DNA of 57,208 nucleotides from NCBI GenBank assembly GCA_031257095.1, contig JAIRPI010000021.1:1-57208 (forward strand), read 5' to 3'. The first letter of the stretch is position 1. Each line of letters starts with the position of its first letter. The stretch comes from Mycoplasmataceae bacterium. Its GTDB lineage: Bacteria; Bacillota_I; Bacilli_A; Mycoplasmatales; Mycoplasmoidaceae. Shown piece after piece: positions 1 to 57,208 of the stretch. The notes under the pieces were generated by a model that was not told the DNA's origin, ran no database searches, and worked only from the letters and a program-made list of their open reading frames with translations. The position numbers and the translations under genes are program-made.

Positions 1-120
1 TTCTTGGAATCAAATTGGTGGTTTATTCACAATCTTATTAATTATAACACATTCAAAAGTAGCACCTATTAGTCTTGAATAACTAGATTTTGTTATTTTA
101 TATTCTTTATTATTTTTCAC
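1..120 (-). CDS. small repeat-family protein, copy A (runs off the left edge)
   Basis: Partial gene; only the first 40 codons lie in the window. It is read from a GTG at 120-118, preceded by TAGGAG. The N-terminus (KNNKEYKITKSS, then IGATFECVIINK and PPIWFQE) aligns residue for residue with the proteins at 250-585 and 50,670-50,984, which begin with ATG at the same aligned position. The Trp in IWF is TGA-coded. The preceding AT-rich leader (about 121-215) also resembles the leaders of the other copies. The function is unknown and I recognise no named domain. It is more divergent than the other two copies, so it could be a decaying paralogue; the part beyond base 1 is unseen. Confidence 0.6.
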
Positions 121-249
121 TTTCTCTTTTACTCCTACACATATATTTACAAGAATTTCACCCATTTTTCTCAAAGATTTTTAATATTTTTAAGTTTTGT
201 GATCGTAAATATATTAACAATGAAGTTAAATCTTCGTATAAAAGAATGT

Positions 250-585
250 CTATTTTATGTTGTTTCTTTTAAAAACATCTAGCACATGTTTGTTGAATTT
301 AGTTTGTTGTTTATTAAACTCAACTTGTTGTTCCATAAAATTATTTACTCGGTTGTTGAATTCGGTTTGTTGTTTAATAAAACCACCAACATGTTTATTG
401 AATTCTTCTTGTTTTTTGATGAAATCACCAACATATTTATTGAACTCTCCTTGTTTTGCTGCAAAATCCCTGAATCACTTCGGCGCCACGTTAACTCCTT
501 TATTAATTATATGACATTGAAAAGTGACACCGATTCAGTCTTCTCTGCTTGATTTAGTTATTTCATATTCTTTGTTCTCTTTCAT
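250..585 (-). CDS. small repeat-family protein, copy B (111 aa, coiled-coil-like)
   Basis: Complete 111-residue ORF once TGA is read as Trp. Residues 1-40 form a conserved head (MKENKEYEITKSS, DWIGVTFQC, HIINKGVNVAPKWF). The tail, about residues 46-100, repeats an EFNKxVxxFIxxQ-type unit of 12-14 residues four or more times with heptad-like spacing, and the protein ends in VLDVFKRNNIK. The copy at 50,670 shares head, repeats and C-terminal motif but has fewer repeat units. The start is ATG 585-583 with GGAG about 10 bases upstream. No signal peptide or membrane segment is visible. Function unknown; a coiled-coil oligomer is an inference from the repeats. Confidence 0.75.
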
Positions 586-690
586 TTTTGTATATATCTC
601 CACATATATTTACAAGAAAAAAATATTTTTTCCTCGAATATTTTTAATATTTTTAAATTTTACGAGCGTAAAGAGATAAATAATGTTTTA
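586..690 (-). promoter_or_regulatory. conserved ~100-nt leader of the repeat-family gene
   Basis: Read on the minus strand, this stretch is nearly identical to 50,566-50,669 upstream of the plus-strand copy. Shared blocks are CATTATTTATCT, CTCGTAAAA, a run of AAATATT units, the palindrome AAAAAATATTTTTT, CTTGTAAATATAT and a GGAG ribosome site. The first block of this copy contains TTTACG-CT-CGTAAA, an inverted repeat that could be an operator. The leader is conserved about as well as the coding part, so it probably carries the promoter and perhaps regulatory sites. I cannot define the -10 box with confidence. Confidence 0.5.
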
Positions 691-944
691 AAAACACCGC
701 ACCAAAATTTACCCAATATTGCAGCTTATTGATATGTATGGTGTGTAGTTTAATCACCTAGGCACTATTAACACCAATCTAGGATGCTTAAAGGATAACC
801 TATATTTTTAAACAAGTGTGCAAGCAATCGTATGCAGAAATTGATTTAGATATTATGTATTTGTTAAGATATTGTTTCTTAGTGCGCTTAATCAATGTTT
901 AACTTTTTATTTCTTATCAAAGTTGTTATAATATATATATATAT
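691..944. other. AT-rich intergenic region with promoter of the first surface protein
   Basis: No ORF with plausible coding content is seen on either strand. At the right end TATAAT (927-932) is followed by an alternating AT run that leads directly into ATG 945, so the transcript would have a leader of about six bases at most. The AT dinucleotide run could itself vary in length. Nothing else is recognised. Confidence 0.4.
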
Positions 945-2716
945 ATGAGAACATTTGCAGCCTTTGTTTTATCATTATCTTCGTTCGGTTCTTTTGTTGC
1001 TATAACCCCCCCATTGTACAAAATGCACAAAAAAATAATGTAGCAGCAATTAATATAAATAGTATTTTTGGTACTGTTGATGGTAAAAAAGATATGGGTA
1101 ATTTTGCTCCTGGTACTAATCTCAATGCTGGTGATGTGATATCTTTTTTAAACGACATAGCCAAGACAACATCATATCCTTGAGTTATTAACGATTTAAT
1201 TGTTGGCGACCCTCAAGGAACATCACCAATTGAAAGAAATATTACAGTAAAACAGAATTCTAGCGAATTCGATGGTTCGTTTAATGTAGTATATACTGTT
1301 GGAAGTAAAGTTGATATTGATACCGTCCTATCTAACAAGATTTTGTACGATACAAACAACACTTCAACATTTTTATCTAACCCATCCGCTTCAAAAGTTA
1401 TTCAACGAATTGGAAGTCTAAACCCTAATGTTAGACTCAACCAAATTGATATTGACCCTAGCACTTTTGGTTATGATAGTGGAACAGATTCGTTTAAAGT
1501 AAAAATTGTTCCAACACCTTGATCTTCCGTTTATACGGGTTCTGCTTGAGTTTATTGGAAATCTGCTTTAGTAGTTCAATTTTCATCATGACCAACATCT
1601 ACTGTGTATGGTTATTCAAATTGTTCTGTTACTCTTTCTTTGAGTAAAACTACTACCGGTTCAGTTAGTTATACGTTTGATGATGGTTCTACAAGTAACA
1701 CATCATTCCAAATTAGCGGTACAACTTTAACACTAAAAACTGGACAGAGCGCTAACACGACTGCTTACACTTGCAAAGTTAAAGCAACCATTTCTAATGA
1801 TCCTACTTATGGAACAGGCTCCACATCTTCGAGCGCTACTTCTGTTACGATTGGTAAGGCCTCTATGTCGTTAGGCGATATTACTGTTGATGGTAGTACA
1901 ACTGCTAAAAATTTAACAGTTGGTTATGCAACTCAAAACTATACATTAGCTATTAGTAGTGGTTTACCTACGGTTGGTACTAACAGCATTACTTATAGTA
2001 TTGATAGTACGACTTCGTATACAGGACAGTCCCCTGCGAGTAATTTATCTATCACTAATAATCAACTAATTTTGACAAACGGGTTGCGGGCATGTTCTTT
2101 TAGATTAACTATTAAAGCAACTGTGGTAAATAGCTCTGGCAATTATTTAAATGGTTCTGTTTCCACTGGTATTATTTTTTATGTTAAAGGTAAAATAAAT
2201 AATACACCATTTACTACATATGATATGACCTATGCTAGTTGCTCATCTAATAGTGAATATCCAAATAGTTCATCTCCAAATGCTAACTTTGCTGCATGGA
2301 GAGCTTTCGATGACAATAGTAACCCAACTTTTTGGAGCACAGCAAGTGGTTCATGCCCTGATGGCGCAACGGCAGGAGCTTATACTCTTCCAAATACAAT
2401 TTATTTAAAAATAACATTTCCATATACTCAGCTTTTAACAGAATATAGTATTACGCCAAGACCAGCTACAGACCAATGAAATATTTACTCTTGAACTATT
2501 CAAGAATCAACGAACCCATCAGCTACTAGCGGAACGGTTATAAGCACAGTGTCAAGTTACACATGGAGTGGAAATGCTGCGCAAACTTGAACTGCTACAA
2601 CGACGTCTCAGAATATTCGTTGTTTTATTCTTGCAGTTACTGCTGTGAAAATAAATACCGCACACTCTGGTGAAAAATGATTTGGAATCGGCGATTGAAC
2701 ACTTACTGGTTATTAA
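945..2716 (+). CDS. phase-variable surface protein with Ig-like and F5/8C-like domains (currently OFF)
   Basis: ATG 945 opens a hydrophobic secretion signal (MRTFAAFVLSLSSFGSFVAI) that runs into a C7 tract at 1006-1012 and ends at TAG 1041-1043 after 32 codons. One extra C (C8) joins it to a long open frame from 1016 to 2716, with TGA as Trp throughout. That gives a secreted protein of about 590 residues. The middle has two similar beta-rich modules (each with a KATxxN...G.S pattern), like bacterial Ig-like repeats. The last ~170 residues (NFAAWRAFDDNSNPTFW, later WNIYSW, ending FGIGDWTLTGY) look like a galactose-binding/F5/8 type C fold. A host-glycan adhesin is an inference. The frame break at a homopolymer suggests a slippage switch; fixed mutation or sequencing error are the alternatives. 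Confidence 0.75.
1006..1012 (+). repeat. poly-C tract (C7) in the signal peptide, OFF length
   Basis: Seven C residues at codons 21-23 of the reading frame from ATG 945. C7 leads to a stop nine codons after the tract, while C8 opens the frame through to 2716. It is one of only three C runs of seven or more in the window; all three lie near the 5' end of an exported-protein gene. Confidence 0.8.
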
Positions 2717-2758
2717 TAATCATAAATAAACCCTGGCGTGTTGTGCTAATAGATTTGA

Positions 2759-3769
2759 TTATCACAATGACTTATGCATTTCTAAAATACCAAGAACGTT
2801 GCTAATTTTCTGCTTTTTCTTATTAATATGAATATATCCATTAAATGTCCCAATATATTGATGAAAATTAGTTTTGATTGCCCCAAACCCTCGTGATTTA
2901 ACATCTGCTTTTTCACCAAGGATAGAAAATGAAAGTTCTACTCTTTTATCATCAGTGTAAATTCTAATTGGTTTTGTTAAATCATTAGCGTTTCAATCAA
3001 ACATAATTCGTTTATAATGCTCACGTTCATTGTTAAACCATGTAGCATTTTCTCCATATAATTCGTTATTATTAAAAATAGCAAAATTAAATCCGTAAGT
3101 ATTTCCTTTGTCATGCCCGCCAGCACTAGCTCATAGTCAATTAGTATCACGGCGGAAAAAACCTCCAGAATAATCAATATTACATATGGTATTGTCGGGG
3201 TTCACAGTTATTGTCGCACCATCAACTTCAATTTTTATATTACGTAATTTTAATCCACAACGTTTCTGCGTAAATACTCAATGGTCAAAATCGGCGGGAT
3301 TAATTGTTCTTAGTGGTTTTTGTACTAGTCCTAATTCAACATCATACGATATATTAACATTATCTTTACAAGAAAAGTTACCTTTAATAAAATTTTCTTG
3401 TAAATTAGTTTGGTTATAGATGTTGAATTGGGGATTAGTGAAACTTATGATACTGTTATCAAAATCATTATTGAATTTAAATTTGCGACTAACGATTGTT
3501 TTTTCTCAATGTTTAACCATCCCCTTGTTTTTTTCAAAAACATAGCCAAAAAAACTTCGCGCTAAACCAATATCCACATATGCCAAACTAACAATGTGCT
3601 CAGTGCTAGCAAATGATAAGAAGCAAAATTTATGAAAACGGTTTTTAATATGAAATTTAGAAATTGGTTTACCTCAGAAATTTTTAAGTTGATAATCAAA
3701 CCAATTAAATTCTAATAAACAATCGTGAACGCCATAGGCTACGATATTATCATTAACTATTTTCTTCAT
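2759..3769 (-). CDS. DUF2804-like protein (336 aa)
   Basis: Complete ORF when TGA is Trp, starting MKKIVNDNIVAYGVHD. It overlaps the end of the alcohol dehydrogenase gene by 17 bases and is the last gene of the 6890-to-2759 operon. The central region reads DYSGGFFRRDTNWLWASAGG, followed by GFNFAIFNNNELYGEN and, later, SRGFGAIKTNFHQYIGTFNG. This layout resembles the DUF2804 family (lipocalin-like, uncharacterised). There is no signal peptide or membrane helix, so it is probably cytosolic. Function unknown; co-transcription with a lipase-like hydrolase and a dehydrogenase hints at a lipid or aldehyde substrate. The family assignment is from memory of the motif pattern. Confidence 0.7.
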
Positions 3770-5081
3770 ATTTAATGTTTTCAAATTTCCCTTCTATTAT
3801 ATTTTGATATATGTGCAATACTTCGCTTCGCGAAAATTGCACTGGATTAGATATTCCACAAAAATCGCGCATTGCTTTTTTGTTCATACTTTTAAGTTGT
3901 TGCTTAGTAATTGTTGGTTGAACATCTGTTAGTTTTGTTGGAATATCTAACTTACGTAAGAAATTTACAAGATAAGATAAAAAGATTTTAGCTTTCTCAA
4001 TTGAAGTTGGCATATTCCTACTAATATTTAAAAATTCACTAAGCTCACATAATTTAGTAATGACAATTTCATTATTAATTTCATAGTCTAGAACGTATGG
4101 AAGAATCAAGGCATTAGCTAATCCGTGTGGAGTGTTAAACGTTCCACTTACTGCGTGTGATAAAGAATGTACAAAGCCTAAAGAAGCACAATTAAAAGCG
4201 GAACCCGCCATAAACTCTGCATAGGCTAATTTTTCACGTGCTTCTATGTTACTAGGCTCCTTATAAATAATTGGTAAGTATTGTAATACCAATTGCAGCG
4301 TTCTTTTAGCATAAGTTTGGACGATAACGTTTTGCACTGGCGATAAATAAGCTTCAAGTGCATGGACAAGTGTGTCGACACCAACTCATGTTGATGGTTT
4401 TGGCGGTAGCCCAACCATGAGATTACTATCATCAATAATGACATGCGGCTGAATATTTTTATCAACCAACGTCATTTTTGTATGTGATTGTTCATCAGTA
4501 ATAACTGCAACATTAGTAGTGCCACTGCCCGTACCGGCAGTGGTATTAATCGCAATGATCGGCATTACTGGTGCGTGTTTAGTTACATTCAACCCTTGAT
4601 ATTTGCGCACTTCTTGACAATCATTAGACAATAAAAGGCAAGCTGCTTTCATCGCATCGTGGGCACTACCTCCACCAATAGATATTAGCGCATCACATTT
4701 TGATGCAAGATAGAAATTAGTTATTTCTTGCACAATTTTAATTGTGGGGTTTGGTAATACCCCTTCAAAAATAGCATATTGAATTTTCAATTTTTGTAAT
4801 TGATCAGTAACTTGTTTAACAAGGCCTGTTTTTGTTAAAACCGGGTCAGTAATAATTAAAGCATTAGAAAATTTTCATTTCTTAGCAATGATTGGAAATT
4901 GTTGCAGGCAATTATGGCCAATGAGGTTGAATGTATTATTTTGGTAAATGAAATCTTTTTGTTTTCACTCTTTAACCATTGCTATAGGTAAAGCATTAGC
5001 TCAACGAGTTTGCTTAATATACAACAACATCTTTCTGGTTGGCTTAGTTGATAATAAGGCAGTAAAAATTTGAAAAATCAT
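3753..5081 (-). CDS. iron-containing alcohol dehydrogenase
   Basis: 442-residue NAD(P)H-dependent alcohol/aldehyde dehydrogenase of the Fe-ADH superfamily. Visible motifs are GGGSAHDAMKA (nucleotide binding), TTAGTGSGTTNVAVITD, LVHALEAYLSP and the metal-site helix FVHSLSHAVSGTFNTPHG. It is about 50 residues longer than typical members because of an N-terminal extension with three TGA-coded Trp. The start ATG 5081 overlaps the upstream stop by one base (TAATG) and has a strong AAGGAGG, which fixes the start. It probably reduces fermentation aldehydes or oxidises an alcohol such as butanol or propanediol; the substrate cannot be read from sequence. It sits in the operon of hydrolase, ADH-like protein, ADH and DUF2804-like protein. 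Confidence 0.9.
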
Positions 5082-5983
5082 TATTGTACCTCCTTGTTAA
5101 CTTCTGCTAGAAGTTCTTTATATTTCTCATTTTTTTCTAGCTCATCATTTATTTTTGTTAGCGAATCAAGTATCTGTTGTTTATCTATTTTATATTCGTT
5201 TAATGTTTGGGTAAGAATTTTTCTTTTTGTGCCAAACAATTCCTTGGCAATTGACAAAACATGGTGACAATAATAAACCAACCAATGATGAACGTTGTTG
5301 AAATCTTTGTTGTGATAATTCACAAGAATAGTGTTATATGCATTCTTCATTAATATATCAGCATGTGCTAAAGTAATATAAAGCTGTTTTTTAGTTCGAT
5401 TATTAATGTTGGTTTGTAATTGTTGATAAGCCGTTAGAAAATGAATCATACCTGAAATAGCACAATCGAAAATAAAATTATTATCTTCTTGACAATTTAA
5501 ACAAGATTGCAGCGCCAAACCTATATCAGCCATAAAATAAATTGTGTCATACATGTTAAATTCACGCTTTGGACTACATTCATTAAAAATTAAATTAGGA
5601 ATAACGTTGTTATTGATTCCAATTGCGTCATACGAAGACATTCTCGTTGGTAATTGCTCAATACAATATAGAGCACAATTGGAATCAATCATTGGTTTTA
5701 AAATACTATGTAGTTTGCTTGATCCATAACTAATAATTAAATCTATTTGCGCATCGATTTTTTGTTTATCTTCTAGTGTATTAAGCGCAATAATCGAAAC
5801 TTTACGAATTGGTGAAATTAATTGATTAATTAAGTGTATCAAGCTCCGTGGTGGTTTTATCGTGCTCGGTTCATAATAGCAAAAAACAATGTTTTTAAAG
5901 TGGTGTTCAATAATCGCACGATATATTTGCCGATAAGATTTTAAACCAACAATAAACTGGTCGGGGGTGACAAGATTAATCAT
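5081..5983 (-). CDS. divergent protein, possibly a degenerate Fe-ADH/G1PDH-like paralogue
   Basis: 300 residues, no signal peptide, and a charged C-terminal helix (KNEKYKELLAEVNKEVQ). I do not recognise a family by motif. The order of features follows an Fe-ADH fold: FIVGLKSYRQIYRAIIEHHF near the start, LIISYGSSKLHSILK where a normal enzyme has GGGSxxDxxK, and HHWLVYYCHHVLSIAKELFG where the metal-binding helix would be. Most catalytic and cofactor residues are changed, so a non-catalytic partner of the adjacent dehydrogenase is plausible. It lies 13 bases after the hydrolase gene and overlaps the ADH gene by one base. Low certainty on origin, good certainty that it is a gene. Confidence 0.55.
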   Translation of the reverse strand: MINLVTPDQFIVGLKSYRQIYRAIIEHHFKNIVFCYYEPSTIKPPRSLIHLINQLISPIRKVSIIALNTLEDKQKIDAQIDLIISYGSSKLHSILKPMIDSNCALYCIEQLPTRMSSYDAIGINNNVIPNLIFNECSPKREFNMYDTIYFMADIGLALQSCLNCQEDNNFIFDCAISGMIHFLTAYQQLQTNINNRTKKQLYITLAHADILMKNAYNTILVNYHNKDFNNVHHWLVYYCHHVLSIAKELFGTKRKILTQTLNEYKIDKQQILDSLTKINDELEKNEKYKELLAEVNKEVQ

Positions 5984-5996
5984 GTAAAAATTATAG

Positions 5997-6890
5997 TTAA
6001 CTATTAATAATAGTTTTTAAATCACGAATATACTTAAAGGTTTCAGGAATCGGTGTAACAAAAAAATCGTGAAAGCATTTTTTATATATATATAATCCAG
6101 TCAATTTGTTAGTTTTTTGTAATTTATTTCGTAATTTCTCTAGACCCACTAATGCTTCATCGTAAGTACCATAAAATAGATATGTGTGTGGAAGGATAGA
6201 GAAATCAGAAAAGTATGGACTCACATATGGGTCATTGAGACTAGTTTTACCAGCATAGATTTCAATTGCTGCTTCTAATCCAGCTTTAGGGAAGATATAT
6301 TTACCCGAAGGGTTTTGTGGTTTATATCCAACAAGATTACAATCATCTAATGGATTAACTAATAGAAGTCTTTTTGGTAATGGCAATTTATTTTCTTTTA
6401 ATAATGTTGGCGCTAACAAAGCTAACCCACCACCACTCGAATCACCACCAATAGAAATATCTTCTGGTTTGTGTCGTTCTAATATTTTTTTATAACATTG
6501 CACTACACAATCATATAACTCTGTACGATTAATGTTTTTCCCATCGTGCTTATAAACTGGTACGATAGGACAATATAATGTAATACCTAGCTTACGTACT
6601 AAGCGAATAAAGTAGGCATAATGGATAGTCCCAACTTCCATCACATATGCTGAACCATTAAAATAATAAAAAACATTATTGTTTTGTTTTGTATTATTTT
6701 TTGGTGCAAAACAAAACATTTTTCATCCATTAACCTCAATCACTGAAAATTTACATTTATTTTTAACTGTTGGTAATGGATCAGCAAATTTTCAAGCATC
6801 TAAAAATTTAAGAAAAGCCTCTTTGCTCGATCACCCAGCATTAAATATTTTTTTAAATTTATGTTGAGCAATAATCCTTAATATACTCAT
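5997..6890 (-). CDS. alpha/beta hydrolase, hormone-sensitive-lipase type
   Basis: 297 residues once TGA Trp codons are read. The nucleophile elbow is GGDSSGGGLALL (GDSAGG class). The usual oxyanion motif HGG near the N-terminus appears as YYFNGSAYV. Asp lies in YGTYDEALVG and the catalytic His in KKCFHDFF, near the C-terminus. This places it in the HSL-like esterase/lipase family, acting on acyl esters; the exact substrate is unknown. The start ATG 6890 is favoured because a TATAAT box lies eight bases before it. It is the first gene of a four-gene operon. The altered oxyanion motif is unusual and could change specificity or activity. Confidence 0.8.
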
Positions 6891-6898
6891 ATTTTCTC

Positions 6899-6904
6899 AT
6901 TATA
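6899..6904 (-). promoter_or_regulatory. -10 box of the hydrolase-ADH operon
   Basis: TATAAT on the minus strand, eight bases before ATG 6890. Transcription would start at about the start codon, so the message is expected to be leaderless or nearly so. Confidence 0.55.
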
Positions 6905-6982
6905 GTAAATGCGCTAGGTTTATAAGATGTTGAAATGTTACTTAAGACAAAGTGTAGTATTAAAAAATATTTGTATTTTGTA

Positions 6983-6988
6983 TATAAT
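6983..6988 (+). promoter_or_regulatory. likely -10 box of the tRNA cluster
   Basis: TATAAT about 70 bases before tRNA-Ser, in the only AT-rich promoter-like stretch upstream of the cluster. No convincing -35 is visible. The transcript would carry a 5' extension that contains AACAACAACTGTTGTT just before the tRNA. Confidence 0.4.
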
Positions 6989-7060
6989 ACTACAACGTTA
7001 AAACGGTGACAGGGTTTTTATATTCTTTCATAAAAGCATCGATTAACAACAACTGTTGTT

Positions 7061-7151
7061 GGACAATTACCCAAGTGGTTGAAGGGTTCGGTCTTGAAAA
7101 CCGAGAGGCGATGCAAGTCGCGCGGGGGTTCGAATCCCTCATTGTCCGCCA
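7061..7151 (+). tRNA. tRNA-Ser (UGA)
   Basis: 91 bases with the long variable arm of class II tRNAs. Acceptor GGACAAT pairs with ATTGTCC, the anticodon loop is CTTGAAA (anticodon TGA), the T-loop TTCGAAT is standard and CCA is encoded. First of five closely spaced tRNAs. Confidence 0.95.
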
Positions 7152-7154
7152 CAT

Positions 7155-7231
7155 CGCGGAGTAGAGCAGCTAGTTAGCTCATCAGGCTCATAATCTGAGG
7201 GTCGTTGGTGCAAATCCAACCTCCGCAACCA
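7155..7231 (+). tRNA. initiator tRNA-fMet (CAU)
   Basis: 77 bases, anticodon loop CTCATAA. Acceptor CGCGGAG faces CTCCGCA, leaving the C1-A72 mismatch that marks bacterial initiator tRNAs; CCA is encoded. The three anticodon-stem pairs next to the loop read A-T, G-C, G-T instead of the usual three G-C pairs, an altered initiator signature. Confidence 0.92.
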
Positions 7232-7232
7232 C

Positions 7233-7251
7233 TGGGTAAATTTTTTACCCA
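7233..7251 (+). other. hairpin between tRNA-fMet and tRNA-Asp
   Basis: TGGGTAAA and TTTACCCA form an 8-bp stem with a 3-base loop. No T-run follows, so it is not a clear terminator; a processing element is possible. Confidence 0.3.
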
Positions 7252-7295
7252 CCTGAGTATAGGTTATACTCCATGGATAGGTCCCATGTAAAAAT

Positions 7296-7370
7296 GGTCT
7301 CATGGTATAGCGACTATTATTTCCCCCTGTCACGGGGAAGATACGGGTTTGACTCCCGTTGAGACCGCCA
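7296..7370 (+). tRNA. tRNA-Asp (GUC)
   Basis: 75 bases. Acceptor GGTCTCA pairs with TGAGACC, anticodon loop CTGTCAC, T-loop TTTGACT, encoded CCA. Confidence 0.93.
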
Positions 7371-7372
7371 AT

Positions 7373-7449
7373 GGCCAATTGGTGAAGCGACTCAACACAC
7401 CGCCCTTTCACGGCGGCATACACGGGTTTGAATCCCGTATTGGTCACCA
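7373..7449 (+). tRNA. tRNA-Glu (UUC)
   Basis: 77 bases. Acceptor GGCCAAT pairs with ATTGGTC with one G-T pair, anticodon loop CTTTCAC, T-loop TTTGAAT, encoded CCA. Two bases separate it from tRNA-Asp. Confidence 0.93.
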
Positions 7450-7451
7450 TT

Positions 7452-7527
7452 GGAGTGTTAGCTCAGCCGGGAGAGCATCTGCCTTACAAGCAGGAGGTCG
7501 GGGGTTCGATCCCCTCACACTCCACCA
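7452..7527 (+). tRNA. tRNA-Val (UAC)
   Basis: 76 bases. Acceptor GGAGTGT pairs with ACACTCC, anticodon loop CTTACAA, T-loop TTCGATC, encoded CCA. Last tRNA of the five-gene cluster. Confidence 0.95.
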
Positions 7528-7580
7528 AAATTACTATATTCATAAATTTTTTTAATAAGTCTTATTAATAATAAAACGCG

Positions 7581-7586
7581 TATAAT
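7581..7586 (+). promoter_or_regulatory. -10 box of the second surface protein
   Basis: TATAAT exactly six bases before ATG 7593, with an alternating AT run in between. The first transcribed base should be the A of the start codon or next to it, giving a leaderless mRNA. Confidence 0.6.
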
Positions 7587-7592
7587 ATATAT

Positions 7593-8744
7593 ATGAACAA
7601 TATAAATACCCCCCCCACAAAACATTCTAGTGGTTTAAGAAAAAATAAAATATTATTGGGTGTATTTATCCCAGTAGGGTTATTATCTTTTTGTGCGGCG
7701 GGTGTGGGTGTGGGTTATGCTATTGCCCCAAAAAACCAAGCATCTATACCAACTCTTGATGCTACTGCTTCAAAATTAACACTTTCAGGGATAGGAGATG
7801 AAGTGACTTTTAATATTAGTTGAGATAATTTTAAAACTAAGGATATAACAATATATGTTGAGCGCGATGAAAACATAGCACAATATTTTGAACCAGGCGC
7901 AGATGGTCAATCATTACTATCTGTCGAAACACCCAATGGGTGATCTAAGTCTTATGATCAATATGTATTCAAAGTTACAACAACAAAGGGTACAACTGCT
8001 ATCACAATTAGGCAAAATAAGCTAAGTAGTGAAAGCCAAATAGAAACGTTTTTACCATTTAAAGTGAGCGGTGGAGGTGTCAATCAAATCAGCGTAGAAC
8101 GGGCGGTTTCATGTTGTTTAATAAATACATTAACTTCTCCATTGATTGACCCACTAGACGTTAGAAATATAATCATTAAGACTACGGATATATCGCAATC
8201 ATATAATCTTGATACTTTTAAAACACGTTTACCAACTAAGTTCACGCAGTTACCATCGTTGACAACTGGGAAAATAAATTTTGCTGCTAACGCAGAAAAT
8301 AGTACCGTTTTAGACACTTTGCACATTTACGATAACGCCGAATCCTTTGCGGCATTACTCGTTGCTGACATGTACCTTTGTTCAGATAATACTGATTATG
8401 TTAACAACGGTATTAATCTATTTCATATTGGTAACAATATAAAAAATGACCCTAACGACCGAGCGGAGTTCGATACTACAATTCAGCAGTTTGGAAATTT
8501 AACTCAAGGTGAAATTGTGGGGGATATCTTTGTCGGTTCAAAACAAAATTTTTCAAATACCTGAGGCATAACATGAGCTTACCACATGAAAAGCCCTAAT
8601 GGACAACGATCAGAATGAGAAACCGAAACAAATGTGACAGGTTATGCAACTGGTCTTAAGAAGCCTGCATGACAAACCAATGTTAAATCTATATTAAAAG
8701 TAATTTATGATGGTGTTGTTGACACTTGGCCTACTGATTGATAA
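7593..8744 (+). CDS. phase-variable membrane-anchored surface protein (currently ON)
   Basis: 383 residues in a frame that is open only because the C tract at 7609-7616 is C8. Residues 1-18 are short and basic, followed by one membrane helix (about 20-45, ILLGVFIPVGLLSFCAAGVGVGY without a clear lipobox), so the rest should be displayed outside. The exported part is beta-rich and Ser/Thr/Asn-rich with several TGA Trp codons. I recognise no domain. Residues ~50-150 (EVTFNISWDNF, VFKVTTTKGTTAITIRQN) look like an Ig-like module. It is flanked by tRNA genes, a common insertion context, but no repeats or integrase are seen. Function unknown; a variable surface antigen is an inference from the tract. 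Confidence 0.8.
7609..7616 (+). repeat. poly-C tract (C8) at codons 6-8, ON length
   Basis: Eight C residues in the context AAATA-C8-A, encoding Thr-Pro-Pro at codons 6-8. The first 15 bases of the message precede the tract, so slippage here would stop translation almost at once. The third surface gene uses the same AAATA-Cn context. Confidence 0.8.
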
Positions 8745-8777
8745 CACAATTTTAAACACATACAATATAATTAAGTT

Positions 8778-8851
8778 AGGGTTTTAGTTCAATGGAAGAA
8801 TAATGGTCTCCAAAACCACTGATGTGGGTTCAATTCCTACAAACCCTGCCA
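8778..8851 (+). tRNA. tRNA-Trp (CCA)
   Basis: 74 bases. Acceptor AGGGTTT pairs with AAACCCT, anticodon loop CTCCAAA, encoded GCCA 3' end. This tRNA decodes UGG; the UCA-anticodon tRNA needed for the many UGA codons must be elsewhere in the genome. Confidence 0.9.
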
Positions 8852-9001
8852 GAATAGATTTTTAATAACATAATCATTCAAACATTAATAGATAATAAAA
8901 TATCTCTTTATGTTGATTTTTATAACAAATATTCATATTTTTACAATTTATAATTGATTTTTAGCATTTTTTGTATAATATCCACATAAGAGGGAGAAAA
9001 A

Positions 9002-9859
9002 ATGTTTAATCAAATGGAATTCACAAAAAAGTTAATAAACTTTAGAAAAGCTAAAAATACATCGCAAACTCAACTTGCCGAGATGTTAGGCATCACACCG
9101 CAAGCAATAAGCAGGTGAGAAACGGGTGAGTCATTACCTGATTTAACACAGCTAGGCAAACTAGCGGACATATTGGGTATTCAAATTAATGATTTCTTTA
9201 GTGATTCATCAAACAATGAAGACACTAATGATAATCAAAATAATAAAGCTGTTAAATTAAGATTTAACGATTTTAAAAATGCAGATTTTTCTAATATGAC
9301 ATTATCAAACAAAGATTTTTCATGAAGCAGTATTAAACAAACTAAGTATGATAATTCGCATTTGGAAAATATTATTTTTAAGGGTGTGCATATGAAGGAA
9401 ACAACCTTTAATAATGCGCATTTAGAAAAATGTGAATATTCACGTAATCACCTAAATAAGAATAAGTTTGTTAGTGCGATTATCAATAATTCTAATTTTT
9501 ATCATAACAATTTAAATTCATTATTATTTAGTGATTGTGATATTTCACAAGGAATGTGGAGGTGAAATAATGTTAATGTCCAATTTGATAATGCAAAATT
9601 AACAAAAGTTCAATTTGATCGAAATAACTTTGCTCATTGTGTTTTTAATAATACACTACTAGAAAATTGTGAGATTACCGCTTGTAATTTCCGCAAAGTT
9701 ACATTTACCAATTGTGAATTAAAGAACACATCATTCCAAGCTTCACATTGTCGTGGCATTACTTTTGTTAATTGCAAGATTGATCAGTTTACGAGAAACT
9801 TTCTTGTGTCATGCGGAGCAAAACTAACAAATAATGATACTTTACATGAAAGTAATTAA
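9002..9859 (+). CDS. HTH (Xre/Cro)-pentapeptide repeat fusion protein
   Basis: 285 residues with TGA as Trp. Residues ~8-62 are a Cro/C1-type helix-turn-helix (LINFRKAKNTSQTQLAEMLG, ITPQAISRWETGESLPDLTQ). After an Asn/Asp linker, residues ~85-275 are a quadrilateral beta-helix of pentapeptide-like repeats with the central Phe/Leu every five residues (FSNMT, LSNKD, FSWSS, FNNAH, LEKCE). The start is ATG 9002 with a good GAGGGAG ribosome site. A DNA-binding head on a DNA-mimic-like beta-helix suggests a regulator or gyrase-interacting protein, but that is inference. It stands alone between tRNA-Trp and convergent hpt. Confidence 0.85.
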
Positions 9860-9868
9860 TATAAGAAT

Positions 9869-10426
9869 TTATTTAACTGATTTCTCTAAGGCTTTGCTAT
9901 TCATCAAAGCAATATAAGGTAAATTACGATATAACTCTAAATAATCTAAACCATAACCGATAATAAATTCATCTTTTGTATGATCGGTCGTGAAACATAT
10001 ATAGTCTGGTTTAATTAGCCCTTTATTATTGCTACGCAATAATAGACAAGCAACTTTAAGCGACTTACATCCTCTTGCTTTTAATATTTTAACAAGCTTG
10101 GTGAGTGTTCTACCAGTGTCAACAATATCATCAACAATGATAATATCACGGCCACGAATGTTTGTACGTAAATCAGTAACGATTTTAATTGTTTTTTGTT
10201 GTTTTGTGCCATGATAACTAGAAACAACCATAAAATCCATTATTGGATTACATGTTAATTTAAGGAATAAACTAGTGTAAAAGGGTATACACCCTTTTAG
10301 TAGTGCAATTACTATTGGTTTTTTATTTTGATAATCATGATTAATTTTTTGCGCTAGCGTTTTAACTCGTTGTTCAATTCGCTTTTCTGTGTAAAGTATT
10401 TTATGTTTGTGGTTTGGTTGTGGCAT
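9869..10426 (-). CDS. hpt: hypoxanthine(-guanine) phosphoribosyltransferase
   Basis: 185 residues of purine salvage enzyme. The PRPP-binding loop IIIVDDIVDTGRTL and upstream IVIALLKGCIPFYTSLFLKL are diagnostic; FIIGYGLDYLELYRNLPYIA closes the base-binding site. It converts hypoxanthine/guanine plus PRPP to IMP/GMP in the cytosol. TATAAT at 10,438-10,433 lies exactly six bases before ATG 10,426, so the mRNA is expected to be leaderless. Divergent from the third surface protein gene, convergent with the HTH-pentapeptide gene. IMP made here would feed PurA and PurB, both encoded in this window. Confidence 0.95.
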   Translation of the reverse strand: MPQPNHKHKILYTEKRIEQRVKTLAQKINHDYQNKKPIVIALLKGCIPFYTSLFLKLTCNPIMDFMVVSSYHGTKQQKTIKIVTDLRTNIRGRDIIIVDDIVDTGRTLTKLVKILKARGCKSLKVACLLLRSNNKGLIKPDYICFTTDHTKDEFIIGYGLDYLELYRNLPYIALMNSKALEKSVK

Positions 10427-10519
10427 ATAAAGATTATAAAATGAAAATTATTTGCTGCGCATAATATGCGATTTTACTTTGTTTAGTAAATTACATATAT
10501 AATTAAAAAAATAAACATT

Positions 10520-11937
10520 ATGACAAGTCAAACAGAAAACATGAATAATACAAAACAACAAACCAAAAAGAAAAAGTTATTATTTATATTAATTCCTTTA
10601 TCTTTAATTATTGTTGCTTTAGCTCTTTTTTTGGGTTTTTGATATGGTTGTAAATCAAATACCCCCCCATAGCTATAAAACAATCTACTATTAGTGAAAA
10701 AAATGGTAAATATAAAGTTGATGCAGGTACACGAATTTGACGAAATAACGATAGTAGTTCAGTTTATGGTAATGATTTTATCGATTTAAAAGCGTTTAGT
10801 AACGATCACAAACATTGTTCTAATTTCGTAGTAGAGGGCACAATCGATTTTGGTTTCTTAATTGATTTTGATATGAATTGCACTTTAAATGGTTCAGCGA
10901 ATGAATTAATGCAGTGAAGTGGAAATGGTGCGGGAGTTGGTGTATTGGTTGGTAATAAAGAACAACCAAAAAACTTTGTTAGTTATACAGGATATTTAGA
11001 TATCAAAAATTCTATGACATTTAATATCGTTTCCCTAGATAACCCAACATGAGGTGTTTGGTTTGGTTCAACCGCTTTTAAGTCAACGCAAATTATTAAT
11101 GGTACTTATACGCTTGAGTCTAAAACTCGTCCATGTGGTGGTGTATGTTGCGATAAAGGTTTAAGTGGCAATACCATTGTAGATGGTGTATTTAATATTA
11201 AATCTGACGGTGATGATGCTTATGGGTTATATATGAGATATTTGCATGATGGTTCTAACTTAGATGTTAATGGAGTGTTTAATATTTTCTCTAGTGGTTG
11301 TTCATATGGCATTAACGTTGATACAAGCGAGCCTTCTTCTAAACAGACAATTAATGGAATTTTTACTATAAAAGCTAATAGTCATGCGTATGGTATTTAT
11401 TTTTGAGACGACAGTATTAATAGTTATTTTTATACAGATGGTGTTTTTGGTATTGTGAGTGTGAACGGCAATGCATCTGGTGTTACTTTAAATAAGGGAG
11501 TACAATCAGATTTTAAAGGTAGTATTGGCGGTATGTTTGAAATTGAATCACAAAACAAAAGTAATAGTGTTATCTTTCCACAACGACCAGTTATTACGTT
11601 TGATTTAATTATGGCTGAAGCTCAGTTTTTTGCCAAAAAAACTGATAATGCTTATACTACTTTACCAATAGGTGTTGAGTATAAATGAAACGGTACGCCA
11701 ATTACCGTCTCAACTACAAGCAATCCTACAGTTGGAGATAGTTCACTTGTGTCGGAATTGATATCCGATGACGCAACAAATCCAAATTTTTCTATCCAAA
11801 CAATTAAAGAAGCAATGAATACGAATAAATATGATTATAATTCCGCATGTTCAAATGCATTAAAAAACTATATCAATAATAAAGAATGCCCAACCGTTGC
11901 TAAAGAATGGTTAGAGAAAATATATAACCAAATCTAA
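10520..11937 (+). CDS. phase-variable membrane-anchored beta-helix surface protein (currently OFF)
   Basis: ATG 10,520 starts a 20-residue polar head, then a membrane helix (LLFILIPLSLIIVALALFLG) and WYGCKSN. A C7 tract at 10,662-10,668 then puts TAG in frame at 10,670, leaving 50 residues. With C8 the frame opens from 10,669 to 11,937, for about 470 residues in total. The exported part repeats a unit of the type V-x-G-x-F-x-I-x-S with AYGxY (VDGVFNIKSDGDDAYGLY, VNGVFNIFSSGCSYGIN, INGIFTIKANSHAYGIY), as in right-handed beta-helix surface proteins. The C-terminus is a short helical tail. TATAAT at 10,498-10,503 gives a leader of about ten bases. The function is unknown; a switched adhesin or antigen is inferred from architecture and tract. 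Confidence 0.75.
10662..10668 (+). repeat. poly-C tract (C7) just after the membrane anchor, OFF length
   Basis: Seven C residues in the context AAATA-C7-ATAG at codons 48-50. C7 ends in TAG directly after the tract; C8 gives Thr-Pro-Pro-Ile and a long open frame. Confidence 0.8.
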
Positions 11938-11949
11938 CAATCGTAGTTT

Positions 11950-11977
11950 GATATTGGATAATTATTTTTCCAATGTC
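11950..11977 (+). terminator. hairpin between surface protein 3 and threonine dehydratase
   Basis: GATATTGGA and TCCAATGTC form a 9-bp stem (one G-T pair) with a 10-base loop, followed by TTTTAA. It lies 12 bases after the stop of the third surface gene and between convergent genes, so it may serve both directions. Confidence 0.5.
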
Positions 11978-12015
11978 TTTTAATAATTTAAAAAACACTT
12001 TTACAGTAAAAGAAA

Positions 12016-13236
12016 TTACTTATCTTTTAACTCGAAATCAATCTTATGCTTCTTTAATATCGCAAAAAATTCGCCAGTTTTTTTAGCGTTAGGAGCATAT
12101 AACATCAAATCAATTAATCCTTCTTTTAATAGGTGCTCATTTGCTAATATTGCAATGCCTTTATTAGTTAGATAAGCACGACCTCCGATAGTTTGCAATG
12201 CTTTTTGAAATATGGGAAATGTTTCGTTGTTATTAGTAAATGAAAAGGTTGTTGTTCTTTTATCTTTTGTCAGCGTAGCTGAACAACAACTTATTAAACG
12301 ATCGATATCGATATTCCCACCACTAATAATTACCGCAACATTTCTATTTTTTATATCAATCTTGCCGCTTAAAATTGCCGCCATCCCTGTCGCTCCCGCT
12401 CCTTCGGCAACAACTTTACATTTTTCAGCAATTCATAGAATTGCATTCTGAATTTCTTCGTTAGTAACAGTTATGACATCAGACACATATTTTTTCACTA
12501 TTTGCATGGCATCTAGTGATGGTTGTTTTACTTGAATACCGTCAGCAATGCAAGGAACATATTTATATTTAGTTACTAATTTATCACCTTTATAAATATC
12601 TCTAGCGTCGGGGAAGTTTTCGGTTTGCACGCCAATAATTTCACATTTAGGGTTGATAGCCTTAATTGCTGTTGCTACACCAGCGATCAATCCTCCTCCC
12701 CCAATTTGGCATATGACTAAATCGATTTGTGGATTTTGTTCTAAAATCTCAATACCAATGGTTCCTTGACCGGCCATAACATCTTTATGGTCATATGGCG
12801 GAATATAAACATAGTTATTTTTTTTAGCCATCTCCACGGCTAATTGATTAGCATCATCAAAATATGCGGTTGGCCCAAACACTACTTCACCACCAAATCC
12901 AAGTGTAGCATCTACTTTATTTAATGGTGTAGAATTGGGCATAACTATAACTGATTTAATCCCTAATTGCGAAGCAGAATAAGCAACTCCTTGTGCATGA
13001 TTCCCAGCGCTAGCAGTAATTACCCCAGCTTTCTTTTGTTCAGGTGATAATTGAGCAATGGCGTTTGCCGCACCGCGAATTTTGAATGATTTGACAATTT
13101 GTGTGTTTTCTAATTTTAAATAAACATTTCCACCAAATTGCTGGCTCGTGGAATAATCATAAATTAAATCCGTTCTTTTAACAACACTCTTTATATTTTG
13201 TTGTGCTTCTTTAATGTCATTGAGTGTTAGTTCCAT
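12016..13236 (-). CDS. threonine dehydratase (PLP-dependent, catabolic type)
   Basis: 406 residues. The PLP-lysine motif is [12 protein letters not shown], the phosphate cradle is [18 protein letters not shown], and [15 protein letters not shown] is the substrate loop. A C-terminal ~75-residue region after [10 protein letters not shown] would be a small regulatory (ACT-like) domain, as in longer TdcB/IlvA forms. It deaminates L-threonine (or serine) to 2-oxobutyrate (or pyruvate) plus ammonia. No isoleucine-synthesis genes are nearby, so a catabolic role is likelier; 2-oxobutyrate is a substrate for the ferredoxin oxidoreductase encoded at 45,250-47,824. TATAAT at 13,248-13,243 is exactly six bases before the ATG, implying a leaderless message. 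Confidence 0.93.
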
Positions 13237-13294
13237 AGTCTTATTATACCCACAACAAAGTTTCTTAATGAATTAATAAATATAATTGTTGCGT

Positions 13295-14569
13295 ATGCAA
13301 CAACAATGTACTTTAATTATTGGTTCCCAATATGGTGATGAGGGTAAAGGAAAGTTTACTGACATCTTAGCTGACGATTATGATTATATTGTTCGTTTCC
13401 AGGGCGGAGATAATGCTGGACACTCCATTGTTATTAATGGCGTAAAGTATAAACTACGTTTAATTCCATCGGGAATTTTTAAGAAAAATAAAAAAGTTGT
13501 TATTGGTCATGGGGTTGTGTGCAACCCTGAAACACTTATTAATGAAATTGATTATTTACACGCTAACGGATTTGATGTACGTAATCGTTTATTTGTAAGT
13601 AATCGTTCACACATTATTACTGAGTACCATATTGCTATTGACAAATATTACGAGGATTTAAAGGGTGACCAAAAGGTTGGCACAACATTGTGTGGCATTG
13701 GTCCGTGCTATGCCGATAAAATCCAACGTGTGGGAATTAGAACTAGTGATTTATTAGACAAGGGTGTTTTAAGAAATAAAATAAAATTATCTTTACAAAC
13801 AAAAATTCATATATTGCCACACATTGGTTATTCGTTAAAAGATGTTGAACGATTAACTAATAAATATTATGCATTAGGGCAAAAAATAAAACCTTACATC
13901 AGCAACACCATTGATTTATTAAATGATGCTTATCAAAATAAAAAGCGAATATTATTTGAAGGAGCCCAGGGTACTTTTTTAGACATTGATATGGGAACAT
14001 ATCCTTATGTAACATCTTCATCAACTGTGGCTGGGGTATCAAGCGGCTCTGGTATTAGCATTACTAAGATTGATAGTGTTTTAAGTATTGTAAAAGCATA
14101 TACCTCACGTGTTGGCGAGGGCCCGTTTGTTGCAGAAATATTTAGCAAGGATGCTGATTATATTCGCGAACGTGGTGCTGAATATGGAACAGTGACTAAA
14201 AGACCGCGAAGAATAGGTTGGTTAGATTTAGTTATGTTAAAATATGCGGTTAATGTTGTTGGCACAACCCATATTGCTTTAACACTATTAGATGTTTTGT
14301 CTGGTTTAAAACAAATTAAAGTTTGTGTTGCTTATAAATACAATAACAAAGTAATCCATGAAATTTTACCAAGCAACAAAGAATATGCAAAGTGTAAACC
14401 AATTTACAAAACATTTAAAGGTTGAAAAGAAGAAATCACTAATGTAACTAAGTTTAATGATTTACCAACAAATGCCAAGACATATATAAACTTTTTATCT
14501 AAATCATTAAATCTTCCGATAACTTATATATCGGTTGGTAACGATCGTGTTAAAACAATCAAAAGATAA
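13295..14569 (+). CDS. purA: adenylosuccinate synthetase
   Basis: 424 residues. GSQYGDEGKGKFTDIL is the GTP/IMP loop with the catalytic Asp, followed by NAGHSIV with the catalytic His; VGTTLCGIGPCY and RPRRIGWLDLV are also family hallmarks. It joins IMP and aspartate using GTP on the route to AMP, completed by PurB (51,091). ATG 13,295 is preferred over two TTG codons upstream because TATAAT at 13,281-13,286 sits eight bases before it. It overlaps nadE by one base (TAATG), so the two form an operon. Confidence 0.96.
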
Positions 14570-15276
14570 TGCGTAATCTAAAACAATATATTAGTTATTT
14601 ACAAAAATGATCTAAACAAATAATTAATGGTGCACATTGTTCAGGTGTAGTTGTTGGCTTATCGGGTGGTGTTGATTCAGCGGTAGTTGCTAATTTATTG
14701 TGCGACACAACTAAAGTCTATGGTGTTTGAATAAATATTGACAGCGCTAAAGAAGACTATGAATGTGTACAATTGTTAAAGAAACAAAAAAAGTTTGTTG
14801 TTGTTGATCTAGATTTAACGACAACATATAAAGCTCTTGTTAAAACATTAAAAATAACTAATAAATTAGGTTTAATTAATTTAAAAGTAAGAATGCGTAT
14901 GCTAAGTTTATATGCACTAGCTCAAGAAAAAAAATGTCTAGTTGCTGGTACAAGCAATCTTGACGAATTATATTTAGGGTATTTTACTAAATATGGAGAT
15001 GGAGCTAGTGATTTTGCTCCACTCGCTAAGCTAAATAAAAATGAAGTGTGGGAATTAGCAAAATTACTAAATGTTCCACAACAAATTATTACCCGCGCAC
15101 CAAGCGCTGGTTTATATGCTGGTCAATCTGATGAGAAGGATATGGGTGTAACATATAAAGAAATAGACGCTTATTTATCTAATAAACCAATCAACCCAAA
15201 GGCTAAAAAAATTATTGATAAATTACATAAGATGAATCTACACAAGTCATCTTTGTCAATTAAACCTAAAAAGTAA
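14569..15276 (+). CDS. nadE: NH3-dependent NAD synthetase
   Basis: 235 residues. The PP-loop ATP-pyrophosphatase motif is GLSGGVDSAVVANLL; AGTSNLDELYLGYFTKYGDG and APSAGLYAGQSDEKDMGVTY are NadE signatures. It amidates deamido-NAD with ammonia and ATP in the cytosol. No glutaminase domain, so ammonia must be supplied, fitting an amino-acid-deaminating metabolism. Three Trp codons in the first 55 residues include two TGA. Its start overlaps the purA stop; it ends eight bases from convergent dhaK. Confidence 0.95.
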
Positions 15277-15284
15277 TTTACTAA

Positions 15285-16277
15285 TTAAACTTTTAATGCT
15301 AATGTATCACAAGGTGCATTAAGTAATGCCTCTAATTCATCATCTAATTTCATTAATGAAATTGACATACCGATCATGTCAATAGCTGTCATATAGTTGC
15401 CAACGAAATTCACCGCAACATTGATGTTCATTTTTTTTAGCATTTCATGAACTTTGCGGTTAACAATATAGAGTTCCATAATTGGTGTACTACCTAAACC
15501 ATTAATGAGTACAGCAACATTGTCATTACCTTTTAATTGTAAATGATTAATAATAGCATTAGTCATTTCTTCAACAAAGACATCGACCTTTTGCATTTTA
15601 ACTCTTTTAACACCTGGTTCGCCATGAATACCTAATCCCATTTCTACTTCATTATCTGCTAATGTAAATGATTTGTGCCCAATAGCTGGCACAGTACATG
15701 ATTCTAAACTAATACCATAGGTGCCAACGTTTTTAATTGCTTTTCCCGCAGCAGCTTTAACTTCTTCTAAACTAGCACCACTTTGCGCTTTTGCGCCAGC
15801 GACTTTGTGTACTAATACCGTACCAGCAATACCGCGCATACCTGTTGTTGATTGGTTGCCTAATAACGCCACATCATCAGCAACAATAACGTAATCAATT
15901 TTCTTGCCTTGTGCTCTTGTCATTTGCGCAATAAGTTTAAAATTCATTACATCACCAGTGTAATTCTTAATAATTAATAATGTTCCATTTTGTGAATCAC
16001 ACTCTTTAATTGCTGCTTGAATCATTGCTGGTGTAGGAGATGTGAATATCGGTCCAGCAACAGCAGCAGCTAACATTCCATCACCAACATACCCAGCATG
16101 TGCCGGTTCGTGTCCTGAACCACCTCCAGATATTATTGCAACATTGTTTTTATTAAATGTTTTAGAAACAACAACATCGTGGGATGCTAGTTTTTTTAAC
16201 TTGTTGGGGCGAACACAAACTGCTCCTTCACAACATTCTGTAACAATATTTTGTACGTCATTAATTAATTTTTTCAT
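15285..16277 (-). CDS. dhaK: dihydroxyacetone kinase, subunit DhaK
   Basis: 330 residues of the dihydroxyacetone-binding subunit. IISGGGSGHEPAHAGYVGDGM is the substrate-binding loop and EVEMGLGIHGEPG holds the His that forms the hemiaminal with dihydroxyacetone. Phosphorylation normally needs DhaL plus a phosphodonor (DhaM of the PTS, or ATP); neither partner is in this window, which is odd because dhaK is usually followed by dhaL. It could use partners elsewhere. TATAAT at 16,292-16,287 lies nine bases before the ATG, so it is probably transcribed separately from gyrA. Confidence 0.93.
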   Translation of the reverse strand: MKKLINDVQNIVTECCEGAVCVRPNKLKKLASHDVVVSKTFNKNNVAIISGGGSGHEPAHAGYVGDGMLAAAVAGPIFTSPTPAMIQAAIKECDSQNGTLLIIKNYTGDVMNFKLIAQMTRAQGKKIDYVIVADDVALLGNQSTTGMRGIAGTVLVHKVAGAKAQSGASLEEVKAAAGKAIKNVGTYGISLESCTVPAIGHKSFTLADNEVEMGLGIHGEPGVKRVKMQKVDVFVEEMTNAIINHLQLKGNDNVAVLINGLGSTPIMELYIVNRKVHEMLKKMNINVAVNFVGNYMTAIDMIGMSISLMKLDDELEALLNAPCDTLALKV

Positions 16278-16301
16278 ATTAATTACATTATATCTATTTG
16301 T

Positions 16302-18860
16302 CTATTCAATGTTGGGAATAGCTTTGGTTTTTCGTTCTTCTTCTAAAACTTCTTCTTCAATATCTGCATCGATTGGTGCTTGTTCATCGTCAATTTGTGT
16401 TGGGCCAGTAAAGACTGCGACTGATTTGATTTTTTCATTTTCCTCAATTCGTACTAATCTTACGCCAGAGGTGCTTCGACCAATTTCTCTTACTTCATTA
16501 ATTGCAAAACGAATGATTTTACCAGCTGAAGTAATGATCAAAATATCTTCAGTGCCTTGTAGCGCACCAACATAAACTAATGCGCCGGTTTTTGGTGTAA
16601 CCTTAAGTGTTCTCACACCTTTAGCGTTTCGTTTTGTTAATCGATATTCTTCTACTGGTGTAAGTTTACCCAATCCTTTTGCACCAATCGATAATATTTT
16701 ATTACCATAAGCTGATGATGATAAACCAACAACATGTTCTTTGTTTTTAACCAAGTTAATGCCTTTAACACCAGCCGCTGTTCTTCCCATACTACGCACT
16801 TGGTCTTGGGAGAATCTAACCATGTTACCATTTGAAGCACCAATATATATTTCTTGTCCTTCTTTTACTTTAATAACGTCGAATAGTTTGTCGCCTTCTT
16901 TCAAACCAATCGCAATTTTTCCGTTGCGATTAATTCTTTCAAATTCACTAAGGCTTGTTTTTTTAGTTATACCGTTAACGGTAGTAAAGAATAATCAGGC
17001 GTTTTGGTAATCTTCGATTGGCAACACAGAAAGGATTTTTTCTCCTTTCTCTACCCCAATAAAGTTTAACGCTGGAATTCCTTTGGCTTGTCGAGAACCT
17101 AATGGAATTTGGTGACCACGTACACGATATACTTTCCCAAAATCACTAAACAATAAAATATCAGTGTGAGTGTTAGCAATAATTAGTTTAGCAACATCAT
17201 CATCTTCGTGAGTTTCTAATCCCTTTACGCCAACACCACCACGCTTTTGTGGATTGTATGTATCAATCGCCATTCGTTTGAAATAACCACGGGCAGACAT
17301 AGTAATTACTATGTCTTCAACTGGGATAAGATCTTCATCATCAATATCTACTGACGCGGAAAGATTTAATTGTGTCCTTCTTTCGTCACCAAATTTCTTA
17401 ACTAATAAATCTAATTGTTCTTTAACAATATTAATCTTACGTTCACGGTGGGCAAGAATATCTTTAAAATCAATAATTTGTACTTTTAATTGTTCTAATT
17501 CAGCTTCAATCTTTTTTACTCCCAATCCGTTCAATGCACCCAAACGCATTTCACTAATTGCTTTAGCTTGGATTTCAGAAAGTTTGAATTGATTTACCAA
17601 AGCAGTAATTGTTTCTTCGTTGCTATTTGATTTACGAATAGTTTTAATAATTTCATCAATGTTTTTTGTTGCGACGTGTAGCCCTTGTAAGATGTGTTCT
17701 CTTTCAGTTGCTTTTTTTAAGTCAAAATTTACCCGACGCGTAATTACATCAATTTGATGTTTAATGTATAAAACAATGGCTTCTTTAATGTTGATGGTTT
17801 TTGGCACACCATCAACTAACGCAAGCATGTTAACCGCAAAATTACTTTGCAATTGTGTTACTTTAAATAATTGATTCATTAAAACTTCTGGAACAATATC
17901 TTTCTTAGTTTCAATAATAAATTTTAACCCATCTCTTGTTGGCCCGCCACCTAAATCAGCAATTCCTTGAATTTGTTCATTTTTAACTAATTCGGTTATT
18001 CGATTTTCCAAATTAGCTGTTGTTACCATGTATGGTAATTCGGTAATAGTTATGGTTGACTTGCCATTGCTATGTGTTTCGTATTCTCATTTACAACGCA
18101 CAACAACTGATCCACGACCAGTTGCAAAATAATCATTAATCCCACCAACGCCAACAATTTCTGCCCCAGTTGGAAAATCGGGACCAACTAATACTGTGCG
18201 AATTTGGTCGATTGTTGTATTTTCGTCATCAGCCACCATTTTAATAGCGTTAGCCAACTCAATTAAATTGTGTGGTGGGATGTTGGTTGCCATACCAACA
18301 GCAATACCGTTAGAACCATTAGCTAATAAATTGGGAAACGCTGATGGTAAGACTACTGGTTCAACTTCGCTACCATCATAGTTATCAACAAAAGTAACTG
18401 TATTTTTGTCAATATCATTCATCATGATATCACCAAGTTTAGAAAGTCTTGCTTCGGTATAACGCATTGCTGCAGGGCTATCACCACCAATAGAACCGAA
18501 GTTTCCGTGCCCATCAATTAATGGATACCTTAATGAGAATGGTTGTGCCATTCTTGCCATTGTATCATAAGCTGCCGTATCGCCGTGTGGGTGGTACTTA
18601 CCAATAACTTCACCAACAAGTCGTGCTGACTTTTTGTGAGGTTTGTCACTCGTCATGCCTAAAGCATAAGCTGCATACAACACACGACGATGAACTGGTT
18701 TAAATCCATCGCGAACATCAGGGAGTGCTCTTGCAACAATAACGCTCATCGCATATTCTAAGAATGAATTTTCTAACTCCTTAACAATTGCTCGGTCAGA
18801 TAATTGTGTTTTAAGAAGTCTTTGTTTTATTTGTTCTATTGTTAAATTATTATTTGCCAT
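16302..18860 (-). CDS. gyrA: DNA gyrase subunit A
   Basis: 852 residues. The breakage-reunion domain includes [13 protein letters not shown] and the catalytic Tyr134 in [10 protein letters not shown]; the quinolone-resistance position equivalent to E. coli Ser83 is Thr95 here. The GyrA tower and coiled coil follow, then the C-terminal beta-pinwheel with the GyrA box-like RQAKGIP. It ends in an acidic tail (EEEVLEEER). Together with GyrB it introduces negative supercoils. The start has GGGGG nine bases downstream of the gyrB stop, so gyrB and gyrA are co-transcribed. Confidence 0.97.
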
Positions 18861-18869
18861 GATTCCCCC

Positions 18870-20855
18870 TTATACATCCAAGTTTTTCACAAATTTCGCA
18901 TTTGCTGAAATAAAGTCCTTGCGCGGTTGCACATCATCACCCATTAAGAAACTAAACATTTGATCAGCCTTAATTGCATCATCAATAGTAATCTTATGCA
19001 AGATTCTTCTTTCTGGATCCATGGTGGTTTCTCAAAGTTGCGACGCATCCATTTCTCCTAACCCTTTGTATCGTTGAATAGTAAATTTAGTGTTGCCAGC
19101 TTGTTTTTTAATTTCTTCTAATTGTTGATCGGTATACACATATTGTGTTAGCTTTCCACTAATAAATTTATAAAGCGGTGGTTGGGCAGCGTACACACAA
19201 CCCATTTCAATGATTGGTTTCATGTAACGATAAAAGAATGTTAATAATAAAATACGAATGTGCGCACCATCAACATCCGCATCGGTCATGATGATAATTT
19301 TGTTATAACGAATTTTTTCTAAAGCAAATTCGGGTAAGACACCACAACCAATTGCGGTGATGAGCGCCATAATTTCATCATTTTCAAAAATTTTATTTGT
19401 CTTGGCTTTCTCAACATTTAAAATTTTTCCTTTTAAAGGGAGAATAGCTTGATAGGCGTGTTCTCGCCCCTGTTTAGCTGACCCGCCAGCCGAATCACCT
19501 TCGACTATATATAATTCAGTGACACTATTATCTTTTAATTCACAATCGGTTAGTTTACCTGGCAATGAACCACTATCGAATGGCGATTTTCGTCTTGTTG
19601 CTTCACGCGCTTCTTGTGCTTTTAATCTAGCTTCTTTAGCAAACAATACTTTTTTAATAATGGTTGCGGCTTCTTCTGGGTTTTCTAAAATAAATTTTTC
19701 TAAAATTTTACTTGTTACATCGTTAACAAATCCCGACACTTCTGTATTACCCAACTCACCCTTAGTTTGTCCTTTGTATTGTGGTTGTGGGTGTTTAACA
19801 GAAATGATGACTGCTAACCCCTCAAGCACATCATCTTTAGTAATTTTGTCATCATTATCTTTAAGAAATTTTTTGTCTAATGCAAATTTATTAATTAAAC
19901 GAACTAAAGCATCACGGAAGCCTCTCTCGTGTGTTCCGCCATCTGGTGTAATAATGTTATTACAAAAAGAAAAGAGAGAAACGTTGTAGGATTTGTTGTA
20001 TTGGAAAGCTACCTCACAACGTAATTGGTATTCTTCACCACTAGCCGTTTTTACTTTTTTAGTAACATCCCCGTAGACAATGTCTTTAATTAAACTTTCT
20101 TTGTCTTTGTTCAAATCCTCAACAAATTGAATAATTCCTTTTTCATATTGTCAATTATCAACTTGTCCTGTTTGTTGATCAACAAAGGTTATTTTTAAAC
20201 CTTTGTTTAAATATGCCATTCTTTGCAATCTAGTAATAATGGTGTCACGATCAAATGGGTGTTGCTCCATGATGGTAAAATCTGGATAAAATTCAATAGT
20301 GGTGCCGTGCTCTTTTTCACTCGCATTACCAATGACGTGTAATTTTTCTAAAATTTTACCACCATCACCAAACTTAGCGTAATATTGTTTGCCATCTTTA
20401 TCCACCCAAACTTTAAATCACTTACTCAATGCATTGGTTACTGAAGCACCAACTCCGTGTAATCCACCGGAAATTTTGTATGCATTATTATCAAATTTAC
20501 CACCAGCGTGAAGAACGGTTAATACCGTTTCCACTGTCGATATTCCCGTTTTTTGATGAATATCAACAGGAATACCACGTCCATTATCATCAACAATTAT
20601 TGACCCTTCTTTAGTTAGTGTAACAATAACCCTAGTGGCATGGCCTGCCATTACCTCGTCGATAGAATTGTCAACAATCTCCCAAATCATATGGTGTAAA
20701 CCTTCAGGACCGGTAGAACCAATATACATACCAGGACGTTTACGTACTGGTTCTAGACCTTCTAATACTTGGATGTCACCACCAGTATAATCGTCTTTGC
20801 TTTTAAATTCTTGTTGTTCGTTTATTTCGTTATTGTTATTGATATTGTTGTCCAT
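18870..20855 (-). CDS. gyrB: DNA gyrase subunit B
   Basis: 661 residues. GHKL ATPase motifs are present: [23 protein letters not shown] and [17 protein letters not shown] (the final Trp is TGA). The TOPRIM motifs are [17 protein letters not shown] and [14 protein letters not shown]; the C-terminal end has [21 protein letters not shown], the GyrA-binding signature. A short Asn-rich N-terminal extension precedes the conserved domain. Its 5' end overlaps the S4 protein gene by 20 bases. Confidence 0.97.
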
Positions 20856-21084
20856 TGGTGTTTTGATTGTTAATATAAAAATGTGTGTTGTTTATTGAAA
20901 CTGTGTCATTATTAAATAATTTTTTTCCTCGTTCTTTGCACAATACTCCATTCACTTTAACTTCGTGGGTTTTAATAAAGGTTTTGGCTTGTGCTCCAGA
21001 AGAAATTACGTGTTGAAATTTCAACATTTGCCCGAGGGTGATGTGGGGGGTTGTTATACTAATCACCTTCTTTTCAACATTCAT
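20836..21084 (-). CDS. S4-domain RNA-binding protein (YaaA/RlbA type)
   Basis: 82 residues made of one S4 RNA-binding domain: [20 protein letters not shown], then [18 protein letters not shown]. Proteins of this type are commonly encoded between dnaN and recF/gyrB in Firmicutes; here recF is absent, as is usual in Mollicutes. I chose ATG 21,084 over an in-frame ATG at 21,096 because TATAAT (21,105-21,100) is only three bases from the latter, which would leave it outside the message. The exact role is unknown, probably ribosome-linked. Confidence 0.85.
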
Positions 21085-21168
21085 TTTATTAACCATTTAA
21101 TTATATTAAAGATTAGAAAATTATTGGAGAAAATTGAGTAAAATTAATTATTTTTTAAACGATATTTT

Positions 21169-22263
21169 TTATTTAATTGGTTGAATAATAGAAGTATAGT
21201 TTGGGTTGGTTGGATTTAAAATAAAGATTGGTTGGTTTGTTGATTGAAAAACAATTTTCACTTTTTCATCATCTATATTTTTTAAAAGTGTGGTAAGGTT
21301 TTTAATATTTAAGTTAAATTGTTCATCCTTGTTGATTTCACAAGTTGCCGGTAATTCTGTAAAAAATGTTCCTTTATTTGTTGATTTAGTATATATTTGA
21401 ATTTTATTATTAGAAATTGTTAATGTGAGAGTGGGATTTTTTTCTAAATTATTAATAGCTCCTGCTTGGTTGATGGTGTTAAGAAATAAATTTTTCTCAA
21501 CAACAACTGCGTCACCTTTTATTTCGTTTAAAATATTTATTTTAGGAAATGTTTCTGTTAATAAAAGTGAATTAATAATTGTATCATCAAAATTGATAAT
21601 AATGTTTGTGTTGTTTTTAATATAAAAAGTGCATTTTGTATTTTTTGAAATTTTATTTGAAATTAATTTAAACACTTCTTGAGGGATTGTGATATTAAAT
21701 TCACTTGATTGAATTTTAGAATTATATGAAGCTAAAAAGGTTGTGCTGGCTCCGATACATGTTAGTTTAGACTCATTGTTGTTAAAATTGATCCCAGTTA
21801 AAATTTGTCTGTTTTGGTTAATCAAGGTAATGCAATTAATCAATTTATTGCATGAATAATCTAAAACATCAAAAGGAATAGAAAATGGTGATTTAGATTC
21901 AAAATCTATTCCATATAAATCATTTAAATCATTAATTAACAAATTTGTTGTTGAGTTTTTAGAATTAATTATTAAATTATTATCTAGAACATATATATTT
22001 AATTCATCACTTTTATTGAATTTTGATATTAAATTAAACAATGTTGTTAAATTAATTAAAATCTCTCCTTCTTCCTCAATGAATAAATTCTTTGTTGTTG
22101 TTTTAATTGATATTTTTTTATTAGTGCTAACCCCTGATAATGTTTTATTTTTAACACTTAAATGGATACAACTAAAAACAACATCTTCTAAAAAACTATT
22201 CAAATTTTCAAAATGTATTTTTAGTAATTTTTCTAATTCAATTTGTTTTATATTTATTTTCAT
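21169..22263 (-). CDS. dnaN: DNA polymerase III sliding clamp (beta subunit)
   Basis: 364 residues, about the normal clamp length, starting MKINIKQIELEKLL and ending with an FILNP-NPNYTSIIQPI type C-terminus as in clamps. Sequence is divergent but the three-domain pattern (LINLTTLFNLISKF, NITIPQEVFKLISNKI, NLNIKNLTTLLKNI) and position next to dnaA identify it. It tethers the replicative polymerase to DNA. There are 37 bases between it and dnaA, which suggests one transcript; a TATAAT also sits three bases from its ATG. Confidence 0.93.
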   Translation of the reverse strand: MKINIKQIELEKLLKIHFENLNSFLEDVVFSCIHLSVKNKTLSGVSTNKKISIKTTTKNLFIEEEGEILINLTTLFNLISKFNKSDELNIYVLDNNLIINSKNSTTNLLINDLNDLYGIDFESKSPFSIPFDVLDYSCNKLINCITLINQNRQILTGINFNNNESKLTCIGASTTFLASYNSKIQSSEFNITIPQEVFKLISNKISKNTKCTFYIKNNTNIIINFDDTIINSLLLTETFPKINILNEIKGDAVVVEKNLFLNTINQAGAINNLEKNPTLTLTISNNKIQIYTKSTNKGTFFTELPATCEINKDEQFNLNIKNLTTLLKNIDDEKVKIVFQSTNQPIFILNPTNPNYTSIIQPIK

Positions 22264-22300
22264 ATTATTATATTGTTATTGTGGGTTGTGGGTTTCATTA

Positions 22301-23596
22301 TTATATTTTTTTGTAGAGATTTATTAATACTCTCTTCAAGTCTTCATCTTTTTTAATTAAATTATTAATATTTTCTACTGCATCTATTATTGTGGTGTGG
22401 TGTTTTAAAAATAAAACCCCTATTTGTTCGAAAGGCATATTAAATTTATATCGCAACGCGTGCATACAAATGGAACGTATTTTTACAATATTTTTCTTTT
22501 TTGATTTTGATTTTATACTATTAGAATCAACATTATAAAATTTACAAATCTCTTCGATAATAATATTTGGGTCGACATCGTAACCGTTTTTCTTCCATTT
22601 ATCTGAAGAAAACTGGTGTAATAATGATTTGCAATCATCTAGTGTTATGACGCAGTTTGCTTTATTTTCATTAATAATTCAAAATAATAAATTTTGAATA
22701 AAACCCTCTAATTGTCTCACATCTTTGCTATATCGATGAATAACATAAGCGATAGCTTCTTCAGTAAAATTTATATCTTTATTTACACTTGCTATTTTCT
22801 TTAAAAATAAATTTTTTATATCTTCATTTGATGGTGTTTGTAAAATTACGCACAGCCCACTGTTAAAACGCGAAATCATTCTATCATCAAAATTATTTAA
22901 CTCAGAAGGGGTAGAGTCTGAGGTGAAAATAATAATTTTATTTTCATTTATATTTTTATTAAAAATATAAAATAAAATTTCATTTATTTTTTCTTTTTTT
23001 GATAAAAATTCTACATCATCAAATAACAATAAATCTACTTGTGCGTATTTTTCTTTTAATAACTCAATAGATTGATCGTTTTTTATTAAAGAACCATACA
23101 CTTCTCTAACAAAATCATCAGATGTAATATACAAAACATTTTTATCGGGGTGTTGTTTGGTATATTCATTGCCAACTGCATGTAATAAGTGGGTTTTGCC
23201 AAGTCCAACCCCACCACAAATATATATAGGGTTTCAAAAAACAGATTTTAAAACGCTTTGGACAGCATTATAACCACTTTTGTTAAATTCGTAGACAAAA
23301 AAATTATCAAAAGTGAATTGTTTATTCAAATTAGAAATAATTTTTTTATTTTCTTGTTGATTTTGATGAGAAACGACAAAAACAACTTTTTTGCCGTTTA
23401 AAACCAAAGATGAAATTTTGCTAGCTCATTCATTGTTTAAAACGTCCTCGGCAAATTTATTGGCGCAACCAAGAAGAATATTTTTTTCATCTTCTTTAAT
23501 GAACTTTAAACTTTCGACAAACTCAGAATAGAAAAAACCATTTGCTATTTCACCTTTCAAATATTTCTGTATTTTTTCAAGAATAGGGTGTGTCAC
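22301..23596 (-). CDS. dnaA: chromosomal replication initiator DnaA
   Basis: 431 residues from GTG 23,596. AAA+ motifs are clear: Walker A GGVGLGKTHLLHAV, Walker B LLLFDDVEFLSKKEKINEIL, and the sensor-2 KDVRQLEGFI. Domain IV, which binds DnaA boxes, is recognisable (KIRSICMHALRYKF, FEQIGVLFLKHHTTIIDA), but the usual RDHTT motif reads KHHTT, losing the conserved Asp. Several Trp are TGA. The N-terminal domain I is poorly conserved. Being next to dnaN, the S4 gene and gyrBA marks the usual origin-proximal cluster. Confidence 0.95.
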
Positions 23597-23648
23597 GTTT
23601 AAGGGGTAATTATTATATTAATAATTCTTTAATATTAAATTTACACAA
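23597..23648. other. AT-rich gap upstream of dnaA (candidate unwinding region)
   Basis: 52 bases, almost all A/T apart from AAGGGG, between dnaA and the NlpC/P60 gene. It holds a minus-strand TATAAT about 15 bases before the dnaA GTG. It could serve as promoter and as the DNA unwinding part of an origin, but it has no DnaA box. Confidence 0.3.
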
Positions 23649-24551
23649 CTAATTTTCTTTAAAAATTTTTTTTAGAATATCGTTTGGTGTTGCGTTAGCA
23701 AATTTATCAGGATCTGAAATAAATGAGTTTAGTGTTCATCTAAACACTTTAACGCTTTGATCACCTATATAATCGCTTCACAATCTACAATAAGCAGCAT
23801 CGTTATCCAAAGCATTTTTATTAAATTGTGGATAATATTTTTTCATATAAGAATGAGCCAATAAAACAGCATCAGACTTTTCGCTTCCACTCGGTGTAGT
23901 TGTACCACACAAATATACACCACCATACTTTTCTTTTATTGGTTCTGGTGTATCTACCACATGTTTGGTACAAACACTAGAATGGAGAATTAGAACACTA
24001 CCATCATCGCATTGGCCCAAAGAAATTCATACGTGGTTGTCAGGCGCTGTTGTGGTCACAATATCTCCTGGCTCTAAATAGTTTTTGCCATTGAGAAGAT
24101 AACCTCAACCTAAATTGGCAAATGTTTCCGCCATTAAGGTTGAATGCATTACAAAACCGGGACCACCACTTTGAGTGTTAAATAAGTTATAAATTACTCA
24201 ACCAACAAAACCACTACAGTCTAGACCATGGTGATACTCATCTTGATGGTCATTGTAGTCGTACTCTCAACCGTTTTTATTAAAAAATTTTTCTCATTCC
24301 TGTGAAACACCAATTGTACGTGAATCAACACCAGATCCATTACCTTTATCGTTTCATCCACCATTCCAAACATATAATGTTTTACCGACGGGTTGCATAC
24401 CTGTAACCAAAAAATTTTTAATTGTTGCTAGCCCTGGTGTCGGTTTTAAAATTTGACTATGTTCACAACTTGTCAAACAAAATGAACAGGTCACCGCTGC
24501 TACAAATGGAACCGCGAAAGATAACAAACCAACACCCCTTGTTACTCTCAT
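23649..24551 (-). CDS. NlpC/P60-like cysteine peptidase lipoprotein
   Basis: 300 residues. A signal peptide ends in a lipobox (SFCLTSC, Cys29), so Lgt would anchor it to the outer face of the membrane. The catalytic domain follows: YHHGLDCSGFVGWVIYN (Cys112 as nucleophile), PGDIVTTTAPDNHVWISLG (catalytic His), then a polar residue near ILHSSV. NlpC/P60 enzymes cut peptide bonds in peptidoglycan stems. In a wall-less cell the natural substrate would be foreign wall fragments, which fits the muropeptide-salvage operon 4 kb away. It lies directly upstream of dnaA on the same strand and diverges from etfB. Confidence 0.82.
23827..23835 (-). other. single DnaA box
   Basis: TGTGGATAA on the plus strand, which is a perfect TTATCCACA on the minus strand. 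It lies inside the NlpC/P60 gene 230 bases upstream of dnaA. I found no second perfect copy nearby, so this is weak support for an origin here. Confidence 0.35.
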
Positions 24552-24586
24552 ATTCTATTTAAATAAATTATATAATTTTTTCATTA

Positions 24587-25375
24587 ATGAATATTCTAGT
24601 TTGTATAAAGCAAGTACCTGCGTCAAGCAATGTAAAAGTAGATGAAAAAACAGGTATTCTCATTCGTGATACCAAAGATACGCAGTTAAACACTTGTGAT
24701 TTATTTGCGGTTGAATTAGCATTAACTATTAAAAGAGAAAAGGACTGTATCTCCACAATTACTATGGGTCCACCAAGCGCCCAAGTGTCGCTTTTAGAAA
24801 CATTATCAATGGGATGTGATAAAAGTTTCTTATTAACAGATAAACTTTTTGCTGGTAGCGATGTTTTGGCGACAGCGAAAGCTTTAAAAACAGGCATTAG
24901 TAAAATCGGTCAATTTGATTTAATATTGTGCGGCAAACAAACTAGCGACGGCGACACAGCTCAGGTTGGACCAGAAATAGCACAACTTTTAAATATTCCT
25001 CACGCAACCAATGTAACAAAAATATTGGAATTGACCGATAAATATGTTATTTTTGAAAACAACTTAGATGAATTTATCATGACTCAAAAAATGGCGTTGC
25101 CATGTTTGCTATGTGCAGATGCTAACATCAACACACCCAGATTGCCATCTTACGTTTTAGAAAAGAAGAATTTAAATGTTAAACCAACAATCATTTCGGT
25201 CAAAGATTTTGACCAACGAGATTCTAGTGATATCTACGGATTAGATGGTTCGCCTACTAAGATATTACAAATTTATTCGCCGCAAGAAAATACAAACAAG
25301 ACTATTTACACTGATGACTGCGACACGCAGTCTAACTTAATTGTAGATATATTAATCGACAACAAACTAATCTAA
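24587..25375 (+). CDS. etfB: electron transfer flavoprotein beta subunit
   Basis: 262 residues. ILVCIKQVPASSNVKVDEKTG, then TMGPPSAQVSLLETLSMG and LILCGKQTSDGDTAQVGPEIAQLL are EtfB signatures. In bifurcating Etfs this subunit carries the second FAD and the NAD site. It opens a three-gene operon with etfA and a GlcD-type dehydrogenase, the same order (EtfB, EtfA, LDH) as the electron-confurcating lactate dehydrogenase of acetogens. TATAAT at 24,571-24,576 is ten bases before the ATG; no Shine-Dalgarno is seen. Confidence 0.93.
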   Translation: MNILVCIKQVPASSNVKVDEKTGILIRDTKDTQLNTCDLFAVELALTIKREKDCISTITMGPPSAQVSLLETLSMGCDKSFLLTDKLFAGSDVLATAKALKTGISKIGQFDLILCGKQTSDGDTAQVGPEIAQLLNIPHATNVTKILELTDKYVIFENNLDEFIMTQKMALPCLLCADANINTPRLPSYVLEKKNLNVKPTIISVKDFDQRDSSDIYGLDGSPTKILQIYSPQENTNKTIYTDDCDTQSNLIVDILIDNKLI

Positions 25376-25378
25376 ACT

Positions 25379-26569
25379 GTGAAACTAATAATAAACCAAA
25401 ACAAAGTGACAGAAAATATCGCCAACAAATTAGTTGGCATATGTCCATTTAATGCAATTGAATATTCACAAAAAGTTTTATCTATTAACGCGAATTGTAA
25501 ATTTTGTAAATTGTGTGTAAAAAATAGCGAAGGAGCAATCTCATTGCAAGAAGAAACCGCTGTCCAACACGATTTAAGTGAGTGGAAAGGAATTCTTGTT
25601 TTTGCCGATTTCATTAATGGGCGTTTGCACCCAGCAACACTTGAGTTAATTTCCAAAGCAAGAGAATTAAATAAAATTCTTAACCAAACAATTTCTGTTT
25701 TAATTATTGGTCACGCTACTAATGAATCTTGTGAAAGTATTGCGAAATATGGAGTGGATAATATTTATGTATGTGATCATAAATCGTTGCAAAACTTTAA
25801 TATTTTAACATACACTAAAATTTTTATTGAATATGTTAAAACATACAAGCCATCAATAATTTTAGTAGCAGCAACTAATTTTGGTCGTTGCCTTGCTCCA
25901 AGAGTTGCTGCATACTTTCAAACCGGTATGACTGCCGATTGCACAATATTAGACATTCAAGCAAATGGCAATTTAATTCAAACTCGACCAGCGTTTGGTG
26001 GTAATATCATGGCCAAAATAATTACCCCAAACACTCGGCCACAAATTTGTACTGTTAGATATAAAGTCTTTGCTAAGTCATTACCACCAACACCAAAAAC
26101 CCCTAAAATTATTACCCTTCCCTTCCAACAACACTTCCTCTCACCAGAAATTGAGTGTTTAAATTTAATTACTAAACAAAAAGAAGTTGATTTAGTAGAT
26201 GCCGAAAGAATCATAGTGTGCGGGCGTGGCTTTAGTAAAAAGGCTGATTTAGCTATGGCATACACCCTGGCGGAACTGCTAGACGCACAAGTCGGCTGTA
26301 CTAGACCACTTATTGAAAATAATTGAATGGATTCTCAAAAACAAATTGGCCTTTCTGGTAGAACGGTTAAACCAAAACTAATCATTACTTTAGGTGTTTC
26401 AGGTTCGGTTCAATTTTCTGCTGGTATGGCGAACAGTGGGCTTATTATTGCTATTAACAACAATAAAGATGCACAAATCTTTAATGTTGCCCACCACGGA
26501 TTTGTTGCCGACATTTACGAGATGTTGCCGAAATTAATTAATTTATTAAAAGCTAGGAGAAATAAATAA
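25379..26569 (+). CDS. etfA: electron transfer flavoprotein alpha subunit with N-terminal ferredoxin domain
   Basis: 396 residues from GTG 25,379, three bases after etfB. Residues ~15-60 form a reduced ferredoxin domain, with CPFNAIEY and later CKFCKLC, giving exactly the four Cys of one [4Fe-4S] cluster (cluster II of a 2[4Fe-4S] ferredoxin). The other cluster's ligands are missing. The EtfA core follows, with FAD-domain motifs CGRGFSKKADLAMAYTLAEL, CTRPL and KPKLIITLGVSGSVQFSAGM. Such an N-terminal ferredoxin module is typical of Etfs that exchange electrons with ferredoxin in anaerobes. The Trp before MDSQKQIG is TGA-coded. Confidence 0.93.
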
Positions 26570-27945
26570 TGAATCACGAGATTATTAATAAGTTACAAGA
26601 AAAAGTAACCGCTAAAATTTTACTAGGCGATGATATTCCAGAAGAATATTGTCACGATGAAATGAACACTTTAACGCACAAACCAGATGCCGTTATTAAG
26701 GTACAGTCTACTAAAGAAGTTTCTGAGGTTGTTAAAATCGCTAACCAATATAAAATTCCATTTCTAGCTAGAGGTTCAGGGACGGGACTAGTTGGTGGAT
26801 CTGTTCCAGTGAATGGAGGAATTGTAATAGACATGTCACCAATGAATAAAATTATCGAATTAGATTGTGATAATTTAACCATTACTGTTGAAGCGGGTGT
26901 GTTGCTTATGCAACTATCTGAATTTGTTGAAACTAATGGTTATTTTTATCCACCAGATCCCGGCGAGAAAACAGCAACGATTGGGGGTAATATTGCCACC
27001 AATGCTGGCGGTATGCGGGCAGTAAAATATGGCGTCACTAATAATTATGTAAAAGCGCTGACAGTGGTTTTACCAAGTGGTGAAATTTTACATATCGGTA
27101 GCAAAACAGTCAAGAATAGTAGTGGTTATAATTTGTTAGGATTAATTTGTGGTAGCGAAGGCACTTTATGTATTATTACCGAAGCAACACTAAAGCTTCT
27201 TGCATATCCGAAACATAGCATTAGTTTGCTTGTACCTTATAATGACATGCAAACTGCCTTAACAGTAGTCAACAAAATATTAAAATCAGAAACTGTTCCA
27301 GTAGCAATAGAATATATGACACAACAAACGTTAGTCTACACTGAAAAGTTTCTTAATAAAAAATTTCCTAGCACAAATTATCCTGCTTATTTATTATTAT
27401 CATTCGACGCTAATACTCAACAAACGCTAGAACATGATTATAAAAACGTTGCTGACTTATGTTTAAGTAATGGAGCGCAAGATGTATTAATTGTTAATAA
27501 CGAAGCTCGTAAAAAAGTAGTTTGGAGTGCGCGAGGCGCATTTTTAGAGTCAATCAAATATTCGACTACCAAAATGGACGAATGTGATGTTGTTGTTCCA
27601 CGGAACAAAATGGCTGATTTTATTATGTATACTGAAAAACTACAAAAAGAAATTGATATTAGAATTGTTTGCTTTGGCCACGCCGGAGATGGTAATTTAC
27701 ATATTTATATTTGTAAAGACCAACTACCAGATGAAGAGTTTGAAACTAAATTGAATTGTGTTTTTGACAAACTATATAACGAAGCAAATCGTGTCGGTGG
27801 ACTTGTCTCTGGTGAACACGGGATCGGCTGTGCCAAAAAACAATACTTGTGTAAACAGTGCGGGTCTAAAGCCATTGAATTGATGCAACAAATTAAAAAA
27901 GTTTTTGATCCAAATAATTTGCTAAACGCCAATAAAGTAATTTAA
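26569..27945 (+). CDS. FAD-linked 2-hydroxyacid (probably lactate) dehydrogenase, GlcD/LctD type
   Basis: 458 residues. The PCMH-type FAD site includes PFLARGSGTGLVGGSVP, IDMSPMNKI and TATIGGNIATNAGGMRAVKYG; the C-terminal domain has CFGHAGDGNLHI and GGLVSGEHGIGCAKKQYL. It oxidises a 2-hydroxyacid; D-lactate is the best guess because of the Etf partners. With EtfAB it would form a lactate:NAD complex that uses reduced ferredoxin to push lactate oxidation. The start overlaps the etfA stop by one base with GGAG upstream. It ends tail-to-tail, overlapping by four bases, against the MupG gene. Confidence 0.9.
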   Translation: MNHEIINKLQEKVTAKILLGDDIPEEYCHDEMNTLTHKPDAVIKVQSTKEVSEVVKIANQYKIPFLARGSGTGLVGGSVPVNGGIVIDMSPMNKIIELDCDNLTITVEAGVLLMQLSEFVETNGYFYPPDPGEKTATIGGNIATNAGGMRAVKYGVTNNYVKALTVVLPSGEILHIGSKTVKNSSGYNLLGLICGSEGTLCIITEATLKLLAYPKHSISLLVPYNDMQTALTVVNKILKSETVPVAIEYMTQQTLVYTEKFLNKKFPSTNYPAYLLLSFDANTQQTLEHDYKNVADLCLSNGAQDVLIVNNEARKKVVWSARGAFLESIKYSTTKMDECDVVVPRNKMADFIMYTEKLQKEIDIRIVCFGHAGDGNLHIYICKDQLPDEEFETKLNCVFDKLYNEANRVGGLVSGEHGIGCAKKQYLCKQCGSKAIELMQQIKKVFDPNNLLNANKVI

Positions 27946-29033
27946 TTATTTACAACAAAAACAACTTCATATTGACTATTTAAATAATCCATTATTTTCA
28001 AGTCTTGTCTATTGATTCAACCAACAACGTTTGTTCTAGTATCTTTCGGTAAGTTTTTTAAAACTATGCACAATTCCCCACTATATCTTTTAAATAGTTT
28101 GTTGTCAATAGTAATTGTTCCCCTTTCTCGTTTTTTTTGATTATGTGGTGTGACAAGAGAACCACTTTGAGCATAGAGTCGCGATGCAGTTGAGCGCAAT
28201 AAATAGGTGCTTTTGTCATTGCGGAAAAAATGTGGTTTATTGATAATTTTTATTTCTGCTTCTGTAAGATTATTCATTAAATTAACCTTGATATATACTT
28301 TTTTGCCAAGATATATGTCCTTGATTGTCACTAATTCATTAGTATTTACTTTATCGGCAATAATAATCCCACTGAAAATGTTCTGTGTGCAGGCAATTAA
28401 CAAATTTTCTTTTAGAGAATTATTTCGCATCATCTCAATTGTTGGTAAACCATCACATAATGGAGGCTTGGGGTTATTAATGTTAGGGACAAAACCTCAC
28501 GTGTAGATTTTGTGTTGTTGAAATATTTTTTGCATTGCATCCACTGTGTCTAAAGAAAGCCCAGTATATTGTTTGGGATAATAATTATGAGAAGCGGTTA
28601 AATCCAACTTGTTATTTTTACAAAATAATTTTCATTGCTTAATTTCATCTTCATTAAGTGTCGAGGCATTAATACAGAGGCCTTGAATATTTTTATATTC
28701 TGCAAGATTGTGTTGAAACAATCTAATTTTGAAACCAACATCCAGCCTCAATCAATCAATTTTGATTTGTGAAAACATTTTTTTAAAATGGAAATCTTTA
28801 TGAATTAACTGGAAATTTTCATATGAGATGTCCACCATCAATGGTCTGGTGCCTATATGTTTAGAAAGTTCATGCAAAAAAATAAGTTGTTCTTTTAGGT
28901 TATATTCTGGTAGATGCAAAGAAGAAAAATAACCGAAGTCACTTATTTTATCGATTTCTCTAATTGTTTTAAGTCAATTGCTATTTCTAGCATCAATACC
29001 AATTAATACTTGCGGGTGCTTATTTAATGGCAT
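27942..29033 (-). CDS. mupG: MupG-type 6-phospho-N-acetylmuramidase (DUF871)
   Basis: 363 residues. N-terminal TIM barrel with LIGIDARNSNW, IDWLRLDVGF, INASTL and the signature SHNYYPKQYTGLS; C-terminal beta-rich domain (SGIIIADKV, LRSTASRLYAQSG). This is the DUF871 family, whose characterised members cut MurNAc-6-phosphate off GlcNAc inside the cell. No signal peptide, consistent with cytosolic action. The start lies inside the end of murQ (14-base overlap), so the genes are translationally coupled. It is the last gene of the murP-amidase-murQ-mupG operon. Activity is inferred from family and context. Confidence 0.85.
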
Positions 29034-29937
29034 TATTTTTCTTAATAATTCTACCAATGAAATTGTCGTTAGCCTTTAATAATTTAATTGCTGTAGTATA
29101 GTTGACATCTTTTAAAATCATGACAATTGCTGGTTTTACTTCATTCTTAGTAATTTTCATAACATCATTAATTCTTTGGTCATGTGCATTTGTCAATTTT
29201 TTAACAAGGTTATGTGCTCTTTTAATTAGTTTGCGGTTGGTTGGTCTTAAATCAACCATTAAATTACCATAGGTTCGCCCTAATTTAATCATCGCTCCAG
29301 TTGATAACATATTTAAAACTAATTTTTGAGCTGTACCCGATTTCATTCTAGTAGACCCAGTAATAACTTCAGGACCCACAACCACTTCGATGTTAATTTT
29401 AGCAATTTTGCTAATTTCTGCATTTTGATTAGTAGACAATGAAATAGTTTTTGCACCAATTTTATTTGCATATTTTAACCCCGAACACACATACGGTGTT
29501 CTTCCACTTGCACTAATACCCACCAATACATCGCCCTTGGAAAAAGCAATTTTTTTTAAATCTTTAATCGCAGCTTGCTCATTATCTTCTGCACCTTCAA
29601 TAGGGTTTTGCAACGCCTTGTTTCCGCCAGCAATTACCCCAACCACAACGTTCTTAGCAACACTAAATGTTGGTGGCATTTCACTAGCGTCTAAAACCCC
29701 AAGCCTTCCACTTGTCCCAGCCCCGATGTAAATTAAGCGATGGTTTGTTTTAATAGATTGGGTAATTACATCAACCGCTTTTGCGATGCTTGGCAATGCT
29801 AATTTGACAGCTTTCGCAATTTTAGCATCTTCATCATTAATCATTTTTAGCATTGTTAGTGTATTAACACTATCAATGTTTAAGGTATTTTTATTCACTT
29901 GTTCAGTAATAATTTTATTCAAATTAATATTACTCAT
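29020..29937 (-). CDS. murQ: N-acetylmuramic acid 6-phosphate etherase
   Basis: 305 residues, normal length. LIYIGAGTSGRLGVLDASEMPPTF is the SIS-domain phosphosugar site with the catalytic Glu; GISASGRTPYV and GPEVITGSTRMKSGTAQKL complete the signature. It cleaves the lactyl ether of MurNAc-6P to GlcNAc-6P and D-lactate. A wall-less organism has no wall of its own to recycle, so the substrate must come from outside. It lies 21 bases after the amidase gene and overlaps mupG. The released D-lactate could be used by the lactate dehydrogenase encoded next to the operon. Confidence 0.95.
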   Translation of the reverse strand: MSNINLNKIITEQVNKNTLNIDSVNTLTMLKMINDEDAKIAKAVKLALPSIAKAVDVITQSIKTNHRLIYIGAGTSGRLGVLDASEMPPTFSVAKNVVVGVIAGGNKALQNPIEGAEDNEQAAIKDLKKIAFSKGDVLVGISASGRTPYVCSGLKYANKIGAKTISLSTNQNAEISKIAKINIEVVVGPEVITGSTRMKSGTAQKLVLNMLSTGAMIKLGRTYGNLMVDLRPTNRKLIKRAHNLVKKLTNAHDQRINDVMKITKNEVKPAIVMILKDVNYTTAIKLLKANDNFIGRIIKKNNAIK

Positions 29938-29958
29938 TATGAAGATAATTTTACCATA

Positions 29959-31461
29959 TTAATGATTAAACGCTTCATATATTAAATCGCACAAAACCTG
30001 ACCTATACGCGAACCAGCAAATGTTTTTTGCCCATCATATAAGAAATAATATTGTTTACCAAAAAATAGATTGCCATGCGAATCGTGGTCATAAAGAATG
30101 GTGTGAATAGCATTTGTTAAAATACAAATTGTTAAATTGTTTACTGGATCAATTAATGTAAAAGTTCCAGTTCAACCGTCGTGTCCAAATGCTTCCTTTG
30201 GGCTGCGTGTCCCCAAAAAGTAATGATTATCATCTCCAAAATTAGTTTTCCAACCTGTAGCAAATTCGTAATCATTAGGGTCCTCTGGGTTAGGTCTTGG
30301 TTGTGTAACGTCGTTATATATAGGTGAATCAAACATTTTACAATTACCTAGTTCACCGCGATATAACATTAAATTCATTAGAACCGACAAATCACTCGCG
30401 GTTGAAAACAAACCAGCATGCCCACTTACACCCTTCATTACGTAGTAAGCCACTTCATCGTGGACTTCGCCTTGGATTGTTGTAGGGCGAATACCGGCTT
30501 GGGTTTTAACCTGAAACTCACGAGTGTTACCACGCAATTCCGTTGCAGCACAGTCTTGTTTCTTAAAACCATGAGTTAAAGGATTAAAAGTGGTGTGCTT
30601 AAGCCCTAATGGATTATAAATATATTGATAACAATATTTATCTATATACATGCCAGTAATCTCTTTCACGAGAATAGCTACAAGCATAAAATCCACGTCG
30701 CTATACTTTTGTCTTGTACCAGGAACAGCTTCTAAATTTAAATAATCAAGAATATAATCTAAAGCTTTATCTGGGTCTCGTAAAGGGCGACTATCTGGAG
30801 TTGTATCGACAAAAATAGATGGGGTAGGGGTGAACCCAGCCTCATGACATAAAATTTGTCGGATGGTAATATTTTCCCAATGTACCGTTTCTACTTGTCC
30901 TGTTTCCCCATTAGGGACATTTGTTTGCGTTTTGTGAAATTTAGAAATATATTTGCTTAATTTATCATCAAGCGAGCCAATCTTTTTTCTGTATAACAAG
31001 TTTTGAATTGCTAACATACTAGCATACATTTTGGTATTACTTGCTAAGTCATATAAAGTATTTCGATTAGCTTGGATTTGTTTATCAGCTGGTAATAATT
31101 GACCATATTTTCCTTCAGCAACTAATTCACTCCAAGAAGTAGCGTCTGGATTGCCTTGATCATACTTTAATGATTGACCAAACGCCCTATCATAAACAAC
31201 TTTCTTGTCTTTAACAACACACATTTGTAAACTTGGAAAACCATAACATCTTGATGTAGTCCCATTAACTTCTGTATCAATACGGTTTTGAATATAATCA
31301 CTTAGCGAATTTAATTTTGCTGAATCAAAACCAACAGCCTCTGGATTGTTAGTGTAGTCTTGCAATAACTCATTAGAACTACAACTTGTATTACATAAAA
31401 TTGGGACAACGCCGGAGCCAATAAAAAGAATTGATGTAATTAGTTTTATTCTAAGTTTCAT
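29959..31461 (-). CDS. serine beta-lactamase-fold lipoprotein, probable muramyl-peptide amidase (AmiE-like)
   Basis: 500 residues. A signal peptide with lipobox NTSC predicts a surface lipoprotein. The beta-lactamase/penicillin-binding fold shows SxxK in LASNTKMYASML, the second motif as YSD in QKYSDVDFML, and the KTG equivalent as HDGWTGT. Members of this family in muropeptide-salvage operons (Bacillus YbbE/AmiE) remove the peptide from MurNAc. That fits its place between murP and murQ. Its start lies within the end of murP. Esterase or D,D-peptidase activity is the alternative. Confidence 0.8.
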
Positions 31462-33026
31462 TGGATCCTTTGATTATTTTTAAATAACTTATAACCTAAT
31501 AACATTATGAAAAAACCAGCAATATAAGAGATTAACAAGCTTGCAACAAAACAACCAACGCCAATACCAATATTAAAGGCACCATTATATTGAGCGGTTA
31601 TGGCAATCAAACATAATATTCCCGAAGGACCGAAAATCGATTGAATTCCTACATGAATATGTGCTCAAGCACTTAGTGCACCCATAAAAAACCCAGGGAA
31701 TATACCAGCAATACAAGCACAAAACAAAGGCACAATTCTTGGTAGAGAAACACCATAAATTAATGGCTCGGCAACCCCTAAAAATCCTGGGACAATTGCA
31801 CTAGCAATTTGTTTTCGTAATTTACCACCTTTTTTTGCTATTAAAAACATTGCGATGGCTACACCAACTTGTGAAGCACCAGCCATCCCTAAGACTGGAA
31901 ATAAGGAGTTTATTCCAGTTTTTGTAAACAAGGCAACATAAACAGGAATAAAACCTTGGTGCACACCAAACACAACAGCAATCAAAAATAATCCAACAAG
32001 GATAGCATTTCCAAATGGAGCAATTGCCCCACTATTAAGGTGCTCAAACAGTCATGTTACAGCAAAAAATATGTAACCGGAGATTGGAATAAAAATAAAA
32101 ATGGCCAATAACAAAACAATCAATGTCAAAGCAACTGGTGTTAACACATATTCAATCACATGTGGCACAAATTTATTAAACATCTTATTTAATCAAATAG
32201 CACAAGTACATATTAAAATAATTCCAAAAATAGAACCAGTTGCCTGGCCTAATCCGTCAACATCGCCAGTTTGGCTATTATAGTGAACCAAACCACTCGT
32301 CATTCAGTTCTCTGTTATATGTTTGACGGGAATGCCAAGAAAAGACATATGCTCTGTGCCAAAACCAATTAACATTCCGTTAAATGCTGTTCCCGCTAGT
32401 GGGGTAAACATTAAACCGATTAATCCACCAATTCAACCCTTTCCACCAAACACTTCCATAAACTGATAACCAACAAAGATTAAAAACGCTGTTTGCCAAC
32501 CAAGAATAAAAAAGTCAAAGAAGTAATACCAAGATTGAGCTGTTGAATTTTTTCATGTGCTTGTGTGGAAATCATAGCTAGTTGTTTGAATAATGCTTGC
32601 AATACTAGCTAAAATACCAGCAGCAATAAATGCTGGAATAATTGGCGCAAATATTTTAGCAAATTTACTTAAACTGTTAGCGATTATGTTGTTTTGGTGT
32701 TTTTTTTGGTTAAGTATTTTTTCATCATGTCCAAAAGTTTTTGCTGAATCTTTTGCAATTGTATTTTGTTGTTCGGTATTTAATTGAACAATTTTGACAA
32801 ATTCATCATACACATGGTCAACATGCCCAGGCCCAATAATTATTTGATATTCGTTATTAGCACTAATAACACCAAGTACCCCGTCAACATTCTTTATTTT
32901 TTCTTTCAGTGAAACATCAACTGTTTGTGTTTTAATTCTTAATCTCGTAAGACAATGAGTTACATTAACAATAACGTTGTCTTTAAAGACATCACGTATC
33001 GCCTGCGCAACTTTAATATAATCCAC
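31446..33026 (-). CDS. murP: PTS EIIBC transporter, MurNAc type
   Basis: About 526 residues. An EIIB domain comes first with the phosphorylated Cys in [10 protein letters not shown], then a ten-helix EIIC domain ([29 protein letters not shown]). No EIIA is fused, as in MurP proteins that borrow EIIA-Glc. It imports and 6-phosphorylates MurNAc or MurNAc-GlcNAc. I prefer GTG 33,026 over ATG 33,065: it gives the usual N-terminal length and has TATAAT at 33,038-33,033, six bases away. Substrate is inferred from the operon; another beta-glucoside is possible. The last Trp is TGA-coded inside the overlap with the next gene. Confidence 0.85.
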
Positions 33027-33104
33027 GCTCTTATTATATCTATAATCAATAGCGTTTTTAAACATTGTATAATATGTATTAATAATAATTCATAACATAA
33101 AAGC

Positions 33105-34238
33105 ATGCCATCAATCAAAGGAAAATTACAATTCTCACTTCCGCCACGTGAAACAAAATTTGAATTTATGCGACTAGTAGCGATTTTTTTTGTGTTAGTT
33201 GTTCACGCTTTATTATTTTGAGAACCCGGGAATGAAGAACTATTAAAATCGTGGGCTATTCCAATCATATATTTAAATGCCGGGCCAGGTATATTTATTT
33301 TAATTACTGGATATTTTTCTGTCTTTAGTAAAAGTAAATTTTGAAGGACATTAGTTCTGCTTTTGTTTTTGTGAATCGTATGCATGATTATTGGCATCGT
33401 GATTTATTGTTGTTTTAAATTCCATTACGATTTTGGTAATTACAATTGACTAAATGTTATTTTCCTAAACACAAAAGATTTCCAAATGTTTTGATACATG
33501 AACGCTTTATTAGTTATTACACTTTTAATGCCGGTAGTTAATTTTATTGTTACAAAATATAACAAATGAGGGACGTTATGTTTTTTTGCAGGAATTCTTA
33601 TTTTTGCGTATTTATTTGGCTATACTGGTACAGATATTTTTGAACTTACAACAAAAAATAAAATTTATAACTTACCTGAAACAAGACAATTAATTTACTT
33701 AATTTGCTTATATGGAATCGGTGGATGAATAAGGGTTCACTTTCAAGAGAAATGGAAAAACAGGATGTTTATTTTTGGTGTGTGTTATCTTGCTTTGTTA
33801 ATTAGCGTTAGATGTATCCTTTTTAAATTTACTAGCGACCAGTTAAGTTCAGAAAAAATGCATTGAATGGTGTCTCTTTTTTATCTATCCCCTTCACCGC
33901 TGACTGGGTTGATAGCTATTTCTTTATTTTTCATTGTATATCGCATTAATTTTAAAGAGTGTAAAGTGTGAAAGTTTTTGGGCAAAACAACTTTGTTAAC
34001 ATATGTTTTACACCTATTCATATTTAATTTAATTTGTTATTACATGTGGAACGGGACATTAGGTTGTTACTTTTCTAATTTAAGTATGGGTAACCAACAT
34101 TTATATGCTTTGTTATTTACAATACCAATCGTTACTTGCATTAGTTGTTTGCTCATATTGCCAGTTACAAAAGTCCAATATTTTTTATTCAAAAAAACCG
34201 ATTTATTAATAACGACTTTAAAAAATAAATTATTTTAA
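33105..34238 (+). CDS. acyltransferase 3 family membrane protein
   Basis: 377 residues with about ten membrane helices. The N-terminal FEFMRLVAIFFVLVVH carries the conserved Arg and His of the acyltransferase-3 (OafA/YrhL-like) family, followed by GPGIFILITGYFSVFS. Many Trp are TGA. Such enzymes O-acetylate or O-succinylate extracellular sugars or lipids; here a glycolipid or capsule sugar would be the likely target. It is a single gene, divergent from murP; TATAAT at 33,068-33,073 gives a leader of about 25 bases without a ribosome site. Confidence 0.8.
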
Positions 34239-34379
34239 TTTATTGGTTAATAAAATTATCGCGATCTATATTTTTGGAAATGGTTGCAAGACAATAAAAA
34301 CTATTTAGTTGTTCGTAATGTACGCAAATAGTTATACCCCATATCCACGCTGCAAGAATACTTGTTATAATAAAAAAAT
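34239..34379. promoter_or_regulatory. intergenic region with tsf promoter
   Basis: 141 bases without coding content. TATAAT at 34,366-34,371 lies eight bases before the tsf ATG. ACTATTT (34,299-34,305) and AAATAGT (34,326-34,332) could pair as a weak hairpin. No rpsB gene is present here, although it normally precedes tsf. Confidence 0.4.
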
Positions 34380-35261
34380 ATGGCAGATATGGAATTAATA
34401 AAGCGTCTACGAGCGATGACCCAAGCAGGTGTTATGGACGCAAAAAAAGCGCTAGAGGAAAATAATAATAATTTAGACGAAGCAGCCAAATGACTGCGTG
34501 AGAAGGGGATTATTAAAGCGGCTAAAAAGGCATCAGCGGTGGCAACAGAGGGTGTGGTAAAAATATTAACACAACACAAAAACGAAGCGCTAATTATTGA
34601 AATTAATTCACAAACTGATTTTGTTGCTATGAGTGAAGAATTTAAAAGATGTGTTGATGAAGTTAGCGAAGTAATTTATAACAATAAACCCCAAACAATT
34701 GAACAAGCACTTACACTTACTTTGCCAAATAAATTATCTATTAACGATTATCTCATTGATTTAACAGCAAAATTAGGCGAAAAAATATCTATTCGTCGTT
34801 TTGAAATTTTAAAAACAGACAATAACGATGTTTTTTCTTCATATATTCACACCAACAACAAAATTGGTGTTTTATTAATTTGTGAAGGACAAGACGAAAA
34901 AGCAATGCACGAAGTGGCAATGCACGGAGCAGCTATGAATCCTAAATTTTTGTCTAGAGAAAACGTTGATCAAACATGGCTAGCTAGCGAAACAGAAATT
35001 TTAAAAACACAAACGATTGCTGAAGGTAAACCGGCTGATAAAGCAGAAATGATTGTAAAGGGGCGAGTTCAAAAAATGTTGGCCGAAGTTTGTTTAATTG
35101 AACAACCATTCTTTAAAGAGCCACAAAAAACCATTGGTGCTTACTTAAAAGAACATGGATGTATTTGCAAAAAATATATTCGTTACGAAGTTGGTGAAGG
35201 TATAGAAAAAAAGCAAACCAACTTTGCCGACGAAGTTGCCGCACAAATGCAACAAAAATAA
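34380..35261 (+). CDS. tsf: translation elongation factor Ts
   Basis: 293 residues. The N-terminal UBA-like domain ELIKRLRAMTQAGVMDAKKAL and EAAKWLREKG (Trp is TGA) is diagnostic; the core has TDFVAMSEEFKR and the C-terminal motif around QPFFKEPQKTIGAYLK. It exchanges GDP for GTP on EF-Tu. First gene of the run tsf, pyrH, frr, cdsA, dxr; pyrH follows after three bases. Its usual partner rpsB is elsewhere. Confidence 0.96.
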
Positions 35262-35264
35262 AAG

Positions 35265-35975
35265 ATGAAGCAAAGATTGTTAATCAAATTATCTGGAGCA
35301 GCACTAAAAGATAAGAAAGACGGTAATATTTTTTCTTCTAATCAATTAACATCCATTGCTAAACAAATAAAAACTCTAAGTAAAACTTGTGGAATTGCTA
35401 TTGTAATTGGTGGTGGTAACATATGGCGTGGGAATATGTATGATAAAAAAATATGCCGCGAAGAAAAGGCACATTATATGGGTATGATCGCCACAATTAT
35501 TAATTCCATGTATTTGTGTGAAGCGTTTCACGCACAGAAGATTCCAAGTCGAGTATTAACTTTACTTCCTTGCCCTAATTGTTGCCAAACATATACACCA
35601 TTATTAGCCAACAAATGTTTAAATAACAACGAAGTAATTATTCTTGCTGGTGGTACAGGCAAACCGTTCTTCTCTACTGATACTGGGGCAACTAAATGCG
35701 CTAGTGAAATAAAAGCTAGTACAATTTATATGGCGAAAGACGGTGTTGATGGTGTGTATTCCAATGATCCAAAAACGAATAAAAGAGTTGTTCGTTATCA
35801 AACACTTAATATGTCAGATTGCATAAACCAAAAACTTAAATTTATGGACACTTCAGCAATGAATATGTGCATAAAACATAAAATTAAAGTAGTTGTTTTT
35901 AATATGGAAAGACCTAACGCCATCATTGGCGGAATGAATAAAGATATTCCAACAACCATTATCAACCCTAAATAA
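35265..35975 (+). CDS. pyrH: UMP kinase
   Basis: 236 residues of the amino-acid-kinase fold: RLLIKLSGAALKD, IVIGGGNIWRG, MGMIATIINSMYL and FFSTDTGATKCASEI. It phosphorylates UMP to UDP. No ribosome site is visible in the three-base gap after tsf, so translation may be coupled. Confidence 0.96.
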   Translation: MKQRLLIKLSGAALKDKKDGNIFSSNQLTSIAKQIKTLSKTCGIAIVIGGGNIWRGNMYDKKICREEKAHYMGMIATIINSMYLCEAFHAQKIPSRVLTLLPCPNCCQTYTPLLANKCLNNNEVIILAGGTGKPFFSTDTGATKCASEIKASTIYMAKDGVDGVYSNDPKTNKRVVRYQTLNMSDCINQKLKFMDTSAMNMCIKHKIKVVVFNMERPNAIIGGMNKDIPTTIINPK

Positions 35976-36017
35976 TCTATAAGCTTTTTTAAAGATAAAA
36001 TACTTTATGCTTATTAA

Positions 36018-36023
36018 TATAAT
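36018..36023 (+). promoter_or_regulatory. -10 box of frr
   Basis: TATAAT eight bases before ATG 36,032 in a 56-base gap after pyrH. This implies a second, leaderless transcript for frr-cdsA-dxr. Confidence 0.5.
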
Positions 36024-36031
36024 TAATCAAT

Positions 36032-36586
36032 ATGGAATGAAGTGTTCTAAAACAAGAAGTAGATTTAGGAGCCAACGGTGTTATCGAGTGATTAAACAAT
36101 GAGTATGGTCGATTACGTAGTGGACGTGTGTCAATTAATGTTTTAGATGTTGTTCGTCCCCATATCTACGGTGAATCACTACCGCTAAACCAAGTGGCAA
36201 ATATTCAAATTGTTGATTCTCGGCAAATTATTGTTAAACCGTATGATCGATCGCAAATTCATGATATTGCTAAAGCAATTAGCGCTAGTCCACTAGGTGT
36301 GACACCGCAAATTTCTACCGATGTTATTCGCTTAAGTTTTCCCGCGCAAACTGAAGAAAATAGAAAAATTAACGTTAAAAAAGCAAAGGAATTTTTGGAG
36401 ACTGCTAAAACCAAGTTAAGAGGAGTGAGAAAACATGTACAAGATATTTATAAAAAATCCTCTTCAGGTGTCAGCGAAGACTTGGTTCATTATTTTGAAG
36501 AAGAACTCAATAAGGCTATTAAACATTATAATGAGCAATTAGAATCATTATTTCAAAAAAAAGAAATTGAACTAATGAAGGTTTAA
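36032..36586 (+). CDS. frr: ribosome recycling factor
   Basis: 184 residues, standard length. YGRLRSGRVSINVLDVVRPHIYG, LNQVANIQIVDSRQIIVKPYD and NVKKAKEFLETAKTKLRGVR are typical. It splits the post-termination ribosome together with EF-G. Two early Trp are TGA. cdsA begins one base after its stop. Confidence 0.95.
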
Positions 36587-36587
36587 T

Positions 36588-37742
36588 ATGTTTGGGAAGA
36601 GAAAATTTTTTAATTTTAAAACTTATCAACAACAAACAAATTTAAAGAAGCGAGTACCATCGAGCATCATCTTTTGTTTTCTATGTGTTATCTTACTAAT
36701 CTTATCTTGGTTGTCAGATCCTTTATCAATGTCAACTACTTCTGCATCATCTTCATGGTTAACATTTCTTAACCCAACAACTGCTAGACAAATCGTTCCC
36801 TATATGTCAGCGTTGTTTCTTATTTTTTGTTCACTAATCCCTTTCCAAATAGTTTATGAATTAACACGCGGATGTTTTATGCACATTTGGACTCGCTCGC
36901 GGTATTTAGTTTTAGTCATTTTAGTTTTGTTTGGCTCGACAGTATGCAACTTTATTTATTTACCACTAATCTATTGGGGCGTGCAAGTACAAACTCAAAC
37001 TAATGAAATTAAATTCATTTCACCTATGTTATTCTTAACCGTTTCATTAGTAATGAATTTTGTTGTTTTTATTGTGTCAAAAATTATTATTAATAGCGAT
37101 TATGCGAATAGCAAATTTAACAAGCGCATGTTTCCGATTGCGATGTTGCTTATATCGAGTTTTATTTTATTTCTTGAATATATAGGAATTAATCACACAT
37201 GGTCATCATTATTTCTTTTATTAGCAATTCCTGTTCTTTCTGATCTATTTGCTTATTTAGGCGGGTCAATTTTTGGTAAACATAAAATTTCTCCAACAAT
37301 AAGCCCTAAAAAAAGTTGAGAAGGTTTTTTTATTGGAGTCATACTTGCTTTTACAGTGACAATGGCTTTTGTTTACGCACTTTCTTTATATCATCCACAT
37401 AATCAGACAACATTCTCACCGGTCAATCTATTCTTCGGGTTTAGCTTAGGGAATAAGAGCGCTATCACACCGACGCATCTTTATTGATGACTATGTTTAG
37501 GATTATTAATACTAATATTGTGTTTAGTTAGTGTTGGTGGTGATTTATTTTTTAGTCTTGTGAAACGTCGTAATTTTATTAAAGATTATTCACAATTTTT
37601 TTCTGGTCATGGTGGCATTTTAGATCGTATTGATTCCACTGTGTGTGTTGTTTGGGTTTATGGATTATTTACCGTTGTTTCTTCTATTATAACCGGGCTA
37701 ATAGAGCCAAACAACATTCTTGTTCCTTGTTTAATGAAATAA
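36588..37742 (+). CDS. cdsA: phosphatidate cytidylyltransferase
   Basis: 384 residues with about eight membrane helices. The CDP-alcohol signature is in two parts: SDLFAYLGGSIFGKHK with PKKSWEG (Trp by TGA), and VGGDLFFSLVKRRNFIKDYSQFFSGHGGILDRIDS near the C-terminus. It makes CDP-diacylglycerol for phospholipid synthesis. It lies between frr and dxr as in many Firmicutes. Longer than the ~270-residue norm because of loops between helices. Confidence 0.93.
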
Positions 37743-37744
37743 AA

Positions 37745-38746
37745 ATGCGCGTTTTAATTTTTGGTGGAACGGGTAGTATTGGCCAACAATGTTGCGAAGT
37801 TTGCTTGCAACGGCACGATAAAATAGTGGGAATTAGTTTTTTTAATAATTATGTTTTAGCTAACAAAATTAAAACCCAATATAAGTTTTCTCCTAAACAT
37901 AAAAAACATAACAACGTTCAATCGTATCAAGAGTTAATTCAAAAATCTAGGCCAGACATTATTATCCTTGCTATTAGCAATTTAGAAACTGCAACAAGAA
38001 TACTAAAAATGGTTGTTGATGCAAAAATTAATGTTATATTAGCGAACAAAGAAGCACTTATATTAAATGCAAAGGAATATCAGTATTGACTACCTGGATG
38101 AAACAAACAAGGCACAGCAATCATTCCGCTTGATAGTGAGCATTCTGCTTTGTTACAAATAATGTCCCAAAATTATGCATCACACGGGGGTCTTGAACAA
38201 ATTGCATGATATGCGATAAGCGCATCTGGTGGGCGATTTATGAATTTAAAAACAAATGAATTAAAAAAGATTGAATATGAGCAAGTAGTTAACCATCCAG
38301 TGTGAAACATGGGCAAAGAAATAACTATTAATAGTGCAACAATGTTCAATAAGTTTACCGAAATGTTGGAAGCTTTTTTTATTATGCAAGGTATTGCACC
38401 GCGTGTGTTTGTTGATAAAAAAGCAAACCAACATGCAATAGTTTGCTATAAAAATGGAGATTGTTTTGTATATGAACATGCACCCACCATGACTGCGCAT
38501 ATTAATGACTGTCTAAATTTTTTTGCTAAAAAAAATAACTCGGTTCATAAAATGAAATGTCAAAAGATTCAATGAATAACAAACGCACAATTTATACAAT
38601 CATTCAACAAATATCATAAATTAATTTATTCAAATTCATTTTCTCAAAATATATTATCATTATTTGCCAAAAACACTGCGCTTGTCAATCAATTTATTAA
38701 TAAAAAGATTAGTTTTTATACATTAATGAAACAAATTTATAAATAA
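37745..38746 (+). CDS. dxr: 1-deoxy-D-xylulose 5-phosphate reductoisomerase
   Basis: 333 residues. RVLIFGGTGSIGQQ is the NADPH loop; ILANKEALILNA, IIPLDSEHSALLQI (metal ligands) and NHPVWNMGKEITINSATMFNK are family signatures; five Trp codons are TGA. It commits carbon to the MEP isoprenoid pathway. It is about 50-60 residues shorter than typical, mainly at the C-terminal helical domain, and its sequence is divergent, but catalytic motifs remain. Most Mollicutes lack this pathway. The start is two bases after cdsA; no strong ribosome site. Confidence 0.92.
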
Positions 38747-38772
38747 GTTAATTGGAATCTATTTCTATTTTC

Positions 38773-39564
38773 TTATTTGGTATTTGGAGCAATAGCAAAA
38801 GCAGCTAAGGCATTATTAACAAGTTGTTGTTGAAGATTAGCTAAATCTAAGCCTAGTATTTTGGCCATTGCTTCAACGATATAAGTGATATAGATAGGTG
38901 CGTTTGTTTGACCACGTTTTGGTTCTGGTGCCAAATAAGGTGCATCTGTTTCAGACAATATTTTATCAAGCGGAATACTTTTTAAAGATTCCTTTAATTC
39001 ATCAATATTTTTGTTAAATGTTATTACTCCCGGGAAGGAAACCCAACAACCAAGATCTACATATTGTTTCGCAATTTCTTTGTTGCTAGTAAAACAATGG
39101 ATTATGATTCTTAACCCGCTTGCACATTTTCTTAATATTTCCAAACAATCGTCGTGAGCATCACGGACATGCACCATTAATGTAAGGTTGTGTTTTTTTG
39201 CTAAATCAATATGGGCAATAAAAGCTTGTTTTTGTAAAGATCTATCGGTTGGCTCATAATGATAATCTAAACCAGTCTCACCAACGGCAACAACTCGGTG
39301 CGTGTCATGTTCATTTAAATATACATCGAATTCTTCCATCGCAATTTTGATATCGACATTTTGCACTTCAGAAGGGTGGATACCAATAGTTGCATACACA
39401 TTTGGATATTGATTCGATAGTTCGACAGCAATATTAGAATTGTTTACATTAGTCCCAACACAAGTTAAGAAAATATCTTGTTCTTGACAATCTAATATTG
39501 CTTCTTTCGCGCAACCAACTAGTGGCGAGAGATTAACGTGAGTGTGAATGTCAAAATATTTCAT
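38773..39564 (-). CDS. TatD family metal-dependent hydrolase
   Basis: 263 residues: YFDIHTHVNLSPL (metal-binding HxH), VAVGETGLDYHY (bridging Glu), LMVHVRDAHDDCLEIL, IIHCFTSNKEIAKQ and SETDAPYLAPEPKRGQTN. TatD proteins are exonuclease-like or D-aminoacyl-tRNA deacylase-like enzymes. Last gene of the operon tmk-holB-mnmE-tatD, overlapping the mnmE stop by one base. Confidence 0.93.
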   Translation of the reverse strand: MKYFDIHTHVNLSPLVGCAKEAILDCQEQDIFLTCVGTNVNNSNIAVELSNQYPNVYATIGIHPSEVQNVDIKIAMEEFDVYLNEHDTHRVVAVGETGLDYHYEPTDRSLQKQAFIAHIDLAKKHNLTLMVHVRDAHDDCLEILRKCASGLRIIIHCFTSNKEIAKQYVDLGCWVSFPGVITFNKNIDELKESLKSIPLDKILSETDAPYLAPEPKRGQTNAPIYITYIVEAMAKILGLDLANLQQQLVNNALAAFAIAPNTK

Positions 39565-40889
39565 TATTTACCTAAACAAAATGTCGCAAACATTTTGTCG
39601 ATGAAATTATATTCTTTTGTATTAAATATTAAACAGTGTAAACATTGGTGAGCATTGTGTAAATGTTCTAAACACATGTCGATAGGTTGTTTTTGTGCTA
39701 ATATTTCTAAACTTTGTTGCAAGTTCACAACACAATTTTCAAGAATATTTATTGAATATTGTGATTGAACTATGTCGGCATTAGATAATTGATGTGTCTC
39801 TCTTAAATAACTTCTTAACTTCGCAATCAATGGATTAATGCGATTAAACTTTGCAGACACATACACTTTGTTTTTACTCAATTTTCCTTTTAACTTATCA
39901 CACTTGTTAAAAACTATAAAGTGTGGTATGTTCTTAATTAATTTCTGTATTGCATCATTTCATCGCTTCTCAGTTTTTGTCGCATCTTGTAAATGGATAA
40001 TGAGATCGGCGTTGGCAATGTTTTCTTTTGTTTTCCCCACACCCTTTGCTTCTAAATTGTCTGTTGTTGTGCGAAAACCAGCAGTATCAATTAGATTAAT
40101 TGCCACACCATCAATTATTAACGACTCGCTAATCGCGTCGCGGGTAGTCCCAGGAATCGGTGACACAATTGCTCTTTCTTGTTTTAGAATAGCATTTAAC
40201 AACGATGATTTACCAACATTAGGCGCGCCAACAATCGCAACATTAAAACCCTTCATTACCTTTTGTACAATTTTTGAATTATTAATAATGATGCTTAATT
40301 TGTTTATTAATAATTTTAGTTGCTTGGTAAAATTTACGGCTTTAATTTGTGGTTGGTCATCGTATTCTGGATAGTCAATATTAACCTCAACCTGGCCAAT
40401 CAAAGTAAATAGATTTTCGGCAAAGGTTGTTAGACGCTTTACAATTACATTGTCCATACCGTGAGCAGCAACATCTAAAGCAAGTTTTGATTTTGCAGCA
40501 ATTAAATTATTAATCGACTCAGCGTTATTTAACGATATCTTATTGTTTAAATATGCACGTTTACTAAATTCGCCGCGGGTCGCTAATGTCGCCCCATGTT
40601 TGATTAATATTTTAATAATAGTATTTGCTAAAAATAAACCACCATGGCAATGTATTTCTACACAATCCTCGCCTGTAAAAGAATAAGGTTTAACAAATGT
40701 TAAAACCAGCACGTTGTCAATAATTTTCTTGTTATCAATAACTGCGTTCTTAATTAGTTTATAACCTGTGTGTTTAATTGGTGTTTTCAAACATCGGTTA
40801 ACAATGTCATAACAATTATCACCCGATAAACGAACAATATGTATTGCACAATTAATTTGACCGGTAGCTAAAGCAACAATTGTTTTCAC
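39564..40889 (-). CDS. mnmE: tRNA modification GTPase MnmE
   Basis: 441 residues. N-terminal folate-type domain (TIVALATGQINCAIHIVRLSG), helical domain, and G domain with VAIVGAPNVGKSSLLN, PGTTRD, DTAGFRT and NKCDKL; it ends in the catalytic CLGK (usual C[IL]GK). With MnmG it builds the cmnm5 group on U34 of tRNAs. The loop between G3 and G4 has a TGA Trp. Its start overlaps the holB stop. Confidence 0.95.
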
Positions 40890-41665
40890 TATTTGATTAT
40901 CCTTAATATTGAATTAAACAACAACGGTTTTATTGGATTTACATGTAATGTATCTAAAAGTGGCAATAGCTGTGCTTTATTTGTTAACACAAATAAAGAT
41001 TCAATTATTTGTCTTATTTTTTTATAAGAGGCAACAAAAAAAATATCCGATAATTTTTTAATAGTTTGAATGTTATTATTGTTGTTAATCAACGACATTA
41101 CAAAATTATAGTTCTCTATAAATTGTCCATTCGTTAAGTCGTTGATAGCAGATTTTAAATCAAAATAAACATTTTTCAAGATGGATATTTGCTCGTTATT
41201 TAATTGATATTGTTTAGCTAGATTCTTAAGTTGTTCAGGGTTTGTTTGCATTTTATGCACACGACAACGACTTACAATCGTTGGCAACACCTTTTGTAGT
41301 GATTTAGCAGTAATAATACCGAATGTGTTTCTTGGTGGCTCTTCTAAAAACTTTAAAAGAGCATTTAATGATTGCTTATTACTATTCTCAATGTTTTTGA
41401 TAACAAAAAATTTATAACCTCATTTTTCTGTTGCTGAATAATATGAAGAATCAATTAATGAGGTGATTGTTTCTTTATCTATTATTTTAGATTCGCCATC
41501 AACAAACACTAAATCTAAATATTTCTTACTTAATATTTTATCTTTAAATTTAGGATCTTCGTCAAAAGAAGAGAAATATTGGTTTATATAACTATCAACA
41601 TCACACAAAGGAGATTCGACAAGCAAAATAATTTGTTGATGGTTATGATGCTTTATCTCTTCCAT
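40889..41665 (-). CDS. holB: DNA polymerase III delta' subunit (clamp-loader type)
   Basis: 258 residues. The core NKQSLNALLKFLEEPPRNTFGIITAKSLQKVLPTIVSRCR is the sensor-1/SRC region of delta'. There is no intact P-loop, as expected for delta'. The C-terminus is helical and divergent. Position between tmk and mnmE supports the call. The start overlaps tmk by 23 bases. Confidence 0.88.
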
Positions 41666-42311
41666 AATGTTTTTTTATCGCTTTCTCTAAATGAAGCATA
41701 ACGTTTTTAAAGACAATGTCGACTGGTTGATTGGCATCTATTTGGATATATGATGATTTTTTTTGTTTAAGAATGTTTTTATACCCATCGTAAACTTTTT
41801 CATGTATAGAGATATCTTCACTATCAATCCGATTAATTTCTCTTAACATGTTTGCATTAATTCTTTTTAATCCTTCTTTTGGGGGAATCATTAAAAAGAA
41901 AGATAAATCTGGTTGCACATTGTTAGTAGCAAACATCGAAATTTCTCATATTTTGTCAACGTCAATTCCTCGTGCATACCCTTGGTAAGCTATTGATGAG
42001 TGGATAAAACGGTCACACAAAACAATATTTCCTTGTTCAAGATTGGGGAGGATTAAATCGTGTACATGTTGAGCGCGACTTGCTGCAAACAATAACACTT
42101 CAGTCTTAGGGGCAATTTGTTGTATTGTCTTTTGTAGTATGATTTGTCTAATTTGCTCAGCGATAACATTGTTATTTCCGCCAGGCTCTCTTGTTAAAAT
42201 GGTTTTATGTTGAGGGAATAGCTGCGCTAATTTTTCATAAACCATTTTAATAATCGTTGATTTTCCGCTTCCTTCTGGGCCTTCAAAACTTACAAACAAC
42301 CCGCGCTTCAT
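41643..42311 (-). CDS. tmk: thymidylate kinase
   Basis: 222 residues: FVSFEGPEGSGKSTIIKMV (P-loop), TREPGG, LLFAASRAQHVHDLI and LCDRFIHSSIAYQGYARG. It phosphorylates dTMP to dTDP. I chose ATG 42,311 over an in-frame GTG at 42,317 because TATAAT (42,327-42,322) is only four bases from the GTG and ten from the ATG. First gene of its operon. Confidence 0.95.
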
Positions 42312-42396
42312 AAACACGAGTATTATAAAAAAATTATTATTGATTCTTGATAAATAAAATTAGTATAATTTTATCGGAGAGAGGAAAAGGAAAAAT

Positions 42397-43491
42397 ATGA
42401 GTAATCATTTTGAAGTATTAGAAAAATATGGATATGAACAATTAGTTTATTTTCATGACAAAACAACAGGACTAAAAGGAATAACCTGCATTCACAACAC
42501 AGTGTTAGGTCCATCATTAGGAGGAACAAGATTGTGAAATTATGCTTCTGAACAAGATGCAGTGACTGATGTTATGCGACTTGCTAGAGGTATGACATAT
42601 AAAAATGCAGCCGCAGGTCTTAACTTAGGAGGAGCAAAAACAGTATTAATAGGCGACCCTAAAAAAGTAAAATCAGAAGCGTACTTTCGTGCACTAGGTA
42701 GATTTGTTCAAAGTTTAAACGGAAGATATATTACTGCTGAAGATGTTAATACATCAACAAAAGACATGGACTATGTAAATATGGAAACTGATCATGTATT
42801 AGGGTTAGAAGGAAAAAGTGGGAACCCATCACCAGTTACCGCTTGAGGTGTATTTAAGGGTATTCAAGCTTCGTTAAAAGAAGCTTTTGGTAATGAAGAT
42901 GTTTCTAAATATTCATTTGCCGTGCAAGGAGCAGGACAAACCGGATATTATTTAATTAAATATCTATTAAAACACGGGGTAAAAACACTTTACTTTACTG
43001 AATTAAACCCAAACCACATCGCTCGAATGAAACAAGAACACCCTGAAGTTAAGTTTGTTAAGCCAGAAGAAATCTTTAGTTTAAACGTTGATGTATTTTC
43101 ACCATGTGCCTTTGGTGCAGCGTTAAACGACCAAACTATTCCGAAAATTAAAGCAAAAGTTATCGCTGGTAGTGCAAACAATGTTTTAAAAGATGAAAAG
43201 AAACATGGAGACATGTTGATGAAAGCGAAAAAGGTTTATGCGCCAGATTTTGTTATTAATGGTGGTGGTGTTATTAACGTATACCACGAACTAAACGGCT
43301 ATAATCGTGATGCAGCAATGCGTGATGTAGAAAAAATCTATGATCGTTTGCTTAGCATATACGCTATTGCTAAAAAATACAAAATTAATAACCAATTAGC
43401 AGCTATTGAATTTGCTGAAGAAAGAATTGCAACAATGACTGGAGTAAAAAGTAATTATATTCCACGTTGCCGTTGCTGTTGTAAGAAATAA
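42397..43491 (+). CDS. leucine/valine-type amino acid dehydrogenase
   Basis: 364 residues: [30 protein letters not shown] (catalytic Lys), [27 protein letters not shown] (NAD site), GSANNVL and [16 protein letters not shown]. This is the Leu/Val/Phe branch of amino-acid dehydrogenases: oxidative deamination of branched-chain amino acids to 2-oxoacids with NAD. It has a real ribosome site (GGAGAGAGGAAAAGG) and a 27-base leader. The tail [10 protein letters not shown] with four Cys is unusual. Downstream genes encode the 2-oxoacid oxidoreductase and phosphotransbutyrylase that complete the pathway. Confidence 0.93.
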
Positions 43492-43537
43492 AATATACTA
43501 ATCCCCAATCAACACTATTAATAAGGATAATTGTTTT

Positions 43538-44191
43538 ATGCCTAATAGTGGTAATAGTATATATTTTATCGTTGGATATTTTGGTTCTGGTAAAAGCGAA
43601 TTCTGTGTAAATTTTGCTATTCAAAAAAAATTCCAATATCTATGCGATTTAGATGTTATTAATCCATATTTTCGTTCACGCCAAGCGAATAAAATATTAA
43701 ATGAGAATAATATTAAAATTATTTCATCGATTGACAAAGACACCAAATATCTTGATATGCCACTCTTGTCGCAGGAAATTTTTGATTTATATACATCTAA
43801 TCAAAAAGTAATTTATGATTTAGGTGGATCCGCCCCTGGCGCTAAACTAATCAAACAATTTAATGCATATACATCACAACCAACAACAACTTTGCTGGTG
43901 GTGAATGTATATCGGAAAGAGACTAGCGATGTTGATGGCATTATCAATGAAATTAAAAAGATTGAACAAATTAGTGGAACAACAATTAACGGTTTAATTA
44001 ATAATGCTAATTTATTAAGTGAGACAAACGAGGAACACTTATTATATGGTCAGAATATCCTTCGTCAAGTTTCACAAAAAATTAATATTCCTATTTCTTA
44101 CACTTCATATAATGAGTCAATTAAGATTAATGTTCCATTAGATGGAGAAATAATTAAGTTAAAACTATATTTAAAACAACATAATATTTAA
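43538..44191 (+). CDS. P-loop nucleotide-binding protein
   Basis: 217 residues. Walker A is IVGYFGSGKSEFCVNFA, with the SIMIBI/ParA-like DLDVINPYF next and DLGGSAPGAKL as a possible Walker B/switch. No membrane segment. Similar small ATPases are encoded beside 2-oxoacid:ferredoxin oxidoreductase genes in anaerobes, as here, so a role in assembling or regulating that complex is possible but unproven. 46 bases after the amino-acid dehydrogenase, probably the same transcript. Confidence 0.75.
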   Translation: MPNSGNSIYFIVGYFGSGKSEFCVNFAIQKKFQYLCDLDVINPYFRSRQANKILNENNIKIISSIDKDTKYLDMPLLSQEIFDLYTSNQKVIYDLGGSAPGAKLIKQFNAYTSQPTTTLLVVNVYRKETSDVDGIINEIKKIEQISGTTINGLINNANLLSETNEEHLLYGQNILRQVSQKINIPISYTSYNESIKINVPLDGEIIKLKLYLKQHNI

Positions 44192-44261
44192 GCGAATAAG
44201 TGCTATCAACCTAATTTTCTAGGAAGTTTACTTTTGAATTAGGAATGTTGCATAACCAAAA

Positions 44262-44689
44262 TCAAATTAGTGATGAAATAGATATTTCTGAGTATCTTGT
44301 GGATTCAATATTTTGATTTTTAGATGTTACAAACGTTAATAAATCATTGTCTCCTGTAATTATCAAATCCATCTTTTTATCAATTGCACTATTTAAAATT
44401 CTATCATCTATTTTATCTCTGGTTTTGAATTTGTAATTTTCTTGATGTGCGGAAGAAATAAATTTAATGTTCAAATCTAATAAAATTCTCTCTAAACTAT
44501 TTATCATCTTTTCTCATAGTGTTTTAGTTTTACACACTTTATGCATAGATGTTCTAGCAAATTCCTCTAATGAATAATCACATACATATACATATGTTGT
44601 AAGATTAAAGGGCGAATTATTTAAGCAACTTTGCCATCATTAAACCATATTAAAGAATAAAGAATATTGGTATCTAATAAAACTCTCAT
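44262..44689 (-). pseudogene. PIN-domain toxin, frameshifted
   Basis: ATG 44,689 starts MRVLLDTNILYSLIWFND, a classic PIN nuclease N-terminus with the first acidic residue. The frame ends at TAA after 22 codons. In another frame the sequence continues without ATG as YSLEEFARTSMHKVCKTKTL and ends with KIDDRILNSAIDKKMDLIITGDNDLL, the rest of a PIN domain with its conserved acidic residues. The break lies around 44,620-44,630. A single-base indel would restore one protein of about 140 residues. Either a recent pseudogene or a sequencing error. Confidence 0.75.
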
Positions 44690-44756
44690 TTATTTGTTCT
44701 TCCTAATTTTGTTGATATACTCCACTTTAATACCAGTGGATAAAAATCTTACATTC

Positions 44757-44966
44757 TTATTTAAATCTTGGCTTTTCATAAATGTGATTTGTAATATATG
44801 CTTGATTTTTATGTCTCAACAACTGCTTTATTTTCAGTAGTGTTTTTAATTGTTCTATTGTGAATTTGCTATATTGTTTATTTTTCAAATGTTTCTTATT
44901 GAACTTAACATAATTTGAAAAACAGGCATTTCTTTTTGCCTGTTTTCTTCTTGTTTTCTGTTTCAT
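44757..44966 (-). CDS. small basic protein upstream of the PIN gene
   Basis: 69 residues, very Lys/Arg-rich (MKQKTRRKQAKRNACF), with a good AAAGGAGC ribosome site. It could be the antitoxin of the adjacent PIN module, but no antitoxin fold is recognised. A second short frame (MKSQDLNKNVRFLSTGIKVE, ending TAA immediately before the PIN ATG) overlaps its 3' end; the two may be pieces of one decayed antitoxin gene. Confidence 0.4.
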   Translation of the reverse strand: MKQKTRRKQAKRNACFSNYVKFNKKHLKNKQYSKFTIEQLKTLLKIKQLLRHKNQAYITNHIYEKPRFK

Positions 44967-45227
44967 ATTTTGCTCCTTTTTTTATAGTGAACTTTTTGGG
45001 GAACCAGCAGAAATGCTTTATTATGTCATTGTAATTATTTTGGATGTTAATCCCTTCAAAACCGCTTGATATTCAATCATTTTATAAACAATTCGTTCTA
45101 ATGGCTTATCTACTACGTCAAACGAGTATTAAAAGAAACTAGATACTTAGTAATTTCACTTAATTTATTTATTTTCCCATTGTCAACATTCATCAATATA
45201 ACTCCCTCAACTTATATGTAAAATACA
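44967..45227. other. intergenic region with remnants of a minus-strand ORF
   Basis: No intact gene. On the minus strand two frames share coding-like content: one begins MNVDNGKINKLSEITKYLVSF and stops, and another continues VVDKPLERIVYKMIEYQAVL. This looks like a decayed gene broken by a frameshift; family not recognised. Together with the broken PIN gene it suggests a decaying accessory locus between two metabolic genes. Confidence 0.35.
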
Positions 45228-45233
45228 TATAAT
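45228..45233 (+). promoter_or_regulatory. -10 box of the 2-oxoacid oxidoreductase operon
   Basis: TATAAT 16 bases before ATG 45,250, which gives a leader of about nine bases. An in-frame TTG at 45,238 is too close to be transcribed. Confidence 0.5.
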
Positions 45234-45249
45234 ATTATTGAGAAATAAT

Positions 45250-45465
45250 ATGGCAAAAAAAATAACGATTGATTATGAGCGATGTAAAGGGTGTAATGTG
45301 TGTGCACAATATTGCCCATTCAAACTTTTAGCAATTAATGCACAAAGAATAAATAAAGACGGATACAACGTTGTTGATATAACTAATGTTGAAAAATGTA
45401 CAGGTTGTGGCATTTGTTCAATGATGTGTCCTGATAGTGTGTTGAAAGTTAAGGAGGAAAAATAA
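45250..45465 (+). CDS. 2-oxoacid:ferredoxin oxidoreductase, ferredoxin (delta) subunit
   Basis: 71 residues with two complete [4Fe-4S] motifs: CKGCNVCAQYCP and CTGCGICSMMCP. It passes electrons from the TPP subunit to free ferredoxin. First of the four subunit genes; overlaps the next start by one base, with AAGGAGG before it. It is the small delta subunit of VorDBAC/KorDABC-type enzymes. Confidence 0.92.
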   Translation: MAKKITIDYERCKGCNVCAQYCPFKLLAINAQRINKDGYNVVDITNVEKCTGCGICSMMCPDSVLKVKEEK

Positions 45466-46538
45466 TGGCAAAACAATTACTTAAAGGGAATGAGGCTATT
45501 GCCTACGCGGCAATTCTAGGTGGAGCAGATGTTTTCTTTGGTTATCCGATAACCCCACAAAATGAAATTCCTGAATATTTATCAGCAGAGATGTTTAAAC
45601 ATAACAAGTTGTTTGTTCAAGGTGAAAGTGAAGTTGCATCAATTAACATGATTTATGGTGCTGCTGGAGCAGGAGCAAGGGCGATGACTTCCTCATCTTC
45701 ACCTGGTATTGCACTTATGCAGGAAGGTATTTCATATTTATGTGGCGCTGAATTACCATGTGTAATTATTTCGGTAATGCGTGGTGGCCCTGGTCTTGGT
45801 GGTATTCAACCATCACAAGCTGATTATAATCAAGCAACAAGGGGTGGTGGTAATGGTGACTATCATTGTTTAGTATATGCACCAGCTAATATTCAAGAAG
45901 CAATTAACATTACTAAAGAATCGTTTGAAATTGCTGAATGTTATCGCAATCCCGTTATCATCTTAATTGATGGTTTAATCGGACAAATGATGGAAGCGGT
46001 TGATTTTGATCATGTTAATAAAAAAAGAACATTACCAGATAAAAAAGATTATTGTACTTTAGGAACTAAAAACCACGACCACAAGAATATTGTGAATTCA
46101 TTATATCTTGATCCATATGATTTAGAAAAACACAACATTAAACTTCACCAAAAATATCAAAAAATAATTAAAGAAGAAGTAATGGTTGAAGTTAGTTCAA
46201 ATATTGAACAAGCTGAAGTTGTTGTGGTTGCTTATGGAACGATGGCTAGAATCGCCCAAACAGCAATTAATGAATTAAATCAAAATGGATATAAAGTAGG
46301 AATGATTAGACCAATTACTTTATGACCATATCCTTATGATGCTTTTAAGCAATTAAAAAATTGTAAACATATTCTTATAACCGAAATGTCTATGGGGCAA
46401 ATGGTACAAGATGTTTTAATTGCGACACGCGGAAGTAATATTCCTGTCGATTTCTTTGGTCGTTGTGGTGGCGTTATTCCTGAACCAGATGAAGTTGCTA
46501 ATGCAATAAAACAATTAGTAGCCAAAGGAGGAAAATAA
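45465..46538 (+). CDS. 2-oxoacid:ferredoxin oxidoreductase alpha subunit (VorB/KorA type)
   Basis: 357 residues. Domain I carries GNEAIAYAAILGGADVFFGYPITPQNEI, with the Thr of the YPITP motif; GESEVASINMIYGAAGAGARAMTSSSSPG is the TPP pyrimidine-domain signature; the C-terminal domain has VAYGTMARIA. It oxidatively decarboxylates branched-chain (or other) 2-oxoacids to acyl-CoA with ferredoxin as acceptor. One TGA Trp in IRPITLWPYP. Substrate range cannot be fixed from sequence; VOR is favoured by the neighbouring leucine dehydrogenase and phosphotransbutyrylase. Confidence 0.93.
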
Positions 46539-46539
46539 T

Positions 46540-47277
46540 ATGGAAAATAAAAAAATAGGTTTAACCAACGATAAATTATCTTATTGCCCTGGTTGCTTAC
46601 ATGGGATAGCACATAAATTAGTAGCACAAGTATTAGAAGAAATGGATGAAGTTGATAATACTATCGGTGTTGCTCCGGTTGGTTGTGCGGTTATGTGTTA
46701 TAAATTCTTTAATTGTGATATGCAAGAGGCTAGTCACGGACGAGCTTGTGCTGTTGCAACGGGCATCAAGCGTGTACGCCCAGATAATATGGTATTCACA
46801 TACCAAGGTGATGGTGATTTAACATCCATTGGTATTGCTGAAACAATCCACGCTGCTAATCGTGGTGAGAATATTACGGTTATTTTCATTAATAATGCTA
46901 ATTTTGGAATGACTGGGGGGCAAATGTCACCATGTACATTAATGTCACAAAAAACAACGACTTCACCAATGGGAAGAAATGCACAAATGCATGGTTATCC
47001 AATTAAAATGTCAGAAATTTTAAAAGAAGTTAAGGGTGTTGCTTATGTATCGCGAGTTACACTAACTAATCCAAAAAATGTTATGGAAGCTAAACGTGCA
47101 ATACGTAAAGCATTTGATTATCAAAAAGCTAAAAAAGGATTTTCCCTAGTAGAAGTATTATCTACTTGCCCAATTAACTGGGGTAAGAAACCAACCGATG
47201 CAATTAAATGACTAGAAGAAGAAATGATTAAAGAATATCCATTAGGTGTTTTTAAAGATATTGGAGGTAAGGAGTAA
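46540..47277 (+). CDS. 2-oxoacid:ferredoxin oxidoreductase beta subunit (TPP-binding)
   Basis: 245 residues. YCPGCLHGIAHKL, GRACAVATGIKR and YQGDGDLTSIGIAETIHAANRGENITVIFINNANFGMTGGQ are TPP-domain hallmarks (GDG...NN motif). A GGAGG site precedes the start. It holds the diphosphate end of TPP and completes the active site with the alpha subunit. Confidence 0.94.
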
Positions 47278-47278
47278 T

Positions 47279-47824
47279 ATGCCAACAATAAATATTAAAG
47301 CTGCTGGATTTGGTGGACAAGGTGTAATGATGTTTGGGAAAATTATTGCCTATGGTGCAGTAGACAACAAGATGAACGCATTATGATTCCCATCATATGG
47401 TCCAGAAACAAGAGGTGGAACAGCCAATTGTAGTGTCATTGTTAGCGATAAAAATATTGATTCACCAGTTTTCTCTAAAATTGATCATTTAGTTGTTTTC
47501 AATGCACCATCATTAACTAAATTTGAAAGTGCGGTAAAAAATACTGGTTTTGTGCTATACAATGCAGATTTAATTAAAGCAACAGCTCATAGCAAGTCTT
47601 ATGGGGTGCCTATTAATAGCATTGCGATAAAATTAGGATTACCACAAGCGGCTAACATGGTAATGGTTGGCGCTTATTTAGAATTAACAAATATATTTGA
47701 TCAGCATATTGTTGAAGAAGTAGTTAAACATATTCTCGGTGAAAGAAAAGCAAAATTTGTTCCAATTAATATGCAAGCCATTAATGAAGGGCGTGCATTT
47801 ATTAAAGAATTAATAAAGAAGTAA
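47279..47824 (+). CDS. 2-oxoacid:ferredoxin oxidoreductase gamma subunit
   Basis: 181 residues: IKAAGFGGQGVMMFGKIIAYGAV, ALWFPSYGPETRGGTANC, VVFNAPSL and QAANMVMVGAYLEL. It is the gamma domain that closes the complex over coenzyme A. The start follows GGAGGTAAGGAG; ptb begins three bases after its stop, so the enzyme and the ATP-yielding step are in one transcript. Confidence 0.94.
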
Positions 47825-47827
47825 TTT

Positions 47828-48709
47828 ATGTTAATTAACTTTGATAATATTAAAACAAATTCATCGATGGCAACGATTGTTGTTGCTGGTGCTGATGATG
47901 AGGTTGTTCTAGAAGCGTTAAATGAAGCTAATAAAAAAATACAGCTATCATTAATTTTGATCGGTGATCAAAATAAAATTAATAATTTATCAAAATCATT
48001 TAATTTGAACATTAAAACAATTATTCACGAAACTGAACCAAGTAAAATTGGTGAATTGGCGGTGCAATGTATAAGAAATAAGCAAGCTAATGTTATTATG
48101 AAAGGCTTGATTGACACAAAGCACGTTTTAAAAGCGGTTATTAATTCACAAACAGGAATCAAACAACAAAAAACCTTAAGCCATGTAGCAATTATTACCT
48201 ACCCTCAACTTAATAAAAGTTTGATTGTTTCTGATTGTGCCATGAGCATTTTGCCTAATGCTGATGATAAGTGAGAAATTATTAATAACGCGGTTAATGT
48301 TGCCCATAAACTAAATATTAAATGTCCAAATGTCGCTTTAATATCAGCTGTTGAAAAAATAAATCCAAAAATTGTTTCAACAACTGACGCACAACAATTA
48401 ATAGAAAAACACAAATCATTAAGCGATAAAGGATTTAATATTGATGGCCCTTTTGCTTTGGACAATGTGTTGTCACACGAATCTGCTCATCACAAAGGAA
48501 TTACTAGTAATGTTGCCTTAAATCCTGATATTCTTATTTTTCCTGATTTGGTTTCAGGAAATGTTTTTTATAAAGCTTCAGTATTTTTAGGCAATGGACA
48601 AGTTGCTGGGGTTATTGTTGGTGCTAGTGTGCCAATTATTTTAACAAGTCGTGGGGATTCAGCTGCAAGCAAAATGAATTCCATAATTTTAGGAATACTA
48701 TTAAGATAA
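47828..48709 (+). CDS. ptb: phosphate butyryltransferase
   Basis: 293 residues of the PTA/PTB family: MKGLIDTKHVLKAVI, SHVAIITYP, IVSDCAMSILPNADDKWEI (Trp by TGA), VALISAVEKINPK and DGPFALDNVLSHESAHHKGI. It converts acyl-CoA (butyryl, isobutyryl, isovaleryl) plus phosphate to acyl-phosphate. A butyrate kinase to make ATP is not in the window. Its place behind the ferredoxin oxidoreductase indicates energy conservation from branched-chain amino acids. Confidence 0.92.
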
Positions 48710-48721
48710 CTATATTGACTA

Positions 48722-49591
48722 TTAATGTTTAAGTTCCACACAAAAGCCATAGGCTTTTGGTAATGTGTGCGTTAATATAGCATATGGAACATTTCTAACT
48801 ATTATTTGTTTTTTATCAAATTGAAATTTATTACTCAATAAACTTAACATCACATCAATTTCTAGTTTATTATGTCCACTCACGTATAGACCAATATTAG
48901 CTACAGAATTAGTTAAAGTTTCTAAATGGAAAGATTTTTTAGATAAATGTTTTATCATTTTTAGCAAATTGATTTCAAAATTAGCACCAAAACCAACTAC
49001 GTGGTTAGTGGAATTAAAACAAATAATTGGTTTTTTATGAAAGAAATTAATAGTTTTTAGCATTAATTGTTTTAATCTTCCGCCAGAACGCATTTCGGCA
49101 ATTTGTTCGCACGAAAAATAAGTAGTAATATAATCTAATTCTTTAGTTACAATTGCAACTATTTCATTCGGTTTCAAATCTTTTTTGGTTAACGTTATTA
49201 ATTTATTGAGAAGAAATTCATTACCAATTCCAGTTGTGGTGCTACAAATCACGTGAAATGAATCGCCAAAATCATCTTTAATCATTAAAGCATTTGCATA
49301 CTGGCTAGATATTCCATGTGAGATTGGTAAAAAGAACACGTGTTCATATTTTGTTAACATTTCTTTTGCTTTTTCAATTAATGTTCCCAAAACAGAACAA
49401 CTAGTACTATACCTTTGACCAGCGTTCAGATTTTTAATTAATTGTTCATAAGCAATGGATGTATCAGGAACAGATTCATTTGTTTGCTTATTAGTAATTA
49501 TTAAAGGAACAATTTCAATTTTGTTGCTCTTTATTAATTCGTTTGTGTATGTGCACGAAGAATCAATTAAAATGCCATATTTTTGCTTCAT
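48722..49591 (-). CDS. DegV family fatty-acid-binding protein
   Basis: 289 residues: YGILIDSSCTYTNELI, RYSTSCSVLGTLIEKAKEML, HVFFLPISHGISSQYANALM, VICSTTTGIGNEFLLNKL, EQIAEMRSGGRL. DegV (FakB-like) proteins present fatty acids to the FakA kinase for phospholipid synthesis. TATAAT at 49,603-49,598 is exactly six bases before the ATG (leaderless). It ends 12 bases from convergent ptb. Confidence 0.93.
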   Translation of the reverse strand: MKQKYGILIDSSCTYTNELIKSNKIEIVPLIITNKQTNESVPDTSIAYEQLIKNLNAGQRYSTSCSVLGTLIEKAKEMLTKYEHVFFLPISHGISSQYANALMIKDDFGDSFHVICSTTTGIGNEFLLNKLITLTKKDLKPNEIVAIVTKELDYITTYFSCEQIAEMRSGGRLKQLMLKTINFFHKKPIICFNSTNHVVGFGANFEINLLKMIKHLSKKSFHLETLTNSVANIGLYVSGHNKLEIDVMLSLLSNKFQFDKKQIIVRNVPYAILTHTLPKAYGFCVELKH

Positions 49592-49637
49592 GATAGGATT
49601 ATAAGTTTTATTATCGAGTTCAAACGTGATTGCTAAT

Positions 49638-50309
49638 TCAAATACGGTAAGTTTCTGGTGAATATTTTTTTACTACATCCCAAAATTGCTTTTTATGATT
49701 CATATGAACGGTGTGGGCTAGTTCATGAATAATGGTATCGTTTATTGATTCTTTGTTACAAGCACAAATATAATTACTAAACGTAATGGTATATGTGTTA
49801 TGTCCAGAGCATTTACAGTGGGCATAACAATATTTCATTCAATTAAATTTAATGATTATTTTATTTTTTGTCAACCCCATTTTAATTTGCCAATATTTTA
49901 CTCGTCGCAGCATATACTCACTAACGATATCAGTGTAAACTTCTTTAATTATTTGTTGTTTATTAAAATGCGAATTTAAATAAATAGTATTAAAAATAAT
50001 TTCATATTTAATTGATGGTTTTAAATTAGCCTGTTTAATTGTGTATGTTTTTTCAAATATACAAAAACGTGTTTGGTTAATATCGATCGCAATTTTTTCC
50101 TCTTTTCTATTGATTAATGATAATTTAGCATTAATATTAGGAATGACTAATTGCTGGATGTTTTGTTCTTCATCTTTTTTAGTTGTTTGTAAACAAAGAT
50201 TATTAGTGGTGCGATCGATATAAAAAATAGCATGTTTAGAGCGAGAATAATAAATATGAATTGGTACATATTTGTCAATTGCAAAAACTAGACGGATATG
50301 TGCGTTCAT
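49638..50309 (-). CDS. YgjP/WLM-like zinc metallopeptidase
   Basis: 223 residues. The metal site is NDTIIHELAHTVHMNHKKQFWDVV, the HExxH plus distal His pattern of the YgjP (DUF45) family; RRVKYWQIKMGLT and KFNWMKYCYAHC (Trp by TGA) precede it as usual. Cytosolic, substrate unknown. The N-terminal half is divergent. TATAAT at 50,323-50,318 lies eight bases before the ATG. Confidence 0.85.
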
Positions 50310-50323
50310 TCGTAGATATTATA

Positions 50324-50565
50324 AATTTAGAAATTAGAAAAACTTGAAAATACTCTTATTTGAAGAATTAAAAATGACTTTAAATTGTATAGTCGTCTAG
50401 TAGATTTTTTGCGATGTGTATTTAGAGCTCGCAACATTTATACCAAGTGCACTACGATTCTAAAATCTGATGCAGGTGGTAAATGGCACAACCCAAATCC
50501 TTAAATAAACCATATCAGCATTTCCTAAATTGCTAGATTCGCTCAATTTTATATGCGGTAATTTG
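50324..50565. other. intergenic region without recognisable genes
   Basis: About 240 bases of AT-rich sequence with no supported ORF, RNA or repeat. The conserved leader of the small repeat-family gene begins at about 50,566. Confidence 0.4.
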
Positions 50566-50669
50566 AAAGCATTATTTATCTTTTTCCCCTCGTAAAACTT
50601 AAAAATATTTAAAATAATTGAGGAAAAAATATTTTTTTCTTGTAAATATATATGGAGGTATATACAAGA
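50566..50669 (+). promoter_or_regulatory. conserved ~100-nt leader of repeat-family copy C
   Basis: Nearly the same sequence as the minus-strand stretch 586-690: CATTATTTATCT, CTCGTAAAA, the palindrome AAAAAATATTTTTT, CTTGTAAATATATATGGAGG. It is upstream of the same gene family in the opposite chromosomal orientation. It probably contains promoter and ribosome site (GGAGG). Confidence 0.5.
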
Positions 50670-50984
50670 ATGAAGGAGAATAAAGAATATGAAATAACAA
50701 AATCAAGCAGAAACGACTGAATTGGTGTCACTTTTCAATGTCATATAATTAATAGAGGAGTTAATGTGGCACCAAAATGATTTAGAGAATTTGAAAAGAA
50801 GAATGATGCAAGGTGAGCAGAGAACGATGCTCGTTGAGCAAGGCAAGAAGAATTTAATAAATATGTTGGTGGTTTTATTAGGAAACAAGAAGAATTTAAC
50901 AAACGTGTTAGTGATTTTATTCAACAACAACTTGAGTTCAATAAACATGTAATAGATGTTTTTAAAAGAAACAACCTAAAATAA
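50670..50984 (+). CDS. small repeat-family protein, copy C (104 aa)
   Basis: 104 residues with TGA as Trp in four places. The head MKENKEYEITKSSRNDWIGV with FQCHIINRGVNVAPKWFREF is almost identical to copy B at 250-585. The middle has a duplicated (N)DARWA unit in place of one EFNK repeat, then the EFNKYVGGFI / EFNKRVSDFI repeats, and the end is FNKHVIDVFKRNNLK. Start ATG 50,670 with GGAGG nine bases upstream. Function unknown; heptad-like repeats suggest an oligomeric coiled coil. Repeat-number differences between copies point to rapid change by unit gain and loss. Confidence 0.8.
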
Positions 50985-51076
50985 GCGTTTTATGTCAATA
51001 ATTTAAAGATGTTATTCATTTAATTATCTAATAGCATAATTGAAATTAAATATATCCTATATATCAATCATAGTGG

Positions 51077-51082
51077 TATAAT
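51077..51082 (+). promoter_or_regulatory. -10 box of purB
   Basis: TATAAT eight bases before ATG 51,091; no Shine-Dalgarno. Another expected leaderless message. Confidence 0.55.
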
Positions 51083-51090
51083 TAAAAAGT

Positions 51091-52383
51091 ATGATTGAAC
51101 GTTATACTTCCAAGGAGATGGCCAATGTTTGGTCTTTGCAAAAAAAGTTTCAAACTTACTTAGATATCGAGATTCTTGCATGTGAAGCATGATCTAAATT
51201 AAAAGTAATCCCAGCAAAAGATGTAGCGTTGATTCGCAAAAATGCAAAATTCAATGTAGCAGCGATTGCCAAGTTAGAAGAAACGACTCATCATGATATT
51301 GTTGCATTTACACGTAATGTTAGTACATCATTGGGTGAGGAAAAAAAATGAATTCATTATGGCTTAACATCAACTGATATTGTTGATACAGCTAATGCTG
51401 TTTTAATTAAAAATGCTAACAATATTATTGAACGCGATCTTATCGCATTGTTATTGACGCTTAAAAACAATGCCATGAAATATAAAAACACTTATTGTAT
51501 GGGTCGTACTCATGGTATTCACGCCGATGTAACAACGTTTGGTTTAAAGTGAGCATTATGATATGATGAAATGCATCGAAATCTTTCGCGATTTATCCAA
51601 GCGCGGAAAGACGTTGAAGTTGGTAAATTATCTGGTGCTGTTGGTAATTTTGCCAACATTAATCCATTTATTCAAAAATATGTTTGTGATAAATTAAATA
51701 TTAATGAAGCAAAAATTGCAACCCAGATTGTTCAGCGTGACAACTATGCCAATTACTTTTCAACAATAGCATTAATTGGTAGTTCACTTGAAAAAATTGC
51801 TACCGAGATTAGACATTTACAACGAACAGAGGTTAGTGAAGTTGAAGAAAGTTTTGGCGTTGGACAAAAAGGTTCGTCTGCTATGCCACACAAACGTAAT
51901 CCTATTGCTAGCGAGAACATATGTGGTTGTGCTAGAATTTTACGTGGGTATATGCTAACCGCATATGAGAATATTAATCTATGACATGAACGTGATATTT
52001 CTCATAGCTCAACAGAAAGAATAATGCTACCAGATGCGACTATCTTGTTAGATTACATGTTAAAGCGTTATAAAAATATATTAGAAAATCTTGTTGTTTA
52101 TCCCGAACGCATGAAACAAAATATTTATATAACTAATGGTGTTATCTTTGCCCAAAGAGTTATGAACTTACTAATCAATAAAAAACTAGTTAGAGAAAAG
52201 GCATATGATTTAGTGCAATCATTAGCCATGGAAGCAATAGCTAAACATGTTGACTTTAAACAATTGGTTTTAAAAAGTACATTTATTAGTAGCTTATGCA
52301 CTAATAAAGAAATAGAAAATTGTTTCACCCTTGATTATTATTTAAAGAATGTTAACTATATATTTAGCAAAGTATTAAAATAA
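51091..52383 (+). CDS. purB: adenylosuccinate lyase
   Basis: 430 residues: [59 protein letters not shown] and the fumarase-superfamily signature [15 protein letters not shown]. It releases fumarate from adenylosuccinate to give AMP, following PurA. Without de novo purine genes here, the pair works in IMP-to-AMP salvage with Hpt. Fumarate formed could be used by the fumarase starting at 56,994. Confidence 0.96.
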
Positions 52384-52386
52384 TAT

Positions 52387-53472
52387 CTATCTACCTAAAT
52401 AATAAAATAAATCGTTGTAAGTGCGAAAATGGTTTTTAATGGTAAATATTGTTTTGAACAGAAATACTCTTCGTCAATATTTAGAAATACATAAGTTTAA
52501 TACAATAAGCACAGCAGCTATTCCGACAAACAATCCGCTCATGATATATGTATTGGCAAACGTATATTTATTGTCTCGTAATGATTCTAAACACAAACGG
52601 ACTATCCCGTATCACAAGAAATAAGATAACCCGATAGTTCCGGCTTTTTGTTTAGGAATAAATTCAAAGCCAAAATAAATAATTATTAACCCACATCAAT
52701 TAATTAAACTTTCGTAAAAAAATAATGGTTGATGTCATTCTCCATCAATTAACATTTTCGGGAATAAACTTTGCACGAAGTGTGACCAACCCCCACTTGT
52801 CGACATAACTGCTCCATAGACTTCACCATTCATATAATTGCCATATCTGCCGATCACTTGTCCTAATAAAATTGCTGGAGCTATCGCATCAATATAAACA
52901 AAAATAGATATTTGTCTAACTCTTTCTGGTTCTCTCGATAAATCTCTGACTTGATATCGTGGATGTTGTAACACTAATGGGAAATAAATGCAAGCAGCAA
53001 TCGTTGTTAAAGCGACGCCCCCCTCAATTGCTAAACCGCCATTATTAAACTCTCAGAAGCTGCTTCAGTTAGCATCTCCGATACAACACGATCATATACG
53101 TGCACCAAAAATTGAACACACCATCCCGATAATGCAAAATCAAAAAAATGGGTCGATGGAACATTTATAAAATTTTCACAATTTAAAACAAACAATAGCA
53201 ATGGCTGAGATAAAACCAATTGCGATAAAAATGCCATATCAAGCAATTTGTAAAGATCCGATAGAAAAGGCAATTGCATGATCATCTTTATAATTACTTC
53301 AATTTTTTAACGCAAACGCACTTACTAAAAAAATAATAAGTGGCACTAAAACAATAACAAGTCCACTGGCAAGAATTCAAATTAATAAACTTCGACGATC
53401 ATCCGCAGCACTTCAAGTTGTTTTCTTCTCTTCAACATTATAAGTATTTGGTGGAATCGTTTCATTATTCAT
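52387..53472 (-). CDS. lgt: prolipoprotein diacylglyceryl transferase
   Basis: 361 residues with about eight membrane helices and more than ten TGA Trp codons. Signature IGRYGNYMNGEVYG and the catalytic region WHQPLFFYESL identify Lgt. It attaches diacylglycerol to the lipobox Cys of lipoproteins, including the NlpC/P60 and amidase lipoproteins of this window. It has extra N-terminal residues (a polar segment and an added helix) compared with the usual ~270. Overlaps hprK by eight bases. Confidence 0.93.
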
Positions 53473-54409
53473 TGCTTGCTTTTTGATTAACTTTACGGTA
53501 GTTATTTATGTAATCCTCTGCGGAATTATAACCTTGTTGTTTTAGTTTTAAATCAATGGCCGCTGACTCAATAAGGTCAGCCATTTTTCTACCAGGAGAG
53601 ATAGGCAACTTATAATAAGGAATCTTAATATTATCGATTGCTTTATATTTAGTTTTCCCACCTAATCGCTCGAATGATATTTTTTTATCTTCATCTAGCA
53701 CAAGTTCAATAATCATGTCAACATTTGATGATTCTTGAACCTTTTCAATTCCTAGCATACGAGGAATATTTAATATTCCTAATCCCCGTACTTCAATAAA
53801 TTTATTAGCAATAGCATTTGCTTTTCCTAATAAACGATAACCAACGTTTGCTACATCAACTGCATCATCAGCAACAAAATAATGACCTTTACGTACTAGT
53901 TCAAGTGCAATTTCTGATTTACCAACACCTGATGCGCCTTGAATTAGGACACCTAAACCATAAACATTGACAAGTGTTCCGTGCACGGTTTGATATGTTG
54001 TTAAATTTTCAATAATTCATGTACCAACAAGAATTATCGCTTGTGAAGAGGATAAATTTGTGTCAACAATTGTTGTTGAATATTCTTTAGCTAATTTCAT
54101 TAATTGCGGTTGATGTTTAAAACCATTTCCTAATAAAATAATGGGCGGATTAAGCTTTAAAACATTTTCGATTGCGCGAAATTGATTGGCTTTTGATAAT
54201 TGATTAAGAAATTTACTTTCATTGCCACTCCACAAAACAGCCGAATCAATTCGTTCAAAGATTTTATATTTACTTGATAATTCAATTCCAGTTCGATGTA
54301 AACCGGGGAAGATAATCTTTTTGTTTAGATTACCTTTATATAAAATCTTGAAATCAAATCTTTTAATTAATGATCTAGTACTAAAACCTTTATTTTTCTT
54401 ATGACTCAT
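53465..54409 (-). CDS. hprK: HPr kinase/phosphorylase
   Basis: 314 residues. Walker A is VLIQGASGVGKSEIALELV; VADDAVDV and RGLGILNIPRMLG (family signature) follow, then RLGGKTKYKAID and PISPGRKMADLIESAA. It phosphorylates Ser46 of HPr to tune PTS uptake, relevant to MurP. I chose ATG 54,409 rather than TTG 54,412; TATAAT (54,422-54,417) is seven bases before the ATG. Co-transcribed with lgt, a common Firmicutes pair. Confidence 0.94.
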
Positions 54410-54429
54410 CAAAGTAATTATATATGTAT

Positions 54430-56958
54430 TTACTTGTTTGTTAATTTCTCGTATTGCTCGATGTATTGAGCTAATTTCTGTTTTTCCTGATTAACTTTTT
54501 CTTTTGGGGCATTAGCTAAAAATTGCGAATTAGATAATATTTTTTTAGATCGTTCTATTTCAAATTCTAATTTAGCTTTTTGTTGCTGTGAATTATTGTT
54601 GGTGGTTGTTGGCAGTTGATATTTGAAAGCGAATGCATCTATTGTCGCAGCCTGTCAAGATTGCTCAGGTTTTTTAACGAGGTTAATATTATATTGTCCA
54701 AGAATACTTGTTAATGTTGCAAACGGTATTGAGTGTTTTGATAAAATGCAAACATTAATAACAACACTATTTTTAATACCGTGCTTAATTCTCAAATCTT
54801 TGATGGTTGACCAAATAACGCTAATCATATTGTGCTGCTGCTTGAAGGTATTGCTAATACGTTTCGGCCAAGACTCTAATAAAATAGATTTTTTTGTGTG
54901 GTACAAATTTTGATAGATGCGTTCGGTAATAAAAGGAGCAAACGGATGAATCATAATTAAACTTTGTTTAAATATTTCATTAAGAGTGTAAATGAATTCA
55001 TTTTTAGAATGTGAATTATTTAGAAATGGTTTAGCCATTTCTAAATATTTATTGCAAAATGTTTCCCAAACAAAATCAACAAGTAATTTATTAGCTAAAA
55101 CAAAATTGTAATTGTCCATGTGTTTAGTAACTTGTTTTAGACATACATTAAATTCATTAATAATTCATTTGTTTATAATGTTTGTAATTTTTGTTTTAAC
55201 GCACGAAAATTGCGAAATATAATTGTGAGCATTTCATAGCTTATTAAAAAAACCTCATAAATATTTTAATCGGTCATTATCAAATCTTAAATCATCACCG
55301 ATTGTTGATGATGAAACTAAAAAAGTTCGCAATGTATCAGTTCCGTATTTATCAATTACATCAATAGGGTTAATTCCATTCCCCAGTGATTTTGACATTT
55401 TTCTGTTTTGTTCATCACGAATTAAACCATGAAAATATACTGTTTTAATTGGTGTTTTATGCGAGAGATTAACACATTGGAACAACATTCTGGCAACCCA
55501 AAAGAATAAAATATCATATCCAGTAACTAATAGCGATATTGGATAAAAGTCTTTAGCTTTTGGGTTTTTTGAATTAATGGTTGTTGCTAATGGTCACAAA
55601 CCAGAACTATATCATGTATCAAAAACAAGATTTTCCTGATGATAATTCTCAATATCTTTTGGTTGTTTGCCAACTATCATTTCATTAGTGTTTTTTTTAT
55701 ACCAAACTGGTAGTTGGTGCCCTCATATTAATTGACGACTAATGCACCAATCTTCAATATTATTAAACCATTGGTTTAATGTTTTAGTAAATCTGGCTGG
55801 TAAAAATAAACATGGATCTTTGGTAAGTATTTTTTTACAGTCCGCGACAATAGGTTTCATTTTTACAAACCATTGTTCTGACAATAATGGCTCAACTACA
55901 ACGTTAGTTCTCTCGCTATAACCTATTTCATTAGGGTGGTCAATTATTTTATCGATAGCTTGTTTTTGTTGCAAATAATTTACCACTTCCGGACGAGCAA
56001 CTAAGCGATCAAGACCAACAAATGAAGCTGATACATTATTATTTAATGTTCCATTTTCATTCATGATTGATTCGTAGTTAGTGATGTTGTGTTTTTTTGC
56101 TAAATCATAGTCATGAAAATCGTGGGCTGGGGTGCACTTCATTACTCCTGTGCCGAATTGCATATCAATATAATCATCAGCCATGATTGGTATTTTTTTA
56201 TTGTTAACAGGATTAATGACATGTTGACCGATATATTGTTTGTAACGTTTGTCATTCGGGTTAACAAATAAAGCTATATCACCAAACATTGTTTCTGGCC
56301 TTGTCGTTGCCACAATTAATGGGGCGTTAGAATCAACAACTAAATACTTTACATAGTAAAGTTTGCTATTAGTTGGTTTGTTAATAACTTCAATATCACT
56401 AATTGGTGTTTTTAAAATAATATCTCAATTGACAAGTTTCTTTTGTTTGTAAATTAATCCTTTTTCATACAACAAAGCAAAGGATTGATTAACAAGTTCG
56501 GCGACATTTTTATCCAAAGTATATGTTTCATAATCATAAGCTAAAGCAAAACCCATAGTTTTTCACTGTTCATGAATATAGTTCGCTTGTTTGTCTGCTC
56601 AAGTAAAAATTTGCTTATACAACACATCTTTTGTTAACGATTTAGGATCTACGCCTTGTTGTTTTAACGCTTGTTCATATTTAGTTTGTGTCGCAATTCC
56701 TGCATGATCAGTTCCCGGAATCCAAATAGTACGGAATCCACATAGTTTTTTATAACGAATAACTAAATCTTGTAATGCACCATCTCAAGCATGACCTAAA
56801 TGTAATTGCCCGGTACGATTAGGTGGTGGTAAAATAATTGAAAAGTTCTTAGTTTTCTTATTTTTTGCTATCGGTTCAAACAATTTTATACTCAACCAAT
56901 GATCATACAAACCATTTTCAACTAACTTATGATTGTAAATCGTAGTAGCGTTTTTCAT
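54430..56958 (-). CDS. valS: valyl-tRNA synthetase
   Basis: 842 residues. HIGH motif is in [20 protein letters not shown], editing-domain [16 protein letters not shown] in [18 protein letters not shown], and the C-terminal coiled coil ([16 protein letters not shown]). Class I synthetase charging tRNA-Val, whose gene is at 7452. The upstream gap is only 35 bases, so there is no room for a T-box; TATAAT lies 11 bases before the ATG. Many Trp are TGA, e.g. HAWDGAL. Confidence 0.96.
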
Positions 56959-56981
56959 CGATACAATTAATTATATATACA

Positions 56982-56987
56982 TATAAT
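56982..56987 (+). promoter_or_regulatory. -10 box of the fumarase gene
   Basis: TATAAT exactly six bases before ATG 56,994, so the transcript should start at the start codon. Confidence 0.55.
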
Positions 56988-56993
56988 AATTGA

Positions 56994-57208
56994 ATGAAAT
57001 ACCGCATTGAAAAGGATTCGTTTGGTGAAATAAAAGTTGACGATGCAAATTATTGAGGAGCGCAAACACAACGAAGTCTGATGAATTTTAACATTAGTAA
57101 AGAAACTATGCCACTAGACATTATTCATGCCATCGCTGGCATTAAATTATGTGCAGCTAAAACAAATGCTGATTGTAAAAAAATGGATAAGAAATTTCTT
57201 ATTCCAAT
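56994..57208 (+). CDS. fumC: class II fumarase (partial, runs off the right edge)
   Basis: First 71 residues: [27 protein letters not shown], then ISKETMPLDIIHAIAGIKLCAAKTN, closest in pattern to FumC (WGAQTQRSL, MPxxxIHA). Aspartate ammonia-lyase is the nearest alternative; its motif is usually YYGIQTLRA. Fumarase hydrates fumarate to malate, and would handle fumarate made by PurB. The Trp in NYWGAQ is TGA. Confidence 0.8.

Follow-up and report, generated by a model that had tools for sequence, protein, structure and literature searches.

Poly-C and poly-G tracts as putative slipped-strand switches of surface-protein genes in an uncultured mollicute

Contingency loci based on poly-G or poly-C runs occur in Campylobacter and Helicobacter. 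They have also been described in Neisseria (PMC5084427). As in the genome analysed here, the G/C runs of these three genera measure about 7-12 bases and belong to many surface or modification genes. The present genome nevertheless comes from an unrelated lineage, its mollicute genes are of a leaderless type, and the tract lies in a cytoplasmic tail, a signal peptide or the linker that follows the anchor. Within the mollicutes, phase variation by frameshifting at poly-A is known for vaa of Mycoplasma hominis and p78 of M. fermentans (cited in PMC2831843). These are surface genes with a homopolymer of 7 or 8 near the 5' end that sets ON or OFF by reading frame, like the genes considered below. 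However, they are single genes with poly-A, whereas about 16 unlike genes are served here by poly-C or poly-G and long A/T runs are depleted. Candidatus Mycoplasma girerdii carries tandem-repeat contingency genes throughout its genome, and length variants were seen in metagenome reads (PMC5476646). It resembles the present organism in being an uncultured mollicute with repeats genome-wide in BspA-like surface genes, many of them predicted to be OFF. Its repeats are mostly dinucleotides, with two variable homopolymers (one a G8 in a mod gene), whereas C/G homopolymers dominate here. Switching of mycoplasma surface proteins by homopolymer frameshifts is thus already known, as are repeat switches distributed over the genome of an uncultured mollicute; less expected is what the genus shows as a whole, in particular a putative leader attenuator present in many copies.

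The window, that is the whole stretch of DNA analysed (57,208 bases), is contig C4 of an assembly denoted G000, which is fragmented into 27 contigs (664,759 bases, 83% complete). Loci in G000 are given below as contig and position. The A+T content of the window is 68%, and the occurrence of in-frame TGA within its open frames fits the mycoplasma code (TGA = Trp). No copies from the same or a near species were found for comparison of the tracts, the HPRT genes of the nearest genomes being at 50-59% identity.

An earlier note on this DNA had pointed to three C runs as the sole C runs of at least seven in the window, near the 5' ends of genes for N-terminally membrane-targeted proteins. They lie just there (Table 1), none of the 57,208 bases belongs to any other C or G run of at least 7, and the next longest C/G runs are three of length 6. 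The Thr-Pro-Pro coding of all three tracts and the AAATA-Cn context of two were likewise found as described. The long frames, said in the note to be open only with C8, are open from the ATG at 945, 7593 and 10520 only at tract lengths of 2 mod 3, lengths 6 to 9 having been tried for the tracts of genes 2 and 3. Gene 2 is therefore ON at its assembly length and genes 1 and 3 are broken, hence OFF, which agrees with the one ON and two OFF copies noted before. Table 1 summarizes the three genes and the features around their starts.

Table 1 Tracts, candidate promoter elements and reading frames of the three poly-C genes in the window
Feature	Coordinates	Strand	Remarks
-10-like TATAAT, gene 1	927..932	+	ATG 12 nt downstream; no Shine-Dalgarno; read from sequence
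(AT)8 repeat, gene 1, between -10 box and ATG	931..946	+	candidate second unstable tract
Switch gene 1	945..2716	+	590 aa; signal peptide and 567-aa open part; OFF in assembly
C7 tract (Thr-Pro-Pro), gene 1	1006..1012	+	codon 21, signal peptide end; open only at 2 mod 3
-10-like TATAAT, gene 2	7581..7586	+	ATG 6 nt downstream; leaderless layout; read from sequence
Switch gene 2	7593..8744	+	383-aa N-terminally anchored protein; ON in assembly
C8 tract (Thr-Pro-Pro), gene 2	7609..7616	+	codon 6, ahead of membrane anchor
-10-like TATAAT, gene 3	10498..10503	+	ATG 16 nt downstream; read from sequence
Switch gene 3	10520..11937	+	472 aa; membrane anchor and 422-aa open part; OFF in assembly
C7 tract (Thr-Pro-Pro), gene 3	10662..10668	+	codon 48, directly past anchor

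The position of the tract relative to the export signal is not equal among the three genes, and the promoter-spacer type of switch (vlhA with GAA, vmc with TA) was not found among the window C tracts, all of which sit inside the coding frame near its 5' end. The first part of gene 1 is similar to genes at C6:4270 and C3:17391. An (AT)n repeat comparable to the (AT)8 of gene 1 also precedes the switch gene at C14:24567. The first 45 residues of gene 2 show 69% and 58% identity to the switch genes at C5:76918 and C6:3010, respectively, and the mature parts differ between gene 2 and both of them; no relatives of gene 2 were found in viral contigs and plasmids. Relatives of gene 3 are present in G000 and in five other genomes of the genus. 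For its product a beta-helix-like middle part or repeat region was predicted (pLDDT mostly 57-86), with no significant PDB match, and structure prediction for gene 1 yielded no fold. In the Pfam search, genes 1 and 3 had no match and gene 2 a sub-threshold match only.

Two further loci of the window may be recorded. A gene at 9002-9859, between switch gene 2 and the HPRT gene, encodes a helix-turn-helix domain fused to pentapeptide repeats. A shared regulator coordinating the three genes was considered and rejected, as the genes have no common element but the tract and the helix-turn-helix gene is merely a neighbour. A small protein with 42-nt coiled-coil-like repeats is encoded at 250-585 and 50844-50930, and similar sequence begins at the very edge of the contig.

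Across the whole of G000 there are 24 C/G runs of at least 7 bases, with a mode at 8 (five of length 7, 14 of length 8, four of length 9 and one of length 10), which are poly-C or poly-G on the coding strand. The search for such runs near the 5' ends of exported-protein genes, suggested in the earlier note, placed 16 of the 24 no deeper than codon 50 in genes for N-terminally hydrophobic (anchored) proteins or lipoproteins. Seven of these genes are ON (C4:7609, C14:24567, C14:48553, C17:1915, C6:3010, C6:4270 and C8:24997) and nine are OFF (C4:1006, C4:10662, C17:674, C21:30087, C22:38404, C5:76918, C5:108099, C5:131088 and C11:1349). The proposal of a coordinated poly-C set within 11 kb is not supported in this form: the tracts are spread over the genome, consist of C or G and lie mostly elsewhere, with 3 of 24 in the window, and each gene has its own tract, the phases of which look independent. 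A seventeenth tract (C3:17391), near codon 90 of a gene-1 relative with a signal peptide, is OFF. The remaining tracts lie in genes for a PAP2-like membrane protein and IF-2, in a degraded lipoprotein gene, in an alpha-L-fucosidase-like gene and in a GH16-like gene, and two more are situated deeper inside anchored or lipoprotein genes. Since 5 or 6 of the 24, including those of the IF-2, fucosidase-like and GH16-like genes, occur in intact genes at some distance from the 5' end, a tract by itself is no proof of a switch.

Besides the tract, the 16 switch genes have other traits in common. In 14 of them TATAAT lies 6-16 nt upstream of the ATG and no Shine-Dalgarno sequence is present, and for this reason most look leaderless or nearly so. 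The C tracts encode Thr-Pro-Pro, the G tracts usually Gly-Gly with adjoining Arg or Gly, and several of the products contain LRR/BspA-type repeats.

The three window tracts are more than chance. In 417 kb of the genome's own sequence, 19 C/G runs of at least 8 were observed against about 0.95 expected under a third-order Markov model, this sample taking in every tract region by design with a tract bias of at most 665/417. The counts for lengths 5 to 10 were 77, 13, 5, 14, 4 and 1, and the 14 runs of length 8 compare with 0.65 expected under the third-order model (first- and third-order models both give about 0.6). The stretches of the first 50 codons make up about 4% of sequence, so that about 1 of the 24 tracts would be expected there by area instead of 16, a figure obtained with a simple rule for hydrophobicity and from a sample partly enriched in tracts. 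A/T runs in the same 417 kb numbered 94 at length 8 and then only 3 at 9 or more, against about 82 expected; from this depletion it seems that the genome puts up with long unstable runs only if they are C/G. An A10 between dhaL-like and dhaM-like frames (C5:169163; L097 12163) is longer than any other A/T run sampled, and for it a frameshift, a slippage fusion or an assembly error is possible.

It is very likely (probability about 0.88) that each tract is an independent slipped-strand translational contingency switch that sets a surface protein ON or OFF, so that the slipped-strand reading of the earlier note is the best supported one and is strengthened by the genome-wide pattern. A C or G run would slip by one base at replication. 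One phase of three would let the ribosome read the entire surface protein; the remaining two would bring it to a stop codon soon past the tract, leaving a cell without that protein. With about 16 to 18 such switches in genes scattered over the genome, whose products are N-terminally anchored proteins and lipoproteins unlike one another, a clonal population could hold many surface combinations. In keeping with this, about 3,290 codons past the tract in the nine OFF genes are free of stops. Among paralogues that have the tract at one and the same codon its length varies (G7 at C17:674, G8 at C17:1915 and C8:24997), and comparison of the OFF copy with ON paralogues gave dN below dS (0.17/0.22 and 0.21/0.40). 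These three features fit recent reversible switching as far as sequence can tell. Beyond them, we infer that the tracts slip in the living cell, that switching is reversible, that the proteins are exposed at the surface and that there is a benefit in host contact. A MutS or MutS_V domain was not found in G000, an assembly that is 83% complete.

Open frames in the OFF genes would also be expected if RNA polymerase or the ribosome slipped on the run, producing short and full-length proteins in constant proportion from DNA of a single length, and in principle either event could be favoured by a run of 7 or 8. Such recoding should keep the tract in one phase; nevertheless 7 of the 16 genes are in frame and 9 out of frame, paralogues differ at the same codon, and the C and G tracts showed no shared slip-site pattern. 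This explanation is considered improbable. Slightly less credit still is given to errors of assembly or consensus at C/G homopolymers that make intact genes appear broken. Some long-read data often contain errors at C/G runs, and the assembly is of a metagenome type and fragmented. An error of this kind, however, leaves unexplained the excess of runs with its mode at 8, their 5' placement in genes for anchored proteins and the near absence of A/T runs of 9 or more. In addition, about 490 A/T runs of at least 7 hardly break frames, the flagged cases being mostly neighbouring gene starts or overlaps and the dhaL/dhaM A10 an exception, and the error explanation is thereby weakened rather than closed. 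That the OFF copies are fixed pseudogenes is very improbable: remnants do occur in surface-gene families, and the C14:25212 locus looks degraded with lesions adjoining its G8 tract, but nine OFF genes lack any stop past the tract and paralogue divergence shows constraint.

Slipped-strand switching may not be confined to this genome. C/G runs of at least 7 number between 0 and 80 per genome in 36 genomes of the genus. In two of them (G027 and G020), G8-G9 tracts are located within lipoprotein signal peptides. In two others, G8-G10 tracts lie directly upstream of the -10 box of surface genes (G033: L119, L120, L071, L078 and L080; G018: L072 and L085), and the genes concerned in G033 and G018 are homologues of window genes 3 and 2. 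The latter arrangement suggests promoter-spacer switching.

A different arrangement recurs in four relatives, G027, G023, G024 and G020 (L059 3424-3560; L105-L116; L185-L220), in the form of a repeated leader element. TATAAT precedes a short ORF that contains G7-G11; a conserved hairpin and then an intrinsic terminator come next, and a ribosome site leads into a gene for a lipoprotein or anchored protein. Compensatory changes occur in 5 of the 6 pairs of the hairpin. A covariance model of the element (R1) found 40 copies in G024, 22 in G027, 15 in G023 and 6 in G020, together with one each in three more genomes; there was no R1 match in G000, the window's own genome, and outside the genus a search of 298 genomes of the order gave a single weak match. 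Of 46 leader copies examined, a count that leaves out one spurious pick, 43 have one tract phase, and no other, in which reading continues beyond the point where the terminator hairpin starts, and 13 are now in the read-through phase. An (AG)n/GA dinucleotide repeat replaces the G tract in copies of G020 (L222), G005 (L223) and G018 (L224). Many G027 leaders (among L105-L108, L110, L111 and L116) also have C8-C12 just upstream of the -10 box, and there the C run and the leader tract may provide two unstable tracts for one gene.

A comparable mechanism is known from the pil1 locus of Streptococcus gallolyticus, in which premature termination is averted when the leader peptide is longer (PMC3894217). 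As in pil1, the repeat of the relatives' element is in a leader ORF, one frame of which takes the ribosome past a terminator before a surface gene. The repeats of pil1 are GCAGA and its target is a pilus operon, whereas the element of the relatives has poly-G or (AG)n, with as many as 40 model matches in one genome. If the ribosome passes the terminator in a single tract phase only, slippage would turn transcription of the gene behind it on and off. The element, a lead from relatives that lies outside the window, appears to control surface-gene transcription. Taken together, it is fairly likely that slippage of C/G (and AG) tracts is a genus-wide means of surface control in which the tract moves among four sites, namely the cytoplasmic tail or linker, the signal peptide, the promoter spacer and the short leader ORF, and that the leader is a mobile-looking, multi-copy, phase-variable attenuator.

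This uncultured mollicute lineage probably varies its surface randomly through many independent C/G switches, in which case a consensus sequence cannot describe that surface. The species of the genus, with 0 to 80 tracts each, form a natural series in which to ask what causes contingency loci to be gained or lost. If the leader attenuator works as read here, it would extend a mechanism known from one Streptococcus pilus operon to a repeated, genome-wide control system.
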